A stretch of DNA of 64,000 nt from Neotamlana sargassicola (GTDB lineage Bacteria > Bacteroidota > Bacteroidia > Flavobacteriales > Flavobacteriaceae): NCBI RefSeq assembly GCF_020523965.1, contig NZ_JAJAPX010000007.1:1-64000 (forward strand), given 5' to 3'. This document shows positions 1 through 64,000 of this stretch, piece by piece. Every line of letters starts with the position of its first letter. Position 1 is the stretch's first letter. The position numbers and the translations under genes are program-made. Below the pieces are notes generated by a model. It saw only the letters and a list, made by a program, of their open reading frames with translations. It was not told the origin of the DNA and did no database searches.

Positions 1-88
1 TGTTTAATTTTCCGGTTGTAAGTTCTTCTAAAATTTTCAGTTTGAAAGGTTCTGAATACCGTCTGATTACTTTGTCGTTTTTATACAT
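1..88 (-). CDS. IS3-type transposase OrfA, N-terminal fragment (cut by window edge)
   Basis: A minus-strand frame starts with ATG at 88 and stays open for 29 codons to the window edge. It begins MYKNDKVIRRYSEPFK and continues with a Leu/Lys/Glu-rich helix. This resembles the N-terminal helix-turn-helix of OrfA proteins of IS3-family elements in Bacteroidetes, which bind the element ends before OrfB cuts. Only the start is visible, so intactness cannot be judged. The assignment rests on recalled family resemblance. A non-mobile helix-turn-helix protein is possible. Confidence 0.6.
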   Translation of the reverse strand, partial: MYKNDKVIRRYSEPFKLKILEELTTGKLN

Positions 89-130
89 AATGTTTAAAAT
101 TATGTAGCCTTTATTCAGGACGGGTCAGAA

Positions 131-272
131 TGTTTGGCAACGGTTTCGTATAACCGTCAGTTACGGGTTAAAGTACGTAAATTTTTCGGTTTAGCACAGA
201 CGTTAGCAATTCCGAATGGATTCGGACGTAGTCGAATCCGCCATAATTGCGGTTATATATTGTTAGCAAACG
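131..272. repeat. Imperfect palindromic element, attC-like
   Basis: The left arm (131-167) and the right arm (238-272) are imperfect inverted repeats. Both contain TATAACCG, and the outer ends match as TGTTTGGCAAC against CGTTTGCTAAC. The middle (about 205-240) holds smaller inverted repeats around ATTCGG and CGAATCC. The element directly abuts the stop codon of the lipoprotein gene at 273. An 11-base outer core, TGTTTGCTAAC, recurs at 851-861 just upstream of that gene. The layout of paired outer cores, a long imperfect stem and one short gene recalls an integron cassette, but the cores do not fit the textbook consensus. Confidence 0.6.
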
Positions 273-836
273 TTATTTATTCTTTTGGTATTGCTTAATT
301 TGTTCCCAACGTTTTGGATCAACCATTTTCCAATAGACTTCATAAAAATCTTTCTTTTCTGGATTGTGTTTTTTTATTAATTCACCAAAAAAGTTCGTCA
401 GAGCGATTTTTTCTTCGGTTTGTTCCGTTAAAACGTCTCTCTCTTTTTCATCTAATATCATAACAGATGCGTAAATATGTTTCCATTCCTCAAGTCCGTT
501 TGTTAGAACAATATATTTTTTTCCGTTTAACAAGAGGTCTATATTATTCCACATTAGTATTGGGTGATTGCTGTTACTCGGAAAAATTTCTTTATCCCAT
601 TTCCCATATTTATCATACATCACTTTATGAGTGTAAAAAGCAGAATATACGCATTCGTATCTAATTTCATTAATTTTTGTAGTGTCTTTACCATTTACAG
701 CAACGTATTGTTCATTTAAAATTTCCGTATACTTATTTTTGTAAATTTTTGAGCATCTCGTTTCCCTAATTGCTTTTTGAGATGAAGAACAACTTAAAAA
801 AAGAGAAAGTATTATTGTTATGTAGATTCCTTTCAT
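273..836 (-). CDS. Hypothetical lipoprotein, cassette-like orphan gene
   Basis: This encodes about 187 residues when started at the ATG at 836. An in-frame ATG nine codons upstream (863) lies inside the repeated TTTGCTAAC core and would spoil the signal peptide. From 836 the protein has a lysine, a hydrophobic stretch and a lipobox ending in Cys16 (LFLSC), so it should be lipid-anchored. The mature part is rich in Lys, Glu, Tyr and Trp, with a WKHIYASVMILDEKE strand-like segment. I recognise no family. Its stop codon touches the palindromic element, and the nearest gene downstream is a transposase, which suggests recent acquisition. Function unknown. Confidence 0.75.
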   Translation of the reverse strand: MKGIYITIILSLFLSCSSSQKAIRETRCSKIYKNKYTEILNEQYVAVNGKDTTKINEIRYECVYSAFYTHKVMYDKYGKWDKEIFPSNSNHPILMWNNIDLLLNGKKYIVLTNGLEEWKHIYASVMILDEKERDVLTEQTEEKIALTNFFGELIKKHNPEKKDFYEVYWKMVDPKRWEQIKQYQKNK

Positions 837-850
837 AGATTTGGTTCTAA

Positions 851-864
851 TGTTTGCTAACATG
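851..864. repeat. Second copy of the TTTGCTAAC core
   Basis: TGTTTGCTAACATG sits just upstream of the lipoprotein gene. It repeats the outer core of the palindrome at 131-272, so the gene is bracketed by like sequences. It supports the cassette idea but is short and could be chance. Confidence 0.4.
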
Positions 865-961
865 TCATAAAATAACTTTTAATACCAATATCTCGTTAAA
901 GTCAAGGGATTATATTAAAATGTATTTCTAGTTGTATTGTAAATATAATCAAATAAAAAAC

Positions 962-994
962 AAAAAAAAATCCTGATATTTCTATCAGGATTTT
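962..994 (-). terminator. Intrinsic terminator of the gatCAB-aspS operon
   Basis: AAAATCCTGATA (967-978) pairs perfectly with TATCAGGATTTT (983-994) around a 4-base loop. On the minus strand the hairpin is followed by a run of T. It lies 22 bases past the stop of gatB/aspS, so it ends that operon. Confidence 0.88.
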
Positions 995-1015
995 CTTAAT
1001 AAATAAAGTAAGTTG

Positions 1016-4000
1016 TTATTTATTTCGCATCACTTTAACATTCATTTCTTCTACTTTTTTATCAGAAAGTAACGATGGTGCTCCAAATAATAAATCGTCG
1101 CTAGTACCTGTTTTAGGGAAAGCCATAACCTCGCGAATTGAGGTTTTCTTTTCTAAAATCATCATCAATCTATCCACACCCCAAGCAATACCACCATGTG
1201 GTGGTGCACCGTAATGGAATGCTTTGTACATGGTGCCAACGCTTTTAAGCATTTCTTCTTTGTTGTAACCCATGTTTTTGTAAGTAGCTTCTAGAATTTC
1301 AGGTTTATGCGCACGTACCGAGCCGCCACCAATTTCGTAACCGTTAAGTATTAAATCGTATTGCTGTGCGATAATGCTTCCTATCTCTTCTTCCTTGCCA
1401 TTCATGTGTTTTTCTATGTCGTAAACAGCTGGCATCGAGAATGGGTTGTGGGTAAACGTCCAACGGCCTTCATCGGTTTTTTCAAACATTGGGAAATCAA
1501 TTACCCAAGCAGGTCGTAATTCTTTAGGGTTAATTAATTTTAACATGCTTCCTAATTCCTGGCGAACCGCGTCTAAAGCCTTGTTTGCTGTGGCATAATC
1601 GGCGGCAGAGAAAAATACTATATCGCCAACTTGTGCTTTTGTAGTTTCAATAATTTTGCTAGCAATGTCTTCACCTAAAAATTTAATAATAGGCGATTGC
1701 AAGTCGTTTTCGTTTACAATTATATAAGCTAAACCACCTAAGCCATGTTGTTGGGCAAGTGTGGTAAGTTTTTCTATTTGTCCTTTAGACAAGCGTTTTT
1801 TACCTTGCTCTTCTGCCGATACTTTTATGCATTTAACAATACCGCCATCTTCAATAGGTTTGCTAAATACCTGGAAAGTCGTGTCTTTTACAATATTGGT
1901 AATGTCTTGCAGTTTTAAGCCAAAGCGTAAATCTGGACGGTCGCAACCGTAAAAATCCATAGCTTCTTTATAGGTTAACACTTCAAACGGACGTAAAATC
2001 CATTTTTTGCCATAAATTTTGCTAACAATAGTGTTAAACATTTTAGTGTTTAAATCTATAATTTGTTGCATGCTGGCGTAGGCCATTTCAATATCCAATT
2101 GCGTGAATTCTGGTTGGCGATCGCCACGAGAATCTTCGTCTCTAAAACAACGGGCTAACTGAAAATACTTTTCGTAACCACTCACCATTAGCATTTGCTT
2201 AAATTGCTGTGGCGCTTGTGGTAAAGTATAAAATGCACCGGCTTGTTTGCGCGATGGTACAATAAATTCGCGGGCGCCTTCATCGGTTCCGGCACTTAAA
2301 ATTGGCGTTTCAATTTCTAAGAAATCTTCATCGTCTAAAATATCGCGCATTAATTTAATAACCTTGTGTCGATTAACAATTGTGCGACGTACATCGTTAT
2401 TTCTGTGATCTAAATATTTGTATTGAAAACGTACATTTTCGTTAGTTTTTGTAGCGCGTTTTATTTCGAAAGGCAAGGTTCTAGATAGGTTTAAAATATC
2501 TAAATCGCTGGCTTCTAATTCAATTTTTCCAGTGCGTAAGCTTGGGTTGTAATCGTCTTCCTTACGTTGCACTATTTTGCCAGAAACTGTAATTACAGAT
2601 TCAGGTTTTAATTTAACAAGCTCGTCTAAGTTTACAAAGGACTCACGACTTAAACGCACTTGAAAAATTTCGGTGCTCGAATCGCGTAAGTCGATAAACA
2701 TTAACTCACCATGATCGCGCACACTAGATACCCAACCTGCAAAAGTAACTTCTGCGTTAATGTTGTCTTCGTTAATATCGGTGATTAAATGTGTGCGATA
2801 TTCATCTTTTATAACAAGCGGTATTTCTGGAAGAATTTCTTCTTTGGCTGTCTGTTGTTGGTTGTTTGTTGTTGGTTGTTCAGTTCCTGTCTTTGTTGAA
2901 CTTTCAACTTTTAACTTTGAACTTTGCAGCTGCTTTAAAATGCCTTCGCGAATTACTTTACCCGAAGCGCCTTTACCAATTATACCAATAACTTTACCAA
3001 CTAAAATACCCGCTTTTCCTTGGTTTCCGGCTTTAATATCGGTTGCAATAGCTTCGTTTTCGCTTATAACTTTTGCAATAGCATCTTGTATTTTTTCTTC
3101 GGAAATGGTATTCGCTTCAAAATAAGATTTGTAATCGAATTTAGCATCACTTAACAACGATTGTATCGCGTTTTGAGCTAAAACCGGAGTTACTTTTTCG
3201 GCTTTAAACAAACTGAAAATAGTGATGAAATCTTCAACATTTTCAATTTTAATATAATCTTCGGCCTTTACATTATTGGTTAAGGTTTTTGCAACAAACG
3301 AAGGATCTTGTAATGTGTTATTTATAGCTACAAAAGTTTCAGAGCGTAAACTATCGGCTGTAAAAAACTTAGCATCTTGTGGTAAAACGCCGCCGCCAAT
3401 TAAAATAGATTCAACAGCAAAAGGTAAAGCGCTTAAATCGACATCAATACTTTCGATAACCGATTTTATGTTTACAAAAGGTAAATCGGGCTCCGAAATA
3501 AATCGGTAATCGGCCTCGTATTCCTTTTTACGCATGGTTTTAGTTTGCTTTAAATCGGCATCAAAAAGCACGGTGGTTTGGTCTGGCCTAAACGCATTGT
3601 TCTCAATAAAATAATTAAGTTGTTTTTCAACTTCTTCCTTTAAAGCATCAACCATAAACTTAAACGAGTTTAAGTTTTTTATTTCGGTTCTTGGGTTTAA
3701 ATCGTTGCTGTTTTTTTTACGAAGTGAAACAGAAACATCCGATTTAAATTCACCTTTTTCTAAGTTAGCTTCAGAAATTTTTAAATTTTGAACAATACGT
3801 TGAATGTATTGCGCGTAAGTTGAAGCATCTTCGATATGACGAATACATGGGTCGGTAACAATTTCAATTAACGGTACGCCAGCTTTATTAAAATCGACTA
3901 ACGAAACCTTTTTTTCATGCATTAATTTCGCCGCATCTTCCTCGATATGTACTTGCGTTAAACTTACGGTAAATTGGCTACCGTCGTTACGAAAACACGA

Positions 4001-4354
4001 TACTTTTCCGTCTGGAATTACCGGGTTGTGATACTGCGTAATTTGTATGTTTTTTGGGTTGTCTGGGTATTCGTAATGTTTTCTGTCCCAAGAAATAACT
4101 TCGTTTTTAAACGACGATTCTACAGCTTTTCCAAAATAAATAGCCTTAGTAACAGCGTCTTTGTTTATGGCTGGTAAAACACCCATTTGCCCTGTACAAA
4201 CCGAACAAATATTTTGGTTTGGTGTTTCAATTTCTTGGTTCGGACAAGAACAAAATAACTTTGTTTTTGTATTTAAACGTACGTGAGTTTCTAAACCTAT
4301 AACAAGTTCTAGCTCGTGTTTATCTAAAAGTTGGTTTAATTGTTCTAGCTCCAT
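1016..4354 (-). CDS. gatB/aspS: Bifunctional GatB amidotransferase subunit / aspartyl-tRNA synthetase
   Basis: This single frame of 1112 residues joins two complete enzymes. Residues 1 to about 470 are GatB, with the IGLETHVRL motif, the zinc-type cysteines C35, C37, C50 and C53, and a YqeY-like tail. GatB turns misacylated Asp-tRNA(Asn) or Glu-tRNA(Gln) into the amide form. Residues from about 505 are a bacterial-type AspRS with an OB-fold, class II motif 2 (RDEDSRGDRQPEFTQ), a GAD insert and motif 3 (GGIAWGVDRLMM). The linker (about 475-503) is low-complexity. H548 in RDHG matches the histidine known from non-discriminating AspRS, which also charges tRNA(Asn). The start ATG overlaps the gatA stop by one base (TAATG). 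Such fusions are known in Flavobacteriia. Confidence 0.95.
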   Translation of the reverse strand: MELEQLNQLLDKHELELVIGLETHVRLNTKTKLFCSCPNQEIETPNQNICSVCTGQMGVLPAINKDAVTKAIYFGKAVESSFKNEVISWDRKHYEYPDNPKNIQITQYHNPVIPDGKVSCFRNDGSQFTVSLTQVHIEEDAAKLMHEKKVSLVDFNKAGVPLIEIVTDPCIRHIEDASTYAQYIQRIVQNLKISEANLEKGEFKSDVSVSLRKKNSNDLNPRTEIKNLNSFKFMVDALKEEVEKQLNYFIENNAFRPDQTTVLFDADLKQTKTMRKKEYEADYRFISEPDLPFVNIKSVIESIDVDLSALPFAVESILIGGGVLPQDAKFFTADSLRSETFVAINNTLQDPSFVAKTLTNNVKAEDYIKIENVEDFITIFSLFKAEKVTPVLAQNAIQSLLSDAKFDYKSYFEANTISEEKIQDAIAKVISENEAIATDIKAGNQGKAGILVGKVIGIIGKGASGKVIREGILKQLQSSKLKVESSTKTGTEQPTTNNQQQTAKEEILPEIPLVIKDEYRTHLITDINEDNINAEVTFAGWVSSVRDHGELMFIDLRDSSTEIFQVRLSRESFVNLDELVKLKPESVITVSGKIVQRKEDDYNPSLRTGKIELEASDLDILNLSRTLPFEIKRATKTNENVRFQYKYLDHRNNDVRRTIVNRHKVIKLMRDILDDEDFLEIETPILSAGTDEGAREFIVPSRKQAGAFYTLPQAPQQFKQMLMVSGYEKYFQLARCFRDEDSRGDRQPEFTQLDIEMAYASMQQIIDLNTKMFNTIVSKIYGKKWILRPFEVLTYKEAMDFYGCDRPDLRFGLKLQDITNIVKDTTFQVFSKPIEDGGIVKCIKVSAEEQGKKRLSKGQIEKLTTLAQQHGLGGLAYIIVNENDLQSPIIKFLGEDIASKIIETTKAQVGDIVFFSAADYATANKALDAVRQELGSMLKLINPKELRPAWVIDFPMFEKTDEGRWTFTHNPFSMPAVYDIEKHMNGKEEEIGSIIAQQYDLILNGYEIGGGSVRAHKPEILEATYKNMGYNKEEMLKSVGTMYKAFHYGAPPHGGIAWGVDRLMMILEKKTSIREVMAFPKTGTSDDLLFGAPSLLSDKKVEEMNVKVMRNK
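2853..2926. repeat. Tandem simple repeats encoding the GatB-AspRS linker
   Basis: On the coding strand, four 7-base units of the form NAAAGTT lie in a row (complement of about 2897-2926). They are followed by a CAACAA-type run (complement of about 2853-2881). Both keep the reading frame and encode the Ser/Lys/Thr/Asn/Gln-rich linker. Similar simple repeats are common between genes in flavobacteria. Confidence 0.7.
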
Positions 4355-5754
4355 TATATCGTGTCTTTTAAGAAGTTAGCAAACTTCAAAACAAGTTCGT
4401 CGTTTTGTTTGGCGGCTGTAATTTGTAAGCCAGTTTCTGTGCCTTGTGGCACGGTTAAAGTTGGTAATTGCCCAAGGCTAAAACCAACCGTGTAAGCATC
4501 GCTTAAATACATGGCGTGCGGATCTTTTAAACTATCGCCAATTTTAGGCGGTGTATTTGGTGTAACAGGAGAAAGTATAATGTCTACTTTCTTAAAATCA
4601 TCTTCAAAATTGTTAGCAATGGCATCGCGAAGCGCTAAACCTTTTAAATAAATAGCATCCGAAAACCCTTGAGAAAGTACTTGGTTACCACCAACAATTC
4701 TTCGTTTTGTTTCTTCGGAAAAATTTTCTGATCGTGTTACAGCGTAAGTTTCTTTTAAATTTTCGGCTTCAATACGGTTGCCGTAGTTGGTGCCATCTAA
4801 ACGCGATAGGTTAGAGGCAGTTTCGGCCATGGCTAAGGTGTAATATGTTGAAACCAAAGTATTCGATTCGAAGAAATCTAAAGGTTTTACCTCGATGCCT
4901 TTGGCTTTTATTTTTTCTATAGCTGAAAGAAAATCGGCTTTAATTTCAGGTGAAATGGCATCACTCTCAATAAAGTTTTTAAAATATCCTACTGTTTTTA
5001 TGCCTTCGGAAGTTTTTATAGCGTCTGCATCAATTTCCGCGGAAGCGTAAGTGGTTTGGTCTTTAACATCTTTACCGCTCATGGCGTTAAGCACAATGCG
5101 GATATCTTCAACCGATTTAGCAATAGGTCCAACGCAATCTGTAGACGATGCGTACGCCATAATGCCGTAACGCGAAATGCGTCCATAAGTTGGTTTTAGT
5201 CCATAAATATTGTTGTAACCAGCGGGTTGACGAATTGAACCGCCAGTATCGCCACCAATAGAAAATACAGTGTAATTTTTAGCAACATTTACGGCAGAAC
5301 CACCACTAGAACCACCGCCAACAAGTTCTGGGTTTACGGCATTTTTTACAGAACCAAAAATGGTGTTTTCGCTAGACGAACCATGGCCAAAACTATCGCA
5401 GTTTTCTTTAACTAGAGGAATGGCGCCGGCATCTAACAGTTTTTGAATGGCTGTTGCCGTGTAAGCCGATTTGTAATTTTTAAGCAAATTAGAACTCGCT
5501 GTTGTGGTTGTACCTTGTACCATGTAAACATCTTTAATACCAAATGGGATGCCTTCTAAAAGGCCAATGTTTTCGCCGTTGGCAATTTTTTCGTCTACTT
5601 TTGCAGCCAAATTTAAAGCGGTATCGCTTAGTAAACTGTTTACAGTATTGTTGGTGTTTTGGCTTAAAAGCTCCAATTTTTCTTGAACCAAAGCGGTGCA
5701 AGTTATTTCTTTGTTTACCAGTTGTTGGTGTATTTTTAGTATTTGTGAGCTCAT
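4354..5754 (-). CDS. gatA: Amidotransferase subunit A (glutaminase), GatA
   Basis: This 466-residue protein belongs to the amidase-signature family. It should release ammonia from glutamine and pass it to GatB. The catalytic Ser-cisSer-Lys triad is visible: K74 in IPFGIKD, S149 in GGGSSGGSA and S173 in GGDTGGSIRQP. All three lie five residues before the positions known for S. aureus GatA, and the length is normal. The gene lies two bases after gatC, and its stop overlaps the start of gatB/aspS, so the three are translationally coupled. It should share the Asn-leader control upstream of gatC. Confidence 0.97.
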   Translation of the reverse strand: MSSQILKIHQQLVNKEITCTALVQEKLELLSQNTNNTVNSLLSDTALNLAAKVDEKIANGENIGLLEGIPFGIKDVYMVQGTTTTASSNLLKNYKSAYTATAIQKLLDAGAIPLVKENCDSFGHGSSSENTIFGSVKNAVNPELVGGGSSGGSAVNVAKNYTVFSIGGDTGGSIRQPAGYNNIYGLKPTYGRISRYGIMAYASSTDCVGPIAKSVEDIRIVLNAMSGKDVKDQTTYASAEIDADAIKTSEGIKTVGYFKNFIESDAISPEIKADFLSAIEKIKAKGIEVKPLDFFESNTLVSTYYTLAMAETASNLSRLDGTNYGNRIEAENLKETYAVTRSENFSEETKRRIVGGNQVLSQGFSDAIYLKGLALRDAIANNFEDDFKKVDIILSPVTPNTPPKIGDSLKDPHAMYLSDAYTVGFSLGQLPTLTVPQGTETGLQITAAKQNDELVLKFANFLKDTI

Positions 5755-5756
5755 TT

Positions 5757-6023
5757 TTATTCTTCTATAACTTTAGAAACTACTAAATAGCCGTTTTTTT
5801 CTTTTGGGAAATTTTCAATGATGATTTGCTTTTCTAAAGCAGAACTTTCTATAACAACATCGTCGCGTAAATCTTGAAGCGAAACACTGTTTTTGTTTAG
5901 GTTGATGGATGCTTCGCCGTTTATGTCAGCGCTTTTAATGTCATCAAACAATTTGTTAACAGCTTCACTTGGTTTTGCACCTTTAATGCTCGATAATATA
6001 TCGACCGTCATTAATTTGCTCAT
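5757..6023 (-). CDS. gatC: Divergent amidotransferase subunit C, GatC
   Basis: This 88-residue protein is the first full gene of the operon. Its C-terminal half (LRDDVV, then ENFPKEKNGYLVVSKVIE) matches the GatC tail that wraps around GatA and ends in a VPKVIE-type motif. The N-terminal half lacks the usual HIAKLARLEL helix of GatC, so the protein is divergent. Position, size and the two-base gap to gatA support the call. It should stabilise the GatA-GatB complex. The start at 6023 is 18 bases past the U-tract of the leader terminator, so transcription of this gene depends on read-through. Confidence 0.8.
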   Translation of the reverse strand: MSKLMTVDILSSIKGAKPSEAVNKLFDDIKSADINGEASINLNKNSVSLQDLRDDVVIESSALEKQIIIENFPKEKNGYLVVSKVIEE

Positions 6024-6040
6024 GGTATTCTTTTGGTATT

Positions 6041-6070
6041 AAAAAAAGCCTTCCGTAACCGGAAGGCTTT
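6041..6070 (-). terminator. Leader terminator (attenuator) of gatC-gatA-gatB/aspS
   Basis: AAAGCCTTCCG (6045-6055) pairs perfectly with CGGAAGGCTTT (6060-6070) around the loop TAAC. On the minus strand the hairpin is followed by seven T (6047-6041). It lies between the operon promoter and gatC, so it must be passed for the operon to be expressed. Its promoter-proximal arm can pair instead with 6090-6096, giving a terminator/antiterminator switch. Confidence 0.88.
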
Positions 6071-6096
6071 CTATATTTTTAAACAATAACCTTCCG
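6060..6096 (-). promoter_or_regulatory. Predicted antiterminator stem of the Asn leader
   Basis: On the minus strand CGGAAGG (6096 to 6090) starts four bases after the leader stop codon. It is perfectly complementary to CCTTCCG (6066 to 6060), the first arm of the terminator. The two structures are mutually exclusive. A ribosome at the leader stop would cover 6096-6090 and let the terminator form. A ribosome held at the Asn codons would leave it free, so the antiterminator would form. The pairing is seen directly. The mechanism is inferred by analogy with amino-acid biosynthetic attenuators. Confidence 0.75.
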
Positions 6097-6100
6097 AATC

Positions 6101-6148
6101 CTAAAACTTAGAATTATTGAAATTATTATTGTTATTGTTGTTTTTCAT
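6101..6148 (-). CDS. Asn-rich leader peptide (MKNNNNNNNFNNSKF)
   Basis: This 15-codon ORF runs from ATG at 6148 to TAG at 6101-6103. Nine of its codons are Asn (AAC/AAT), seven of them in a row at codons 3-9. It starts about ten bases after the expected transcription start and ends just before the antiterminator arm. The peptide itself probably has no job. Its translation should sense the supply of Asn-tRNA(Asn), the likely product of the operon it precedes. It is too short for normal gene calling. The alternative is a chance AAT repeat, but the promoter, the switchable stems and the matching pathway argue against that. Confidence 0.8.
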   Translation of the reverse strand: MKNNNNNNNFNNSKF

Positions 6149-6164
6149 GGTCTTTAAATCGCTT

Positions 6165-6172
6165 CAAAGATA
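6165..6172 (-). promoter_or_regulatory. Promoter -7 box of the gatCAB-aspS operon
   Basis: TATCTTTG on the minus strand fits the Bacteroidetes -7 consensus TAnnTTTG. It lies 16 bases before the leader ATG, giving a 5' UTR of about ten bases. No clear -33 TTTG is seen. Confidence 0.65.
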
Positions 6173-6179
6173 TGGAGAA

Positions 6180-6540
6180 ATAAACGATTAAGCATCATGT
6201 TTATAAATATACTAACAGATATTAATAATTTATTAAAAATAGGTTTTATTCTTTGTTAGTTTTTTAGTGATTTGTGTTATTGATTAACAGTGCTTGGGTT
6301 TTTGATGCGAAATTGAAACTTTTTAATTTTTCTTGTAAGAATAATATATAAATGATTGATTTTAAAATAAGCTTTTTAAGCTCATTTTAGCTGGTTTTTT
6401 GTTTTGAGAAACAAAGAAATTTGGTTAAAACTTTATTTAAGCTTGTTTTTAGTTGTTTTAAGAGGTTTTTGTTGTAATTAACAATTGTTGATAAATTTAT
6501 TGCTGAGTCGATAAAAAGCTTTTTAAAAGGGCTTTTATTT
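6180..6540. other. AT-rich intergenic stretch, no gene seen
   Basis: This divergent spacer lies between the gat leader and the gyrB promoter. It is AT-rich with short A and T runs. I see no convincing ORF, RNA gene or ordered repeat. A minus-strand frame crossing it runs into gyrB and looks like a shadow. Confidence 0.5.
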
Positions 6541-6542
6541 TG

Positions 6543-6550
6543 TATATTTG
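6543..6550 (+). promoter_or_regulatory. Promoter -7 box of gyrB
   Basis: TATATTTG fits TAnnTTTG. Transcription would start near 6557, giving a leader of about 77 bases that opens almost at once into the hairpin at 6561-6583. A -33 box is not obvious. Confidence 0.6.
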
Positions 6551-6560
6551 GTTGCCTTAC

Positions 6561-6587
6561 AAAGATGCTAAAATTGCATCTTTTTTT
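6561..6587 (+). terminator. Terminator-like hairpin at the 5' end of the gyrB mRNA
   Basis: AAAGATGC (6561-6568) pairs perfectly with GCATCTTT (6576-6583) around a 7-base loop, and the T run continues to 6587. It lies only about ten bases after the gyrB -7 box and 46 bases before the gyrB start. It could cut transcripts short, act as an attenuator, or protect the mRNA 5' end. The structure is clear but its role is not. Confidence 0.6.
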
Positions 6588-6624
6588 GTCTAAGAATAAA
6601 TTTAACCCAAACGAATTAAGATAA

Positions 6625-8586
<1,962 letters not shown>

Positions 8587-8625
8587 ATATCATTTTCTTA
8601 AGTTTATTTGAGTGTTTTTAAATTA

Positions 8626-8660
8626 AAAAGAGACTATCTTATTATAAGGTAGTCTCTTTT
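8626..8660. terminator. Bidirectional terminator after gyrB
   Basis: AAAAGAGACTATCTT (8626-8640) pairs with AAGGTAGTCTCTTTT (8646-8660), with one G-T pair and a 5-base loop. A and T runs on the two sides let it work both ways, for gyrB (+) and the convergent gene ending at 8710 (-). Confidence 0.85.
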
Positions 8661-8709
8661 GCTATTAACCAGTTTTAAAATGAAAATTTGGGACAAAATG
8701 TTTAATATT

Positions 8710-9162
8710 TTAAAATAAACCAACGCTTATACGTGGTGTAGAAACTCTTGTGCTAATGCCAACGGTGCTTCTACGTGGTTGGTTGTAATAATAACTATCG
8801 TATCTGTAGTAGTAAAATGATGCGTGGTGGTAATAATTTTCACTATGGTGGCAATGGTTATTGCAGTTTTCGTAGTGTTCTGCATAAGCCGCTTTTTTAC
8901 CTTTCATGTAAGCGCGATACGCTTTTTTATCTCGTTTTTTTAAGTCCTTTTCGTAAGCTTCTTGTTCTTCCCAAAATGTTTCTTCTTCATCATGGTTTGA
9001 TGCCTTAAATTCTTGTTCGAATTTGGCATCTTGGGCTGCGCGCTGTGTGTAATAATCTTGTTTAGAAATTGTAGTTTCGCTTGCAGCTTCTGTTTCTTGT
9101 GCAGTTAAACTTGTGGTTATAACAAGGGTTAAAATGCTTACTAATGATTTTATAACTTTCAT
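8710..9162 (-). CDS. Secreted His/Tyr-rich hypothetical protein
   Basis: This 150-residue protein starts with a signal peptide ending near LTAQE. The middle is highly charged (about 35-90), with many Glu, Lys and Ala residues and a coiled-coil feel. Then follows a cluster of His, Asn and Tyr (HYENCNNHCHHSENYYHH) and a Tyr run. The tail is STRVSTPRISVGLF, whose alternating pattern and terminal Phe could be an outer-membrane strand. The His/Cys cluster might bind metal, but this is only a guess. I recognise no family. It is transcribed towards gyrB, 98 bases after the 9260-9850 gene. Confidence 0.75.
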   Translation of the reverse strand: MKVIKSLVSILTLVITTSLTAQETEAASETTISKQDYYTQRAAQDAKFEQEFKASNHDEEETFWEEQEAYEKDLKKRDKKAYRAYMKGKKAAYAEHYENCNNHCHHSENYYHHASFYYYRYDSYYYNQPRRSTVGISTRVSTPRISVGLF

Positions 9163-9259
9163 GATTTGTAATTTTAAAGTTTAAAAATTGCCGTTTTTAG
9201 CGGCCTTCATTAGTAAGACACCTTAAAGTTTTTTTACCCTACGCTTTTTTTAAAAAAAA

Positions 9260-9850
9260 TTATAAATCGAAAGCTAATGTAAATTGCCAACCTCTATTTT
9301 TTGGGTTGTTTTCTTCATAAATACTTCCCATACCTAAATGGTAACGAACGCCTAAGCTTACACCACTGTTGGTTTTAAAACCACCACCAAAATTAAATCC
9401 CCAGTCGAAGCTTTCTGGTTCAAATTCTTGTGATGTATCAAAAACATTAAAACTGCTATCAAATTCTTCTTTATGAGAAACAGCATAACCTGCTTGCGGG
9501 CCAACCTCTAAGAAAAAGTTGTTGTCTGGATAAATTTTAAGCATTAACGGTACATTTATATAATCTAGTTTTTGAGTAAAAGTGCCACTACTATCTTTAA
9601 TTTCGTAACCTTGTTGCGAATATTGAACTTCTATTTGTAAAGCAGCACCTTGAGCAATAAATGATTCTGCGTAAATACCAGCATTAAATCCGTGACGTTG
9701 TCCGGTTTCGGAATCGCCATCAAAACTTACGGCGGCAAGATTGTAACCACCTTTTAAGCCAAAATTACTTTCAGGTATATCGTTATCTTGAGCGTTAACA
9801 TGAAATATAAGAGAAACGGTTAGTAAAATACTTAATAGAATTGTTTTCAT
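9260..9850 (-). CDS. Outer membrane beta-barrel protein, porin/PorT-like
   Basis: This 196-residue protein has a signal peptide ending in NAQD. It then shows the pattern of a small eight-stranded outer-membrane barrel: NFGLKGGYNLA near the start, alternating strands such as ALQIEVQYSQQGYEI, and a final strand WQFTLAFDL. This is the common 'outer membrane beta-barrel domain' family of Bacteroidetes. Substrate and role are unknown. It lies 33 bases past the metzincin gene in the same direction and may be co-transcribed with it. Confidence 0.85.
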   Translation of the reverse strand: MKTILLSILLTVSLIFHVNAQDNDIPESNFGLKGGYNLAAVSFDGDSETGQRHGFNAGIYAESFIAQGAALQIEVQYSQQGYEIKDSSGTFTQKLDYINVPLMLKIYPDNNFFLEVGPQAGYAVSHKEEFDSSFNVFDTSQEFEPESFDWGFNFGGGFKTNSGVSLGVRYHLGMGSIYEENNPKNRGWQFTLAFDL

Positions 9851-9883
9851 TTTTTATATAAATTTAGGGTTGATATTATAAAA

Positions 9884-10669
9884 TTATTTACCGCCATTAG
9901 CTTGTAAATCGGCAATACATTGCGAATCTAACTCTGGTACAGAATTCATATTTGTCATGCTTGAAACTCTAACTGATGATTCTGTAGACCAGTACATTAA
10001 ACAGCTTTCTACATCGCAATGGTTCGGGTGGTCTTTGTCTTCATGATCGCTTTGTAAAGGCGAACCTAAATCGGTTAATCCAAAAATATGCCCAAACTCA
10101 TGATTAATTACAGTAGCTTCTAAAAACCAAGTGTCTGGTTGAAAAGCACCACCGCTTAAATCTTGTACAGTTTCTTCAAAAATAACAAAAGATGTGTTCC
10201 AATAGGCAGAACCAAGAACCACAGTATTGTCTTCTTCTGAGTCGGCATCAGAGCTTCCGTCAGAAAAATAAGCCCAAACGGCTATTTCGTCGTCTGTGTT
10301 ATAATATTTGCGATTTTCGCGTTCTATGTCGGCAATATCATCAATGCTATAAACATCTTGTCCTGGAGAGGATATCGATCGTTTTTCTACAGTTATGCCA
10401 TCGGGTTTGTTAATTCTACTTTCTAAAAATGAAACAAAGTTGTTAATACCATTATCGGTTGGCTCGAAGCCATCAACGTAAACAATTTCTACAATTAAGC
10501 TTTTAAAGGTGTTGTCTGATAGTAAATCGTTAGCAGAACTTCCTGTTGCTTGCCTGTTTGTAGCCACGTTTATTACGGTTTCTTCTTCGTTAATATTTGA
10601 AGAATTATCGTTTTGGCAAGAAAACAATACAGCTAACACGGCTAATGCAAAAATTATGTTATGTTTCAT
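9884..10669 (-). CDS. Lipoprotein zinc metalloprotease (metzincin type)
   Basis: This 261-residue protein has a lipobox ending at Cys18 (VLFSC). The catalytic motif HEFGHIFGLTD gives zinc ligands H190 and H194, general base E191 and probable third ligand D200. A CX4CXM block follows (C218, C223, M225) and probably forms the Met-turn. A late Cys lies in SQCIADL. The protein should be a cell-surface endopeptidase. The HExxHxxGxxD ligand set recalls snapalysin-like enzymes, while the CX4CXM block recalls archaemetzincins, so the subfamily is open. It lies downstream of the repeat lipoprotein gene, across a hairpin. Confidence 0.85.
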   Translation of the reverse strand: MKHNIIFALAVLAVLFSCQNDNSSNINEEETVINVATNRQATGSSANDLLSDNTFKSLIVEIVYVDGFEPTDNGINNFVSFLESRINKPDGITVEKRSISSPGQDVYSIDDIADIERENRKYYNTDDEIAVWAYFSDGSSDADSEEDNTVVLGSAYWNTSFVIFEETVQDLSGGAFQPDTWFLEATVINHEFGHIFGLTDLGSPLQSDHEDKDHPNHCDVESCLMYWSTESSVRVSSMTNMNSVPELDSQCIADLQANGGK

Positions 10670-10685
10670 TTTTATTTTATTTAAA

Positions 10686-10714
10686 ATGCAGCTACTTAGT
10701 TAAAGTAGCTGCAT
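10686..10714 (-). terminator. Hairpin between the repeat lipoprotein and the metzincin gene
   Basis: ATGCAGCTACTT (10686-10697) and AAGTAGCTGCAT (10703-10714) form a perfect 12-pair stem with a 5-base loop. On the minus strand an A/T-rich run follows. It may partly end transcription after the upstream lipoprotein gene. Confidence 0.65.
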
Positions 10715-10735
10715 GAATTATATTTAGTTTAAGTC

Positions 10736-11794
10736 TTAAATTTTTTCTAAAACTAACGTTATAGCTGCATTAGTTGTGCTTTGTAATGCAATTGAACTTT
10801 CTGAAAAACTTGTTACTTCCCAAGTATGGTTTAACAACTCGAAAGAAGCGTTTGCCGAAAATGTTAAGTTTAAATATACTTCTGTGCTTGATGTAACTTC
10901 GTAAGTTCCTTCAATATCAGCAATTAATGTGTTAACTGTGTTTTCTGCAGTACAAGATAAATCGTTACTAAAATCTATTGTGTATTCAATATAATCGTTT
11001 GCTTTATCGATACCTGTTTCTATAAACGATTCAACTTTAAACGTAGTATCTACTAAAATATTTTCTAAGGTTTCAGCGTTTTCTTCAGCTTCATCTTCAA
11101 TGTCTTCATTTTCTAAACAATCTGAAATACTAGATTGTAAATCGGCATCGCTAGAAATTTCAATAACAGTATCGCTATCGCCGTTTAAAGTTGCAGTAAT
11201 TGGGTAGTTTACAGCAAAGAATTCGTCATCATTAATGTTACTCATGTAAGTATAAAGTTCTTGTTCAGATTCTAGAACTACACTTCCGGTTTGCTCAATA
11301 TTTACGTTGTAAGTTAAAAGCGTAACAGGAAAATCGATGTTTATACAAGAAATAGCGTCTTCTGCGTTTTCTTCGGCTGTTTCGCAAGCGTCAATTATAG
11401 CATCATATTCCGTTTGGTTTGTTACAACAACCTCGGTATAGTTACTTAATTTTACTGATAATGGAAATTGAAGCTCGATGCTGTCGTCGTCTGCAATAAA
11501 TTCACCTAAAATATTTAGTACTAAACTGTAATCGGACTCGCTAACTAAAGTAACTTGAGTGTCGTTTATAGTTGCGGTGAATGGGAATAATATTGAAGAA
11601 CATGATACGCCATCAATAAAATCATCAAAACTACCATCGTACATCGATGAGCGTTCTAGGTTACTAGCAGTTGGAGATGTTGATGAGTTTGTGTTTGGGT
11701 TATCTCCGTTTTCAACATCAATTTCATCTTGACATGATGTAAGGGTAAAAATTGAGGTTAAAATAATTAAAGTTAAAAATTTTAAATTTTTCAT
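10736..11794 (-). CDS. Lipoprotein with four tandem FP-type repeats
   Basis: This encodes about 352 residues from the ATG at 11794, which gives a clean lipoprotein signal with Cys21 (LTSC). The frame extends 13 codons further upstream, but that part is Lys-rich and unlike a signal. The body shows four copies of a unit of about 50-60 residues. Each has a hydrophobic-FP-hydrophobic core (ILFPFTATIN, LQFPLSVKLS, IDFPVTLLTY, VNYPITATLN), then a Val/Ser/Glu strand and a DL-type helix, some ending in Cys. The last third is different and may be a beta domain. I do not know the family; a surface adhesion or scaffold role is a guess. Confidence 0.8.
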   Translation of the reverse strand: MKNLKFLTLIILTSIFTLTSCQDEIDVENGDNPNTNSSTSPTASNLERSSMYDGSFDDFIDGVSCSSILFPFTATINDTQVTLVSESDYSLVLNILGEFIADDDSIELQFPLSVKLSNYTEVVVTNQTEYDAIIDACETAEENAEDAISCINIDFPVTLLTYNVNIEQTGSVVLESEQELYTYMSNINDDEFFAVNYPITATLNGDSDTVIEISSDADLQSSISDCLENEDIEDEAEENAETLENILVDTTFKVESFIETGIDKANDYIEYTIDFSNDLSCTAENTVNTLIADIEGTYEVTSSTEVYLNLTFSANASFELLNHTWEVTSFSESSIALQSTTNAAITLVLEKI

Positions 11795-11962
11795 GATTGT
11801 CTTTTTTTGGGTTTTTAAAATTATCTTTTTCATAGCAATTTTGCTGTTTCTGTATTTAAGACAATTACATTTAAAATTACCCTACCATTTTTTTGAAAAA
11901 AAAAGTAAAAATTTTGTTTTGGTGTTGATTTTTAAGTATTTAGCTAATAAAGTTTTTTGTCA

Positions 11963-11970
11963 TATTTTTG
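11963..11970 (+). promoter_or_regulatory. Promoter -7 box of the ECF sigma gene
   Basis: TATTTTTG fits TAnnTTTG and ends 26 bases before the sigma factor ATG. It faces away from the minus-strand lipoprotein genes. Confidence 0.55.
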
Positions 11971-11996
11971 CGAGGTCGTTAATTTATTAAAAATTT

Positions 11997-12518
11997 ATGA
12001 GCAACCCTAAGTCTAATTTATGCGAGGAGGCGCAATTTAATACCTTTTATATAGAACACATACAATCGGTGAATAATTTTGCTTTTTATAAATGTGGAGA
12101 TAAGGCAGCTGCGTTAGATTATGTACAAGATGCATTTTCTAAAATATGGGAAAACTGTTCTAAAATTGAATTTACTAAAGCCAAAACATACCTGTTTACA
12201 ACCGTTAATAATTTGTTTTTAAACACTATTAGGCATCAAAAAGTGGTGTTTAATTACGCGAAAGCGGCACCATATCAGGATATCACAAATCAAAATCCGG
12301 AGTATTTATTGGAAGAAGAAGAGTTTAAAACAAAACTAGAACGGGTTATATCCAATTTAACACCCGAGCAGCGCGAAGTTTTTTTACTGAATAGAATTGA
12401 AGAAAAAAAGTACCGAGAAATAGCAGAATTATTAAATATTTCGCAAAAAACGGTTGAAAAACGAATGTCTGCAGCATTAAAAGTGTTAAGGCAGAACTTG
12501 GATGGAGCTTCTTTTTAA
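11997..12518 (+). CDS. ECF RNA polymerase sigma factor, FecI-like
   Basis: This 173-residue protein has sigma-70 region 2 (about 15-80, with KAAALDYVQDAFSKIWENC) and region 4 (about 115-165, with LTPEQREVFLLNRIE and the helix-turn-helix EIAELLNISQKTVEKRMSAA). It has no region 3, as in ECF sigma factors. It is followed by a FecR anti-sigma gene and a receptor with an N-terminal signalling domain, so it should answer receptor occupancy and switch on the receptor genes. The own promoter box lies at 11963. Confidence 0.93.
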   Translation: MSNPKSNLCEEAQFNTFYIEHIQSVNNFAFYKCGDKAAALDYVQDAFSKIWENCSKIEFTKAKTYLFTTVNNLFLNTIRHQKVVFNYAKAAPYQDITNQNPEYLLEEEEFKTKLERVISNLTPEQREVFLLNRIEEKKYREIAELLNISQKTVEKRMSAALKVLRQNLDGASF

Positions 12519-12586
12519 AAATTAATTACAAAAAAGGGTAGGGTAAACAATTATTAGAGTGTCTAAAAGATGAAAGCCTTAAAAAG

Positions 12587-13501
12587 ATGAATAAAGAACA
12601 AGACATATTAAAATGGTTTGAAGGTGAAATATCTACGGCCGATATAAAAAAACGATATCCAAATGAAGATTTTTCGGTTTTAGAAAAAGCAGGGTTTTAT
12701 GCAAAACAAATTGAAGCGCCAAAAGTTGATGCCCAAGCTGCTTTAGCCGATTTTAAAACGAGAAGTTTTAAAAAGGATGCCCCTAAAGTAATACCATTAC
12801 AAATAAAACAATTTTTAAGAGTTGCTGCTATTTTAGTGGTGCTTTTAACATCGTCTTATTTCTTGTTTTTTAACAATACCAAAAGTGTTAACACCGAAAT
12901 TGCCGAAACAAAAACATTTAATTTACCCGATGAAAGTGAGGTGGTTTTAAATGCAAAATCAACACTCGATTACAATAAAAAAACTTGGAAAACCGAACGC
13001 AATTTAAATTTAAGTGGCGAGGCCTATTTTAAAGTAACCAAGGGGCAAAAATTTACGGTAAAAACTGCAGCAGGAAATGTGCAGGTTTTAGGTACGCAAT
13101 TTAATGTAAAACAACGTGCTAATTATTTTGAGGTTACTTGTTACGAAGGTTCTGTAAGTGTAACGTCAAACCAAAATAAAGTAGTTTTAAAACCTGGAGA
13201 AACGTTTAGAATTGTTGATAACAAAGTAGTTGCTGTGGCTAATGCAAATGAAAATGCGCCGTCGTGGTTGCAGCAAGAATCTAGTTTTAAAAATGTACCG
13301 CTTTGGCAAGTTGTTAACGAGCTAGAGAATCAATATAATATTAGTGTTTCTACAAAAACAATAAATGCAAACGCGTTGTTTTCGGGAAGTTTTACACATA
13401 ACAACTTAAATATTGCATTGCAGTCGGTAACTATTCCGTTAAAGCTTAGTTATAAAATAAACGATAATAACGTGGAGTTTTATAATTATGAAGCTAAATA
13501 A
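12587..13501 (+). CDS. FecR-family anti-sigma factor
   Basis: This 304-residue inner-membrane protein has a cytoplasmic N-terminal part (1-80), one membrane segment (about 81-103, LRVAAILVVLLTSSYFLFF) and a periplasmic FecR beta domain. The latter shows FNLPDESEVVLNAKSTLDY, LNLSGEAYFKV and VLGTQFNVK. The C-terminal part, about 230-304, is the DUF4974-type domain typical of Bacteroidetes FecR. It should hold the sigma factor and release it on a signal from the receptor. It begins 68 bases after the sigma gene, and its end overlaps the receptor start by 14 bases. Confidence 0.93.
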   Translation: MNKEQDILKWFEGEISTADIKKRYPNEDFSVLEKAGFYAKQIEAPKVDAQAALADFKTRSFKKDAPKVIPLQIKQFLRVAAILVVLLTSSYFLFFNNTKSVNTEIAETKTFNLPDESEVVLNAKSTLDYNKKTWKTERNLNLSGEAYFKVTKGQKFTVKTAAGNVQVLGTQFNVKQRANYFEVTCYEGSVSVTSNQNKVVLKPGETFRIVDNKVVAVANANENAPSWLQQESSFKNVPLWQVVNELENQYNISVSTKTINANALFSGSFTHNNLNIALQSVTIPLKLSYKINDNNVEFYNYEAK

Positions 13502-16037
13502 ACAGTGTTTTAATATTGTTCTTATTGCGAGTTTACTTTCTTTTAGTGCTTTTGCACAAGAAAGGCTGCCGCTTATAAAGGTGTTAAATCAACTTGAAGA
13601 AAAGTTTAGTGTTAAGTTTTCGTATTCTGAAAACGATATTGATGCTGTTTTTGTTGAAACACCAAATCTTGAAGCTTCATTGCAACATGTTATTGATGGT
13701 TTAAATGATGAAACACTGCTAAATTTTCAAATTCTTGATGAACGTTACATTACAATTTCTTCAATAAATAAAACCATAAACATCTGCGGTATTGTACTTT
13801 CTGAAACGGATAGTTTTCCATTAATGGGAGCAACGGTTCAGGTTGCAAATACTCAAAAAGGAGTGATAACAAATTCTAATGGAGATTTTAAGTTAGATGA
13901 TGTGCCTGTAAATTCAACAGTTAAAATTTCATATTTAGGTTTTGAAACGGTTCAAATTAATGCCATCGATTTACGTAAAACAAATCAATCAATTTGCTCC
14001 AATGTTTTATTAGCTGAAAGATTAGAAACACTCAATAAAATATTAATCTCGAAATTTTTAACCACAGGTTTGCAAAAACGAGTAGATGGTAGCACGGTGT
14101 TAAACACCGAAAAATTTGGTACACTTCCAGGTTTAACAGAACCAGATGTTTTGCAGTCTATACAAGCGCTTCCAGGAGTTGAAAGTGTTAACGAAAGTAT
14201 TGCGAATATAAATGTTCGTGGCGGAACCAACGACCAAAACCTTATGATTTGGGATGGTATTAAAATGTACCATTCGGGACATTTTTTTGGATTAATTTCG
14301 GCTTACAATCCTTATTTAACCGAGAAAGTTGAGGTTACAAAAAACGGAACGTCGAGCGAGTTTAGCGATGGTGTGTCGAGCACCATAAATATGTTTACCA
14401 AAAATAATATAGATGAAACTGTTTCTGGAGGTTTTGGTGCAAATTTGTTGCATGCCGATGGATATTTACAAATTCCGTTAAACAAAAAATTAGCCGTTCA
14501 TGTATCTGGTCGACGTGCGTTTACCGATGCTTTTAGTTCGCCAACTTATAGTCAGTATTTCGAAAAAAGTTTTCAAGATAGCGAGTTAACTACTAATAGT
14601 GAAAATGTAAATGATGCTCAGCAATCTTCAGACTTTTTCTTTTATGATTATTCGGGGAAATTATTATTCAATTTAAATGAACAACATAAGTTTAGAGCTA
14701 ATGTTATTGGTATTTATAATAATCTGGACTATACCGAAAGTTTCGAAAATTCGGAAGGAGAAACCGAATCGAAAACAAGTAATTTAAAACAAGAAAATTT
14801 AGGTTTTGGTGGGAGCTGGAATGCCGATTGGACGAATCGTTTTTCAACCGAAATTTCAGGGTTTTATTCAAAATACAACGTAGATGCCTTAAATTATCGT
14901 GTAGAAACCGACCAAAGTTTAACACAAGCCAACGAAGTTTTAGAAACAGGAATTAAATTAAAAAGCAGGCTTAAAATAAATGAGAGCTTAAATGTTTTGG
15001 CGGGTTATGCGTTTAACGAAATAGGTGTGTTGTATAAAACTACTGTTAGTGCACCATCTTACGATAGAATTACCAAAGATGTATTATTGAATCATGCGGC
15101 CTTTACCGAAATAGAGTATAATAAAAACAATACCTACCTACGGTTAGGGGTTCGTGGTAATTATTTTCAGAAATTTAATAGCTTTCTAGTAGAGCCAAGA
15201 TTAAACCTAAGGCAAAAAATATCAAACCAGTTTGCATTAAAGCTTCAAGGCGAGTTTAAAAATCAAACAACAAAACAAAAAATAGATTTTCAAGATGATT
15301 TTTTAGGAGTTGAAAACAGGCGCTGGACACTTGCCAACGAACAACTTATAAAAATATCTACAAGTAAACAGGTTTCCTTTGGTTTCGAGTTTAATAAAAA
15401 TAACTGGTTGTTCGATGTTGAAAGTTTTTACAAAATAGTAGATGGTATTACGGCATCCAACCAAGGATTTTACAATAATTTTCAATATGTAAATGCAAAC
15501 GGAAATTATAATGCCAGAGGTTTGGAGTTTTTAGTTAATAAAACAGCAACAAAATATAGCACATGGCTTAGTTATACATTTAGTAAGAATGATTATGAAT
15601 TTGAAACGATAACGCCATCGGTATTTCCTAATAATTTAGATATCAGGCATTCTGTGTCTTTGGCCTTCAATTATAATATTTTAAAAAACTTAGAAGCATC
15701 TGTTGGAGGCATCTGGCGTTCTGGTCAACCTTACACTCAGCCTGTTGAAGGAAATGAAACTGTTCAAGATGGAAATGCTACAGTTGTAAATTACGATGAG
15801 CCAAATCATGAAAATGTGGAAGACTTTATGCGAGTTGATGCTTCGCTGAATTCGAAATTTACGCTTTCAAAAAAGGTAAAAGGGCAATTGAGATTGGGCG
15901 TTTTAAATCTTTTGAATAAGAAAAATACTATAAATCGCTATTTTGAATTAAGCTCAGAAAATAGCGATGAAGTATTACGTGTTGATAATCAGTCTCTAGG
16001 AATAACGCCTAATGTGAGCATTAGGATTAATTTTTAA
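13488..16037 (+). CDS. TonB-dependent receptor with signalling (STN-like) domain
   Basis: This 849-residue outer-membrane protein has a signal peptide ending in FAQE. A secretin/TonB short N-terminal-like domain follows (about 25-95), the part that signals to FecR. Next come a carboxypeptidase-regulatory-like domain (about 100-180, with MGATVQVANTQKGVITNSNG), a plug (about 220-310, with INVRGGTNDQNLMIWDG) and a beta barrel that ends SIRINF. No SusD partner follows, so it is not a polysaccharide-utilization pair. The ligand is unknown; a siderophore or metal complex would fit the FecIR arrangement but is inference. Confidence 0.93.
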   Translation: MKLNKQCFNIVLIASLLSFSAFAQERLPLIKVLNQLEEKFSVKFSYSENDIDAVFVETPNLEASLQHVIDGLNDETLLNFQILDERYITISSINKTINICGIVLSETDSFPLMGATVQVANTQKGVITNSNGDFKLDDVPVNSTVKISYLGFETVQINAIDLRKTNQSICSNVLLAERLETLNKILISKFLTTGLQKRVDGSTVLNTEKFGTLPGLTEPDVLQSIQALPGVESVNESIANINVRGGTNDQNLMIWDGIKMYHSGHFFGLISAYNPYLTEKVEVTKNGTSSEFSDGVSSTINMFTKNNIDETVSGGFGANLLHADGYLQIPLNKKLAVHVSGRRAFTDAFSSPTYSQYFEKSFQDSELTTNSENVNDAQQSSDFFFYDYSGKLLFNLNEQHKFRANVIGIYNNLDYTESFENSEGETESKTSNLKQENLGFGGSWNADWTNRFSTEISGFYSKYNVDALNYRVETDQSLTQANEVLETGIKLKSRLKINESLNVLAGYAFNEIGVLYKTTVSAPSYDRITKDVLLNHAAFTEIEYNKNNTYLRLGVRGNYFQKFNSFLVEPRLNLRQKISNQFALKLQGEFKNQTTKQKIDFQDDFLGVENRRWTLANEQLIKISTSKQVSFGFEFNKNNWLFDVESFYKIVDGITASNQGFYNNFQYVNANGNYNARGLEFLVNKTATKYSTWLSYTFSKNDYEFETITPSVFPNNLDIRHSVSLAFNYNILKNLEASVGGIWRSGQPYTQPVEGNETVQDGNATVVNYDEPNHENVEDFMRVDASLNSKFTLSKKVKGQLRLGVLNLLNKKNTINRYFELSSENSDEVLRVDNQSLGITPNVSIRINF

Positions 16038-16115
16038 TTATCAAAATCCAATATTAAAAAATCGTTAAAAAGCATTTTTTTTCGACAAAATGTTGTTTTG
16101 TAAGTTTTTTTGATT

Positions 16116-16123
16116 TATGTTTG
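16116..16123 (+). promoter_or_regulatory. Promoter -7 box of the 16152 gene
   Basis: TATGTTTG fits TAnnTTTG. A TGTTG at 16091-16095, 20 bases upstream, could be the -33 box. It ends 28 bases before the start codon. Confidence 0.55.
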
Positions 16124-16151
16124 TACCACCAATCTATCAGATCTATTATAA

Positions 16152-17186
16152 ATGAAAAATTTAAGGTTTTTAATTCTAATTAGTTTATTATCAGTGGCTT
16201 CTCAAGCGCAAGATGTTGACGCTTTATTTGCTGCGGGTGTAGAAAATGCAGAACAATTCACTAACGATTATTTAATGCCAGGAACTAACGGCTTAATGCA
16301 TAGCATGAACGGTAACTGGTTTAATACTGCAGATGCAAAACCTTTAGGAGGATTTGAAATTTCGATTGTTACCAATGCAGTTGTAATTAATGACGAGCAT
16401 AAATCATTTACTTTAAATATTGCCGATTATAACAGCGACGATTACGATTTTACAGTGGCTTTTGCCGATGATGAAACGCTAGCATCTAAAGATGTAGCGA
16501 CAGCCTTAGGGGAAAACGACCCAGATGTACAATTAATAGTACGGTCAAAACAGTTTCCTAATGTAAATCCTGAGACGATTACATTGCCTTCAGGTATTGG
16601 TGAGTCCACAAAAAACTTGTTGCCAACAGCTTTTTTACAAGCGGCTCTAGGTTTAAGTAAAGGCATAGAAGTAAAAGCTAGGTTTGTACCAAAAATAGAA
16701 ACAGACGAGTTAGAGTTAAGTTTATACGGTGCTGGTTTACAAATGGAGTTTACCAAATGGTTACCAGGAAATAAAATATTACCAGTTGCTTTGTCTGGGT
16801 TGGTAGCCTATACACACATGAATGGTTCTTACGATATTACAGAATCGTCTGGAATAGATGGAGAAAATCAAAAAATTGAAAATAGTACTAGTACATGGCT
16901 GTTTCAATTAATAGGATCAACCAAATTGCCAGTAATAAATTTTTACGGTGGTTTAGGGTATATAAAAGGAAATTCCCAGTCTGATGTTTTAGGAACATAT
17001 ACAGTAACTAGTGGTCCGTTAATTTCAAGAACAGAAACCGATCCGTTCTCGGTAAGTAGCGACGTGGCAGCGGTTCGTGGAACCTTAGGGTTTAAATTGA
17101 AATTAGGTTTTTTTAGATTAAACGGTGAGTATCACCTATCAGAATACAACGCTTTTGCCTTAGGTGTTAACTTTGGCTTTAGATAA
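16152..17186 (+). CDS. DUF6588-type outer membrane protein
   Basis: This 344-residue protein has a signal peptide ending in SQAQD. The N-terminal third carries a NGLMHSMNGNWFNTAD segment after a short helical start. The rest is beta-rich and ends in barrel-like strands (GTLGFKLKLGFFRLNGEYHL, then FALGVNFGFR). This layout fits the DUF6588 family of Bacteroidetes; I am fairly but not fully sure of the number. The function is unknown. It has its own promoter and a terminator, so it is a single-gene unit. Confidence 0.82.
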   Translation: MKNLRFLILISLLSVASQAQDVDALFAAGVENAEQFTNDYLMPGTNGLMHSMNGNWFNTADAKPLGGFEISIVTNAVVINDEHKSFTLNIADYNSDDYDFTVAFADDETLASKDVATALGENDPDVQLIVRSKQFPNVNPETITLPSGIGESTKNLLPTAFLQAALGLSKGIEVKARFVPKIETDELELSLYGAGLQMEFTKWLPGNKILPVALSGLVAYTHMNGSYDITESSGIDGENQKIENSTSTWLFQLIGSTKLPVINFYGGLGYIKGNSQSDVLGTYTVTSGPLISRTETDPFSVSSDVAAVRGTLGFKLKLGFFRLNGEYHLSEYNAFALGVNFGFR

Positions 17187-17250
17187 GATATAGTTTTTTT
17201 CATTGTGAAATGATTATTTATTTTTTAGTTAGTTTTATTTAGTTTTCCAG

Positions 17251-17277
17251 AAAGTGCGAGATTTAATCTTGCACTTT
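17251..17277 (+). terminator. Intrinsic terminator after the DUF6588-type gene
   Basis: AAAGTGCGAGA (17251-17261) pairs with TCTTGCACTTT (17267-17277), with one G-T pair, and is followed by a run of T. Confidence 0.85.
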
Positions 17278-17363
17278 TTTTATAAACAGGGTTTTAATTC
17301 GTAAATTGCCTCGCTTGTTTTAAGTAATAAACTAATTAATAATAAATTTAAACAAACTAAAAA

Positions 17364-18290
17364 ATGAAAGTAACAGTTGTTGGTGCTGGAGCAGTAGGTG
17401 CAAGTTGTGCAGAGTATATCGCAATTAAAGATTTTGCCTCAGAAGTTGTATTATTAGACATTAAAGAAGGTTTTGCCGAAGGTAAAGCTATGGATTTAAT
17501 GCAAACGGCTTCTTTAAATGGATTCGATACCAAAATTACAGGTGTAACTAACGATTATTCTAAAACTGCAAATAGTGATATTTGTGTAATTACTTCTGGT
17601 ATTCCTCGTAAACCAGGGATGACTCGTGAAGAGTTAATTGGTATTAATGCAGGTATAGTAAAAGCCGTATCTACAAGTTTATTAGAGCATTCTCCAAACA
17701 TGATTCTTATTGTGGTTAGTAACCCAATGGATACCATGACATATTTAGCTCATAAATCTTTAAACATGCCAAAGCATAAAATTATTGGTATGGGAGGCGC
17801 TTTAGATTCTGCACGTTTTAAATACAGATTAGCCGAAGCATTAGAATCGCCAATTAGCGATGTTGATGGTATGGTAATCGGTGGACATAGCGATAAAGGT
17901 ATGGTGCCATTAACAAGTCATGCTACAAGAAACAGTATTAAAGTTTCTGAGTTCTTAAGCGAAGAGCGTTTAGAGCAAGTTGCTGCCGATACTAAAGTAG
18001 GTGGTGCAACTTTAACTGGTTTATTAGGAACTTCGGCTTGGTATGCTCCAGGTGCTGCAGTAAGTGGTTTAGTTCAAGCCATTGCTTGCGACCAAAAGAA
18101 AATGTTCCCATGTTCTACTTACTTAGAAGGAGAATACGGATTAAGCGATATTTGTATTGGTGTGCCGGTAATTTTAGGTAAAAACGGAATTGAAAAAATA
18201 GTTGACGTTCCGTTAAGTGATGCCGAAAAAGCACATATGCAAGCTAGTGCAGAAGGTGTTAAGAAAACCAATGGTTTATTAGATGTGTAA
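17364..18290 (+). CDS. mdh: Malate dehydrogenase
   Basis: This 308-residue protein is an LDH-like malate dehydrogenase that interconverts malate and oxaloacetate with NAD in the TCA cycle. The Rossmann motif GAGAVGASCAE is at 7-17. D32 ends the second strand and selects NAD over NADP. Substrate arginines R82, R88 and R151 are present, and H175 in GGHSDKGMVPL is the catalytic histidine. Arg at 82 in the active-site loop marks malate rather than lactate specificity. It is a stand-alone gene with strong terminators on both sides. Confidence 0.96.
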   Translation: MKVTVVGAGAVGASCAEYIAIKDFASEVVLLDIKEGFAEGKAMDLMQTASLNGFDTKITGVTNDYSKTANSDICVITSGIPRKPGMTREELIGINAGIVKAVSTSLLEHSPNMILIVVSNPMDTMTYLAHKSLNMPKHKIIGMGGALDSARFKYRLAEALESPISDVDGMVIGGHSDKGMVPLTSHATRNSIKVSEFLSEERLEQVAADTKVGGATLTGLLGTSAWYAPGAAVSGLVQAIACDQKKMFPCSTYLEGEYGLSDICIGVPVILGKNGIEKIVDVPLSDAEKAHMQASAEGVKKTNGLLDV

Positions 18291-18319
18291 CCTTTAATTT
18301 AACACATTTTTATATATTT

Positions 18320-18353
18320 AATAAAGACTGTAGAAATACAGTCTTTATTTTTT
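18320..18353 (+). terminator. Intrinsic terminator after mdh
   Basis: AATAAAGACTGTA (18320-18332) pairs perfectly with TACAGTCTTTATT (18337-18349) around a GAAA loop, followed by a T run that leads straight into the next promoter box. Confidence 0.88.
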
Positions 18354-18361
18354 TATATTTG
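18354..18361 (+). promoter_or_regulatory. Promoter -7 box touching the start codon of the 18366 gene
   Basis: TATATTTG is followed by only four bases before the ATG at 18366. If used, transcription would begin at or beside the start codon, giving a leaderless mRNA. Confidence 0.6.
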
Positions 18362-18365
18362 CCCG

Positions 18366-18980
18366 ATGTTTAAAAAACACTACATAAGTATATTAGTTGT
18401 TGTTCTGTCTGTTTTGGGTATGGTTTCGCAAAAGCAAAACCTACAGCCAAACCAAGAGATATTGGTGCAATTTTCTAACCATACTTTAGAAAGTGTTGCT
18501 GTCGATCAGGTTGTTTCGGCTATTAAACAACAGTTAATTACTTTAGGAGTTCAAGAGGTTGAGGTAAAAAAAGAAGCTTCAGGGGCTTTACGTATTTCTT
18601 ATTTTAGTAAAGCTGCCGTTTCTCAAATAAAGGCTAGTTTACAAACCAATGGAGATTTAGAAATAAATTTCAACAGCACTTCAAAATCAAATCCAGATAA
18701 AGGTCCTTTAAAAACTTATGATTTAGCGTACGATTTTGATGTTTACGAAATTCAAAAATCAAAGCATTCAGGTTGGGATTTTAATGCTGTAAATATTTCA
18801 GCTTTCGATACAAAAAGCGATATTTATACAAATACCAATGGTTTTGCCATTGTTTTTACTCTAAAAAACGAAAACCCGATTGCTCAAAAACGCATAAAGG
18901 CAAGTCAATATATAGCACTCGCTGTACAACATATTTCACATAAAATTCCCGAAGTTAGAGCAGGCCCTTTTTGTGTGTAA
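18366..18980 (+). CDS. Hypothetical exported protein upstream of secDF
   Basis: This 204-residue protein has a short basic start and a hydrophobic segment (about 6-22, ISILVVVLSVLGMVSQ), which is a signal peptide or anchor. The rest mixes helix and strand: a NHTLESVAVDQVVSAIKQQL helix, then VEVKKEASGALRISYF, and a late helix ASQYIALAVQHISH. I recognise no family. It lies 113 bases before secDF in the same direction and might share its transcript. The start must be at 18366, because the next Met would remove the hydrophobic segment. Confidence 0.75.
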   Translation: MFKKHYISILVVVLSVLGMVSQKQNLQPNQEILVQFSNHTLESVAVDQVVSAIKQQLITLGVQEVEVKKEASGALRISYFSKAAVSQIKASLQTNGDLEINFNSTSKSNPDKGPLKTYDLAYDFDVYEIQKSKHSGWDFNAVNISAFDTKSDIYTNTNGFAIVFTLKNENPIAQKRIKASQYIALAVQHISHKIPEVRAGPFCV

Positions 18981-19093
18981 ATCTTCCTAAAAAAACACAA
19001 AGCTTTCATCAATTAAAAAGCTAAAAATCTAAATTAAATTATTACAATCATATCCATTTTAAGTGGATAATTAACACCCAAAAATTATAAAAC

Positions 19094-22090
19094 ATGCAAA
19101 ATAAAGGACTAGTAAGGTTGTTTGCTATTTTATTTGGTTTGGTAAGTATTTATCAGTTGTCTTTCACATTTAAAGCCAACCAAATAGAAAATGAAGCCGA
19201 AGAAATAGCCATTAATAAAATTTCGGATACCGAAGATGATTACCGTGCAAAACGTAGTCAAGAAGAAGCAAATTATTTACAAGAAATTGCTACCGATACC
19301 GTATTTAACTTAGGCGTTGCCAAGTTTACTTATAACGAAGTAAAATCGAAGGCCATGAATTTAGGTTTAGACCTAAAAGGTGGTATTAACGTGATTCTTC
19401 AAGTTAGTGTAAAAGACATCTTAAAAGGATTGTCTAACAATACTAACGACCCTGTTTTTAATAAAGCTTTAGAAGATGCAACCGAACTTCAAAAAAATAG
19501 TCAGAACACCTATTTAGAAGATTTCTTTGTAGCTTTTGATGCCATTAAAGGCGATACAAAATTAGCCTCTCCAGATATTTTTTACACCAAACAATTAGAT
19601 GGTGAAATCGATGGAAGTATGAGTGACGATGAGGTAAAAAGCATTATCGAAACTAAAATCGATGAGTCTATTGTTTCTGCATTCGAAGTATTACGTAAAC
19701 GTATTGATGAGTTTGGAGTAACCTCTCCAAATATTCAACGTTTAGGAACTTCAGGGAGAATTCTTGTAGAATTACCTGGTGTAAAAGATGTAGAAAGAGC
19801 AACATCTCTTTTACAAAGTACAGCGCAATTAGAGTTTTGGGATGCTTATAAAGGTGAGTCATTTTACCAATTTATCGATCAAGCAAACAATGTTTTAAAA
19901 GATCTTGTTGAAGATGAAACTGCTGTTGCAGAAGTTGAGCCACAAGATGAAGAAGACGCTACCGATGCTCAAATTGACGATTTATTAGGTGATGCCGAAA
20001 CCGATTCTACGGCTGTGGCAACACAAAATAATCCTTTAGGAAACTTAATTAAAGGTTTAGGATATCCTGGCGGACCAATATTAGCACAATTTTCTATTCA
20101 AGATAAAGATAAAGTACTTGAATATTTAAACATGCCAGAGGTACGTGCGTTACTTCCTGCAGAGCGTCGTTATACTAAGTTTGCCTTTGGGAAACCAGAA
20201 AAAGGTAGCGAAGTTGTTGGGCTTTATGCTTTAGCGGGTAACCGCGAAAATACGCCACAATTAAGTGGGGCTGTTGTGGTTGATGCTCGTAATGAGTTTG
20301 GACCAACAGGTAAACCAGAAGTATCTATGCAAATGAATGCAAAGGGTGCTAAAATCTGGGAAGAAATGACGGGTAATGCTTATGCTAACCAAAGCCAAAT
20401 TGCCATTGTTTTAGATAACGTGGTGTATTCTGCTCCTGGTGTTACTACTGGGCCAATTGCTGGTGGAAATTCTTCAATTTCTGGTAGTTTTACACTAAAC
20501 GAAGCGATAGATTTAGCAAATGTTTTACGTGCTGGTAAATTACCTGCATCGGCCGATATTATTCAAAGTGAAGTTGTTGGGCCATCATTAGGTAAAGAAG
20601 CTATCGAGAGTGGAACAACTTCATTTATGATAGCCCTTGTTTTAGTGTTAGTTTGGATGATTTTATACTACGGAAAAGCCGGTGGTTTTGCCGATATTGC
20701 AATGTTGTTAAACATTTTATTAATCTTCGGAATTTTATCTGGTTTAGGAGCAGTTTTAACGCTTCCTGGTATTGCAGGTATCGTATTAACAATTGGTATG
20801 TCGGTTGATGCGAACGTACTTATTTTCGAGCGTATTCGTGAAGAATTAACTAAAGGGAAAGGGCAAAAAGAAGCTGTCGATGATGGATTTAGTAATGCTT
20901 TATCTTCAATTTTAGATGCTAACATTACTACTGGTCTTACTGCATTAATTCTGTTTATTTTTGGTACAGGCCCAATTAAAGGTTTCGCAACAACCTTATT
21001 AATTGGTATCGGAACATCGTTATTTACTGCTATTTTTATTACCAGATTATCTATCGATTGGTACTCTAATAAAGGTGGTAAATTATTGTTTGCAACGGGT
21101 GTTACTAAAAATCTTTTCAGAAACATTAATATTGAATTCTTAAAGAAGCGTAAAGTCGCTTACATCATTTCTGCTGCATTTATTTTGGTAAGTTTAATTT
21201 CTTTATTTACTAATAGCTTAGATCAAGGTGTTGACTTTGTTGGTGGTAGAACATACCAAGTGCGTTTTGCTCAAGATGTTAGCGCTTCAGAAATTACCGA
21301 TTTATTATCGCAACCAGATGTGTTTAACAGTGCCGATGCCAAAACATTTGGTGAATCTAATCAGTTAAAAATTACAACTAAATTTAAGGTTAACGAAACT
21401 GGTGCTGAGGCCGATGAAGCTATTCGTCAAACACTTTACAATGCATTACAGCCTTATTTAGAAGGCGTAACTTACGAAGATTTTATTAACGAAGCGAGCG
21501 AAAAAACCGTTGGTTTAATGAAGTACTACAAAGTTAGTCCTACCATTGCCGATGATATTAAACAAGCATCATTCTGGGCTATTTTAGGGTCTTTAATTGT
21601 AGTATTCTTATATATTTTATTCCGTTTTAAAAAGTGGCAATATTCATTAGGAGCGGTAGTTGCTGTATTCCACGATGTATTAATTGTACTTGGTGTATTC
21701 TCGTTAACATATAAGTTTATGCCATTTAGTATGGAAATCGATCAAGCTTTTATTGCCGCTATATTAACGGTAATTGGTTATTCGTTAAACGATACCGTGG
21801 TTGTGTTCGATAGAATTCGTGAATTCTTTAACGAGCATACAAACTGGAAGTTCGAAAAAGTTGTAAACACATCGTTAAGCAGTACATTAAGCAGAACTTT
21901 AAATACATCGCTTACAACTTTAGTGGTGTTATTGGCAATCTTTATTTTTGGTGGAGATTCTATTAGAGGATTTATGTTTGCATTAATAGTAGGTGTTATT
22001 GTTGGTACATATTCATCATTATTTATTGCAACTCCAATAATGTACGATACGGTTCAAAAACTAGAAGATAAAAAGAAGAAAAAAGAATAA
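19094..22090 (+). CDS. secDF: Protein translocase subunit SecDF (fused)
   Basis: This 998-residue inner-membrane protein joins SecD and SecF. It uses the proton gradient to help pull exported proteins through SecYEG. The first membrane helix is at about 7-25. Then comes a large periplasmic part with the SecD mark NLGLDLKGGINV, and six membrane helices with GMSVDANVLIFERIREEL. The SecF half follows from about 690, with QGVDFVGGRTYQV and the matching NDTVVVFDRIREF motif. An acidic linker of Ala, Asp and Glu lies at about 275-310. The fusion is usual for Bacteroidetes. A strong terminator follows. Confidence 0.97.
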   Translation: MQNKGLVRLFAILFGLVSIYQLSFTFKANQIENEAEEIAINKISDTEDDYRAKRSQEEANYLQEIATDTVFNLGVAKFTYNEVKSKAMNLGLDLKGGINVILQVSVKDILKGLSNNTNDPVFNKALEDATELQKNSQNTYLEDFFVAFDAIKGDTKLASPDIFYTKQLDGEIDGSMSDDEVKSIIETKIDESIVSAFEVLRKRIDEFGVTSPNIQRLGTSGRILVELPGVKDVERATSLLQSTAQLEFWDAYKGESFYQFIDQANNVLKDLVEDETAVAEVEPQDEEDATDAQIDDLLGDAETDSTAVATQNNPLGNLIKGLGYPGGPILAQFSIQDKDKVLEYLNMPEVRALLPAERRYTKFAFGKPEKGSEVVGLYALAGNRENTPQLSGAVVVDARNEFGPTGKPEVSMQMNAKGAKIWEEMTGNAYANQSQIAIVLDNVVYSAPGVTTGPIAGGNSSISGSFTLNEAIDLANVLRAGKLPASADIIQSEVVGPSLGKEAIESGTTSFMIALVLVLVWMILYYGKAGGFADIAMLLNILLIFGILSGLGAVLTLPGIAGIVLTIGMSVDANVLIFERIREELTKGKGQKEAVDDGFSNALSSILDANITTGLTALILFIFGTGPIKGFATTLLIGIGTSLFTAIFITRLSIDWYSNKGGKLLFATGVTKNLFRNINIEFLKKRKVAYIISAAFILVSLISLFTNSLDQGVDFVGGRTYQVRFAQDVSASEITDLLSQPDVFNSADAKTFGESNQLKITTKFKVNETGAEADEAIRQTLYNALQPYLEGVTYEDFINEASEKTVGLMKYYKVSPTIADDIKQASFWAILGSLIVVFLYILFRFKKWQYSLGAVVAVFHDVLIVLGVFSLTYKFMPFSMEIDQAFIAAILTVIGYSLNDTVVVFDRIREFFNEHTNWKFEKVVNTSLSSTLSRTLNTSLTTLVVLLAIFIFGGDSIRGFMFALIVGVIVGTYSSLFIATPIMYDTVQKLEDKKKKKE

Positions 22091-22111
22091 TTTATTTTTC
22101 TTTATAAGACT

Positions 22112-22142
22112 AAGCCCGTCATGAAAATGATGGGCTTTTTTA
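22112..22142 (+). terminator. Intrinsic terminator after secDF
   Basis: AAGCCCGTCAT (22112-22122) pairs with ATGATGGGCTT (22127-22137), including a G-T pair, around a GAAA loop, followed by T6. Confidence 0.88.
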
Positions 22143-22264
22143 TTGAGTTATATTTGTTTTTTGGAGTGATTTTGAGGCATTATAAATTTCTTATCGTTAC
22201 AAATTCGCTTCGTTACTTTGCGCAAATCCACTTGAAGTGACGTCAGCTTCGATTTAAGTAAAAG

Positions 22265-22310
22265 CGTCAGTTCGAGTGATTCCGAGGTACGAGGAATTGT
22301 ATCGAGAACC
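22265..22310. repeat. Dispersed flavobacterial palindromic repeat in a 338-base gap
   Basis: CGTCAGTTCGAGTGATTCC (22265-22283) and GGAATTGTATCGAGAACC (22293-22310) form an imperfect hairpin. Sequences of this kind are familiar as scattered intergenic repeats in Flavobacteriaceae. The gap (22091-22428) otherwise holds the secDF terminator and GC-richer DNA at 22195-22260 with no coding sense. No gene is seen. Confidence 0.6.
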
Positions 22311-22428
22311 AATCAATCTTCAAGTTCTTATTTCCTCATTTAAAATAAATAATGATTAAATTCAAAAAAAAATTAAGTACTAAGCAACCTTTTTAAAAAA
22401 AATAGCGTCTGTATAAATAGAAAGCGAA

Positions 22429-23007
22429 ATGAAACCTTTTTTGAAAGTTATACAATTACATAAAAACGAAAATCAGCTTATTAAGCGAGCGATTAAAAAT
22501 AATCGTGAGGCACAGCATGTTTTGTTTGAATTGTATGCGCCAAAAATGTTAAGCGTTTGTCGTTATTATGTAAAAGATTTACAGCATGCCGAAAGTGTTA
22601 TGCTCGACGGATTTTTTAAAGTGTTCACCAATTTATCAAACTTTAAAAACCAAGGTAGTTTTGAAGGTTGGATTCGTAAAATAATGATTAGGCAAGCCAT
22701 TTCCTTTTTAAGGCAGCAAAAAAAGTTAGAATTTTCGGTTGATGATATGGGAATTCATGATAATTCCGAAAATAATATAAATACAAATATAGAAGTCAGT
22801 CAAATTCAAGAATTAATTGACGAATTGCCAGAAGGTTACAAAATAGTATTTGTAATGTATGCCATTGAAGGGTATAAGCATCAAGAAATAGCAGAGTTAT
22901 TAAATATTTCGTTGGGCACTTCAAAATCACAATTATTTAAAGCACGAAAAATGCTTCAAGACAAAATTTTAAAAATTAATAATACTACAAGTTATGGCGC
23001 CATATAA
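22429..23007 (+). CDS. ECF RNA polymerase sigma factor
   Basis: This 192-residue protein shows sigma region 2 (about 20-90, with NNREAQHVLFELYAPKM and GSFEGWIRKIMIRQAISFL) and region 4 (about 125-180, with LPEGYKIVFVMYAIEGY and the helix-turn-helix EIAELLNISLGTSKSQLFKA). It belongs to the RpoE-like ECF group common in Bacteroidetes. The next gene overlaps its end by 14 bases and has one membrane helix, so that product is the likely anti-sigma partner. The promoter and target genes are not evident. Confidence 0.92.
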   Translation: MKPFLKVIQLHKNENQLIKRAIKNNREAQHVLFELYAPKMLSVCRYYVKDLQHAESVMLDGFFKVFTNLSNFKNQGSFEGWIRKIMIRQAISFLRQQKKLEFSVDDMGIHDNSENNINTNIEVSQIQELIDELPEGYKIVFVMYAIEGYKHQEIAELLNISLGTSKSQLFKARKMLQDKILKINNTTSYGAI

Positions 23008-23743
23008 ATATGAAGAGGAGTTTAAAAGCAAGCTTGAAAAGCGCAGTTTACAGCCATCGGTAAATGCTTGGGAAAAGCTTTCAAATCGTTTGGATAAAGA
23101 AGAAAAACAAACCAGTAAAAAACTGTATTGGTGGTTGGGTGTTGCCGCTAGTTTGGTTGGTGTAGCTTTAATAGCAACTCAGTTTTTTAATACCGAAACA
23201 GGAGTTAAAATTGATGATGAAACAATAGAAATTGTAACACAGCAAGAAGAATTACAGCTCGAAAAAATAGATGATGCAACAATTCCTGAAGCTGTTGAAA
23301 ACAATGATGAACCGGTAAATGTAAAACCTTCAATTAATACGCCTAAAATTAAAAAACTAAAGCCGGCTATTTTAGTTGAAGTGCCAAAAACAGCTATCGC
23401 GAAAGTAGATTCTATTGATGAAATAAAAACAATAACGCCAATACAACCCAAGGCATTATTAAGTTTTGAAGAACAAAAAATACAAACTGTTGTTGCTCAA
23501 ATAAAAATATTAAATGAGACGCAGGAAGTTACAGAAGCCGATATTGATGCGCTTTTAAAACAAGCACAACGAGATATACAATTAAGTAAATTAATAAATA
23601 GCGAAACCGGAGTTGTAGATGCTAATAGTTTGCTTCAAGACGTTGAAGCAGAATTAGATCAAACGTTTAGAATGCGTGTTTTTGAGGCTATAAAAGATAG
23701 TTACGTTACGGTAAAAACTGCAGTTGCCCAACGTAACGAATAA
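22994..23743 (+). CDS. Single-pass membrane protein, putative anti-sigma partner
   Basis: This 249-residue protein has a short cytoplasmic start (MAPYKYEEEFKSKLEKR, about 1-42), one membrane segment (about 43-62, LYWWLGVAASLVGVALIATQ), and a long periplasmic part rich in Glu, Pro and Val. Its C-terminal part is helical. The start overlaps the sigma gene, so production is coupled. The topology is that of an anti-sigma factor but no FecR or zinc anti-sigma domain is seen. The role is inferred from position. Confidence 0.78.
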   Translation: MAPYKYEEEFKSKLEKRSLQPSVNAWEKLSNRLDKEEKQTSKKLYWWLGVAASLVGVALIATQFFNTETGVKIDDETIEIVTQQEELQLEKIDDATIPEAVENNDEPVNVKPSINTPKIKKLKPAILVEVPKTAIAKVDSIDEIKTITPIQPKALLSFEEQKIQTVVAQIKILNETQEVTEADIDALLKQAQRDIQLSKLINSETGVVDANSLLQDVEAELDQTFRMRVFEAIKDSYVTVKTAVAQRNE

Positions 23744-23849
23744 ATTTCAGCGAAAGCGAAAATTATAATTATTACAAGTTAAATTCAATCAAATTAAATC
23801 AATAATTAGATACTGAAATGACTTCAGTATTTTCAAAAAACGAACAGTT

Positions 23850-24935
23850 ATGCAAACTATTACAAAATGTTTAGCGTTTTTAGCGCTATGGTTAAGTACG
23901 CAATTAATTAATGCGCAAGACAGTACTCAGGTGTCGTCAAATCAAATTAAAATTGAAGCTTTAAAACTAGAGAAAAAGAAAGTTCAAGAACAAGAACGAG
24001 CATTGTTAAAAGCTAAAGTTGAAGCTATAAATACTAAACTAGAAAAAGGAGAAATTACAAGTACAGAGGCCGAAACCTTAAAAAAAGAGGCTGCAAAAAA
24101 ACATGCTTTAAATATAGAAAGCAGAATGGCTATTGTAGATAGTAAAATAGATTTACTGGCAAGAAACGACAACGATTATGGCGTAAAAATACATGACGAT
24201 GAAATTAATATTCTTAGAATTGGCACCGATGAAAACACTAGCGACGATTTGGTTTATGTTGGAAAGCCAAGTAATGATAAGCCTAGAATTTATGACAAAC
24301 GAACATCTAACGATTTCGTTATTGCTTTTGGGCAAAATAATGCACTTATTGATGGTGAAAGCCTTAACGATTCACCATACAAAATAGGAGGTTCACGATT
24401 TTTCGAAATTGGTTGGGCGTGGAAAACACGTGTGTTTAAAAACACTAATTTTTTACGATTAAAATATGGGCTTTCTGTACAAATGAATGGCTTAAAACCT
24501 GAAGGAAATCGATATTTTGTAAATCAAAACGATAACATTGTACTAGAGGAATTTCCGTATGAACTTGACAAATCTAAACTAACAGTTTATAATTTTGTTG
24601 CTCCAATACATTTTGAATTTGGGCCTTCAAAAAAAATAGAAAAAGACGATTATTTTAGATATTCTACTACCAAGAAATTAAAATTTGGAATTGGTGGTTA
24701 TGGCGGATTTAATATAGGTGCTCGACAAAAACTGAAGTACGACCTTGACGGTGACAACAAAAAAGAGAAACAAAAAGGTAATTTTAATACTACCAAATTA
24801 GTTTACGGTTTAAGCGCTTATATTGGTTTTGATGATTTAGCGTTTTATGCAAAATACGATTTGTCTCCAATTTTTAACGATCAAGTTATTAGTCAAAACA
24901 ACATTTCGTTAGGTGTTAGGTTCGATATTAATTAA
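23850..24935 (+). CDS. Outer membrane protein with N-terminal coiled coil
   Basis: This 361-residue protein has a signal peptide ending in NAQD. Then comes a highly charged helical region, about 35-95, with repeated Lys/Glu heptad-like stretches that look like a coiled coil. The rest alternates hydrophobic and polar residues like a beta barrel and ends NISLGVRFDIN. It follows the sigma/anti-sigma pair by 106 bases in the same direction and may be a target of that sigma factor. I know no name for it. Confidence 0.8.
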   Translation: MQTITKCLAFLALWLSTQLINAQDSTQVSSNQIKIEALKLEKKKVQEQERALLKAKVEAINTKLEKGEITSTEAETLKKEAAKKHALNIESRMAIVDSKIDLLARNDNDYGVKIHDDEINILRIGTDENTSDDLVYVGKPSNDKPRIYDKRTSNDFVIAFGQNNALIDGESLNDSPYKIGGSRFFEIGWAWKTRVFKNTNFLRLKYGLSVQMNGLKPEGNRYFVNQNDNIVLEEFPYELDKSKLTVYNFVAPIHFEFGPSKKIEKDDYFRYSTTKKLKFGIGGYGGFNIGARQKLKYDLDGDNKKEKQKGNFNTTKLVYGLSAYIGFDDLAFYAKYDLSPIFNDQVISQNNISLGVRFDIN

Positions 24936-24937
24936 AA

Positions 24938-24990
24938 TAAAAAAGCTGTCTTGTAAGTGTTTAATCAGCACTTGCTAAGACAGCTTTTTT
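24938..24990. terminator. Bidirectional terminator between convergent genes
   Basis: AAAAAGCTGTCTT and AAGACAGCTTTTT form the base of a long hairpin. CAAGTGCTGA-like inner parts extend it around TTTAATCA. It serves the barrel gene (+) and the receptor gene ending at 25005 (-). Confidence 0.82.
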
Positions 24991-25004
24991 AATGTTAATT
25001 GAAT

Positions 25005-27467
25005 TTAAAACTCGCGTTTACCAAATTCACTATCTATAAATTTCGATTTGTTTTTACCATTTTTAAAGGTGTACGACAGGTTTAGTAAAACCATATCGAC
25101 TTCGTAAATGTAATTTGTGGTGGTGTAAAATTCACCCGTTCTGTAGGTGGTTATACGTTGTTCGTTTGTGTCGAGCAAGCCCATATCTATATTTTGCCAT
25201 TGTAAAGTAGCGGTTAATCTATCGTTTAAAAATGATTTTTGAAATGTTAAGTTTGGTGAATAATAACGCGAATCTTCACCTTGAGCTGTTATTCTTTCAG
25301 ATAAATAATTAAAAGTAAATTGCAACGAAGCGTTCTGCCAGAATTTGTAATTAGCATTCAAGTTAACAGAATACATGGTGGCATCGCTATCTACAGGCAT
25401 GGCATCAAACTCACCATCAATGTTGTAATTATAAACGTTTGCGCCTATAAAAGCGTTAAAGTTTTTTGTGGGCTTTAATTGTGCACCAATTTCAAGGCCT
25501 ACGGCTTTTGCATTACCAACATTGGAATAAATTCTATTTAAAATGGTATCGTTATAAACCGTATTTACACGATTTACCAAGTTTTTTACCGAGCGATAAT
25601 AACCTGTCGCGAAAATAGAGTTACCACCTTTTATTTTTTTAGTAATACCAAGTTCTACTAAATCTATAAATTCAGGTTTAAGTTCTGGGTCACCTTGTTC
25701 TAAAGTTTCAGAGTGTTCACGTTCAGGAAACGGATTCATTTTAAAGGTTGTTGTACGTTCTACACGCTTGCTATATGCTGCTTTAATATTGGTTTTGTCG
25801 TTAATTTCGTATTGCAACGATGCCGAAGGATATAGTTTTGTGAAATCGTAGTTGTAGGTTTCATCAATGGTTCCTGCTTTATCTTTTAGCTCTAAAGTTC
25901 TGTCCATAACTTCAACTCGGGCGCCAGCGCTATAACTCCATTTGTTTTGTTGTCCAGTAAATTGAGTATAAACCGAATGTATAGAACGTTGTAAGTTTAC
26001 TTCGCTCGAAAATTCAGGAACTAAAATGAAATCATCATTAAAATCGGTTCTTCTTTCGTAAACAAAATCGCCAGTATGGTCTAAATTTCGGTATTGGTAA
26101 CCTGTTTCTAAAATACCTAGTTTAAAAGGTTTAAAGCTGTAATCAACTTGAAAACGCATACCGTTAAGCGGGTTGTCGTTAGTGTTGTATTCATCTTGAT
26201 ATAGTATAGAATTATCTGGAAACCCTAAATTCTGATTTACAGTTGGTCCGCCTAAAAGGGTGTATTCATATAAAAATGAAGTAGATAATTGGGCGCTGTT
26301 TTTAAACGTATGCGTGTAATCGAAACTTCCTAAAGCAAAATCGCTGTTGCGTTCTCGAAGGTTGTGATTAAAGTATTGGAAGGTGTACAGTCGGTTAGTT
26401 TCATCATCTAAATCAACGGCATGATTATCAAAATATACAATATCTGCCAAACGTGCTTTGTTGCGTTTACCGGCAAAAAAGCCTAATGAAAATACGTTTG
26501 TGCTGTCTGGAGTAAAATCAACCGTAAAACGTCCGCTATAATTTTCTTCATCAAAACTACGCTCGCCAGTCGATGGAAATTGCGTTTTAATGTTATCAAT
26601 AATGGTAAAAACATCGCCTTCACGTCTTCCGCCAAGGTCGTTACGCTGGTAACTAGCGCCTAAGGAAATGTTCCATTTTTCATTTTGAATGTTATAAGTA
26701 GCGTCTAACCCATAGCGTTGGTGGTATTTGTCGTTATCGTAGGTCTCAATAGAAGGAAAACCACCTTTAAGGTTTATTTGTCCATAAGCGCCATTTGTTG
26801 CGCCTTTTTTAGTAATTATATTTAAAATACCTGCTTTACCTTCAGGATCGTATTTTGCTGATGGTGCTGTAATCACTTCAACACGTTCTATGGCATTTGC
26901 AGGTAATTGAGCAATTAGCGAACTGGCATTCCCTTGAACGGGTTTGCCGTTTAGTAAAACCACAAATCCAGAGCTTCCGCGTACGCTAATATCACCTTGT
27001 CCATCTATGCTAACCGATGGTAAGTTTTTAATAACATCGATACCACTTCCGCCTTGAGCGTTTTTAAACTTTTGAGCATCAAAAACTTGTCGGTCTATTT
27101 TATTAACAACTGCAGCACGTTCGGCTTCAACTACAACTTCGTTAAGGTTGTTTCCTAAACTTAGTTTTATAGTTCCTAAGTTTTTAGTTGCATTTGAAAT
27201 TTCAATATTTTTTATGGTTCTTACTTGGTAACCAATAAATGAAGCTTCCAGGTAATAGCTGCCTTTTTTTATGTTTTCAATTTTAAAAGCACCATTTAAA
27301 TTGGTAATAACACCAGTTATTAATTCTTGATTGTTATGGTTGTAAAGGGCTACCGTAGCGTATTCTAACGGCGCATTGTTTTCGTCTACTATTTTGCCTG
27401 TAATTTGGGAAAATGCATAAGTATAAAATAATAGACTTGCGAATAATAAGTTTAGTTTTAATTTCAT
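25005..27467 (-). CDS. TonB-dependent receptor family outer membrane barrel
   Basis: This 820-residue protein has a signal peptide ending in AFSQI. A carboxypeptidase-regulatory-like domain follows (about 22-105, with NNAPLEYATVALYNHNNQEL), then a plug (about 120-220, with VDVIKNLPSVSIDGQGDISV-like residues and FVVLLNGKPVQG) and a long barrel. This is the outer-membrane beta-barrel family that lacks a SusD partner. The ligand is unknown. It is closely similar in layout to the 55761 protein, which suggests paralogues. The gene is transcribed alone, towards the shared terminator at 24938. Confidence 0.9.
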   Translation of the reverse strand: MKLKLNLLFASLLFYTYAFSQITGKIVDENNAPLEYATVALYNHNNQELITGVITNLNGAFKIENIKKGSYYLEASFIGYQVRTIKNIEISNATKNLGTIKLSLGNNLNEVVVEAERAAVVNKIDRQVFDAQKFKNAQGGSGIDVIKNLPSVSIDGQGDISVRGSSGFVVLLNGKPVQGNASSLIAQLPANAIERVEVITAPSAKYDPEGKAGILNIITKKGATNGAYGQINLKGGFPSIETYDNDKYHQRYGLDATYNIQNEKWNISLGASYQRNDLGGRREGDVFTIIDNIKTQFPSTGERSFDEENYSGRFTVDFTPDSTNVFSLGFFAGKRNKARLADIVYFDNHAVDLDDETNRLYTFQYFNHNLRERNSDFALGSFDYTHTFKNSAQLSTSFLYEYTLLGGPTVNQNLGFPDNSILYQDEYNTNDNPLNGMRFQVDYSFKPFKLGILETGYQYRNLDHTGDFVYERRTDFNDDFILVPEFSSEVNLQRSIHSVYTQFTGQQNKWSYSAGARVEVMDRTLELKDKAGTIDETYNYDFTKLYPSASLQYEINDKTNIKAAYSKRVERTTTFKMNPFPEREHSETLEQGDPELKPEFIDLVELGITKKIKGGNSIFATGYYRSVKNLVNRVNTVYNDTILNRIYSNVGNAKAVGLEIGAQLKPTKNFNAFIGANVYNYNIDGEFDAMPVDSDATMYSVNLNANYKFWQNASLQFTFNYLSERITAQGEDSRYYSPNLTFQKSFLNDRLTATLQWQNIDMGLLDTNEQRITTYRTGEFYTTTNYIYEVDMVLLNLSYTFKNGKNKSKFIDSEFGKREF

Positions 27468-27653
27468 TGGTTGTGATTGTTATTGGTGCAATTTACAATC
27501 ATCAATTTACATATGCTTAACGATTAGTAAATAATTGTTTTTTGTTTAATGAATAGTGGAATAAATAAAAGCATTTTAAATTATTTCCATTTTAGTCAAG
27601 CATTTTAGAAAATTTGAAAAGTGCTTCTGTATTTAATATGGCAATTTTGCAGT

Positions 27654-28796
27654 ATGAAAAAGATAACAAACTTCGGAATATTTACAATACTATTAGTAAG
27701 TAGTTTAACCATAATGGTAGGCACAGTAATTGCGCCAGCATTATCGGGTATTGTAGAACATAGAAATTTAGGGTTTTCACCTAGTTGGTTAATTACGTTG
27801 CCATCGTTAGGTGTGGTTTTGTTTGCACCTTTAATTGGTAGATTATTACCCAAATTAGGCAGCTTAAAATTATTAAGTTTAGGTTTGGTGCCTTACGCTA
27901 TTTTAGGTGTAATAGGTGCGTTTATTAGCAACGATTATATTTTAATTTTAGATAGAATTTTACTGGGTGGCGCAACAGTGGCAGTTCAAGTTTCGATAAC
28001 CGGTTATATAGCCGATTGTTTTACAGGAGAAACCAGAATGAAAATGATTGCATGGCAAGGTATGGCCATAGAATTAGGCGGCGTCGTTTTTTTAGCTATT
28101 GGCGGAATTTTAGGAGAAATAAACTGGCAATTTCCATTTTATATATACTTAATTGCGCTATTGTGTTTGGTATTTGTATTGAAGACTTTACCAAAGCCAG
28201 AAATAACCAGTAGTACAGAAAAAATCACTACTGAAACACCCAAAACTAATAAAAACAGAGTTAAACTAATTTTTATAGCATCGCTTTTAGCCATGATGTT
28301 GTTTTTTGTTGGTTTTGTAACCTTGCCACTGTATTTACCACAAACCTTTGAGTTTACAGAGTCTGTAACAGGTTATTTTATGGCTTCAATTTCGCTAGTT
28401 GCAATTATAACAGCTAGCCAGATGCCGCGAATGGTAAAACTTTTAGGGGATGGAAAAACACTAGTTTTTGGATTCCTATTTTTTATGCTAGGCTACTTGG
28501 TATTAGCAACAACTGCTAGTATTCCGTTTTTGGTTTTAACCGTTATTTTTATAGGTGTTGGCTTCGGTTTTACCATTCCGTTGTTAAACCACATGATGGT
28601 TGAGGCAAGCACAGCGAAAACACAAGGCAAAAATTTAGGTTTGTTTTCAATGGGCGTTTTTGGTGGGCAATTTTTATCTACGTTTATCGAGTATGTTTCG
28701 CACGATTATAAAGCCATTTATGCAGTTGCCGTTGGTTTGGCTTTAATTATTGCAAGTGCTATGCTCTTTATGTTTATAAATGTTACCAAAAAATAA
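27654..28796 (+). CDS. MFS transporter
   Basis: This encodes about 380 residues from the ATG at 27654, with some 12 hydrophobic helices typical of the major facilitator family. A GTG 33 bases upstream opens the frame but adds a non-basic start; MKKITNFGIFTILLVSS is the natural beginning. The loop between helices 2 and 3 has GRLLPKLGSLKLL. A polar Thr/Lys/Glu stretch of about 25 residues near 190-215 separates the two halves. The substrate is unknown; drug or metabolite efflux is plausible. An AraC regulator follows 49 bases downstream and may control it. Confidence 0.88.
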   Translation: MKKITNFGIFTILLVSSLTIMVGTVIAPALSGIVEHRNLGFSPSWLITLPSLGVVLFAPLIGRLLPKLGSLKLLSLGLVPYAILGVIGAFISNDYILILDRILLGGATVAVQVSITGYIADCFTGETRMKMIAWQGMAIELGGVVFLAIGGILGEINWQFPFYIYLIALLCLVFVLKTLPKPEITSSTEKITTETPKTNKNRVKLIFIASLLAMMLFFVGFVTLPLYLPQTFEFTESVTGYFMASISLVAIITASQMPRMVKLLGDGKTLVFGFLFFMLGYLVLATTASIPFLVLTVIFIGVGFGFTIPLLNHMMVEASTAKTQGKNLGLFSMGVFGGQFLSTFIEYVSHDYKAIYAVAVGLALIIASAMLFMFINVTKK

Positions 28797-28845
28797 ACTT
28801 GATTAAATTCTTTTTACTTTTGAGGTTTTAAAGCCTTAAAAGTAA

Positions 28846-29604
28846 ATGCCATTACCTGGTTGGGAAAATAAAATTCTGTTATCCGATAATTTTGAAAGTA
28901 ATAACGATTTACTCTCAGGAAACTCTATGGGTATTTATTTTGAGTTTAAAGACCGCCAATTAATTATTCATTTTAAGCCATTAAATGAAGTTTTTAAAGC
29001 TGAAGTATTTCAAGCTAACAAAGGTTTTTTACTGAATTTTGAGCGTGATTTAATTGATGAAGATGATATTGAATATGCTTTAGATGTGATGTCGCTTTTT
29101 AATAAATATCCAGAATTTATTATAAATGAAGCTGATAAAATTGAGCAAATAAATAAAGTTGTTTTTCTTTTGAAGCAGGAGTTTTATAGCGAAACAGCAT
29201 CATACGTTATGCTAAAAACATTGTTAAAGGTGTTGCTTTTACATTTAATACGTTACCAAAACAACAATTTTTTAGAGCAAGATTTAAATCAGAATCGAGT
29301 ATTTACTTTTCTTGAACTTATGGAAACGCATTTTTTACAAGAAACCAATGCCGAATTTTATGCCAACCAAATAGGAGTAAGTGTAAAGCGTTTAAATCAA
29401 ATTTTAAAAGAAAAATTAAATCTTACCGCCGTACAAATCATAAAACAACGACAGGTTACCGAAGCCAAACGTATGTTGGTAAAAAGCAATATTACAACTA
29501 AAGAGTTGGCCTTTAAACTAGGTTTCGATTCTTTAAGTAGCTTTTCTCGTTTTTTTAAACAAAATGTGGGTGTAAGTCCTTCAAGTTTTAAAAGTAGTTC
29601 TTAA
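28846..29604 (+). CDS. AraC-family transcriptional regulator
   Basis: This 252-residue protein has an N-terminal sensing part (about 1-150) of unknown ligand and a C-terminal AraC DNA-binding domain (about 155-250). That domain has two helix-turn-helix units, AEFYANQIGVSVKRLNQILK and TKELAFKLGFDSLSSFSRFF, and the usual ending VGVSPSSFK. A -7-like box TACTTTTG at 28815-28822 suggests its own promoter. Its position after the MFS gene suggests it regulates that transporter. Confidence 0.9.
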   Translation: MPLPGWENKILLSDNFESNNDLLSGNSMGIYFEFKDRQLIIHFKPLNEVFKAEVFQANKGFLLNFERDLIDEDDIEYALDVMSLFNKYPEFIINEADKIEQINKVVFLLKQEFYSETASYVMLKTLLKVLLLHLIRYQNNNFLEQDLNQNRVFTFLELMETHFLQETNAEFYANQIGVSVKRLNQILKEKLNLTAVQIIKQRQVTEAKRMLVKSNITTKELAFKLGFDSLSSFSRFFKQNVGVSPSSFKSSS

Positions 29605-29746
29605 TAATTTATCAATTACACTTTAAAATACACTTATTCGGTTTTATATTTTTTAAATGAAGCTGGTAATAGGAAATAATTAGTCATCTGTAAATATAAT
29701 TGTATTCATTAATTAATAAAATAAGCGATGCGTCGTTAACTTTTTC

Positions 29747-29754
29747 TATTTTTG
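29747..29754 (+). promoter_or_regulatory. Promoter -7 box of der
   Basis: TATTTTTG fits TAnnTTTG and lies 63 bases before the der ATG. The rest of the 213-base gap is AT-rich with no gene seen. Confidence 0.5.
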
Positions 29755-29817
29755 CAAAATATTTCAGATAAAGAAATGTATCTTAATCAGTATTAAGCTG
29801 TTTTATATAACAAAGAT

Positions 29818-31125
29818 ATGAGTAACATAGTAGCCATTGTAGGAAGACCAAATGTAGGGAAATCAACGTTTTTTAATCGTTTAATACAACGTCGAGAAGC
29901 TATTGTTGATGCTGTTAGTGGTGTAACGCGCGACAGACATTACGGGAAAAGTGATTGGAATGGAAAAGAGTTTTCGTTAATCGATACAGGTGGTTATGTT
30001 GTTGGAAGCGACGATATTTTTGAAGCTGAAATTGATAAGCAAGTAGAATTAGCTATCGATGAAGCCGATGCGATTATTTTTATGGTCGATGTTGAAGATG
30101 GTGTTACCGGAATGGACGAAGATGTAGCAAACTTACTTCGAAAGGTAAAAAAGCCCGTATTTTTAGTTGTAAATAAAGTAGATAACGGTAAACGCGCCGA
30201 AGATGCTGTAGAATTTTACGCTTTAGGTTTAGGCGATTATTACACTATTGCCAGTATAAATGGAAGCGGAACAGGGGATTTATTAGATGCTTTAGTTGAA
30301 GCTTTACCAGAAAAAGAAGAAGAGGTTATTGAAAACGAATTGCCACGTTTTGCTGTGGTTGGTCGCCCAAATGCTGGAAAATCGTCATTTATAAACGCTT
30401 TAATTGGTGAAGATCGATATATTGTTACAGATATTGCTGGAACTACAAGAGACTCCATAGATACAAAATACAACCGTTTCGGGTTCGAGTTTAACTTAGT
30501 GGATACCGCCGGAATTCGCCGTAAAGCTAAAGTTAAAGAAGATTTAGAGTTTTACTCTGTAATGCGCAGTGTTCGTGCTATAGAACATGCCGATGTGTGT
30601 TTGGTAGTTTTAGATGCCAATAGAGGTTTCGACGGGCAAGTGCAAAACATTTTTTGGTTAGCCGAGCGTAACCGAAAAGGTATTGTTATTCTGGTTAATA
30701 AATGGGATTTAGTAGAAAAAGATCATAAGTCGGTTAAAGATTACGAAAAAGCCATTCGAAAGCAAATAGAACCATTTACCGACGTACCAATTATTTTTAT
30801 TTCAGCACTTACTAAACAACGTATTTTTAAAGCGATAGAAACGGCTGTTGAGGTTTATAAAAACCGAAGTAAAAAAATTAAAACGAGTAAATTAAACGAA
30901 ATTTTACTGCCAATAATAGAGCATTATCCGCCACCTGCGTACAAAGGTAAATTTGTTAAAATTAAGTACATTATGCAGTTGCCAACACCACAACCGCAAT
31001 TTGCATTTTTCTGTAATTTACCACAGTATGTAAAAGATCCTTACAGACGATTTTTAGAAAATAAATTACGCGAACATTTCGATTTTAACGGGGTGCCAAT
31101 TTCGGTTTATATGCGCAAAAAGTAA
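29818..31125 (+). CDS. der: Ribosome biogenesis GTPase Der (EngA)
   Basis: This 435-residue protein has two GTPase domains in a row and a C-terminal KH-like domain, the mark of Der, which helps assemble the 50S subunit. The first domain has GRPNVGKST at 9-17, DTGG and NKVD. The second has GRPNAGKSS at about 181, [11 protein letters not shown] and NKWD. The KH part, about 350-435, includes [15 protein letters not shown] and ends near ISVYMRKK. Length and order are normal. It stands alone. Confidence 0.97.
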
Positions 31126-31137
31126 TTTTCCTACTTT

Positions 31138-31154
31138 TTAACAGTTTGCTAACA
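31138..31154 (+). promoter_or_regulatory. Shared 17-base motif before the 31215 receptor
   Basis: TTAACAGTTTGCTAACA has two TAACA half-sites one helical turn (11 bases) apart. A near copy, TTAACCATTTGCTAACA, lies at 47731-47747. It may be a regulator site, but the evidence is only two copies. Confidence 0.3.
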
Positions 31155-31214
31155 TTTTTAGGTTGCTTGTTTTGAGTATCTTACAACTCTAAATCAATCA
31201 ATCAAAAAACAATT

Positions 31215-33995
31215 ATGCACAAATTATTATTTGTAGTAGCATTTTGGTGTTGCTTTTTATCTTTTAGTCAATCTAGACATTTTCAAATTTCAGGAAAAAT
31301 AATTTCAGAAGAAGAAAAAGTACCTCTTGAGGCAGCAACCGTTCATTTAGAAACGATTAAAGACAGTAGTTTAGTAACCTATACCATTTCCAATAATAAT
31401 GGCAGCTTTATTTTAAAAGACGAAACCTATCAAAAATCGTTAAACTTGTTTGTGTCTTATGTAGGTTATCAAACTTATAAAAAAGAAATTCTTATAAATA
31501 AGTCCGAAATAAATTTAGGTACAATTAATTTAGCTGTAAGCTCGAATGCTTTAGATGAGGTGCTTATAAAAACATCGGCGCCGGTTACTATAAAAAAAGA
31601 CACTTTGGAGTTTAATGTAAGTTCCTTTAAAACAAAAAAAGATGCTACCGTTGAAGATTTATTAAAACAATTGCCTGGTGTAGAAATAGATGACGAAGGC
31701 AAAATAAAAGTAAATGGCAAAGAAGTTAATGAAATTTTGGTTAATGGTAAGCCCTTTTTTGGTAGTGATCCTTCCATTACCACCAAAAACTTAACTAAAG
31801 ATATCATTGAGAAAATTCAAGTTGTAGATACTAAAACTAAAAGTGAAGCTTTTACAGGAGAGGAAGGCGACTCCGAAAATAAAACCATTAATTTAACCAT
31901 AAAAGAAGAAAATAATAAAGGTGTTTTCGGTCGAGTTTCGGCAGGAGCTGGTACCGATAAACGCTATGAGTTTGCTGGCATGTTTAATCATTTTGACAAC
32001 GACCAGCGATTAAGTGTTTTGGTTGGTGGCAATAATATAAACTCTCCGGGATTTAGTTTTGGCGAAATCGAAAAAATGTTTGGCGGTGGCAATTCATGGT
32101 TTAATGGTGACGGAGGTTTTAGTATTAATGGTAGGCAATTTGGCGGTGGCGAAGGTTTAACAACCTCAAGGTTAGGCGGTGCAAATTACGCCGATTCATT
32201 TGGAGATAAAACCGAGTTTTCTTCCGATTATTTTTACTCTGGAAGTAGTTCAGAGAACGATAAATTATCAGAGCGAGAAGTTATTTTATCCGATTCTCGG
32301 TATTATGTTAATTCCAATTCTAGTTCGTTAAGCGAAACCGATAGCCATTCGTTTAATAGCGATTTGGAGGTTAAAATAGATAGTACTTTCATGATTAATA
32401 TAAAACCATCTTTTTCGTTTACAAAAACTAAAACCGAATATACAAGTAATGATAAAACGTTAGACGAAGATTTAAATCTAACAAACCAATCTAATGTTGG
32501 TTCTTTTGTAGAAAACAATCTTAATAGCTTCTCAAATGCTATTAGTGCAACCAAAAAGTTTGGAAGCAAAGGAGCCTTTTTAAGATTTAATTTTAACAAT
32601 AAAATATCTAAAACTGAAGGCGACGATTATATTAATTCTTTATCTGAAGTAATTGGAAGTAATCCAGAAACTATTGAAAGAAAACAATTGGCAAACAATA
32701 ATAATAAGTCTAACGATTTTTCGAGTAAAGTACGTTACCGTTGGCCAATAATAGCCAAAAAGCTATTTGTAAATTTCGATTACGAATACCAATATAATAA
32801 GGATGAAAACCTAAAAAGTACTTTCGATTTTGATGATGAAACCAATGGTTATACAAGCTTTAACGAAGACCAAAGTACCAATTTTAAATATACCGATATA
32901 AAAAGTGCACCAGGCGCGGAATTAAGTTATAGAGCCGATAAATTATCTACCCGAATGGGTGTGAATTATGTGTTTAGAACCCTAAAAAATTTCGACGAAT
33001 TAAGACCACAGTTTAATGTTGAACGCGAATTTAAAGCCTTAGAGTTAAATACAAATTTTAACTATAAATTTAGCGAAAAAGCTTCAGTGTACTCCAGTTA
33101 TCGTTTAACTAATAGGCCGCCTGCGATACGTTTTTTACAGGCGTTTACCGATATTTCAAATCCGTTAAATATCATAATGGGTAACCCAAATTTAAAACCT
33201 ACTAACGAAAATAGATTTTATATAAATTTCAATGCTTATAATTGGCAAGAACGTACGGGGTTTTATTTGTATGCTAGTGTTACCTCGTTTAACAATGCCG
33301 TGGTGTCTAAATCTACTATAGATGCTGAAACACTTACCAGAACCACAACTTACGAAAATGTTAATGGTAACACAAACGGGTATTTTGGTTTAGATTATAG
33401 CAAAAGCGTAAAGCTAGACTCCATACGTTCTGTTCGATTTAAATTAGGAGCATGGTCTAATTTAAGAAAAAACATAAATTTTAATAACGACGTAAAATAT
33501 GCTAGCAACAGTTTAACGTTAACACCAAATTTAGGAATCGATTTTATCATTAAAGATGTGTTTGAGTTTAAACCACGATATAGAATTGGTTTAACAAATA
33601 CAAAATATGATCTAGATGATTTCGAGGATGTTAAATTTACGTCGCACAATTTATTATTACGCACTGGCTTTTTTCTTCCAAAGGGTCTCGAATGGCGTAA
33701 TGATGTTACTTATACGTATAACCCTAATGTGTCCGATGAATTTCAAAAAAGTGCTTGGTTTTTTAATTCTACCGTGAGTTATTCTGTATTAAAAGATAAA
33801 GGTTTAATAAGTTTAAAAGTGTACGATTTGCTTAATCAGAATACGAATGCTGTGCGAACGGCAACACAAGATTATATTGAAGATGCCCAAAGTACGGTAT
33901 TGCGGCAGTATTTTATGCTAAGTTTTAGTTGGAAATTTAATAGTCTTGGTTCAAAAGGAGAAACGGGTGGTAACGGGCCGTATTTTATAGATTAA
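31215..33995 (+). CDS. TonB-dependent receptor-like outer membrane barrel
   Basis: This 926-residue protein has a signal peptide ending in SFSQS. Then come a carboxypeptidase-regulatory-like domain (about 22-110), a plug-like part (about 135-215, with VEDLLKQLPGVEIDDEGKIK and EILVNGKPFFG) and a barrel. The barrel carries a Gly-rich loop at about 285-325 (MFGGGNSWFNGDGGF and similar). The plug form with KVNGKEVNEILVNGK is typical of the large outer-membrane beta-barrel family of Bacteroidetes. Ligand unknown. The last residues, GGNGPYFID, do not form the usual aromatic barrel end. Confidence 0.88.
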   Translation: MHKLLFVVAFWCCFLSFSQSRHFQISGKIISEEEKVPLEAATVHLETIKDSSLVTYTISNNNGSFILKDETYQKSLNLFVSYVGYQTYKKEILINKSEINLGTINLAVSSNALDEVLIKTSAPVTIKKDTLEFNVSSFKTKKDATVEDLLKQLPGVEIDDEGKIKVNGKEVNEILVNGKPFFGSDPSITTKNLTKDIIEKIQVVDTKTKSEAFTGEEGDSENKTINLTIKEENNKGVFGRVSAGAGTDKRYEFAGMFNHFDNDQRLSVLVGGNNINSPGFSFGEIEKMFGGGNSWFNGDGGFSINGRQFGGGEGLTTSRLGGANYADSFGDKTEFSSDYFYSGSSSENDKLSEREVILSDSRYYVNSNSSSLSETDSHSFNSDLEVKIDSTFMINIKPSFSFTKTKTEYTSNDKTLDEDLNLTNQSNVGSFVENNLNSFSNAISATKKFGSKGAFLRFNFNNKISKTEGDDYINSLSEVIGSNPETIERKQLANNNNKSNDFSSKVRYRWPIIAKKLFVNFDYEYQYNKDENLKSTFDFDDETNGYTSFNEDQSTNFKYTDIKSAPGAELSYRADKLSTRMGVNYVFRTLKNFDELRPQFNVEREFKALELNTNFNYKFSEKASVYSSYRLTNRPPAIRFLQAFTDISNPLNIIMGNPNLKPTNENRFYINFNAYNWQERTGFYLYASVTSFNNAVVSKSTIDAETLTRTTTYENVNGNTNGYFGLDYSKSVKLDSIRSVRFKLGAWSNLRKNINFNNDVKYASNSLTLTPNLGIDFIIKDVFEFKPRYRIGLTNTKYDLDDFEDVKFTSHNLLLRTGFFLPKGLEWRNDVTYTYNPNVSDEFQKSAWFFNSTVSYSVLKDKGLISLKVYDLLNQNTNAVRTATQDYIEDAQSTVLRQYFMLSFSWKFNSLGSKGETGGNGPYFID

Positions 33996-34002
33996 TAAAG
34001 TT

Positions 34003-34914
34003 TTAATCAATTTTTAAAGTTGTATTATCGATAGTAATTACTCTTAATTTTGAGGGGAAAGTAAAAATATTGTAAGCCAGTTTTTCATTCGATAAATAAA
34101 GTGTGTCGCTGTTTCCGTTGCTTTCTACAAAACAAATGCCTTCAACTTGATTCCCAAACGGAATAAAATTTTCAATTTTTGAAACCGTACTATTTTTAAA
34201 AATATCGAGGTTAGTGGGTGCTGTAATATTTAGATTAGTTATTTCTAATAAAAAAGGAATAATTTGGTCTTTGTTATAGCCCGATAAATATAGCTTATTC
34301 GAGTTTACTAAATCGGCGCCTGTAATGAGCCCTTGCGCTTTGAAATTACTTACTTTTTGTGCCTGGTGAGTGCCAATAGTTTTAGGCAGCGCATAAACGT
34401 CTACCTCATTATTTTCCCAGTTTTTTGTAAAAATTAATAAGTAGTCATTATAAACTACAAAAGCTTCAGCATCCCAGTTATTGTTATTTAATTTTGAAGT
34501 GAAATCGGTTTGGTTTACGTAAGAGTAGTTTATGGTTTCGGCGTTAACACTCGTGTTTGTATTAAAATCGGTTTTGAGTATTCGGTAAAATTTTAAGTTT
34601 CTTCTGTTACCAAAATTGTTGCCTATATCGCCAATGTAAATATATTTCTCGTCTTGCGATAAATCTTCCCAGTCGGTATTTGTGGCATTATTAATTACTA
34701 CAGTTCTGGCAATGTTACCATTGGAGGTGTCAATTTCATATAAGGCAGGATTATTACCACTATCGTTATGGGTAATAACTTTATTGTTGTAAAAAAGTAA
34801 GCCGGACGTTTCTTCAATAGCTTGGGTTAAAATGCACTTTTCTGATGTAGTTACTGTTTGAGCATTTATTTGATAAATAACAAAACACAAAAATAAAGTT
34901 AGATAGCGATTCAT
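34003..34914 (-). CDS. Secreted beta-propeller-like hypothetical protein
   Basis: This 303-residue protein has a signal peptide ending in INAQT. The mature part shows repeated beta segments with the features of a propeller, such as ETSGLLFYNNKVITHNDSGN, WEDLSQDEKYIYIGDIGNN and GQVEGICFVE-like motifs. These recall SdiA-regulated or esterase-like phytase propellers, but I cannot fix a family. No type IX secretion tail is seen. It is convergent with the 31215 gene, eight bases away. Confidence 0.72.
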   Translation of the reverse strand: MNRYLTLFLCFVIYQINAQTVTTSEKCILTQAIEETSGLLFYNNKVITHNDSGNNPALYEIDTSNGNIARTVVINNATNTDWEDLSQDEKYIYIGDIGNNFGNRRNLKFYRILKTDFNTNTSVNAETINYSYVNQTDFTSKLNNNNWDAEAFVVYNDYLLIFTKNWENNEVDVYALPKTIGTHQAQKVSNFKAQGLITGADLVNSNKLYLSGYNKDQIIPFLLEITNLNITAPTNLDIFKNSTVSKIENFIPFGNQVEGICFVESNGNSDTLYLSNEKLAYNIFTFPSKLRVITIDNTTLKID

Positions 34915-34963
34915 AATTTGGGTTTAATTATCAGAAAAGATATTAAAATATGTACTATTTAAA

Positions 34964-35788
34964 TTACCATCCGCCAGAGGCACCGCCACCGCCGCCCATG
35001 CCGCCACCGAAGCCGCCGCCAAAACCGCCTCCACCAAAGCCGCCGCCACCAAAACCTCCGCCTGAGCCACCCCAGCCAGAAGAACCACGACGGTAATTAC
35101 CACGTCCCATATTGCTTAAAATTATGGCTTCAAGCAAATCGGTTCCTGCGCTTCTGTTGCCACGGTTATTACCGCCTCCGCGTTTATTTTTGGAAATGGA
35201 AATGATGATGATGATAAAGATGAAAAAGAGAATAAAAATAACACCAATAGGAATGCCACCCGAAGAGTTGCTTTGTCGCGTACCTTGATATTCGCCACTT
35301 AACACTTCAAAAATAGCATCGGCACCACGGTTTAATCCACCATAAAAATCATTTTGCTTAAAATAGGGGATTATGTCGCGCTCAATAATGCGTTTACTCA
35401 TGGCATCGGTAAGTAAATGTTCTACACCGTAACCCGTGTTTATGGCAATGCGTCTATCGGCATTTGCTAAAATTATTAAAACGCCATTGTCTTTTCCTTT
35501 TTGCCCAATACCCCATTTTGTTAACCAATTAGCTCCAAGAAAATTAATGTTTTCGCCATTGGTTGAGTTTATAATAGCAATTACAATTTGTGTAGAAGTC
35601 GTGTCGGAATATTTTATAAGCTTTTGTTCTAAACTGCTTTTTTGAGATGATGATAGCAGGTTTTCGTAATCGTAAACGCTGGTTTGAAAACTTGGTTTTT
35701 CAGGAATATCAAATTGAGCAAAGCTAAAATTTAAGCTCGCTAAAAATAGAATTATAGTTAAAACCGATTTAGAAAACCATGTGACCAT
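34964..35788 (-). CDS. TPM-domain protein, YgcG-like, with Gly-rich tail
   Basis: I chose the ATG at 35788 because MVTWFSKSVLTIILFLASLN gives a clean signal peptide ending in FAQF. ATGs at 35827 and 35878 are possible; the latter overlaps the previous gene by 44 bases. The product has a TPM domain (about 30-170, with GQKGKDNGVLIILANADRRIAI and YGVEHLLTD), then one membrane helix (about 180-200) and a basic stretch. It ends in a long Gly/Phe-rich tail finishing SGGW. TPM domains are linked to phosphatase or photosystem-assembly roles elsewhere. It is the last gene of a lemA-TPM-TPM operon. Confidence 0.88.
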   Translation of the reverse strand: MVTWFSKSVLTIILFLASLNFSFAQFDIPEKPSFQTSVYDYENLLSSSQKSSLEQKLIKYSDTTSTQIVIAIINSTNGENINFLGANWLTKWGIGQKGKDNGVLIILANADRRIAINTGYGVEHLLTDAMSKRIIERDIIPYFKQNDFYGGLNRGADAIFEVLSGEYQGTRQSNSSGGIPIGVIFILFFIFIIIIISISKNKRGGGNNRGNRSAGTDLLEAIILSNMGRGNYRRGSSGWGGSGGGFGGGGFGGGGFGGGFGGGMGGGGGASGGW

Positions 35789-35834
35789 TGTAGACTGCGA
35801 CTGCTTATTACTTTTTGGATACTGCATACTAAAC

Positions 35835-36272
35835 CTATCCTTTAGAGATTTCGTTAGTAAGTTCGTTAATATCATCATCAGAATAAGGAAAATGTTTTTT
35901 TAGTTGTTCGCCAGATTTTAATATACCATCTATCAAACCTTGTTTAAATCGACCTTGTTTAAAATGCGACTGGATTACATTTTTCGTGCTATCCCAAAAA
36001 TTAGCTTCAACCACATCGTTAATCCCTTTATCTCCGTAAATAACAAAGTTTTTATCGTTTACAGCTACATAAATTAGCACCGCATTTTGCAGTTTGGTGT
36101 TATCCATTTTTAAATCATGGAAAACAGTTAAAGCACGTTCGGTAGCATCACCATTTGCGGTTTTTTCAATGTGTACGCGAATTTCACCCGACGTGTTTAA
36201 TTCGGCAGTTCTAATGGCATCAACAATGTCTTGTTCTTCATCAGCAGAAAGGAAAGCTTCAATTTTCGACAT
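35835..36272 (-). CDS. TPM-domain protein, soluble
   Basis: This 145-residue protein is a TPM domain without a signal peptide or membrane segment. It shows DIVDAIRTAELNTSGEIRVH at about 15-35 and LIYVAVNDKNFVIYGDKGIN at about 85-105. It starts one base into the end of the lemA gene (shared base 36272) and is followed by the exported TPM protein. The set LemA plus soluble TPM plus exported TPM is conserved in Bacteroidetes. Its role in the envelope is not settled. Confidence 0.88.
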   Translation of the reverse strand: MSKIEAFLSADEEQDIVDAIRTAELNTSGEIRVHIEKTANGDATERALTVFHDLKMDNTKLQNAVLIYVAVNDKNFVIYGDKGINDVVEANFWDSTKNVIQSHFKQGRFKQGLIDGILKSGEQLKKHFPYSDDDINELTNEISKG

Positions 36273-36859
36273 TAAAATTCAACTTTTGGTGCGTTTTCGC
36301 TTCCTGGAGCACTTTTAAATCGCGCCATTTCTTCAAAACCAAATAATCCGGCAAGTAACTTTCCAGGGAATTTTGTAGTGAATTTATCGTATTCGTTTAC
36401 AGCAGCATTGTAACGGTTACGCTCCACATTAATGCGGTTTTCTGTGCCTTCTAATTGCGATTGTAATTCTAAAAAGCTTTTATCGGCTTTTAACTCTGGG
36501 TAACGCTCTACGGTTAATAATAATTTTGATAGTGCGCCCGTTAAGCCTTGTTGTGCTTGCTGAAATTGAGCTACCGTTTCTGGTGTTAAATTATTAGCAT
36601 CAATAGTTGTTTTCGTAGCTTCACTTCTTGCTTTTATTACACCTTCTAACGTTTCTTTTTCGTGTGCAGCATATCCTTTTACGGTCGATACTAGGTTAGG
36701 AATTAAATCAGCACGACGTTGGTAAGCACTCTCCACGTTAGACCATGCTGTTTTGGCATCAGCTTCATATTCTACAGCAGTATTGTTAAAACCTTTAGCC
36801 CAAGAGTAAATACCTAATACAACAATGGCAATAATAATTAACGGTAAAAATTTTTTCAT
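36272..36859 (-). CDS. lemA: LemA family protein
   Basis: This 195-residue protein has one N-terminal membrane helix (about 4-22, LPLIIIAIVVLGIYSWAKG). A long helical bundle follows, with the LemA signature: WSNVESAYQRRADLIPNLV at about 40-60, then NRYNAAVNEYDKFTTKFPG and the tail FKSAPGSENAPKVEF. LemA proteins are membrane proteins with an outward N terminus and little-known function. It leads the operon with two TPM genes. Confidence 0.95.
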   Translation of the reverse strand: MKKFLPLIIIAIVVLGIYSWAKGFNNTAVEYEADAKTAWSNVESAYQRRADLIPNLVSTVKGYAAHEKETLEGVIKARSEATKTTIDANNLTPETVAQFQQAQQGLTGALSKLLLTVERYPELKADKSFLELQSQLEGTENRINVERNRYNAAVNEYDKFTTKFPGKLLAGLFGFEEMARFKSAPGSENAPKVEF

Positions 36860-36928
36860 AATGTTATAGTTGTTTTTATGCGTGTTTAATAGTTAGATAC
36901 AAAAGTTTTAAAAAAGTTACATGTATCT

Positions 36929-37258
36929 CTACAAATTTTCTTTTAACTTAAGTAACTGGCTTTTTATGTTTTCTAATTTACTAACAATTTCGAACGTGTT
37001 TAACGCTTGCTTTTTTTCTTCTTTTAAATGTGTTTTTGCACCTTCAAGTGTAAAGCCACGTTCTTTTACCAAATGATAAATAAACTTAAGGTTTTTTATG
37101 TCGTCTGGTGTGAATTTACGGTTACCTTTTGCGTTTTTTTTAGGTTTTAAAACATCAAATTCTTTTTCCCAAAATCGAATTAAAGAGGTGTTTACTCCAA
37201 AAGCTTTGGCAACTTCACCAATGCTGTAATAACGTTTGTCGGGTAAATTAATTTGCAT
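36929..37258 (-). CDS. MerR-family transcriptional regulator
   Basis: This 109-residue protein has a MerR helix-turn-helix near its start (YSIGEVAKAFGVNTSLIRFW, about 11-30) and the wing KNAKGNRKFTPDDI. A short helical tail with coiled-coil features follows. It lacks an effector domain, so it likely dimerises and senses nothing by itself. It shares one base with the upstream M23 peptidase gene (37258), so the two are translated together. This pair beside alaS is a conserved Bacteroidetes arrangement. Confidence 0.93.
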   Translation of the reverse strand: MQINLPDKRYYSIGEVAKAFGVNTSLIRFWEKEFDVLKPKKNAKGNRKFTPDDIKNLKFIYHLVKERGFTLEGAKTHLKEEKKQALNTFEIVSKLENIKSQLLKLKENL

Positions 37259-38229
37259 TAGTCTAACGATTGGTTTTCTAATGAGGCGTGTTCAAGCATT
37301 TTATTAAATTCTTCGGCTGTTAAACTACCGTAATAAAAATTAATAGGGTTAATACGTTGTCCGTCTTTAAAGACTTCGTAATGCAAATGCGGTGCTTCCG
37401 AACGTCCTGTACTTCCCACAAAACCTATTAAATCGCCACGTTTTACTTTTTGGTTTTTACGCACGTTGTATTTATATAAATGTGCATACAAACTTATGTA
37501 GCCATACCCATGATCTATTCTTATGTGGTTACCATACCCCGACGAGTTACTATCGGCACGAGCCACAACGCCATCGCCAGAAGCGTAAATTGGCGTGCCA
37601 CGAGGAGCGGTAAAATCCATTCCCCAATGCATTTTTCTAACCTTGGTAAATGGGTCCGATCGCATGCCGTATCCCGAAGCCATTCGTGTTAAATCCTCAT
37701 TACTTACAGGTTGTATGGCAGGAATTGCAGCCAAAAGTTTTTCTTTTTCTTCGGCTAGTTTAGCAATTTCATCAAGCGATCTCGATTGTACAACTATTTG
37801 TTTTTGTAAAATATCTAAGCGTTTGTTGCTTTCTATGATAAGTTTCGAGTTGTCAAAACCTTCTAAATTACTATAACGGTTAATACCGCCAAAGCCCGCT
37901 TTTCGTTGCTCGTCTGGTATTGGGTTGGCCTCAAAATAAACCCGGTAAATGTTGTTGTCTCTGTCGGCAATATTATTTAAAACGGCCTCAGCTTGTTGCA
38001 TTTTTTTGTTAAGTAAGCCATACTGTAATTGCATGTTTTGCAACTCGCGTTTTAAGGCACGTTCTTTAGGCGACTCTACATACTGGCTCGATATAAAAAC
38101 CATAATAAAGGCAAAAAAGGCCGATGCCAATAAAAATATAAAGGTATATTTAAAAGCAGTGGCTTTTTTGCGTTCAATTTTTTTATAGGAAAGTGATTCG
38201 GAATCGTAATAATATTTTACCTTACTCAT
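37258..38229 (-). CDS. M23 family metallopeptidase (cell-wall endopeptidase)
   Basis: This 323-residue protein has one membrane helix (about 28-49), a periplasmic coiled coil (about 55-165) and a C-terminal M23 (LytM) domain. The zinc ligands are present: H201 and D205 in HWGMDF, and H283 in HLHYEV, with H250 and H281 as catalytic helpers. It should cut peptide cross-links in peptidoglycan, and all key residues are present, so it looks active. It is divergent from alaS and co-transcribed with the MerR gene. Confidence 0.95.
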   Translation of the reverse strand: MSKVKYYYDSESLSYKKIERKKATAFKYTFIFLLASAFFAFIMVFISSQYVESPKERALKRELQNMQLQYGLLNKKMQQAEAVLNNIADRDNNIYRVYFEANPIPDEQRKAGFGGINRYSNLEGFDNSKLIIESNKRLDILQKQIVVQSRSLDEIAKLAEEKEKLLAAIPAIQPVSNEDLTRMASGYGMRSDPFTKVRKMHWGMDFTAPRGTPIYASGDGVVARADSNSSGYGNHIRIDHGYGYISLYAHLYKYNVRKNQKVKRGDLIGFVGSTGRSEAPHLHYEVFKDGQRINPINFYYGSLTAEEFNKMLEHASLENQSLD

Positions 38230-38243
38230 GTCGCAATTTATGC

Positions 38244-38251
38244 TATTTTTG
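38244..38251 (+). promoter_or_regulatory. Promoter -7 box, probably of alaS
   Basis: TATTTTTG fits TAnnTTTG and lies about 130 bases before the alaS ATG, just upstream of the divergent M23 gene. The leader holds no leader ORF or terminator like that of the gat operon. Confidence 0.5.
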
Positions 38252-38380
38252 CACTTTATTTATTTGGAAATTAAAAAGCCTAAATTAAATTTACGCTTAG
38301 TTTAGTCGTAACAAACGAGTAAATATAAAAATTGTTTTCTAATAAATATAATTTAACAAAACAGTAACTATTTTAAGTTG

Positions 38381-41005
38381 ATGAAATCTCAAGACGTTCG
38401 AGCCAAATTTTTAAGTTTTTTTGAAGATAAAAAGCATGCCATTGTACCATCGGCACCTATGGTTGTTAAAAACGATCCAACCTTAATGTTTGTAAATGCC
38501 GGTATGGTACCGTTTAAAGAATATTTTTTAGGAAACACTAAAGCCAAAAATAATAGAGTAACCGATACGCAAAAATGTTTGCGAGTATCTGGAAAACATA
38601 ACGATTTAGAAGAAGTTGGTTACGATACGTATCATCACACATTATTTGAAATGTTGGGTAACTGGAGCTTTGGCGATTATTTTAAAGAAGAAGCCATAGC
38701 TTGGGCTTGGGAATTACTTACCGAAGTTTATAAAATAGATAAAGATATTTTATATGTTACGGTTTTTGAAGGTGATGAAGCAGATGGAACAGAAATGGAT
38801 ACTGAAGCATACGATATTTGGAAAAAATATATTGCCGAAGACCGCATTTTAAAAGGAAATAAAAAAGATAATTTCTGGGAAATGGGCGATCAAGGACCTT
38901 GTGGCCCGTGTAGCGAAATACATGTTGATATTCGTTCTGCTGAAGAAAAAGCAAAAATCTCAGGTAAAGAATTGGTAAACGAAGATCATCCGCAAGTGGT
39001 TGAAATTTGGAACCTAGTTTTCATGCAATACAACCGAAAAGCTAACGGAACGCTTGTTGAGTTGCCGAATAAACATATTGATACCGGTATGGGCTTCGAG
39101 CGTTTGTGTATGGTGTTACAAGGCGTACAATCTAACTACGATACCGATGTTTTTATACCTTTAATTAGAGAGATTGAAACCATAACAAATACAAAATATG
39201 GCGCTACAAAAACTGAAAATAATGAGGTTGATGTTGCTATTCGTGTAATTTCAGATCACGTTCGCGCCGTAGCATTTTCCATAGCCGATGGTCAATTGCC
39301 AAGTAATACTGGAGCGGGTTACGTAATTCGTAGAATTTTACGTCGTGCTGTGCGTTACGGTTTTACATTTTTAAATAAACAAGAACCGTTTATCTACAAA
39401 TTAGTAAGTGTTTTAAGTGAAAAAATGGGAGATGCTTTCCCAGAAATGGTGGCTCAAAAACAATTAGTTGAAAACGTAATTAAAGAAGAAGAACAATCAT
39501 TTTTACGAACTTTAGATCAAGGTTTAGTACTGTTAAACAAAATAGTTGAAGACACTAAAGGAAGTACGGTTTCTGGTGAAAAAGCTTTCGAATTGTATGA
39601 TACTTACGGGTTTCCAATCGATTTAACCGCGCTAATTTTATCTGAAAAAGATTTAAAACTAGATGAAAAAGGTTTTGAAGCAGAATTACAAAAACAAAAA
39701 GATAGATCGCGTGCAGCGAGCGAAACTAGTGCAGACGATTGGACAATTTTAATTGATGATACTACTGAAGAATTTATTGGTTACGATGCACTCGAAGCTA
39801 ATGTTAAAATAACTAAATACCGTAAAACAACATCTAAAAAAGATGGTGATATGTATCAATTGGTATTTAATTTAACACCTTTTTACGCAGAAGGTGGCGG
39901 ACAAGTAGGCGATAAAGGGTATTTAGAAGATGCACATGGCGATGTGGTTTATATTTTAAATACTAAAAAAGAAAACAACGTTATTGTTCATTTCACAAAG
40001 AATTTACCAAAGCATTTAAACGAAAGTTTTAAGGCCGTGGTTAACGAGAGCGAACGTTATAAAACCGAATGTAACCATACCGCAACACACTTATTACACC
40101 AAGCTTTACGTGAAATTTTAGGAACACATGTCGAGCAAAAAGGAAGTGCTGTAAATGCTAAACAATTACGATTCGATTTTTCACATTTTTCTAAATTAAC
40201 CGAAGAAGAATTAACCGATGTTGAAGCCTTTGTAAATGCAAGAATTTCGGAGAAATTAAGTTTGGATGAAAAACGAAATGTGCCAAAGGAAGAAGCTATT
40301 GCCGATGGCGCTATGAGTTTGTTTGGCGAAAAATATGGTGATACCGTTCGTTCAATTCGTTTTGGGCAATCTATTGAGCTTTGTGGCGGAACTCACGTAA
40401 AAAACACGAGCGATATTTGGCATTTTAAAATCGTATCAGAAGGTGCGGTTGCATCTGGTATTCGTCGTATAGAAGCCATTACTAATGAAGCTGCTCAAAC
40501 TTATTTTATTGAAAATAGCAAGGTGTATTCAGAAATGAAAGCTTTGTTGAATAACACCAAAGAACCTGTAAAAGCTCTTGAAACATTACAAGAAGAAAAC
40601 GCCAGTTTAAAAAAGCAAATAGAAAGTTTATTAAAAGATAAAGCTAAAAACATAAAAGGCGAATTAAAAAGCGAAATTACCCAAGTTAATGGAGTAAACT
40701 TTTTAGCCAAAAAATTAGATTTAGATACAGCAGGTTTAAAAGACGTTGCTTTCGAGTTGGGTGGAGAAACCAATAATTTATTTTTATTATTTGGTAGCGA
40801 AAAAGAAGGAAAAGCATTTTTAACTTGTTATATCTCAAAAGAGCTTGTTGCTGAAAAAGATTTAAACGCAGGTCAAGTAGTTCGTGAATTAGGTAAATTA
40901 ATTCAAGGCGGTGGCGGCGGCCAGCCGTTTTTTGCAACAGCAGGAGGAAGAAAACCAGATGGTATTGTTGAAGCTCTTGAAAAGGCGAAGGAGTATATTA
41001 GCTAA
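38381..41005 (+). CDS. alaS: Alanyl-tRNA synthetase
   Basis: The protein is 874 residues from the ATG at 38381; a TTG just before it is in frame but not needed. The class II catalytic core shows [19 protein letters not shown] and [19 protein letters not shown]. The editing domain has the zinc site HTATHLLH and CGGTHV, which removes wrongly charged Ser or Gly. The C-terminal part has a helical stretch and the [14 protein letters not shown] motif. All parts are present at normal length. Confidence 0.97.
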
Positions 41006-41046
41006 AACCAATGTTTTTAGAATAGCTGAGTTTTTAAATAAGAATT

Positions 41047-41075
41047 AATGTCATCCCGAACGCGTTTCGGGATTT
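41047..41075. repeat. Short dispersed palindrome after alaS
   Basis: ATCCCGAA (41053-41060) and TTCGGGAT (41066-41073) form a perfect 8-pair stem around CGCGT, inside a TCATCCCGAACGCG-type sequence. Such elements are scattered widely in Bacteroidetes and may act as weak terminators. Confidence 0.55.
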
Positions 41076-41085
41076 CATTTTAATT

Positions 41086-42051
41086 ATGAATCTACAAACC
41101 AAAATACAATTTAAAAAACAGTCTAATAACCTCATAGACTATAATTCTAATATTTTGTTGCTAGGATCTTGTTTTTCAGAAAATGTTGGAGATAAGCTAG
41201 AGTATTTTAAATTTAAAAACCTCCAAAACCCATTTGGTATTTTATTTCATCCTAAAGCGATTGAAGTCTTAATTACGGATGCTTTAAACAATAAACTATA
41301 TACCGATAATGATGTGTTTTTCCATAATGAGCAATGGCATTGTTTTAACGTACATTCTAAGTTAAGTAATACTTCAAAAGAAGAATTAATTCGATATTTA
41401 AATCATAAGCTTCAACAAACAAAAAACCAATTACAAACAGCATCTCATATTGTTATTACCTTGGGAACAGCTTGGGTTTATCGTTTAATAGAAAACAATT
41501 CAATAGTAGCTAATTGCCATAAAATTCCGCAAAAAAATTTTAAAAAGGAACTCTTGTCTGTTCAAAATGTTTCAGAATCACTTCAAAACATAATAAATCA
41601 AATCCGTACGGTAAACAAAGATGCTTCAATTATATTTACGGTGTCTCCGGTGCGTCATTTAAAAGATGGATTTATGGAAAACACTCGAAGTAAGTCGCAT
41701 TTAATTTCAGCTATTCATCAAGTTATTAACGCGCAATCTGCAAATAAAATAGGATCAACTAACTATTTTCCTTCTTTTGAGATTATGATGGACGAACTTC
41801 GTGATTACCGATTTTACAACGACGATATGTTGCACCCTAACCAACTTGCTATCAATTATATTTGGGAGAAATTTATGTTGGTTTGGATTGATGAGTCGTC
41901 TTACAAAACCATGGATTTAGTTGATGGTATTCAAAAAGGATTGTTACATAAACCGTTTAATCCTAAAGCGGAAGCGCATAAAAAATTTCTAAAAAATCTT
42001 CAAAAAAAAATAGAAATGCTTGAAAGTCAATTTACCCATGTAAGCTTTTAG
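41086..42051 (+). CDS. GSCFA domain protein
   Basis: This 321-residue protein carries the naming motif, LLLGSCFSENVGDKL, at about 25-40. This is an SGNH-hydrolase-like block with a nucleophilic Ser. Then follow NPFGILFHP, TLGTAWVY and VSPVRHLKDG. The final DDMLHPN block carries the Asp/His pair expected of SGNH esterases. The substrate is unknown; carbohydrate or cell-wall esters are likely for the fold. It has no signal peptide. It lies 80 bases after alaS, across a palindrome. Confidence 0.9.
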   Translation: MNLQTKIQFKKQSNNLIDYNSNILLLGSCFSENVGDKLEYFKFKNLQNPFGILFHPKAIEVLITDALNNKLYTDNDVFFHNEQWHCFNVHSKLSNTSKEELIRYLNHKLQQTKNQLQTASHIVITLGTAWVYRLIENNSIVANCHKIPQKNFKKELLSVQNVSESLQNIINQIRTVNKDASIIFTVSPVRHLKDGFMENTRSKSHLISAIHQVINAQSANKIGSTNYFPSFEIMMDELRDYRFYNDDMLHPNQLAINYIWEKFMLVWIDESSYKTMDLVDGIQKGLLHKPFNPKAEAHKKFLKNLQKKIEMLESQFTHVSF

Positions 42052-42184
42052 TTTACCGTGTAAAACTTCTAATTTTTTTCTTTTAATCTCAAGTTTATTT
42101 ATTAAAAATACGCAATTTGTCGTATTGATTTCACTTACCTAAAGTTGCAATTTTGACCTGTTATTAACAATTAAAAATTCAACA

Positions 42185-42721
42185 ATGAGACAATTAAAAC
42201 AATTTATGGCTTTAGTAATGGTGAGTGCATCATTAATGTTTAATTCGTGTTCAACCAGCGACGATGGTGGCGATGGCGGTAATGCACCACAAGGTATATT
42301 AGTTGCAAAAGTTGATGGTACGAGTTACAAGTCTTGGGAAATTTCATCATCGGCAACGGTGGCAAACAACGGTAATAACCTTATTATTATTGCGACAAAT
42401 AGCGATGGTAATGCCTTTTCTATTAGCATTTTTGGCTACGAAGGTGCTGGTAAAACCTATGAGTTTGATGGTACAACATTAGGGCCATTTAACACGGTGT
42501 CTTACACGCAAACCGATGTAAATTTAAGCAACCCTACGGCTTCAACTACTAAAATTTGGAGCGCGCCTTACGAGGATGCGGTGGCAGGCACCGTTTCAAT
42601 ATCCGAAGAAACAGATACACATGTTAAAGGAACGTTTTCTTTTACTGCGAAAAATACAGACGACGATTCTGTGATTACAGTTACCGAAGGTTCTTTTAAT
42701 TTAAATAAACAAACTTCCTAA
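42185..42721 (+). CDS. Lipoprotein, DUF6252-like
   Basis: This 178-residue protein has a signal ending in a lipobox with Cys22 (MFNSC), followed by a Ser/Asp/Gly-rich linker. The mature part reads ILVAKVDGTSYKSW at the start and is all-beta, with GTVSISEETDTHVKGTFSFT near the end. This layout matches the DUF6252 family of Bacteroidetes lipoproteins, as far as I can recall it. No function is known. The next gene starts 62 bases later in the same direction. Confidence 0.8.
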   Translation: MRQLKQFMALVMVSASLMFNSCSTSDDGGDGGNAPQGILVAKVDGTSYKSWEISSSATVANNGNNLIIIATNSDGNAFSISIFGYEGAGKTYEFDGTTLGPFNTVSYTQTDVNLSNPTASTTKIWSAPYEDAVAGTVSISEETDTHVKGTFSFTAKNTDDDSVITVTEGSFNLNKQTS

Positions 42722-42783
42722 AAAATATTAACAAGTGCAGCGCTAATTTGCATAGTGCTTAAGTCATTTTAAAACATATAACA

Positions 42784-44676
42784 ATGAGATTTAAACTAAT
42801 TATTTGTCTGTTAACGTGCTCCACACTGTTACACGCGCAAAAGGCCGAAACCCCACAAAATAGCTACGATTTAGGTGCGAAAATTAATGAAATGAGCTTA
42901 ACTGTTGGTGGTGTATTAATTGCGGCTACCAACAACGGTTTGGTAGGGATAGACCCTAATAAAGCTAATCCTATATTTACTTTTAACAACTTTGGTCAGT
43001 TAAAACCCGAAGAGACGGAGTTTGTTCCAAATTCGCCATACATTGTAGTTTCGCAAGGTGCAGGTTCGAAATTGGCGGGTATAACAAAAACTAAACGCGC
43101 CGTTTTAAATTATATAACAGGCGATGTTATTTTTAATTCTGAAGATGATAGTTGGAACCAGATTTACACTTGTAATATTGTTTTGCCACAAAATAAACTT
43201 ATTGTTAGTGGTATTCAAAAAATAGGAAGCAAGCATGAAAAAATGACGCCAAAAGTAGCGGTTTACGATTTAGGTAAACAAAAGCTCGATTATAGCTTTT
43301 TTCTAGATAAACCAGGTCGAGTTGGTGTAGCAAAAGACTTTAGCGTTACAGGAGTGCCATTACTTTTAAAAGATTTTTTAATTATTCCAACTGCACAAGG
43401 TTTATTGGCAAAATCGCATACAGGTCAAGATTTATGGAGCACAAAAATAAAAGGTGTTAATTGGATGGTAGCCGATGAAACTGAAAAAGAAATTTATGGT
43501 TTCGAAACTACTACAAACGGTAAAAACACCAGAATTCATAAAATTGGCAGCAATGGAGCCGAATTATGGAAAGATGATAGAAAAGTACAAGGTAATGTTT
43601 CTAATTTTCAAATTTTGCCTCAAGGTTTAGCAGTGGTTAGCGATAAAAGTTCTGGTGGTAGCACAAGTGTATTGGCTACTAAAAACGAATCGGAAATTGC
43701 ATTTTTAAGTGCATCAACTGGTGAAGATTTATGGGAGAAAGCACCAAAAACAAAGGGTTACGTACAGCATTTTTATGTACAAGACGATGGTATTTTGTTC
43801 GGTATTCAGCAAGGAGGTATTAATAAAATTTCGTTCGACGGGCAAACACTTTTCAAAAAGCCTTTAAAAACAGGCGAAAACATTATGGTTATGGCACAAT
43901 CGCCACAAGGACTAATTTATATTACAGGAAGCGATGCAAATATAGTAGATTTAAAAACTGGCGAGCAAGTTTGGAAAAAACCATTAAAATATAAAAATTC
44001 TGCTGCGGTTGCTTCTACTTTTGATGTTGATAACAATAGATATTTAATTGCTGCCGATGGAACTATTTATGCAATTGATGCTAGTTCTGGCGATGTAGTT
44101 GAATTAGCAAATACAAAATTTGATGAAAAAGAATTTGCAAACGCTATGGAAATGCGTAACGGAAACATCTTTTTAAGTGCTTCGCAAAACATGATGTTGC
44201 TTGATGCTAATGGAAAAGAGGTATATCACGAATATTACAAATCGCCAAGTAAAAGTACTTTTATGAAAGTAGCAGGAGGGGTATTGGCGGCAGCCTCATT
44301 GGCAGCAACAGCATCAACGGCATTAGCGGCTGGGGCCAATAAAACGGGGTTTGGGAGTTCTAACAATCTAAGAAATTATAACGATTACGGTAAAGAGGCT
44401 AAACGAGCGTCCGATATGTTTGCCTCAATCGCAGATGCCTCGTTTAAAATGATGTCGCAACGTTTTAAAGCAACTGCAGCTACCGAAAATGCACAATTTA
44501 TACTTACAAATTTAGAAAGTGGTGTAGGGTTAGTTAAGGTTAATAAAGATTCAGGTAAGGTAGAGAAAGAAATACTTTTAAAAAATAAAAAACCAGAATA
44601 CCAAGTTGATGATATTGGCGGTTATTTGTTTTACAAAGCAACCGATAAAACTATATACGCTTATAGTTTAAAATAA
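42784..44676 (+). CDS. PQQ-like beta-propeller repeat protein
   Basis: This 630-residue secreted protein has a signal peptide ending in LHAQK. Repeated blades of PQQ type follow, each with a Trp-containing strand, such as GQDLWSTKIKGVNW, GEDLWEKAPKTKGYV and GEQVWKKPLKYKNS. A hydrophobic Ala-rich segment (about 495-515, VAGGVLAAASLAATASTALA) interrupts the propeller near its end and might insert in a membrane. It has no catalytic motif. A scaffold or binding role is likely; the partner is unknown. Confidence 0.85.
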   Translation: MRFKLIICLLTCSTLLHAQKAETPQNSYDLGAKINEMSLTVGGVLIAATNNGLVGIDPNKANPIFTFNNFGQLKPEETEFVPNSPYIVVSQGAGSKLAGITKTKRAVLNYITGDVIFNSEDDSWNQIYTCNIVLPQNKLIVSGIQKIGSKHEKMTPKVAVYDLGKQKLDYSFFLDKPGRVGVAKDFSVTGVPLLLKDFLIIPTAQGLLAKSHTGQDLWSTKIKGVNWMVADETEKEIYGFETTTNGKNTRIHKIGSNGAELWKDDRKVQGNVSNFQILPQGLAVVSDKSSGGSTSVLATKNESEIAFLSASTGEDLWEKAPKTKGYVQHFYVQDDGILFGIQQGGINKISFDGQTLFKKPLKTGENIMVMAQSPQGLIYITGSDANIVDLKTGEQVWKKPLKYKNSAAVASTFDVDNNRYLIAADGTIYAIDASSGDVVELANTKFDEKEFANAMEMRNGNIFLSASQNMMLLDANGKEVYHEYYKSPSKSTFMKVAGGVLAAASLAATASTALAAGANKTGFGSSNNLRNYNDYGKEAKRASDMFASIADASFKMMSQRFKATAATENAQFILTNLESGVGLVKVNKDSGKVEKEILLKNKKPEYQVDDIGGYLFYKATDKTIYAYSLK

Positions 44677-44705
44677 TAAATCTTGTTGTTGAGAGGTTTA
44701 TTTGG

Positions 44706-44746
44706 TTAGGCGTGATAATCAGATTATTGCGCTTAATCTTTTTTTA
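44706..44746 (+). terminator. Intrinsic terminator after the propeller gene
   Basis: TTAGGCGTGATAATC (44706-44720) pairs imperfectly with GATTATTGCGCTTAA (44722-44736), followed by a long T run. A weaker hairpin with CACCAA and TTGGTG and a T run follows at about 44827-44873. Confidence 0.7.
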
Positions 44747-44916
44747 TAACACTTAATCGAAAAATTAAGAGTGGTTACCAAGTTTAATTTATTTTTAGAA
44801 TGCTATTAATCAGTTCATATTTAAAGCACCAATTGCCAAATTCAAAAGAATGAGGGGTAGTTGGTGTTTTTTTATGCGCGTTCTTTTGGTTGATTTTCAA
44901 ATTATTATTTAGAATT

Positions 44917-45174
44917 ATGGAATTTAATTTGATTTTTATAATAGTAGTGTACGCATTAATTTTAATTTTCTTGATTTTGATAGCTAAAGTATTGGTGTTT
45001 AACTATAAAATGGCCAAAAATAATAGCATAAAAATTTTAGAGTTTCTAAATAAAATAAGTTTAGAAAAGAAAAGACTTAAGTTAAACAACCAAAAAGTTT
45101 TAATGGTTGATTCTTATAATGAACATTTATTTAATCGTTATTTTAGAATTTTAAATATGTTAATTTCAATTTAA
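44917..45174 (+). CDS. Small membrane protein, hypothetical
   Basis: This encodes 85 residues from the ATG at 44917 (MEFNLIFIIVVYALIL). One strong membrane helix, about 4-27, is followed by a basic helical tail with LEKKRLKLNNQK. A TTG 27 bases upstream is in frame but has no support. It lies 21 bases before the TPR histidine kinase in the same direction and could be part of that signalling unit, which is only inference. I recognise no family. Confidence 0.5.
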   Translation: MEFNLIFIIVVYALILIFLILIAKVLVFNYKMAKNNSIKILEFLNKISLEKKRLKLNNQKVLMVDSYNEHLFNRYFRILNMLISI

Positions 45175-45195
45175 AGACTAAACCTTGTATTCCTA

Positions 45196-47070
45196 ATGAA
45201 GTATAAACTTATTTTTATCCTTTTCGTTTTGTTTTATGCTATGTCATTTTCGCAAGTGACTACACGAAAATTAAACGATTCTGCAATGATAATCTACAAG
45301 GAAAGTCCTAATAAAGCCATAGAATTATTGGAAGAAGCTTTAACGATTTTGCAAACTAAAAATGATATTGTAGAAACGGCACGAACTAATAATAATTTAG
45401 GAATAATTTATAGAGATTTAGGGAAATTTGAGGAAGCTAAAGCCTTATCGGAACAAGCCATTAAAGTACACGATTCAATAATTCAGGCATCAGCCTTTAA
45501 TAATATTGGAGCTTGTAATAGAAGTTTGGGTATGTATGAAGCTGCACTAGATAATTACTTAAAAGCCTTAAAAATTTATGAAGCAAAAAACTATTTGGAA
45601 GACCAAGCCACGGTAAACAATAATATCGGAATGGTTTATAGTTATTTGGGGGTTAATAATAAGGCAGTAGAGTTTCATACAAAAGCTAAAAATGTTTTTG
45701 AAAAATTAAACAATAAAAAAGGAATTGCAAACGTGTATAATAATATTGCCATTATATACGCTAATGATGGTGATTTAAAAAAGGCCTTAAGCTATTTTAA
45801 ATATTCTTTAAATATCGAAGAGGAATTAAAAAGTAAAAAAGGTGTAGCGGAATCGCTAAATAACGTTGGGGCGGTTTTTTATTACATGGAAGAAATAGAT
45901 TCTGCTTTGGCATATTTTAGAAAATCTTTAAAATTTGAAAAATTAATTGGTAATGAATCTGGCTTAGGAGCTAGTTATAATAATATTGCTCAAGTTTTAA
46001 TAGAAAATAAAAAAGTCGCAAGTACTAAAATGTATATTGATAGCGCTTATTATTATGCTACCAAATCGAAAACCTCGGTTGATATTGAAACGGCATTACT
46101 TAATTATTCTGAGTTTTATGAAGTGAAAAATGACTTGGGAAATTCACTAAAATACTTTAAGGAGCATTCTAAATTTAAGGATAGTATATTAAATGTTGAA
46201 ACCACAAGTAAAATAGCCGAATTAGAAATAGAATACGAAACCGAAAAAAAAGAAAAAGAAATATTAGCGCAACGTGCCGATTTAGCTGAAAAGGAATTAA
46301 ATATCAATCAAAAAAATACGCAAATAATAGGTTTGGTTATTTTAGCTTTGGTGCTTTCTGCTTTGGGGTACTTACTTTATAATCAACAAAAGTTAAAAAA
46401 CACTCAGCTTAAAAAGGAAGGCGAATTGCGTGAAGCTTTGGTTAAAATTGAAACCCAAAACAAACTGCAAGATCAACGTTTGCGTATTTCAAGAGATTTA
46501 CACGATAATATTGGGGCACAACTCACTTTTATTATTTCTTCCATCGATAATTTGCAGTACGGCTTTAATCTTAAAAACGAAAAGTTAACCAATAAATTAA
46601 GTAGCATTAGCGGCTTTACCAAAGAAACAATTTACGAGCTACGCGATACCATTTGGGCTATGAATAAAAGTGAAATTTTGTGGGAAGATTTGCAAGTGCG
46701 CATATCCAACTTTATTGATAAAGCAGATAGTTCGGCTCATGCCATCAAGTTTAAGTTTGTAATAGAAGATACCTTAGAGAAGGAACTTAAATTTACATCC
46801 GTAAAGGGCATGAATATTTACAGAATTATTCAAGAAGCTATTAACAATGCCATAAAATATGCTGAAGCTTCAGAGGTATTAGTAGCTATAAATAAGGAGA
46901 ATAATTTAGTGAATATTAAAGTTGAAGATAACGGAAAAGGATTTAATATTAGCGAGGTAGAACAAGGAAATGGATTAAATAATATGAAAAAACGCGCCGA
47001 CGAAATTAAAGCCGATTTTAAAATTATTTCCGAAGAAAACAAAGGCACAACCATAATTTTAAATGTGTAA
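45196..47070 (+). CDS. TPR-sensor histidine kinase (HisKA_3 type)
   Basis: This 624-residue protein has a signal peptide (ends near SFSQV) and about seven tetratricopeptide repeats (about 25-320), in which NNxGxxY and NNIAIIY motifs recur. A coiled coil and one membrane helix (about 375-394) follow. Then comes a HisKA_3 dimerisation domain with phospho-acceptor H436 in RISRDLHDNIGAQ, and a HATPase with NNAIKYA and DNGKGFN. The periplasmic TPR part should bind a protein or peptide signal. It overlaps the coding frame of the LuxR regulator and should phosphorylate it. Confidence 0.93.
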   Translation: MKYKLIFILFVLFYAMSFSQVTTRKLNDSAMIIYKESPNKAIELLEEALTILQTKNDIVETARTNNNLGIIYRDLGKFEEAKALSEQAIKVHDSIIQASAFNNIGACNRSLGMYEAALDNYLKALKIYEAKNYLEDQATVNNNIGMVYSYLGVNNKAVEFHTKAKNVFEKLNNKKGIANVYNNIAIIYANDGDLKKALSYFKYSLNIEEELKSKKGVAESLNNVGAVFYYMEEIDSALAYFRKSLKFEKLIGNESGLGASYNNIAQVLIENKKVASTKMYIDSAYYYATKSKTSVDIETALLNYSEFYEVKNDLGNSLKYFKEHSKFKDSILNVETTSKIAELEIEYETEKKEKEILAQRADLAEKELNINQKNTQIIGLVILALVLSALGYLLYNQQKLKNTQLKKEGELREALVKIETQNKLQDQRLRISRDLHDNIGAQLTFIISSIDNLQYGFNLKNEKLTNKLSSISGFTKETIYELRDTIWAMNKSEILWEDLQVRISNFIDKADSSAHAIKFKFVIEDTLEKELKFTSVKGMNIYRIIQEAINNAIKYAEASEVLVAINKENNLVNIKVEDNGKGFNISEVEQGNGLNNMKKRADEIKADFKIISEENKGTTIILNV

Positions 47071-47077
47071 TATTACT

Positions 47078-47728
47078 ATGAAAATTAAAATTGCCATTAC
47101 CGACGATAACAGTTTTTTAATAGCTGCCATAAAAGAAAAACTCTCTTTTTTTGATGATTTAGAATTTAAATTTTCGGCAAAACATGGTGCCGATTTATTA
47201 GAGAAATTAGACGAAAATCGCAACATCGATTTAATTTTAATGGATATAGAAATGCCAGTTTTAAACGGTATTGAAGCTACCGAAGCAGTCAAGAAAAAAT
47301 ATCCGCACATAAAAATAATTATGCTTACAGTTTTCGATAATGACGAGCATATTTTTAACGCCATTAAAGCTGGGGCAGATGGTTATTTGCTTAAAGAAGT
47401 AAATGCCAAAGATTTACATGACGGTATTTTAGAAACACTAAATGGAGGCGCAGCCATGAATCCGTCAATTGCCATGAAAACCCTAAAACTGTTAAGAAAT
47501 CCATTAGAAATTGAAAACCAAAATCAGACCGAAGATATCAAGCTTACCAAGCGCGAAGTTGAGGTTTTAGAGCAGTTAAGCAAAGGTTTAAGCTATAATT
47601 TAATAGCCGAAAACTTGTTTTTATCTCGCGGTACGGTGCGCAAGCACATCGAAAATATATATAAAAAATTACAAGTGCATAATAAGCTAGAAGCGGTACA
47701 GAAAGCACAAAAAAATAATTTAATCTAG
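47078..47728 (+). CDS. LuxR-type response regulator
   Basis: This encodes 216 residues from the ATG at 47078; an ATG at 47063 would overlap the kinase by eight bases and is possible. The receiver domain (1-120) has acidic pair DD near residue 9, phospho-acceptor D56 in LILMDIEMP, the Thr in MLTVFDND and Lys in LLKEVNA. The NarL/LuxR helix-turn-helix is at about 150-210 (LTKREVEVLEQLSKGLSYN, then SRGTVRKHIENIYKKL). It works with the kinase just upstream. Target genes are unknown. Confidence 0.95.
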   Translation: MKIKIAITDDNSFLIAAIKEKLSFFDDLEFKFSAKHGADLLEKLDENRNIDLILMDIEMPVLNGIEATEAVKKKYPHIKIIMLTVFDNDEHIFNAIKAGADGYLLKEVNAKDLHDGILETLNGGAAMNPSIAMKTLKLLRNPLEIENQNQTEDIKLTKREVEVLEQLSKGLSYNLIAENLFLSRGTVRKHIENIYKKLQVHNKLEAVQKAQKNNLI

Positions 47729-47730
47729 TA

Positions 47731-47747
47731 TTAACCATTTGCTAACA
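47731..47747. promoter_or_regulatory. Second copy of the 17-base TTAAC motif
   Basis: TTAACCATTTGCTAACA differs from the copy at 31138-31154 at two bases. It lies three bases after the response-regulator stop and upstream of the -7 box at 47768. Confidence 0.3.
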
Positions 47748-47767
47748 AATATTGGGTTTTATAGGTT

Positions 47768-47775
47768 TATATTTG
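47768..47775 (+). promoter_or_regulatory. Promoter -7 box before a short hairpin transcript
   Basis: TATATTTG fits TAnnTTTG. Transcription would start near 47782 and run at once into the hairpin at 47799, giving a transcript of about 65 bases unless read through to the DUF4230 gene. Confidence 0.5.
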
Positions 47776-47798
47776 TAGTGTTAGAAAGTAACAACCTT

Positions 47799-47845
47799 AC
47801 ATTAGTTAGACTTCTTATGTCGAAGGAAACTAATGTTTTTTTTTT
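47799..47845 (+). terminator. Terminator, possibly ending a small RNA
   Basis: ACATTAGTT (47799-47807) pairs perfectly with AACTAATGT (47828-47836), with a possible inner stem GACTTC/GAAG, and is followed by about ten T. It could end the kinase/regulator operon or a short RNA made from the box at 47768. Confidence 0.7.
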
Positions 47846-47942
47846 GAGTTATAATTAAGTAAGTCGGTCTTTTCTTTTTAATGTAGCAAGTCCTCAGTCA
47901 TAAAAAAATAAGAACCAAAAAAATATTTCTTTAACTTAGCGT

Positions 47943-48557
47943 ATGCGAAACACTCTTTTTGGTGTAATAATTACCTTGGCTGTACTATTCACCTTTAAAT
48001 TTTGCGGCGATAAACGTGAAGACAAAATAATGCTTCAAGAAAGTTCGGCGCTTATACAAGAACAAATAAATAATGTAGGCAAGCTAGTGGTTACCGAAGG
48101 ACATTTTAGCGAGGTTTTTAATTATAAAAATTCTAAAGATATTTTTGGTGATTTAGTGTCGGTTGAAAAAAAAGCACTAGTTGTTGTTAACGCCGATGTA
48201 ACGGTAGCTTACGATTTAAGTAAAATTGAATTTGAGGTAGATGAAACTACAAAAACGCTCACTATTTTAAATATTCCAGAAGAAGAAATTAAAATAAATC
48301 CAGATTTTGAGTACTACGATATTCAAGCCGATTTTTTAAACCCTTTTGAAGCTAAAGATTATAATGAGATTAAGAAAATCGTAAAAAAATCGTTAAGTAA
48401 AAAAATTGAAGCATCCGATTTAAAAAAGAATGCCAAAAACCGATTAATTAGCGAGCTTTCTAAATTTTATATTTTAACCAATTCTCTGGGTTGGACACTT
48501 AAATACAACGAAACACCAATTCTTAAAAATGAAGAATTACAGCAAATAAAGTTGTAA
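47943..48557 (+). CDS. DUF4230 domain protein
   Basis: This 204-residue protein has an N-terminal membrane anchor (about 4-21, TLFGVIITLAVLFTFKFC). The DUF4230 domain follows, with GKLVVTEGHFSEVFNYKNSK and VVVNADVTVAYDLSKIEFE. This family recurs in many bacteria as a membrane-anchored protein of unknown role. The Cys at about 21 might be a lipid site, but the context is not a classic lipobox. The crotonase gene follows after 30 bases. Confidence 0.9.
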   Translation: MRNTLFGVIITLAVLFTFKFCGDKREDKIMLQESSALIQEQINNVGKLVVTEGHFSEVFNYKNSKDIFGDLVSVEKKALVVVNADVTVAYDLSKIEFEVDETTKTLTILNIPEEEIKINPDFEYYDIQADFLNPFEAKDYNEIKKIVKKSLSKKIEASDLKKNAKNRLISELSKFYILTNSLGWTLKYNETPILKNEELQQIKL

Positions 48558-48587
48558 TTTTAAGATTAAAAAACGCGCTACTACATA

Positions 48588-49337
48588 ATGAAAGATCCAT
48601 ACGTTTCATTCGATATAAAAAATAAAGTTGGGTACATCGAGTTTTTTCACCCTAACCACAACGCAATGCCAAGTGATGTATTGCAAAAATTGGAACAAAT
48701 TATTGTTGATGCCGAAAATACCGAAGCTAAAGTGCTAGTTTTAAAAAGTGGAGGAGAAAGAACGTTTTGCGCTGGTGCTAGTTTTAATGAATTAATTGCT
48801 ATTGATAATGAAGCAACCGGAAAAGCTTTTTTCTCTGGTTTTGCCAATGTTATTAATGCCATGCGAAAATCGGGTAAACTTATTATTGGTCGCGTGCAGG
48901 GAAAAGCTGTTGGAGGTGGTGTTGGTTTAGCCGCAGCAACCGATTATTGTTTGGCTACAAAATACGCTTCAATTAAGTTAAGCGAATTAAGTATAGGAAT
49001 TGGCCCGTTTGTAATCGAGCCTGCCGTAACGCGTAAAATAGGTGTTTCCAATATGTCTCAATTAACGCTTAATGCTGAAACATTTTATACCGCCGAATGG
49101 GCAAAAAACAAAGGTTTATTCGCCGAGGTTTTTGAAACTGCTGAAGCGTTAGATGAATCGGTGACAACTTTAGCCGAAAAATTAGCAAGCTACAACCCAG
49201 AAGCTTTACAAGAAATGAAAAAAGTAATTTGGAAAAATACCGAAGATTGGGATGTTTTGCTTAGCGAACGTGCCGAAATTAGTGGAAAATTAGTGTTGAG
49301 TGACTTTACAAAAGAAACATTAAAACGGTTTAAATAG
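48588..49337 (+). CDS. Enoyl-CoA hydratase/isomerase family protein
   Basis: This 249-residue protein has the crotonase fold. The oxyanion-hole segments are RTFCAGASFNEL (about 58-69) and GKAVGGGVGLAAATD (105-119). The second catalytic acid is E133 in LSELSIGIGP. The usual first Glu of enoyl-CoA hydratase (after GGGC) is here Gly113, so a methylglutaconyl-CoA hydratase-like or isomerase activity is more likely than classic hydratase. The exact substrate is not clear. It is downstream of the DUF4230 gene and may share its transcript. Confidence 0.88.
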   Translation: MKDPYVSFDIKNKVGYIEFFHPNHNAMPSDVLQKLEQIIVDAENTEAKVLVLKSGGERTFCAGASFNELIAIDNEATGKAFFSGFANVINAMRKSGKLIIGRVQGKAVGGGVGLAAATDYCLATKYASIKLSELSIGIGPFVIEPAVTRKIGVSNMSQLTLNAETFYTAEWAKNKGLFAEVFETAEALDESVTTLAEKLASYNPEALQEMKKVIWKNTEDWDVLLSERAEISGKLVLSDFTKETLKRFK

Positions 49338-49349
49338 GCGGTTTTATTT

Positions 49350-49378
49350 GTCATTTTTAACTAGTTTCAGAGTCTTTA
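49350..49378. repeat. Degenerate copy of the GTCATTCTGAAC repeat
   Basis: Twenty-five of 29 bases match 51258-51286, inside the large inverted repeat on the other side of the hydroxylase gene. It reads GTCATTTTTAACTAG, then TTTCAGAGTCTTTA. Confidence 0.6.
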
Positions 49379-49398
49379 CAACTAAGGGAAAAAATATT

Positions 49399-51165
49399 TC
49401 AATGTGCTCTTGTAACTACAGTATTGTTTATAATTTTTAATCCATCATCAATTAATTTACCAACTAGCGGTCGGTTTTGTTTAATAGTTTCAAGGTGTTG
49501 TAAAATGCGTTTACACAGAGTTTTTTCGTTGCCTTTAAAAGCTAATTCGTAAAGTTCAATTGGTAAAAGCCAATCGTTAGGGTGTTCGGTAATTAAAACT
49601 TGTAAAACCTTAGTTCGTGAAATAGTTGTGTTTTTACCATTACGATAATCTCTCACTTGTTGGTACAAGCCTTCAAGTTGTAGTTGCGAATTAGATTTTT
49701 CAATTTTTATAGTTTTAGAGCTTATTTTATGGGTTATTAAATCGAAGCTATTTAAATCTGCTGGCCCAGAAAAAGCAGAGATAATCGCTTTACCAACTGC
49801 CATATGGTAAATACCATGTTCTGGCTTAAATAATTTAGTATTGTTGTATGTTATAGTACAATTTTTAAAACTAATCAATATAATTTTACCTTGTAAATTA
49901 CGTTTTCCGGTTATAATTTCACCAGAAATAGAAATACCACCTTCAAAATCGAGGGTAACCGCTTTTTCTTCAAAAATATTGTAAGCGATCAAGTCTCTAG
50001 GGCTCATATCTTCAATGGCAATGTTGATGCCCTTTAATTTGCCAATTGGTGAGCCAAAACCATGTTGGTGTGTTTTTGTGCCGTGACCCACTAATTGTTT
50101 TTCACGATAGGCAAGTGCTGTTTTTCCTGTGGTTTGAAAATAAATAGGGCGCCCATCATGTTCGATAACAGTACTAAAAACACCAGAGATTTGAATACCT
50201 GTACTTAACTCGATACTGCCTAAGGCCTTGGAGTTAATTAGTTTTTTTATTCCTGAAAGCCCGCCTTTTCGTAAGGCCATGGTGTTGGCAAATTCTTCTA
50301 ACACCAAGCTTAAGTGAGCAAAATTGGGTGTTACAAAAAGTTGGGGTTGAGGTTTGGTAATATCGAAATCTTGATAGATAGCTTGTATGTTGTATGGTAA
50401 CTTTTTAACACGATCGGTCATACACCAAGCGCTTTCTCCAATAGAAGACAATAAACCAGCGCCATAAATTTTGGGGTTTTCTGGGGTTCCTATTAAGCCG
50501 TATTCTACAGTCCACCAATGTAAATTTCTTATCAACGCCATTTCACTTGGTTCACCCATATTTTTTTGAAGGTGATTAACGGTTTCTTCCGCAGAAGCGA
50601 TATCGGCTTCATTGGTGTTTGGCGCTTCTTTAATAATAGATAAATGCCTCACAGCTTCGTAAAGTTCGTAATCTTTAGCCGAGGAAATAGCTTTACACCC
50701 AATTTCACCAAAACGTCGCAGATATTCGGCGTATTCAGGGTTTGCAATAATGGGTGCATGTCCTGCACCTTCATGAATAATATCGGGTGCAGGTGTGTAT
50801 TCAATATGTTCGAGTTGCCTAATGTCGCTCGCTATTACTAGCACATTGTACGCTTGAAATTCCATGAAGGCATTTGGAGGAATAAATCCATCAACAGCCA
50901 CAGCGGCCCAACCAATATCTTTTAAAATTCGATTCATGCCGTACATGTTCGGGATGCTGTTTATGGAAATGCCTGTTTGTGTGAGTCCGTTTAAATAGGA
51001 TTTATGAGCAACGGTTTTTAAAAAATCGACATTTTTACGCATTACGTAGCGCCACACCGCTTGATCTATTGCCGAATAATCTTGATAGTTTTGAGGCTTT
51101 ATAAACTGTTTTAAATGTTCTGGTAAGCGTTTTAAAACGTCGTTTTCTTCGATGTTGCTTTGCAT
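49399..51165 (-). CDS. Aromatic amino acid hydroxylase with C-terminal extension
   Basis: This 588-residue protein has a biopterin-dependent aromatic hydroxylase domain in residues 1 to about 300. It should use iron, pterin and oxygen to hydroxylate Phe, or possibly Tyr or Trp. The iron site is complete: H131 and H136 in HEGAGH, and E221 in TVEYG. Residues from about 310 to 588 are an extra part not present in the short bacterial PhhA, beta-rich first (GIQISGVFSTVIEHDGRPIY, GTKTHQHGFGSPIG) and helical at the end. The gene is bordered by related repeats (49350, 51232). The function of the C-terminal part is unknown. Confidence 0.92.
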   Translation of the reverse strand: MQSNIEENDVLKRLPEHLKQFIKPQNYQDYSAIDQAVWRYVMRKNVDFLKTVAHKSYLNGLTQTGISINSIPNMYGMNRILKDIGWAAVAVDGFIPPNAFMEFQAYNVLVIASDIRQLEHIEYTPAPDIIHEGAGHAPIIANPEYAEYLRRFGEIGCKAISSAKDYELYEAVRHLSIIKEAPNTNEADIASAEETVNHLQKNMGEPSEMALIRNLHWWTVEYGLIGTPENPKIYGAGLLSSIGESAWCMTDRVKKLPYNIQAIYQDFDITKPQPQLFVTPNFAHLSLVLEEFANTMALRKGGLSGIKKLINSKALGSIELSTGIQISGVFSTVIEHDGRPIYFQTTGKTALAYREKQLVGHGTKTHQHGFGSPIGKLKGINIAIEDMSPRDLIAYNIFEEKAVTLDFEGGISISGEIITGKRNLQGKIILISFKNCTITYNNTKLFKPEHGIYHMAVGKAIISAFSGPADLNSFDLITHKISSKTIKIEKSNSQLQLEGLYQQVRDYRNGKNTTISRTKVLQVLITEHPNDWLLPIELYELAFKGNEKTLCKRILQHLETIKQNRPLVGKLIDDGLKIINNTVVTRAH

Positions 51166-51231
51166 AGTTTAGTAAAAATAGTGTTACTAAAAATACAAAT
51201 ATTTTTATCAATTAGTTTTAAGGAAACGATA

Positions 51232-51348
51232 GAGCTGTTTAGTAGGTGTTTGATTTTGTCATTCTGAACTTGTTTCAGAATCTTTAACCTATGAGAACCT
51301 GAAACAAGTTCAGGTTGACAATTCTAATCAACACCTTCTAAACAGCTC
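51232..51348. repeat. 117-base inverted repeat, MITE-like
   Basis: Arms 51232-51278 and 51299-51348 are inverted repeats of about 47-50 bases. The outer parts GAGCTGTTTAG and CTAAACAGCTC and the inner parts AACTTGTTTCAG and CTGAAACAAGTT match perfectly. The middle is 20 bases. No ORF is inside. It may be a small non-autonomous mobile repeat, or a long transcription-stopping stem between two minus-strand genes. Confidence 0.75.
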
Positions 51349-51370
51349 TAAGCTAATTTATGTGATATTA

Positions 51371-51922
51371 TTATTGTAACGCTTCGGGCGGGTATTTCTG
51401 CATAATTTCAGAAACAAATTCTTTAATACGTTCTTCTTTTTTCTCGACGTTTCGGCTTAAGTAACCGGTTCCCATGCCTTGCCATATAAGTTCTTTTTTG
51501 TTAGCATCAATAAGGTCAATAAACAAAGTGCCTTCTGTACTAACCGATGTGGTTGGCTGATTCCAACCCCAGCCCCAACCAGGACCAAAACCACCCCAAG
51601 GACCCCAAGCGCCGTTGCCCCAAGCATTGTTGTATACGTCGACACGTTGGTTCGATTTTGTAAATAGGCTAACTAGTAAATCTGGATTTTCAGATTTTGT
51701 AAATCCTTTAGCTAAAAGTTCCGCTTCAATGGCTCGTAAAATACGACGTTTATCTAAGTCGCTTATTTCTGCTTTATCTATACCTGTTTTAAAAAAGGCG
51801 AAAGTTTTGTAATTATTAAAATCGGCTTTTTTATCATAATCGGCAGCAACTTTAACAGAGGAGCAAGACGATAAAACCACAAAAAAAGCTAAAAGTGGTA
51901 CTGTTTTTAAAAACGTATTCAT
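51371..51922 (-). CDS. DUF4136 lipoprotein
   Basis: This 183-residue protein has a lipobox ending at Cys20 (VVLSSC). The DUF4136 body follows, with YDKKADFNNYKTFAF near the start, RRILRAIEAELLAKGF in the middle and a strand such as TLFIDLIDANKKELIWQG. A Gly/Trp-rich insert at about 95-115 has repeated GPWGGFGPGWGWG-like residues. This is a common family of envelope lipoproteins of unknown role. It stands alone between the inverted repeat and the DUF5522 gene. Confidence 0.92.
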   Translation of the reverse strand: MNTFLKTVPLLAFFVVLSSCSSVKVAADYDKKADFNNYKTFAFFKTGIDKAEISDLDKRRILRAIEAELLAKGFTKSENPDLLVSLFTKSNQRVDVYNNAWGNGAWGPWGGFGPGWGWGWNQPTTSVSTEGTLFIDLIDANKKELIWQGMGTGYLSRNVEKKEERIKEFVSEIMQKYPPEALQ

Positions 51923-52010
51923 AGCGATATTTTTTAGTTAATTTTTAAGAAAAATCTATTTTATTTAGGTATCAATAATTATACCAAGCTATTTAATTAT
52001 AAAATTTTAA

Positions 52011-52169
52011 CTAATAGCTGTTGGTTTTTTTATTATAACCGTAAGGGCAATGCCTGCAACCACTTTCGCAACAATAACCACGTTTTAAATGGTATTGCTC
52101 GGTAAAACAACGATAGCCTTCGGGCGTTAAATAGTAATCGCCTTCTTCAACTGGAATTATTTTTTTCAT
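52011..52169 (-). CDS. DUF5522 small Cys-rich protein
   Basis: This encodes 52 residues from the ATG at 52169 (MKKIIPVEEGDYYLTPEGY). The tail has the motif GYCCESGCRHCPYGY, with four Cys and one His that could hold a metal. This is the DUF5522 family. The reading frame continues upstream, but the -7 box TATCTTTG at 52176-52183 lies within it and six bases before this ATG, so 52169 is the likely start. Function unknown. Confidence 0.85.
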   Translation of the reverse strand: MKKIIPVEEGDYYLTPEGYRCFTEQYHLKRGYCCESGCRHCPYGYNKKTNSY

Positions 52170-52175
52170 CTTAAT

Positions 52176-52183
52176 CAAAGATA
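52176..52183 (-). promoter_or_regulatory. Promoter -7 box six bases before the DUF5522 start
   Basis: TATCTTTG on the minus strand is followed by ATTAAG and then the ATG at 52169. This would give a mRNA with almost no leader. Confidence 0.6.
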
Positions 52184-52219
52184 ATGTAATTTGGATTGAT
52201 TTTTGAAAAGCTTTTGTTA

Positions 52220-52558
52220 ATGATTTTTGTTTCAAAATATTTAGTGCCCAAAGGTTATTTAGGTTTAACCTTTTTTCCTTTTGTATTTTTAAAAAAGAAG
52301 GCGTTAAAACAAGATGCTGTTTTTATTAATCATGAGCGTATTCATTTAAAACAACAATTAGAGTTGTTGGTTATACCGTTTTATTTTTGGTATGTTGTTG
52401 AGTTTGTGTTTCGTTTATTTCAATACAAAAAATGGCATTTAGCTTACCGAAATATATCTTTCGAGCGCGAGGCTTATCTGCAAGAAAAAAAACTAGAATA
52501 TCTTAAAAATAGACCGTTTTGGGCTTTTTTAAAGTATCTTCGCAGGCATGATTTTTAA
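52220..52558 (+). CDS. Tiny HExxH membrane protein, possible minimal gluzincin
   Basis: This encodes 112 residues from the ATG at 52220; a TTG 24 bases upstream is in frame. It has HERIH (H38, E39, H42), a hydrophobic helix just after it (about 47-66), and then SFEREAY with E82 and E84. A glutamate about 40 residues after HExxH in an ExxA-type setting is the layout of M48/M56 gluzincin peptidases, but this protein is far smaller than those. It may be a degenerate or minimal form. It overlaps the ACC-deaminase-like gene by 11 bases and is divergent from the DUF5522 gene. Confidence 0.72.
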   Translation: MIFVSKYLVPKGYLGLTFFPFVFLKKKALKQDAVFINHERIHLKQQLELLVIPFYFWYVVEFVFRLFQYKKWHLAYRNISFEREAYLQEKKLEYLKNRPFWAFLKYLRRHDF

Positions 52559-53459
52559 GCTAGAACATAGCATAAACCAGCGCATAAATTTACCAGAAAC
52601 ATATGGTGTTGAACTTTATATTAAGCGAGAGGATAGAATTCATTCGTTTATTTCTGGGAATAAATACCGTAAATTAAAATACAATCTTCAACAAGCACAA
52701 CATTTAGGTTTTAAAACTTTATTGACTTTTGGTGGCGCTTATTCCAATCATATTGCTGCTGTTGCGGCTGCAGGTCAGGCTTTTAATTTTAAAACTATTG
52801 GTGTAGTAAGAGGTGAAGAGCTTCAAAATAAAATCAGTCAAAATTCTACGTTAAGTTTCGCTGAAAATGAAGGGATGCAGTTTGAATTTGTTACCCGAGA
52901 AGCCTACAGAAATAAAACAAGTGAATCTTTTTTAAATCATTTAGAAAACCAATTTGGAAGTTTTTTTGTTATTCCTGAAGGTGGCACTAATGACCTAGCA
53001 GTAAAAGGCTGTGAAGAAATTTTAAATAAAACAGATAAAGATTTTAATTTTATCTGCACTGCAGTTGGTACAGGCGGAACTATTTCTGGTTTAATAAATG
53101 CATCGAACCAAAATCAGCAAATTTTAGGTTTTCCGGCGCTTAAAGGTGACTTTTTAAAAGAAGATATTATTAAATTTGCAACTCAAAGCAATTGGAAATT
53201 AATTACAGATTATCATTTTGGCGGTTATGCTAAAATAAATGAAGATTTAATTGGTTTTATAAATAGATTTAAAGCGGATAGTAATGTGCCGCTCGATCCG
53301 GTTTATACTGGAAAAATGATGTTCGGAATTTTTAATTTAATTGAAAACGGCTATTTCCCAAAAGGCTCAAAAATACTAGCAATTCATACAGGTGGTTTGC
53401 AAGGAATTTCCGGGATGAATACATTGTTAAAAAAGAAAAATTTACCCTTAATAAAGTAA
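52548..53459 (+). CDS. ACC deaminase / D-cysteine desulfhydrase-like PLP enzyme
   Basis: This 303-residue protein belongs to the fold II PLP family. The cofactor lysine is K39 in SGNKYRKLKYN, and GGAYSNHIAA (about 62-71) holds the cofactor. GTGGTISGL binds its phosphate. The protein resembles 1-aminocyclopropane-1-carboxylate deaminase and D-cysteine desulfhydrase, which both break small amino acids. D-cysteine desulfhydrase is the more usual activity in such bacteria, but sequence alone does not tell. It overlaps the HExxH gene, so the two are co-translated. Confidence 0.9.
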   Translation: MIFKLEHSINQRINLPETYGVELYIKREDRIHSFISGNKYRKLKYNLQQAQHLGFKTLLTFGGAYSNHIAAVAAAGQAFNFKTIGVVRGEELQNKISQNSTLSFAENEGMQFEFVTREAYRNKTSESFLNHLENQFGSFFVIPEGGTNDLAVKGCEEILNKTDKDFNFICTAVGTGGTISGLINASNQNQQILGFPALKGDFLKEDIIKFATQSNWKLITDYHFGGYAKINEDLIGFINRFKADSNVPLDPVYTGKMMFGIFNLIENGYFPKGSKILAIHTGGLQGISGMNTLLKKKNLPLIK

Positions 53460-53467
53460 CTTTTTAA

Positions 53468-54268
53468 ATGAAAAAAATATTATTGATTTGTTGTTTAAGT
53501 TTAATTGTATTTAGTTGTAAAACAAAAAAGACAGCTACAACAAAACGACCAACGCGAACTACACAAACAACCAAACAGACTTCAACCAACAATAAAACTG
53601 AAGAGTCTACTCCTAAAACAACTACAAGCAGTCCTAAAGTTTACGCAAGTAAAACCGAAGAATATATTGATTTATACAAGGAAGTTGCTCAGCAAGAAAT
53701 GCAATTATACGGCATTCCTGCAAGTATAACTTTGGCTCAAGGTATTTTAGAATCGGCTTCGGGTTATGGCAGATTATCGGTTGAAGCTAATAATCACTTC
53801 GGGATTAAATGCCATGAATGGACAGGCGCCAGAATTTATCATGATGATGATGCATTGCAAGAATGCTTTAGGAAATATAAAGATGCAAAATATTCGTTTC
53901 GAGATCATTCCTTGTTTTTAAAGGAACGAAAACGTTACGCAGGGCTTTTCGATTTAAAACAAGAAGACTATAAAGGTTGGGCAAAAGGCTTGCGAGCTGC
54001 TGGTTACGCTACCGATAGAAAATACCCAGATAAATTAATTAGCCTAATAGAACGCTATAATTTAGATGAGTTTGATAAGCAAGTACTTGGTAAAAATTAT
54101 ACGCCTTACAAGGCGCCAACTTATAAAGAAACCTATACCGTATCGAAAGGTGATACGCTATATTCTATATCCAGAAAGTATAATTTAACGGTTGCAGAAT
54201 TGCAAAAACTAAATGGTTTACGTAGTACAAACTTAAGTATAGGCCAAGTTTTAATTGTAAAACCTTAA
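53468..54268 (+). CDS. Lipoprotein glucosaminidase with LysM domain
   Basis: This 266-residue protein has a lipobox ending at Cys17 (IVFSC). A Thr/Lys-rich linker (about 20-58) leads to a glucosaminidase domain of the GH73 type (about 65-215). The likely catalytic acid is E95 in GILESASGYG, followed by ANNHFGIKCHEW. One LysM domain (about 222-266, YTVSKGDTLYSISRKYNLT) binds peptidoglycan. It should cut peptidoglycan glycan chains at the cell surface during growth. It begins eight bases after the previous gene. Confidence 0.94.
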   Translation: MKKILLICCLSLIVFSCKTKKTATTKRPTRTTQTTKQTSTNNKTEESTPKTTTSSPKVYASKTEEYIDLYKEVAQQEMQLYGIPASITLAQGILESASGYGRLSVEANNHFGIKCHEWTGARIYHDDDALQECFRKYKDAKYSFRDHSLFLKERKRYAGLFDLKQEDYKGWAKGLRAAGYATDRKYPDKLISLIERYNLDEFDKQVLGKNYTPYKAPTYKETYTVSKGDTLYSISRKYNLTVAELQKLNGLRSTNLSIGQVLIVKP

Positions 54269-54291
54269 TTTTAAAAACATAAAAATTATAA

Positions 54292-55578
54292 ATGATTTAT
54301 AAAAGAAGTAGTGCTTTATTTGCTGAAGCCGAAAAAGTAATTCCAGGAGGTGTAAACTCACCAGTAAGAGCATTTAAAGGTGTTGGAGGAACTCCAATTT
54401 TTGTAAAAGAAGCAAAGGGCGCCTATTTGTTTGATGAAGATGATAATAGATTAATTGATTATATAAATTCTTGGGGACCTATGATTTTAGGTCATGCTTT
54501 TAAACCTGTGGTAGATGCAGTAGTGGAAAAAGCACAAAAAGGGACATCGTTTGGAATGCCAACCGAAATTGAAACTAAAATAGCAGAATTAGCAGTTTCA
54601 ATGGTGCCTAATATAGATAAAATTCGTTTTGTAAACTCAGGAACCGAAGCTTGTATGAGTGCCGTAAGGTTAGCACGTGGTTTTACAGGAAAAGACAAAA
54701 TTATAAAATTTGCTGGTTGCTATCATGGGCATTCCGATTCGTTTTTAATTCAAGCGGGGAGTGGTGCCAGTACCTTTGGAACACCAAACTCACCAGGTGT
54801 TACGCAAGGAACAGCGAAGGATACTTTGTTAGCAAATTACAATGATATTGAAAACGTAAAAGCAATAATTGAAGCTAATAAAAACGAAATAGCTTGTATA
54901 ATTATTGAACCAGTTGCAGGAAATATGGGCTGCATACCACCAAAAGAAGGTTTTTTACAAGCGTTAAGATCCGTTTGCGACCAAAATAATATTTTGCTGA
55001 TTTTTGATGAGGTTATGACAGGCTTTCGTTTAGCAAAAGGAGGTGCACAAGAACTATTTGATATAAAAGCAGATATAGTTTGTTTTGGAAAAGTTATTGG
55101 TGGTGGTTTACCTGTTGGTGCTTTTGCAGCTAGTCATGAAATTATGGATTATTTAGCTCCAGTTGGTCCTGTTTATCAAGCAGGAACTTTAAGTGGAAAC
55201 CCATTAGCTATGGCAGCAGGTTTAGCGATGTTAACCGAGTTAAATAACAACGGAAGTATTTTTGATAGCATTAACGAAAAAACAGAATATTTACACAGAG
55301 GTATTACAAAAGTATTGAACGATAATAAAGTGGTGCATACCATAAACCGTGTAGGTTCTATGATATCTGTACATTTTGATGAAGCTGAGGTTTACGATTT
55401 TAATACAGCTGCAAAAGGTAATAACGATACCTTTAAAAAATTCTTTCATGGCATGTTAAACGAAGGAGTTTACATAGCACCAAGTGCTTTCGAAACTTGG
55501 TTTATTACAGACGCTTTAACTTTTGAAGATATAGATTTTACAATTAATGCCGTAAATAAGGTAGCTAAGAGTTTATAG
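54292..55578 (+). CDS. hemL: Glutamate-1-semialdehyde 2,1-aminomutase
   Basis: This 428-residue PLP enzyme makes 5-aminolevulinate in the tRNA-dependent haem pathway. The cofactor lysine is K267 in [30 protein letters not shown] and CYHGHSDS are typical, and DEVMTGFR is at about 239. The length is normal. The gene lies 23 bases past the glucosaminidase gene and is probably the last of that run. A strong terminator follows. Confidence 0.96.
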
Positions 55579-55580
55579 GT

Positions 55581-55624
55581 TAAAAACAAGTAGCGTATTG
55601 TGTACAATACGTTACTTGTTTTAA
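55581..55624 (+). terminator. Intrinsic terminator after hemL
   Basis: TAAAAACAAGTAGCGTATTG (55581-55600) pairs with CAATACGTTACTTGTTTTAA (55605-55624) around the loop TGTA, with one G-T pair and one or two slips near the ends. Confidence 0.8.
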
Positions 55625-55690
55625 CTAAATTAGGCAATAAAACTTATTGATTCAGAAAAGATAAAGTGGTCTTATTTGGTATAAGCTACT

Positions 55691-55726
55691 AAACAAGATA
55701 ATTTTTGAACAAAAATTATCTTGTTT
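55691..55726. terminator. Second terminator between hemL and the receptor
   Basis: AAACAAGATAATTTTTG (55691-55707) and CAAAAATTATCTTGTTT (55710-55726) form a perfect 17-pair stem with a 2-base loop. It faces the minus-strand receptor that ends at 55761. Confidence 0.7.
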
Positions 55727-55760
55727 TAATTTATATAATTGTTCTTAATTTTAAAATGGG

Positions 55761-58133
55761 TTATCTCCTTTTACCTCCGCTGTATTCCATAGCTTCACCT
55801 TTTCCAAAGCCGTAACTAAAACCTAAAGTAAAAAATCGGCCGCGTGTGGTTTTAGAGAAATTTGTAAACGTATCTTGGTTGGTGAAAGTTTCGAAGTATC
55901 GAGAAGCAAAGGCATCGCGAACACCTAAACTAAAAACGCCTTTACCTTTAAGTATTTTTTTACGAAGACCCAGATCTAAAAACGCAATAGCTTCCGTGCT
56001 ACCTTGCACAGTTTCGTAATCTGACTGATAATTACCTGTAGCTTCAAAATCGATGTCTGCTGGAAATTTAAATTTTGCCATTAATTTAGAGGTCCATTGG
56101 TCTCCGTTAAAATCGAAAACCTGATCTTCGAAAGTCCCGACTCTATTAAAATAATTAAAATTAAAATCGACATTAAAAGTAAGCCAGTTTATAGGAGAAT
56201 ATTTGGTATTGAATTCGAAGCCAACAGTGCTGTTCGTACCAATATTTTCTGGTCTTGAGGTGCTTACATTATCTTCTGCGGTGGTAATACTTTCAATAAC
56301 ATCGGTTGTAAAACGATGATACACGCCAAAATTCAACGCCGTTTTACCAATGTCAAAAATGGTTGTAACCTCATACGAATCGGTAAATTCGGGTTGTAAT
56401 TCTGGATTTCCTTGGCGGATGCTATAACTGTTTCTAATATTAAAAAACGGATTTAAATCCCTTAATCTTGGTCGGTAAATACGTTTTGAATATCCAGCTT
56501 GCAGTGAAACCACATCTGAAAACTTATAAGAAGAATGCAAACTAGGAAACCAATTTGAATAATTTTGATTATTAGATTCGTTGGTGGTTTCTAACAGAGT
56601 CTCTAAATCGGTATGCTCTAAACGTACACCTGCTTTTAATCCCCATTTTTTACCTTGATAAGCGCCAGAAGCATAAACACCCAAAACGTTTTGGTTAAAG
56701 TTAAAAATATTGGTTAATCCGGTATCTGTTACAAAAACATCATCTTCTAAATCTTGTACTTCATAATCGTTGTTTACATCGTTTAATACATATTGGCTAC
56801 CAGCTTCCATACTCCATTGTTCGTTAAATGGCTTGGTGTAATCTAGCTTAAATGTAAAATTATCTTCGGCAAAATCGGTTCTAATTTTTTGTGTCGCATT
56901 ATAATCTTCACCAGCAACGGTAACATCGTTAAACAATGAGTTTTGATCTTTTGAAAAAGAGTTTCCAGTTACACTAAACAATAAATCGTGATCTTCATGG
57001 TCTTTAAAATCTTTTTTATAAACTAGTTCGTATTGCCATTTCGGGTTTGTAGCTTCGGTGGTTTCGTTTCTGTTCCATTCCGATTCTAAAGCATCGTTTT
57101 CATCAAAAAGTTGAAAGTTGTAGTTTGAAGGCTGATCTTCAATTTCGTAGGCAAAATTCCCCGAAAGGGTTAATACATCGTTTGGAGTTATGTAATAATC
57201 TGTTCCTAAAGTAATATTGTAAAATTTCTCGTTTCTGTATTCGGTTCCGGTATTAATGAGGGTTGTGTTATCATCTAAATCGATGTTAATTCCTTCGCTA
57301 TCTCTTGGGTAACTTCTGCGCCCTAAACCAAACTGCGTGAATAAGTTAAATTTTTCTGAACGCCTATTTAAACTCACACCAATACTGTGGTTATCTGGAA
57401 TTCCTGTATTTAAACTTACCGAACCATTTACGCCTTTACGTTCTTCTTTTTTAATGATTATGTTTATAATTCCTGAAGTTCCTTCGGCATCGTATTTTGC
57501 CGATGGATTTGTAATTACCTCAATACTTTCAATCATATCGGCAGTAATGCTTCCTAAAGCACCGCCATCGTCGGTTAAAATAGAAGGTTTTCCGTTTATT
57601 AAAACTTGTACTCCAGAATTTCCCCGTAAGCTAATGGCACCTTCAATATCTACATTAACACTGGGCACATTGTTAAGCACATCTAACGCACTAGCGCCAG
57701 TGCTTGCAATATCTTTTCCTACATTAAATACACGTTTATCGAGTTTAAATTGAGTTCGAGACACTTCGGCTTGCACCAAAACAGCATCTAATTGGGCAGC
57801 ATCTTCGGCTAAGGTAAATGTGCCTAAATCAATCGTATTTTTTTTAATATTGAATTGATTAAAGGTTTTTGAAACATAACCTATATAACTAACTTCAATA
57901 TAAAAGCTCTTGGCATCTGTATTTAGATAAAACGCACCATTTTCGGCTGTTGTTGTACCTGAAATTGGTTGTTTAGTTTCTGAATCTGCAACTAAAACTG
58001 TTGCATATGCCAACGGTTCTTTACTAGTTTCGTCTATAATTGTTCCTTTAATTTCAATGGTTTGTGCATGCGAATAGTTCACAAATAATAAAAGGAAAGA
58101 AAATGTAATAAGTTTAATGAATTGAAAGTTCAT
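55761..58133 (-). CDS. TonB-dependent receptor family outer membrane barrel
   Basis: This 790-residue protein has a signal peptide ending in SHAQT. Then come a carboxypeptidase-regulatory-like domain (about 25-110, with KEPLAYATVLVADSETKQPI), a plug (about 130-225, with VLNNVPSVNVDIEGAISLR and VQVLINGKPSILTDDGG) and a barrel that ends FTLGFSYGFGKG. It is a paralogue in layout of the 25005 protein. No SusD gene is near, so the ligand is unknown; metals or peptides are possible. Confidence 0.9.
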   Translation of the reverse strand: MNFQFIKLITFSFLLLFVNYSHAQTIEIKGTIIDETSKEPLAYATVLVADSETKQPISGTTTAENGAFYLNTDAKSFYIEVSYIGYVSKTFNQFNIKKNTIDLGTFTLAEDAAQLDAVLVQAEVSRTQFKLDKRVFNVGKDIASTGASALDVLNNVPSVNVDIEGAISLRGNSGVQVLINGKPSILTDDGGALGSITADMIESIEVITNPSAKYDAEGTSGIINIIIKKEERKGVNGSVSLNTGIPDNHSIGVSLNRRSEKFNLFTQFGLGRRSYPRDSEGINIDLDDNTTLINTGTEYRNEKFYNITLGTDYYITPNDVLTLSGNFAYEIEDQPSNYNFQLFDENDALESEWNRNETTEATNPKWQYELVYKKDFKDHEDHDLLFSVTGNSFSKDQNSLFNDVTVAGEDYNATQKIRTDFAEDNFTFKLDYTKPFNEQWSMEAGSQYVLNDVNNDYEVQDLEDDVFVTDTGLTNIFNFNQNVLGVYASGAYQGKKWGLKAGVRLEHTDLETLLETTNESNNQNYSNWFPSLHSSYKFSDVVSLQAGYSKRIYRPRLRDLNPFFNIRNSYSIRQGNPELQPEFTDSYEVTTIFDIGKTALNFGVYHRFTTDVIESITTAEDNVSTSRPENIGTNSTVGFEFNTKYSPINWLTFNVDFNFNYFNRVGTFEDQVFDFNGDQWTSKLMAKFKFPADIDFEATGNYQSDYETVQGSTEAIAFLDLGLRKKILKGKGVFSLGVRDAFASRYFETFTNQDTFTNFSKTTRGRFFTLGFSYGFGKGEAMEYSGGKRR

Positions 58134-58290
58134 ATAATGTGGATGGTCTTTTAAATTTAGATAGGCTGATTCTTAAAAGCAAAAATGCAAAAATTTAACC
58201 GTAGAAATTGTTAATTAGAAGTTTACAACGTGTATTTAACAAAAATTTAGCGTATTAAACTTACAGGGTTTAATTAGAATTCTCTTGATG

Positions 58291-58773
58291 TTATTTCGTG
58301 CCAATTTGATTAATTTCATCGAAGTGAGAATGCTTTTTAGATGCTATAATCATGTTGTAAAGTACACGCTCTTCAATAAAAGTAAAAATTCCAGTTAAAA
58401 ATATAGGTATAAAAAATAAAAGCATAGCGAGATAATCGTCGTTTATACTTTTTCTGTTTAACTTATAAAACATTTCATACCAAAAACGTAGCGCTATATA
58501 TATTAATGTTAAAGCAAATAGCCCGTTTAAAATCCAGAGTACATAATTTATTTCCGCTGTTTTTTTTGTTTTAGGTTTATACATGGGTAACGTTTTTATA
58601 TGGTAGATTACGCTTGATATGCCTGTAAAAGCTATTGCTGCCAATAAAAACTGCCTGTTCTTAAAATTAAAACCTCCACCAAAAACAAAATAGAATAATG
58701 CAAAATTAAATAGCCCTGCTATAAGTATACAGAATATTAGTAAGGTTATTTTAAAAATGCGTTTTAATTTCAT
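58291..58773 (-). CDS. Hypothetical four-helix membrane protein
   Basis: This 160-residue protein has about four membrane helices: 8-32, 43-58, 76-95 and 120-138. The loops are basic (MYKPKTKKTAEI and similar). I recognise no family. Its ATG overlaps the lipB end by four bases, so it is co-translated with lipB. Its role there is not known. Confidence 0.75.
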   Translation of the reverse strand: MKLKRIFKITLLIFCILIAGLFNFALFYFVFGGGFNFKNRQFLLAAIAFTGISSVIYHIKTLPMYKPKTKKTAEINYVLWILNGLFALTLIYIALRFWYEMFYKLNRKSINDDYLAMLLFFIPIFLTGIFTFIEERVLYNMIIASKKHSHFDEINQIGTK

Positions 58774-59474
58774 TCAGTAATAAAATGTGCACCAAATAAG
58801 GTTTCAAAATGTTTTAAAAGTTTGTTTTTAACTTCGCCTTCGTTTACTGTTTTTTTGCCCAATTCTACATTTAAAGAAGTAACCGCTTTACCACGAATTC
58901 CACACGGAATTATATTATCGAAATACCCTAAATCGGCATTTACATTTAAAGCAAAACCGTGCATGGTTACCCAACGGCTTGCACGAACACCCATAGCACA
59001 AATTTTGCGAGCAAACGGTGTTCCTACATCTAACCAAACACCTGTTTCTCCTGGGCTGCGTTCGGCTTTTAAGCCATATTCTGCTAAGGTTAAAATTATC
59101 ATTTCTTCAAGCAAACGTAAATACTTGTGTATATCGGTAAAAAAGTTTTCTAAATCTAAAATAGGGTAACCAACAATTTGCCCCGGACCATGATAGGTAA
59201 TATCTCCGCCTCTGTTAATTTTATAAAATGTGGCTCCCTTTTTAGCAAGCTGATTTTCGTCAAGAAGTAAATTAGATAAATCGCCACTTTTGCCTAAAGT
59301 ATATACATGTGGATGCTCTACAAACAAGAAGTGGTTTTTAGTTTTTAAGTTAGTGTCTTCTCTTCGGTTTTTAATTTTTGAATCTACTATAGCTTTAAAC
59401 AAATTTTCTTGGTAATCCCAAGTGTCTTTGTAATCTTTTCGCCCTAAATCTTGAAATTGAATTGCTTTATTCAT
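58770..59474 (-). CDS. lipB: Octanoyltransferase LipB
   Basis: The protein is 234 residues from the ATG at 59474 (MNKAIQFQDLG); an alternative TTG nine bases upstream is not needed. It moves octanoate from acyl carrier protein to lipoyl domains. The key residues are present: C191 in IIPCGI (acyl-thioester nucleophile) and K157 in ARKICAMG, with INRGGDITYHGPGQ at 86-99. A -7 box TAAATTTG lies six bases upstream, so its mRNA may have no leader. Confidence 0.95.
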   Translation of the reverse strand: MNKAIQFQDLGRKDYKDTWDYQENLFKAIVDSKIKNRREDTNLKTKNHFLFVEHPHVYTLGKSGDLSNLLLDENQLAKKGATFYKINRGGDITYHGPGQIVGYPILDLENFFTDIHKYLRLLEEMIILTLAEYGLKAERSPGETGVWLDVGTPFARKICAMGVRASRWVTMHGFALNVNADLGYFDNIIPCGIRGKAVTSLNVELGKKTVNEGEVKNKLLKHFETLFGAHFITE

Positions 59475-59480
59475 AAGCCA

Positions 59481-59488
59481 CAAATTTA
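59481..59488 (-). promoter_or_regulatory. Promoter -7 box six bases before lipB
   Basis: TAAATTTG on the minus strand fits TAnnTTTG and is followed by TGGCTT and the ATG at 59474. Transcription would begin at or next to the start codon. Confidence 0.55.
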
Positions 59489-59569
59489 AGGCTTTTTATA
59501 ATAAACTATTTATAAATATAAATAAGTAATTTGCATGTAAACTATACTTGAAACAGGTAAAATATAAGG

Positions 59570-59728
59570 TTACCTATTTGGGTTGTTTAATATTACCAAT
59601 GCCGCAATTACACCAGGCACCCAACCACAAAGCCATAATAAAAACACGATTATAATTGAACCACAGCCTTTATCTAGAACTGCTAATGGCGGACAAATAA
59701 TTGATAGTAAAACTCTCCAGAAACTCAT
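59570..59728 (-). CDS. YqaE/Pmp3 family membrane protein
   Basis: This encodes 52 residues from the ATG at 59728 (MSFWRVLLSIICPPLAVLDK). The frame stays open upstream into the repeat at 59793, but that part has no coding sense. Two membrane helices (about 5-20 and 27-48) and the CPPLAV motif mark the Pmp3 (YqaE) family of small stress-related membrane proteins. It lies between the lipB promoter and the dispersed repeat. Confidence 0.9.
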   Translation of the reverse strand: MSFWRVLLSIICPPLAVLDKGCGSIIIVFLLWLCGWVPGVIAALVILNNPNR

Positions 59729-59792
59729 TTTTTTTTGATTTTTTATTGATTGATATTTATTTGACGAAAAAGTTTTTGGTTTGTTACAAGTT

Positions 59793-59893
59793 GCGTTAGG
59801 GATTGAGCGGTGTGTTTGAGCTCGCCGCCGCAGAAGGCAGCGAGTAGCGAAAGCCCGACCACGATCCCGAATATTCGGGACGGGGTAACGCCC
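59793..59893. repeat. Dispersed GC-rich repeat upstream of lysS
   Basis: The element runs from GCGTTAGGG to TAACGCCC. It contains GAAAGCCCGACC and the palindrome TCCCGAATATTCGGGA (59865-59880). It is GC-richer than its surroundings. Sequences with the same frame (GCGTTAGGGATTGA, AAAGCCCGACC, AACGCCC) are familiar as scattered repeats in Flavobacteriaceae. It carries no gene. Confidence 0.65.
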
Positions 59894-59937
59894 TAAAAAT
59901 AGTAAAAATATGATGTTTAAAAACAATGGCAAATGTG

Positions 59938-59945
59938 TATCTTTG
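59938..59945 (+). promoter_or_regulatory. Promoter -7 box of lysS
   Basis: TATCTTTG fits TAnnTTTG and ends 32 bases before the lysS ATG. It lies after the dispersed repeat, so the repeat is not in the mRNA. Confidence 0.6.
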
Positions 59946-59977
59946 CGCCATTAAAATTTTATCAAGTAAGTAAAGCT

Positions 59978-61672
59978 ATGGCGCAATTATCAGAGCAAGA
60001 AATTGTAAGAAGAGACAAATTAGGAAAATTACGAGAGTTAGGTATTAATCCATATCCGGCAGATCTTTATCCGGTAAATGATAGCTCGAAAACAATTAAA
60101 ACCAATTTTGAAGCTGGTAAAAAGGTTATAATAGCTGGACGTTTAATGTCTAGACGTATACAAGGTAATGCTAGTTTTGCCGAATTACAAGATGCCGAAG
60201 GACGCGTACAAGTGTATTTTAACAGAGATGAAATTTGTACAGGAGACGATAAAACAAAATATAATACCGTTTACAAAAAATTACTTGATATAGGTGATTT
60301 TATTGGGGTTGAAGGTGAGCTTTTTACAACTAAGGTTGGTGAAAAAACGGTTATGGTTAAAGATTTTTCGCTATTAAGCAAGGCTTTAAAACCATTACCA
60401 TTACCTAAAGTTGATGCCGATGGAAATATTCATGATAAATTTGATGATCCGGAATTACGTTACAGACAACGTTATGCCGACTTAGTGGTTAACCCAAATG
60501 TTAAAGAGGTTTTTGTAAAACGTACAAAACTGTTTAACGCCATGCGTAAGTTTTTTAACGATGCTGGATATTTTGAGGTTGAAACTCCGGTTTTACAACC
60601 TATTCCTGGTGGTGCTGCTGCACGCCCATTTATTACACATCACAACGCTTTAGATGTGCCTTTATACATGCGTATTGCTAACGAGCTTTACCTAAAGCGC
60701 CTTATTGTTGGTGGTTTTGATGGGGTTTACGAGTTTAGTAAAAATTTCCGTAATGAGGGCATGGACAGAACGCATAATCCTGAGTTTACTGCCATGGAAA
60801 TTTATGTGGCGTACAAGGATTATAACTGGATGATGGATTTTTGTGAAAAGCTTTTAGAATACTGTTCTACGGCTGTAAACGGAACAACTAAAGTTACTTT
60901 TGGCGAGCATGAAATAGATTTTAAAGCGCCTTATGCTCGTGTTACTATGGCCGATTCTATAAAACATTTTACTGGTTTTGATATTACTGGTAAAACGGAA
61001 GCCGAAATTCGTGAAGCTGCTAAGGGTATGGGTATTGAGGTTGATGATACTATGGGAAAAGGTAAACTTATTGATGAAATTTTTGGTGAAAAATGTGAAG
61101 GCAACTACATACAACCAACCTTTATTACAGATTACCCAAAAGAAATGAGCCCGTTGTGTAAAGAACATCGTGAGAACCCTGAGTTAACCGAGCGTTTCGA
61201 GCTAATGGTTTGTGGTAAAGAAATTGCTAATGCCTATTCTGAACTGAACGACCCAATAGACCAACGTGAACGTTTTGAGCACCAAATGGAATTGGCTAAA
61301 AAAGGGGACGATGAAGCTAATGGTATTATTGATTACGACTTTTTACGTGCTTTAGAATATGGTATGCCGCCTACTTCTGGAATGGGTATTGGTATGGACC
61401 GATTAATTATGTACTTAACCAATAACCAGTCTATACAAGAGGTTTTATTTTTCCCGCAAATGCGACCAGAAAAGAAACCTTTAGAAATAAGTGAGGATGC
61501 AAAAGCTGTTTTTGAAATTTTAACCAAGGCCGAAAAAATAGAATTAACAGAATTAAAAACAGCTTCTGGTTTATCTAATAAAAAATGGGATAAAACTATT
61601 AAAGAGCTCACTAAGAATCAATTAGCTAAAGTTGAAAAAACTGACGAAGGTTTGTTTGTAATAAAAGAGTAA
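59978..61672 (+). CDS. lysS: Lysyl-tRNA synthetase, class II
   Basis: The protein is 564 residues from the ATG at 59978 (MAQLSEQEIVRRDKLGKL); the open frame upstream runs through the promoter. It has an OB-fold for the anticodon (about 50-160), class II motif 2 (FRNEGMDRTHNPEFT) and motif 3 (GMGIGMDRLIMYL). About 60 extra residues at the end (from EISEDAKAVFEIL) form a helical, winged-helix-like tail. I believe that tail is common in Bacteroidetes. It is a single-gene unit. Confidence 0.96.
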   Translation: MAQLSEQEIVRRDKLGKLRELGINPYPADLYPVNDSSKTIKTNFEAGKKVIIAGRLMSRRIQGNASFAELQDAEGRVQVYFNRDEICTGDDKTKYNTVYKKLLDIGDFIGVEGELFTTKVGEKTVMVKDFSLLSKALKPLPLPKVDADGNIHDKFDDPELRYRQRYADLVVNPNVKEVFVKRTKLFNAMRKFFNDAGYFEVETPVLQPIPGGAAARPFITHHNALDVPLYMRIANELYLKRLIVGGFDGVYEFSKNFRNEGMDRTHNPEFTAMEIYVAYKDYNWMMDFCEKLLEYCSTAVNGTTKVTFGEHEIDFKAPYARVTMADSIKHFTGFDITGKTEAEIREAAKGMGIEVDDTMGKGKLIDEIFGEKCEGNYIQPTFITDYPKEMSPLCKEHRENPELTERFELMVCGKEIANAYSELNDPIDQRERFEHQMELAKKGDDEANGIIDYDFLRALEYGMPPTSGMGIGMDRLIMYLTNNQSIQEVLFFPQMRPEKKPLEISEDAKAVFEILTKAEKIELTELKTASGLSNKKWDKTIKELTKNQLAKVEKTDEGLFVIKE

Positions 61673-61794
61673 AACGCACAATTTTTTCTATAGTATCTTT
61701 TGTTTTAAAAACTGGTTAACATTCTGTTTTTAGGTATATTTTATTTAAATTTAGTAGATTAGTTATTTTTTTAAATAAATCCGAAATCAATAAA

Positions 61795-63849
61795 ATGTTT
61801 AGTAACTTAAAGAAAAGAACTACCTATGTGCCTTTAGTTATTTTTTTATTGTTTTTGCTTATTGTATTTGTATTATGGCAACGGGCATTGAATAGTGTAG
61901 ATGCTTCAATAGACCAAAATATTTCACAGGTTGGTAATCTTATTTCAAAAGAGTTTAAAAATATTGTAAAAAGTGATATTTCCAGATTAGAAAACCTTAG
62001 GAGTAGAGTAGAATATACAGATGGCTCTTTTTTTAATTATTGGCAAAGGGATGCTACTTCTATTGTAAATCAAAATCGATCTTTTCAGTTTGTAGAGTGG
62101 ATTGATAGCACCATGACCATTCGTAAAATTACGCCATTAAAGGGAAATGAAGCGGCTATAAATTTAGATCTCTCAGATATAACCTATCGTTACGAAGAAT
62201 GGCTAAAGCATATAAATGACAGTACCACAAATATTACAAATTGGGTTGATTTAAGAAGAGGCGGAAGTGTGTTTCTGGTTGACGTTCCTATTTTTTTTGA
62301 TGATAAATTTCATGGCACCATTACTGGAGGAGTAAATTTTAAAAAAAGCTTCGATAAGTTTACTACAAACCTAAATAACTTTTATGCCATTGAAATTTTT
62401 GACCACACGAATACCCCGTTTTATAATTTAAATTTAAATAAAAAATTAAATCACAAAGGTTTCGAAACAAATATTCTTGTCGATTCGTTACACAATAAAA
62501 AATGGCGTTTAAAAGTATACCCAAGCACGAAGTTTTCATCTAGTGGCAGAAGATCAAATATTCATATAGCATTATTAATAGCGCTACTTTTTTGCGTTTT
62601 AACGGCTTTACTTTCGCATTTCTATTTAAAAGTGAAGATGCAAACTAAAATAGCACTTGTTAACAATACCCGTTTAGTAAACACCAATAATAAACTAAAT
62701 AAAGAACGTAAAAAAGCAGAAAAAGCCTCTTTAGCAAAAACAGAGTTTTTATCTAATATGAGTCATGAAATACGGACTCCGCTTCATGCTATACTAGGGT
62801 TTATTGAACTTCTAAAAGAAAGCAATCTAAATAAAACTGATAAAGAGTATTTAGATTTAATGGAGAAATCCTCGAGCAATTTACTAAATATAGTAAACGA
62901 CATTTTGGATATGGATAAAATTGAATCGGGTAAAATTGAGCTTTCGGAAGTAAAATTTAATCCTTACCAAAATGTTAAAGATCTTATAGAGGTTAATCAG
63001 TTTATTTTTTTACGAAAGGCACTTTATTTAAAAGCAGAATATAAAACAGTAAATAACTTTACTGTTTTGGGAGACGAAAGTAAATTTATCCAAATTGTAA
63101 ATAATATTATAAAAAACGGATTGAAATTTACTACCAACGGTGGTGTTTCGCTTACGTATAGCGAAAAAGTGATTAAAGAAAATAAACTCCATATTACTAT
63201 TGAAATTAAAGATACTGGCATTGGTATCCCCAAAAATCATTTGGAAAGTATTTTTGAGCGTTTTAAACAAATTGACAATAGCGTAAAAAAACAGTACGAA
63301 GGTAGCGGACTTGGTTTAGCAATTAGTAAAATATTTATTAATATGATGGGAGGCGATATTAAGGTTAAAAGCACGGTTGAAAAAGGAACCACTTTTATAT
63401 TCGATGTCGTTTTTCCAATTATTAGTGAGCATTCCGAAAAGAGTACAGAATCGATAACAAAATCAAGTTCCAATTCAAATTTATGCGATTTAAACGTTTT
63501 AATTGTAGATGATAATAACTTGAATATTATTGTTTTAAAGAAGTTTTTAGAGAGCTATAGTATAAAAGCAGATATAGCCAATAATGGCTTAAAAGCTGTT
63601 GAAACATTTAAACAAAACCGTAATTATGATTTAATATTTATGGATATTCATATGCCAATTATGGATGGATGGGAAGCCTCTAAAGAAATACGAAAGATAG
63701 ATAAAGACGTAATTATTTTTGGTTTATCGGCTAATGTTACAACTCAGGCTATTGATTTAGCACTTGAGAATGGAATGAACAATTACTTGTCGAAACCCTT
63801 CAAAAAAGAACATATAGTTAAACTTTTGCAGTTTCATTTTAGTCATTAA
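61795..63849 (+). CDS. Hybrid sensor histidine kinase
   Basis: This 684-residue membrane protein has helices at about 12-30 and 254-278 that border a periplasmic sensor part of some 220 residues. A coiled coil leads to HisKA with H324 in NMSHEIRTPLH. The HATPase part has DTGIGIP and GSGLGLAIS. The C-terminal receiver (about 565-684) has DD, D617 in FMDIHMPIMDGW and K in SKPF. The HATPase N-box reads NNIIKNGLKFT, with Gly in place of the usual Ala. Its output partner is not in the window. The next gene starts 29 bases later and may be co-transcribed. Confidence 0.95.
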   Translation: MFSNLKKRTTYVPLVIFLLFLLIVFVLWQRALNSVDASIDQNISQVGNLISKEFKNIVKSDISRLENLRSRVEYTDGSFFNYWQRDATSIVNQNRSFQFVEWIDSTMTIRKITPLKGNEAAINLDLSDITYRYEEWLKHINDSTTNITNWVDLRRGGSVFLVDVPIFFDDKFHGTITGGVNFKKSFDKFTTNLNNFYAIEIFDHTNTPFYNLNLNKKLNHKGFETNILVDSLHNKKWRLKVYPSTKFSSSGRRSNIHIALLIALLFCVLTALLSHFYLKVKMQTKIALVNNTRLVNTNNKLNKERKKAEKASLAKTEFLSNMSHEIRTPLHAILGFIELLKESNLNKTDKEYLDLMEKSSSNLLNIVNDILDMDKIESGKIELSEVKFNPYQNVKDLIEVNQFIFLRKALYLKAEYKTVNNFTVLGDESKFIQIVNNIIKNGLKFTTNGGVSLTYSEKVIKENKLHITIEIKDTGIGIPKNHLESIFERFKQIDNSVKKQYEGSGLGLAISKIFINMMGGDIKVKSTVEKGTTFIFDVVFPIISEHSEKSTESITKSSSNSNLCDLNVLIVDDNNLNIIVLKKFLESYSIKADIANNGLKAVETFKQNRNYDLIFMDIHMPIMDGWEASKEIRKIDKDVIIFGLSANVTTQAIDLALENGMNNYLSKPFKKEHIVKLLQFHFSH

Positions 63850-63877
63850 AGTTTGTTTGTAATAAATTTCGATTAAA

Positions 63878-64000
63878 ATGTTACGTGTGCTATTTGTTTT
63901 GTTGGTTTTTAATAATTTAAGTAGCCAAAATTTTAACACCCAATTTTCGCAAAACGGCATAGATAATCCTAACATATTGGCAACGCACCATTTTGGAATA
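63878..64000 (+). CDS. Secreted protein, N-terminal fragment (cut by window edge)
   Basis: An ATG at 63878 opens a frame that stays open to the window edge (41 codons). It begins with a signal peptide, MLRVLFVLLVFNNLSSQ, followed by NFNTQFSQNGIDNPN and so on. It lies 29 bases after the kinase gene. The family cannot be told from this fragment. Confidence 0.65.
   Translation, partial: MLRVLFVLLVFNNLSSQNFNTQFSQNGIDNPNILATHHFGI

Follow-up and report, generated by a model that had tools for sequence, protein, structure and literature searches.

The window analyzed in our study, meaning the whole stretch of 64,000 nucleotides, carries on its minus strand an operon that begins with gatC (5757..6023, ATG at 6023), a gene of 88 amino acids whose divergent sequence is matched weakly by its NCBIfam profile (E 1.4e-4; 22.1 bits, under the cut-off of 47.1). 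It is followed by gatA (4354..5754; Pfam Amidase, E 4.9e-114), which scores 434.4 bits with TIGR00132, under the cut-off of 481.1, and by one ORF of 1112 codons (1016..4354) in which profile searches place GatB at amino acids 13-478 and a bacterial-type AspRS at amino acids 518-1110. The first-pass annotation of this DNA had claimed an operon for GatCAB and an AspRS; the genes gatC, gatA, gatB and aspS are all present, although gatB and aspS are not separate and form the fused ORF, gatB::aspS. This fusion would be a covalently linked part of a transamidosome. Upstream of the leader described below lies a gyrB-like ORF (named by reading) on the opposite strand, oriented divergently. We scanned named genomes for the fusion and took the best 80 of 554 loci; the order gatC, gatA, fusion is found in 79 of these 80, and the remaining locus (L099), cut off by a contig end and without gatC, was left out of the leader counts.

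The region preceding gatC contains, within a short distance and on the same minus strand, the elements that the first-pass annotation had read there. The sequence TATCTTTG (6165..6172) resembles TAnnTTTG, which we take to be the Bacteroidetes promoter motif, and on that assumption we call it a -7 box, from which the transcription start would be set. It precedes a leader ORF, MKNNNNNNNFNNSKF, of 15 codons from the ATG at 6148 to a TAG (6101..6148), with nine Asn residues at codons 3-9, 11 and 12. Four bases (6100-6097) separate this TAG from a CGGAAGG arm (6096-6090) that, together with the TTATTGTT following it, makes up region 2 (6082..6096). An intrinsic terminator hairpin (6045..6070; arms 6070-6060 and 6055-6045) and its run of seven T (6041..6047) complete the arrangement, and the 5' arm of this terminator (6068-6060) doubles as partner of the antiterminator arm. 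Further pairings involve the coding part of the leader. The Asn codons AACAATAAT (region 1, 6125..6133) pair with GTTATTGTT at 6090-6082 in the minimum-energy fold; pairing counts on the alignment of relatives make region 1', CAATAATTC (6111..6119; CAATAATCC in most relatives), an alternative partner of GGTTATTG, and also delimit a small hairpin that encloses the leader stop (6099..6113; CCTA...TAGG in most relatives).

The 155-nt leader region folds with a z-score of -5.28 against 200 shuffles. A crude scan for a short ORF, an antiterminator arm, a terminator and a T run found the gatC leader alone on the minus strand of the window, and, when applied to both strands of 800 kb of this genome, yielded four rows from three further sites; an amino-acid run is present in none of these four rows, and two of them have a stop inside. 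No Rfam family reached its gathering score in the whole window, the T-box included (RF00230, which we take to be the accession of this riboswitch). On positions 5990-6230, Rfam gave 15 matches at E <= 1, all sub-threshold and led by Phe_leader with 32.4 bits against 55, and both the T-box and RF01692 (Bacteroid-trp) were absent from these matches. These results bear on the explanation that the leader works like a T-box, or as some other RNA sensor, by direct binding of uncharged tRNA(Asn) with no translating ribosome. The T-box falls short of gathering in the window and is not found among the leader-region matches; moreover, the conserved part of the element is an ORF with a start and a stop, which a T-box would not require, and we hold direct tRNA sensing to be highly improbable.

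Special attention was given to the conservation of the leader among relatives. In the best 80 of 554 loci, 48 of the 79 named Flavobacteriaceae operons that reach gatC carry the leader before this gene and 31 do not; the 48 share the Asn run, the TAG stop, the antiterminator arm and the terminator. The conserved Asn-rich short ORF that the first-pass annotation had expected upstream of gatC was thus found, and its retention in 48 of 79 operons of this best-80 set argues against chance. It is important to note that leaders were recognized by a pattern for NFNN(P/S) codons in which Phe was required, so that part of the constancy of this codon block arises by construction; a wider ORF screen, the upstream regions and the covariance model R1, applied to the leaderless loci, revealed no leader of another form. 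All 48 relatives with a leader, again from the best 80 of 554, have a TAnnTTTG box whose first base lies 18-27 nt ahead of the start codon of the leader ORF, and a run of at least five T whose beginning is 54-64 nt past the first base of its TAG. When the window is added, all 49 leaders keep start, frame and stop in an ORF of 14-16 codons with 7-10 Asn, and all 49 end with TAG, versus 17 of the 79 gatC genes. Within these 49 leaders (best 80 of 554 plus the window), the Asn codons at -11 and -12, counted from the stop, vary mainly at the third position, as translated codons do, which is a sign of translation, while hardly any change is seen at any position of codons -4 to -9, which is the behavior expected of RNA arms. 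Nine of the 49 leaders have Arg, Thr or Leu as codon -8, and all of them have Phe as codon -6, as the recognition pattern demanded.

Some variants deserve separate mention. In seven of the 49 leaders (L074, L085, L109, L115, L116, L100 and L077, from the best 80 of 554) a CGT codon for Arg replaces one Asn codon; six of the seven, and 13 of the 49 overall, have GGTTGTTG in place of GGTTATTG in region 2. In L069 (4037-4330), the leader is intact and about 165 extra bases lie between the terminator and gatC. Near the gat operon of L114 (2370-2449, plus strand) there is a Flavo-1 RNA (RF01705, 60.2 bits).

A complementary view of the distribution was obtained with R1, which at E <= 1e-18 detected the element in 26 of 249 family genomes. 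Of these 26 matches, 24 share the strand of the fusion gene and lie about 1.7-1.8 kb ahead of it; the match in G174 precedes gatC on a contig broken off within gatA, which brings the matches before gatC to 25 of 26, and in G220, the other genome, the match and a partial fusion are on different contigs. The element is therefore present in 25 of the 41 family genomes with the fusion (plus G174), and 16 of the 41 have no leader. Among 395 class-wide genomes, a strong R1 match occurs in the window's own genome only.

The first-pass annotation had held that relatives with the same operon and no Asn-rich ORF would speak against its proposal. Such relatives exist (31 of 79, best 80 of 554), alongside the 48 in which the leader is kept, and they imply that the switch is dispensable in several lineages, while the strong conservation of the leader where it is present argues for a function there. 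Mapped on a FastTree phylogeny of the fusion proteins (81, of which 80 are labeled), the presence of the leader changes at least nine times. The leaderless operons of distant genera (e.g. L095, L102, L043 and L040) share a stretch near gatC, AAAnCTTTnGTAATTTnnC...CTTAnAnnTTT, that holds a TAnnTTTG-like box, and many leaderless upstream stretches contain a small inverted repeat, AAACTTT/AAAGTTT; from its sequence, the shared stretch appears to be another promoter or operator. R1 applied to 32 loci (the 31 leaderless ones and L099) gave 18 weak matches, none of them just before gatC, and the five places that were read are Trp leaders (L078, L086 and L107) or plain terminators (L112 and L108). 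Weak R1 matches alone occur in 38 family genomes, of which four were read: G164 and G061 have plain terminators, G046 a Trp leader and G043 an Ile/Val leader.

The leaderless relatives, with a promoter-like box next to gatC instead, favor the possibility that the element is a plain terminator or insulator that ends upstream transcription or sets a constant read-through, and that the ORF is a chance product of A/T-rich DNA, in which Asn codons are cheap, its peptide having no role. However, the stop, the Asn run, the antiterminator arm and their spacing are all kept in the 48 named loci of the best 80 of 554; the gyrB-like neighbor is divergent, which leaves little to insulate the operon from; and an antiterminator arm with no role to play would hardly be expected to be almost invariant. 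We consider this possibility highly improbable.

The pairings were counted as four structures on 49 sequences (alignment A1: best 80 of 554 plus the window), in which the terminator rows of L046, L054 and L109 look misaligned and were kept unchanged. The terminator is paired in 96.8% of cells and its covariation score exceeds all 500 shuffles, with 18 of its 19 double-change cells at the loop-closing pair. For the antiterminator GGAAGG/CCUUCC, 98.3% of cells are paired, compared with 26-73% when the arms are slid, and covariation does not rise above shuffles. The alternative pairing of the first terminator arm with CGGAAGG, as the first-pass annotation had it, is thus well supported, and of the compensatory changes that it proposed to look for in both stems, a few were found in the terminator, nearly all at one pair, and no excess over shuffles in the antiterminator. 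The region 1:2 stem with its inner hairpin is paired in 96.2% of cells, and the helix made of the region 1 pairs plus a 4-bp UUUC/GGAA stem in 97.5%, in both cases with covariation not above shuffles. The stop-codon hairpin (helix 2) reaches 93.5%, with a C-G to U-A double change in one row (L116), and a second region 1 pairing, of CAAUAAUCC with GGUUAUUG, reaches 99.5%, compared with 13-55% when slid by 1-3 columns, with no covariation; this second pairing would explain why the Phe-Asn-Asn-Pro codons are frozen. The near-invariance of the arms accounts for the weak covariation and the small number of compensatory changes, and it is itself probably due to each arm having two or three partners.

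To represent the ribosome, the 49 leaders were folded with all bases masked as far as 9 nt past the A-site codon. As long as the 3' arm of the terminator has yet to be made, the antiterminator forms with a mean probability of 0.99-1.00 for A-site positions at codons 3-13; this value is 0.92 at codon 14, 0.76 at codon 15 and 0.05 once the stop is reached. With the ribosome left out, the mean is 0.86 (range 0.00 to 1.00), most leaders still forming the antiterminator, and the 1:2 stem alone would therefore be a weak guard. In the full-length transcript at equilibrium the terminator wins in every state (0.91-1.00). The two alternative states of the first-pass annotation are accordingly recovered for the transcript before the 3' arm and not for the full-length one, so that a switch of this kind must be kinetic, acting during transcription. 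Control by trp attenuation is likewise kinetic and takes place during transcription.

Because a stall at almost any codon, the last two excepted, is predicted by folding to give the antiterminator, this result also suits leader-peptide attenuation that senses something other than Asn-tRNA, such as the invariant Phe codon, a general slowing of ribosomes or an RNA-bound protein. The Phe at codon -6 in 49 of 49 leaders of the best-80 set plus the window, demanded by the recognition pattern, and the Phe_leader match as the best sub-threshold one in Rfam point the same way, and other leaders of Bacteroidetes often contain Asn as a filler, which we counted against an Asn-specific reading. Nevertheless, one constant Phe stands against 7-10 Asn, the Phe-Asn-Asn-Pro codons are explicable by RNA pairing, and the downstream genes make Asn-tRNA, not Phe-tRNA. 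Another signal than Asn-tRNA is in our estimation very unlikely.

What the operon would supply to the cell was approached through gene content. In the window's own genome we found AsnRS (asnS), GlnRS (glnS) and a second, free AspRS; AsnA was not found, and the best AsnB match has E 1.2e-16, with none near the family cut-off. The search for asnS that the first-pass annotation had suggested thus has a positive answer, and the operon, which that annotation had linked to the making of Asn-tRNA(Asn), is not the only way to charge tRNA(Asn); with both glnS and asnS present, GatCAB is not needed to charge either tRNA(Gln) or tRNA(Asn). In the family, the fusion is present in 41 of 249 genomes. Canonical AsnB, defined by E <= 1e-150 with five matches just at this cut-off, occurs in none of the 41 genomes with the fusion and in 182 of the 208 without it, an exclusion with a Fisher p of 1.3e-32 in a test that ignores kinship. 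AsnA is absent from the 41 fusion genomes; of the 208 others, seven have AsnA and no AsnB. Neither gene was found in 19 of the 208, and a GatB domain in none of these 19, one of which is G174, counted as without the fusion though its contig ends inside gatA. With G174 set aside, there are 18 genomes (G144, G148, G223 and 15 others) without canonical AsnB at this cut-off, AsnA or GatB; they may be Asn auxotrophs, have an AsnB just under the cut, or be incomplete assemblies.

AsnB matches below the 1e-150 level were inspected in 12 of the 41 fusion genomes. AsnB-like matches above the cut-off occur in five of 14 fusion genomes of a first sample, and six such AsnB-like proteins are 26-35% identical to canonical AsnB. 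A tie between the leader and these AsnB-like genes was considered and rejected, as they occur both with the leader (G037 and G047) and without it (G005, G009 and G064). In the regions before asnB, a short ORF with at least four Asn was found in 3 of 18 cases, none of them resembling the gat leader.

Among solved structures, the chain nearest to the fused AspRS is 4wj3_M (annotated as Aspartate--tRNA(Asp/Asn) ligase), with chains of the discriminating type almost equally close (E 1.3e-132, 1.4e-132 and 1.6e-132), and this search does not separate the AspRS types. A more specific indication comes from the D-H-G motif, where His, which we take to mark a non-discriminating AspRS, is present in all 80 loci (best 80 of 554). 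At this position there is His in 4wj3, presumably the P. aeruginosa transamidosome, Leu in 6hhv and 1efw, which we take to be T. thermophilus chains, and Lys in the cell's free AspRS. On this basis the fused AspRS is probably non-discriminating. The cell's own tRNA(Asn) has a U1-A72 pair: the tRNA-Asn gene in L208, the only gene of this kind in the loci read for 30 of the 35 tRNA matches, begins with TCCTCAG, and its acceptor strand ends with CTGAGGA. Taken together, the presence of AsnRS, GlnRS and a free AspRS, the lack of AsnA and canonical AsnB in our searches, the His of the D-H-G motif and the U1-A72 pair suggest that the operon most likely makes asparagine on tRNA(Asn); because no AsnA or canonical AsnB was found, it is probably the cell's only asparagine source.

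These lines of evidence lead us to the reading, made from sequence, that the leader is very probably a ribosome-mediated transcription attenuator that senses the level of Asn-tRNA(Asn). With ample Asn-tRNA, the ribosome would pass the Asn codons, reach the TAG and cover the GGAAGG arm; the terminator would then form and gatC-gatA-gatB::aspS would be off. With scarce Asn-tRNA, the ribosome would stall on the Asn codons, GGAAGG would pair with CCUUCC, no terminator would form and the operon would be transcribed. The fused AspRS would then charge tRNA(Asn) with Asp, and GatCAB would amidate the resulting Asp-tRNA(Asn) to Asn-tRNA(Asn). If the operon is the sole asparagine source, as seems probable, the switch would amount to end-product control in which the product is born on the tRNA. 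We lean, with appreciable reserve, towards a broader interpretation: that GatB::AspRS, GatA and GatC have replaced asparagine synthetase, so that Asn is made on tRNA only and is subject to one-step feedback by Asn-tRNA(Asn); that this is the first known Asn-specific leader; and that its Phe-Asn-Asn-Pro/TAG block serves both as code and as the RNA arm that holds the antiterminator. The attenuation prediction is directly testable in culturable marine flavobacteria, among which Tamlana sedimentorum and Algibacter luteus carry the leader.

Other leaders in these genomes offer a first comparison. Class-wide, R1 has four matches outside the window's genome, at 53-59 bits, and the idea that the Asn leader is a retargeted Phe leader was rejected for them, as they are other attenuators: in L234, L235 and L236 Phe/Tyr-rich leaders precede PheA-like genes, and in L237 an Ile/Val leader precedes an ilvE-like gene, the gene names coming from reading and not from profiles. 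When L180 is included, such Phe/Tyr-rich and Ile/Val-rich leaders with terminators stand before PheA-like, ilvE-like and ilvD-like genes, all five below the gathering scores of Rfam. R1 gives a higher score, 61.6 bits, to a plain terminator in G164. By eye L234 resembles the Asn leader; R2, a sequence-only model of the part before the terminator, ranks L235 at E 0.11, and L234 is not among its listed matches. The best other R2 match, L262 (E 0.0038), is antisense inside an ORF and was taken as chance. The Asn leader and the Phe/Tyr-type leaders appear to share an architecture, and R2 does not support a common origin. Several Polaribacter and relatives (L078, L107, L074, L115 and L109) have a trpE-like gene immediately after the gat operon; a Trp leader peptide precedes this gene in L078 (9446-9568) and L107 (9367-9512), so that two leader-peptide operons can be neighbors. 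RF01692 matches before trpE-like genes in L078 (58.1 bits) and L182 (51.2 bits), with the peptides MKNSTNNTWWWNSLNS and MKNNNTHIGWWKLRNALSQ.

The leader peptides of the trp, his, thr, phe, leu and ilv operons are ribosome-mediated attenuators of amino-acid operons. The element described here shares with them a short ORF in which codons for the product form a run, competing antiterminator and terminator structures and a stop just before the antiterminator arm; it differs in that its codons are Asn and its target is an operon for tRNA-dependent amidation, not for enzymes that make a free amino acid. To our knowledge, no Asn leader peptide has been described. In a literature search of titles and the beginnings of abstracts, with most subscription journals outside its reach, we found no Asn leader peptide, no leader peptide before gatCAB and no paper on a GatB-AspRS fusion. 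Within this scope, the kind of attenuator is known, and its Asn specificity and gat target look new; with it, asparagine would join the amino acids for which sensing by a leader peptide is known. Clues for leader-peptide attenuation of amino-acid operons have been described in Flavobacterium psychrophilum (PMC9723704). RF01692 is likewise a peptide-leader attenuator of Bacteroidetes, although it has Trp codons and other arm sequences, and the window leader does not match it.

For the same pathway another solution is known in Clostridium acetobutylicum, where, going by the title of Saad et al. 2012 JBC, a T-box reportedly precedes the genes for tRNA-dependent amidation; we take its specificity to be Asn. 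In both cases amidation genes would be controlled by an RNA that reports on tRNA, but the T-box senses uncharged tRNA directly, whereas a translated leader peptide is predicted here, which would show attenuation of a tRNA-dependent synthesis pathway where Clostridium uses a T-box for the same task. The pathway itself has parallels. According to the part of PMC4206432 available to us, Bdellovibrio, Deinococcus and Thermus possess AsnRS, GlnRS and GatCAB without AsnA or AsnB and make Asn on tRNA, and the same gene make-up occurs in 18 of 547 genera surveyed, with Bacteroidetes among the clades, so that the gene content is not new in itself. A second AspRS was reported there in five of the 18 genera, all of them Deinococcus-Thermus, and this part of the account names no GatB-AspRS fusion and no leader (PMC4206432). 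The operon of our study thus resembles these systems in its AsnRS, GlnRS and GatCAB without AsnA/AsnB and in making Asn, as we propose, on tRNA, and differs from them in that a second, bacterial-type AspRS is fused to GatB. The mutual exclusion of the fusion and canonical AsnB suggests why bacteria with AsnRS and GlnRS retain GatCAB, and, compared with these known systems, the fusion operon would offer a natural covalent transamidosome for study.
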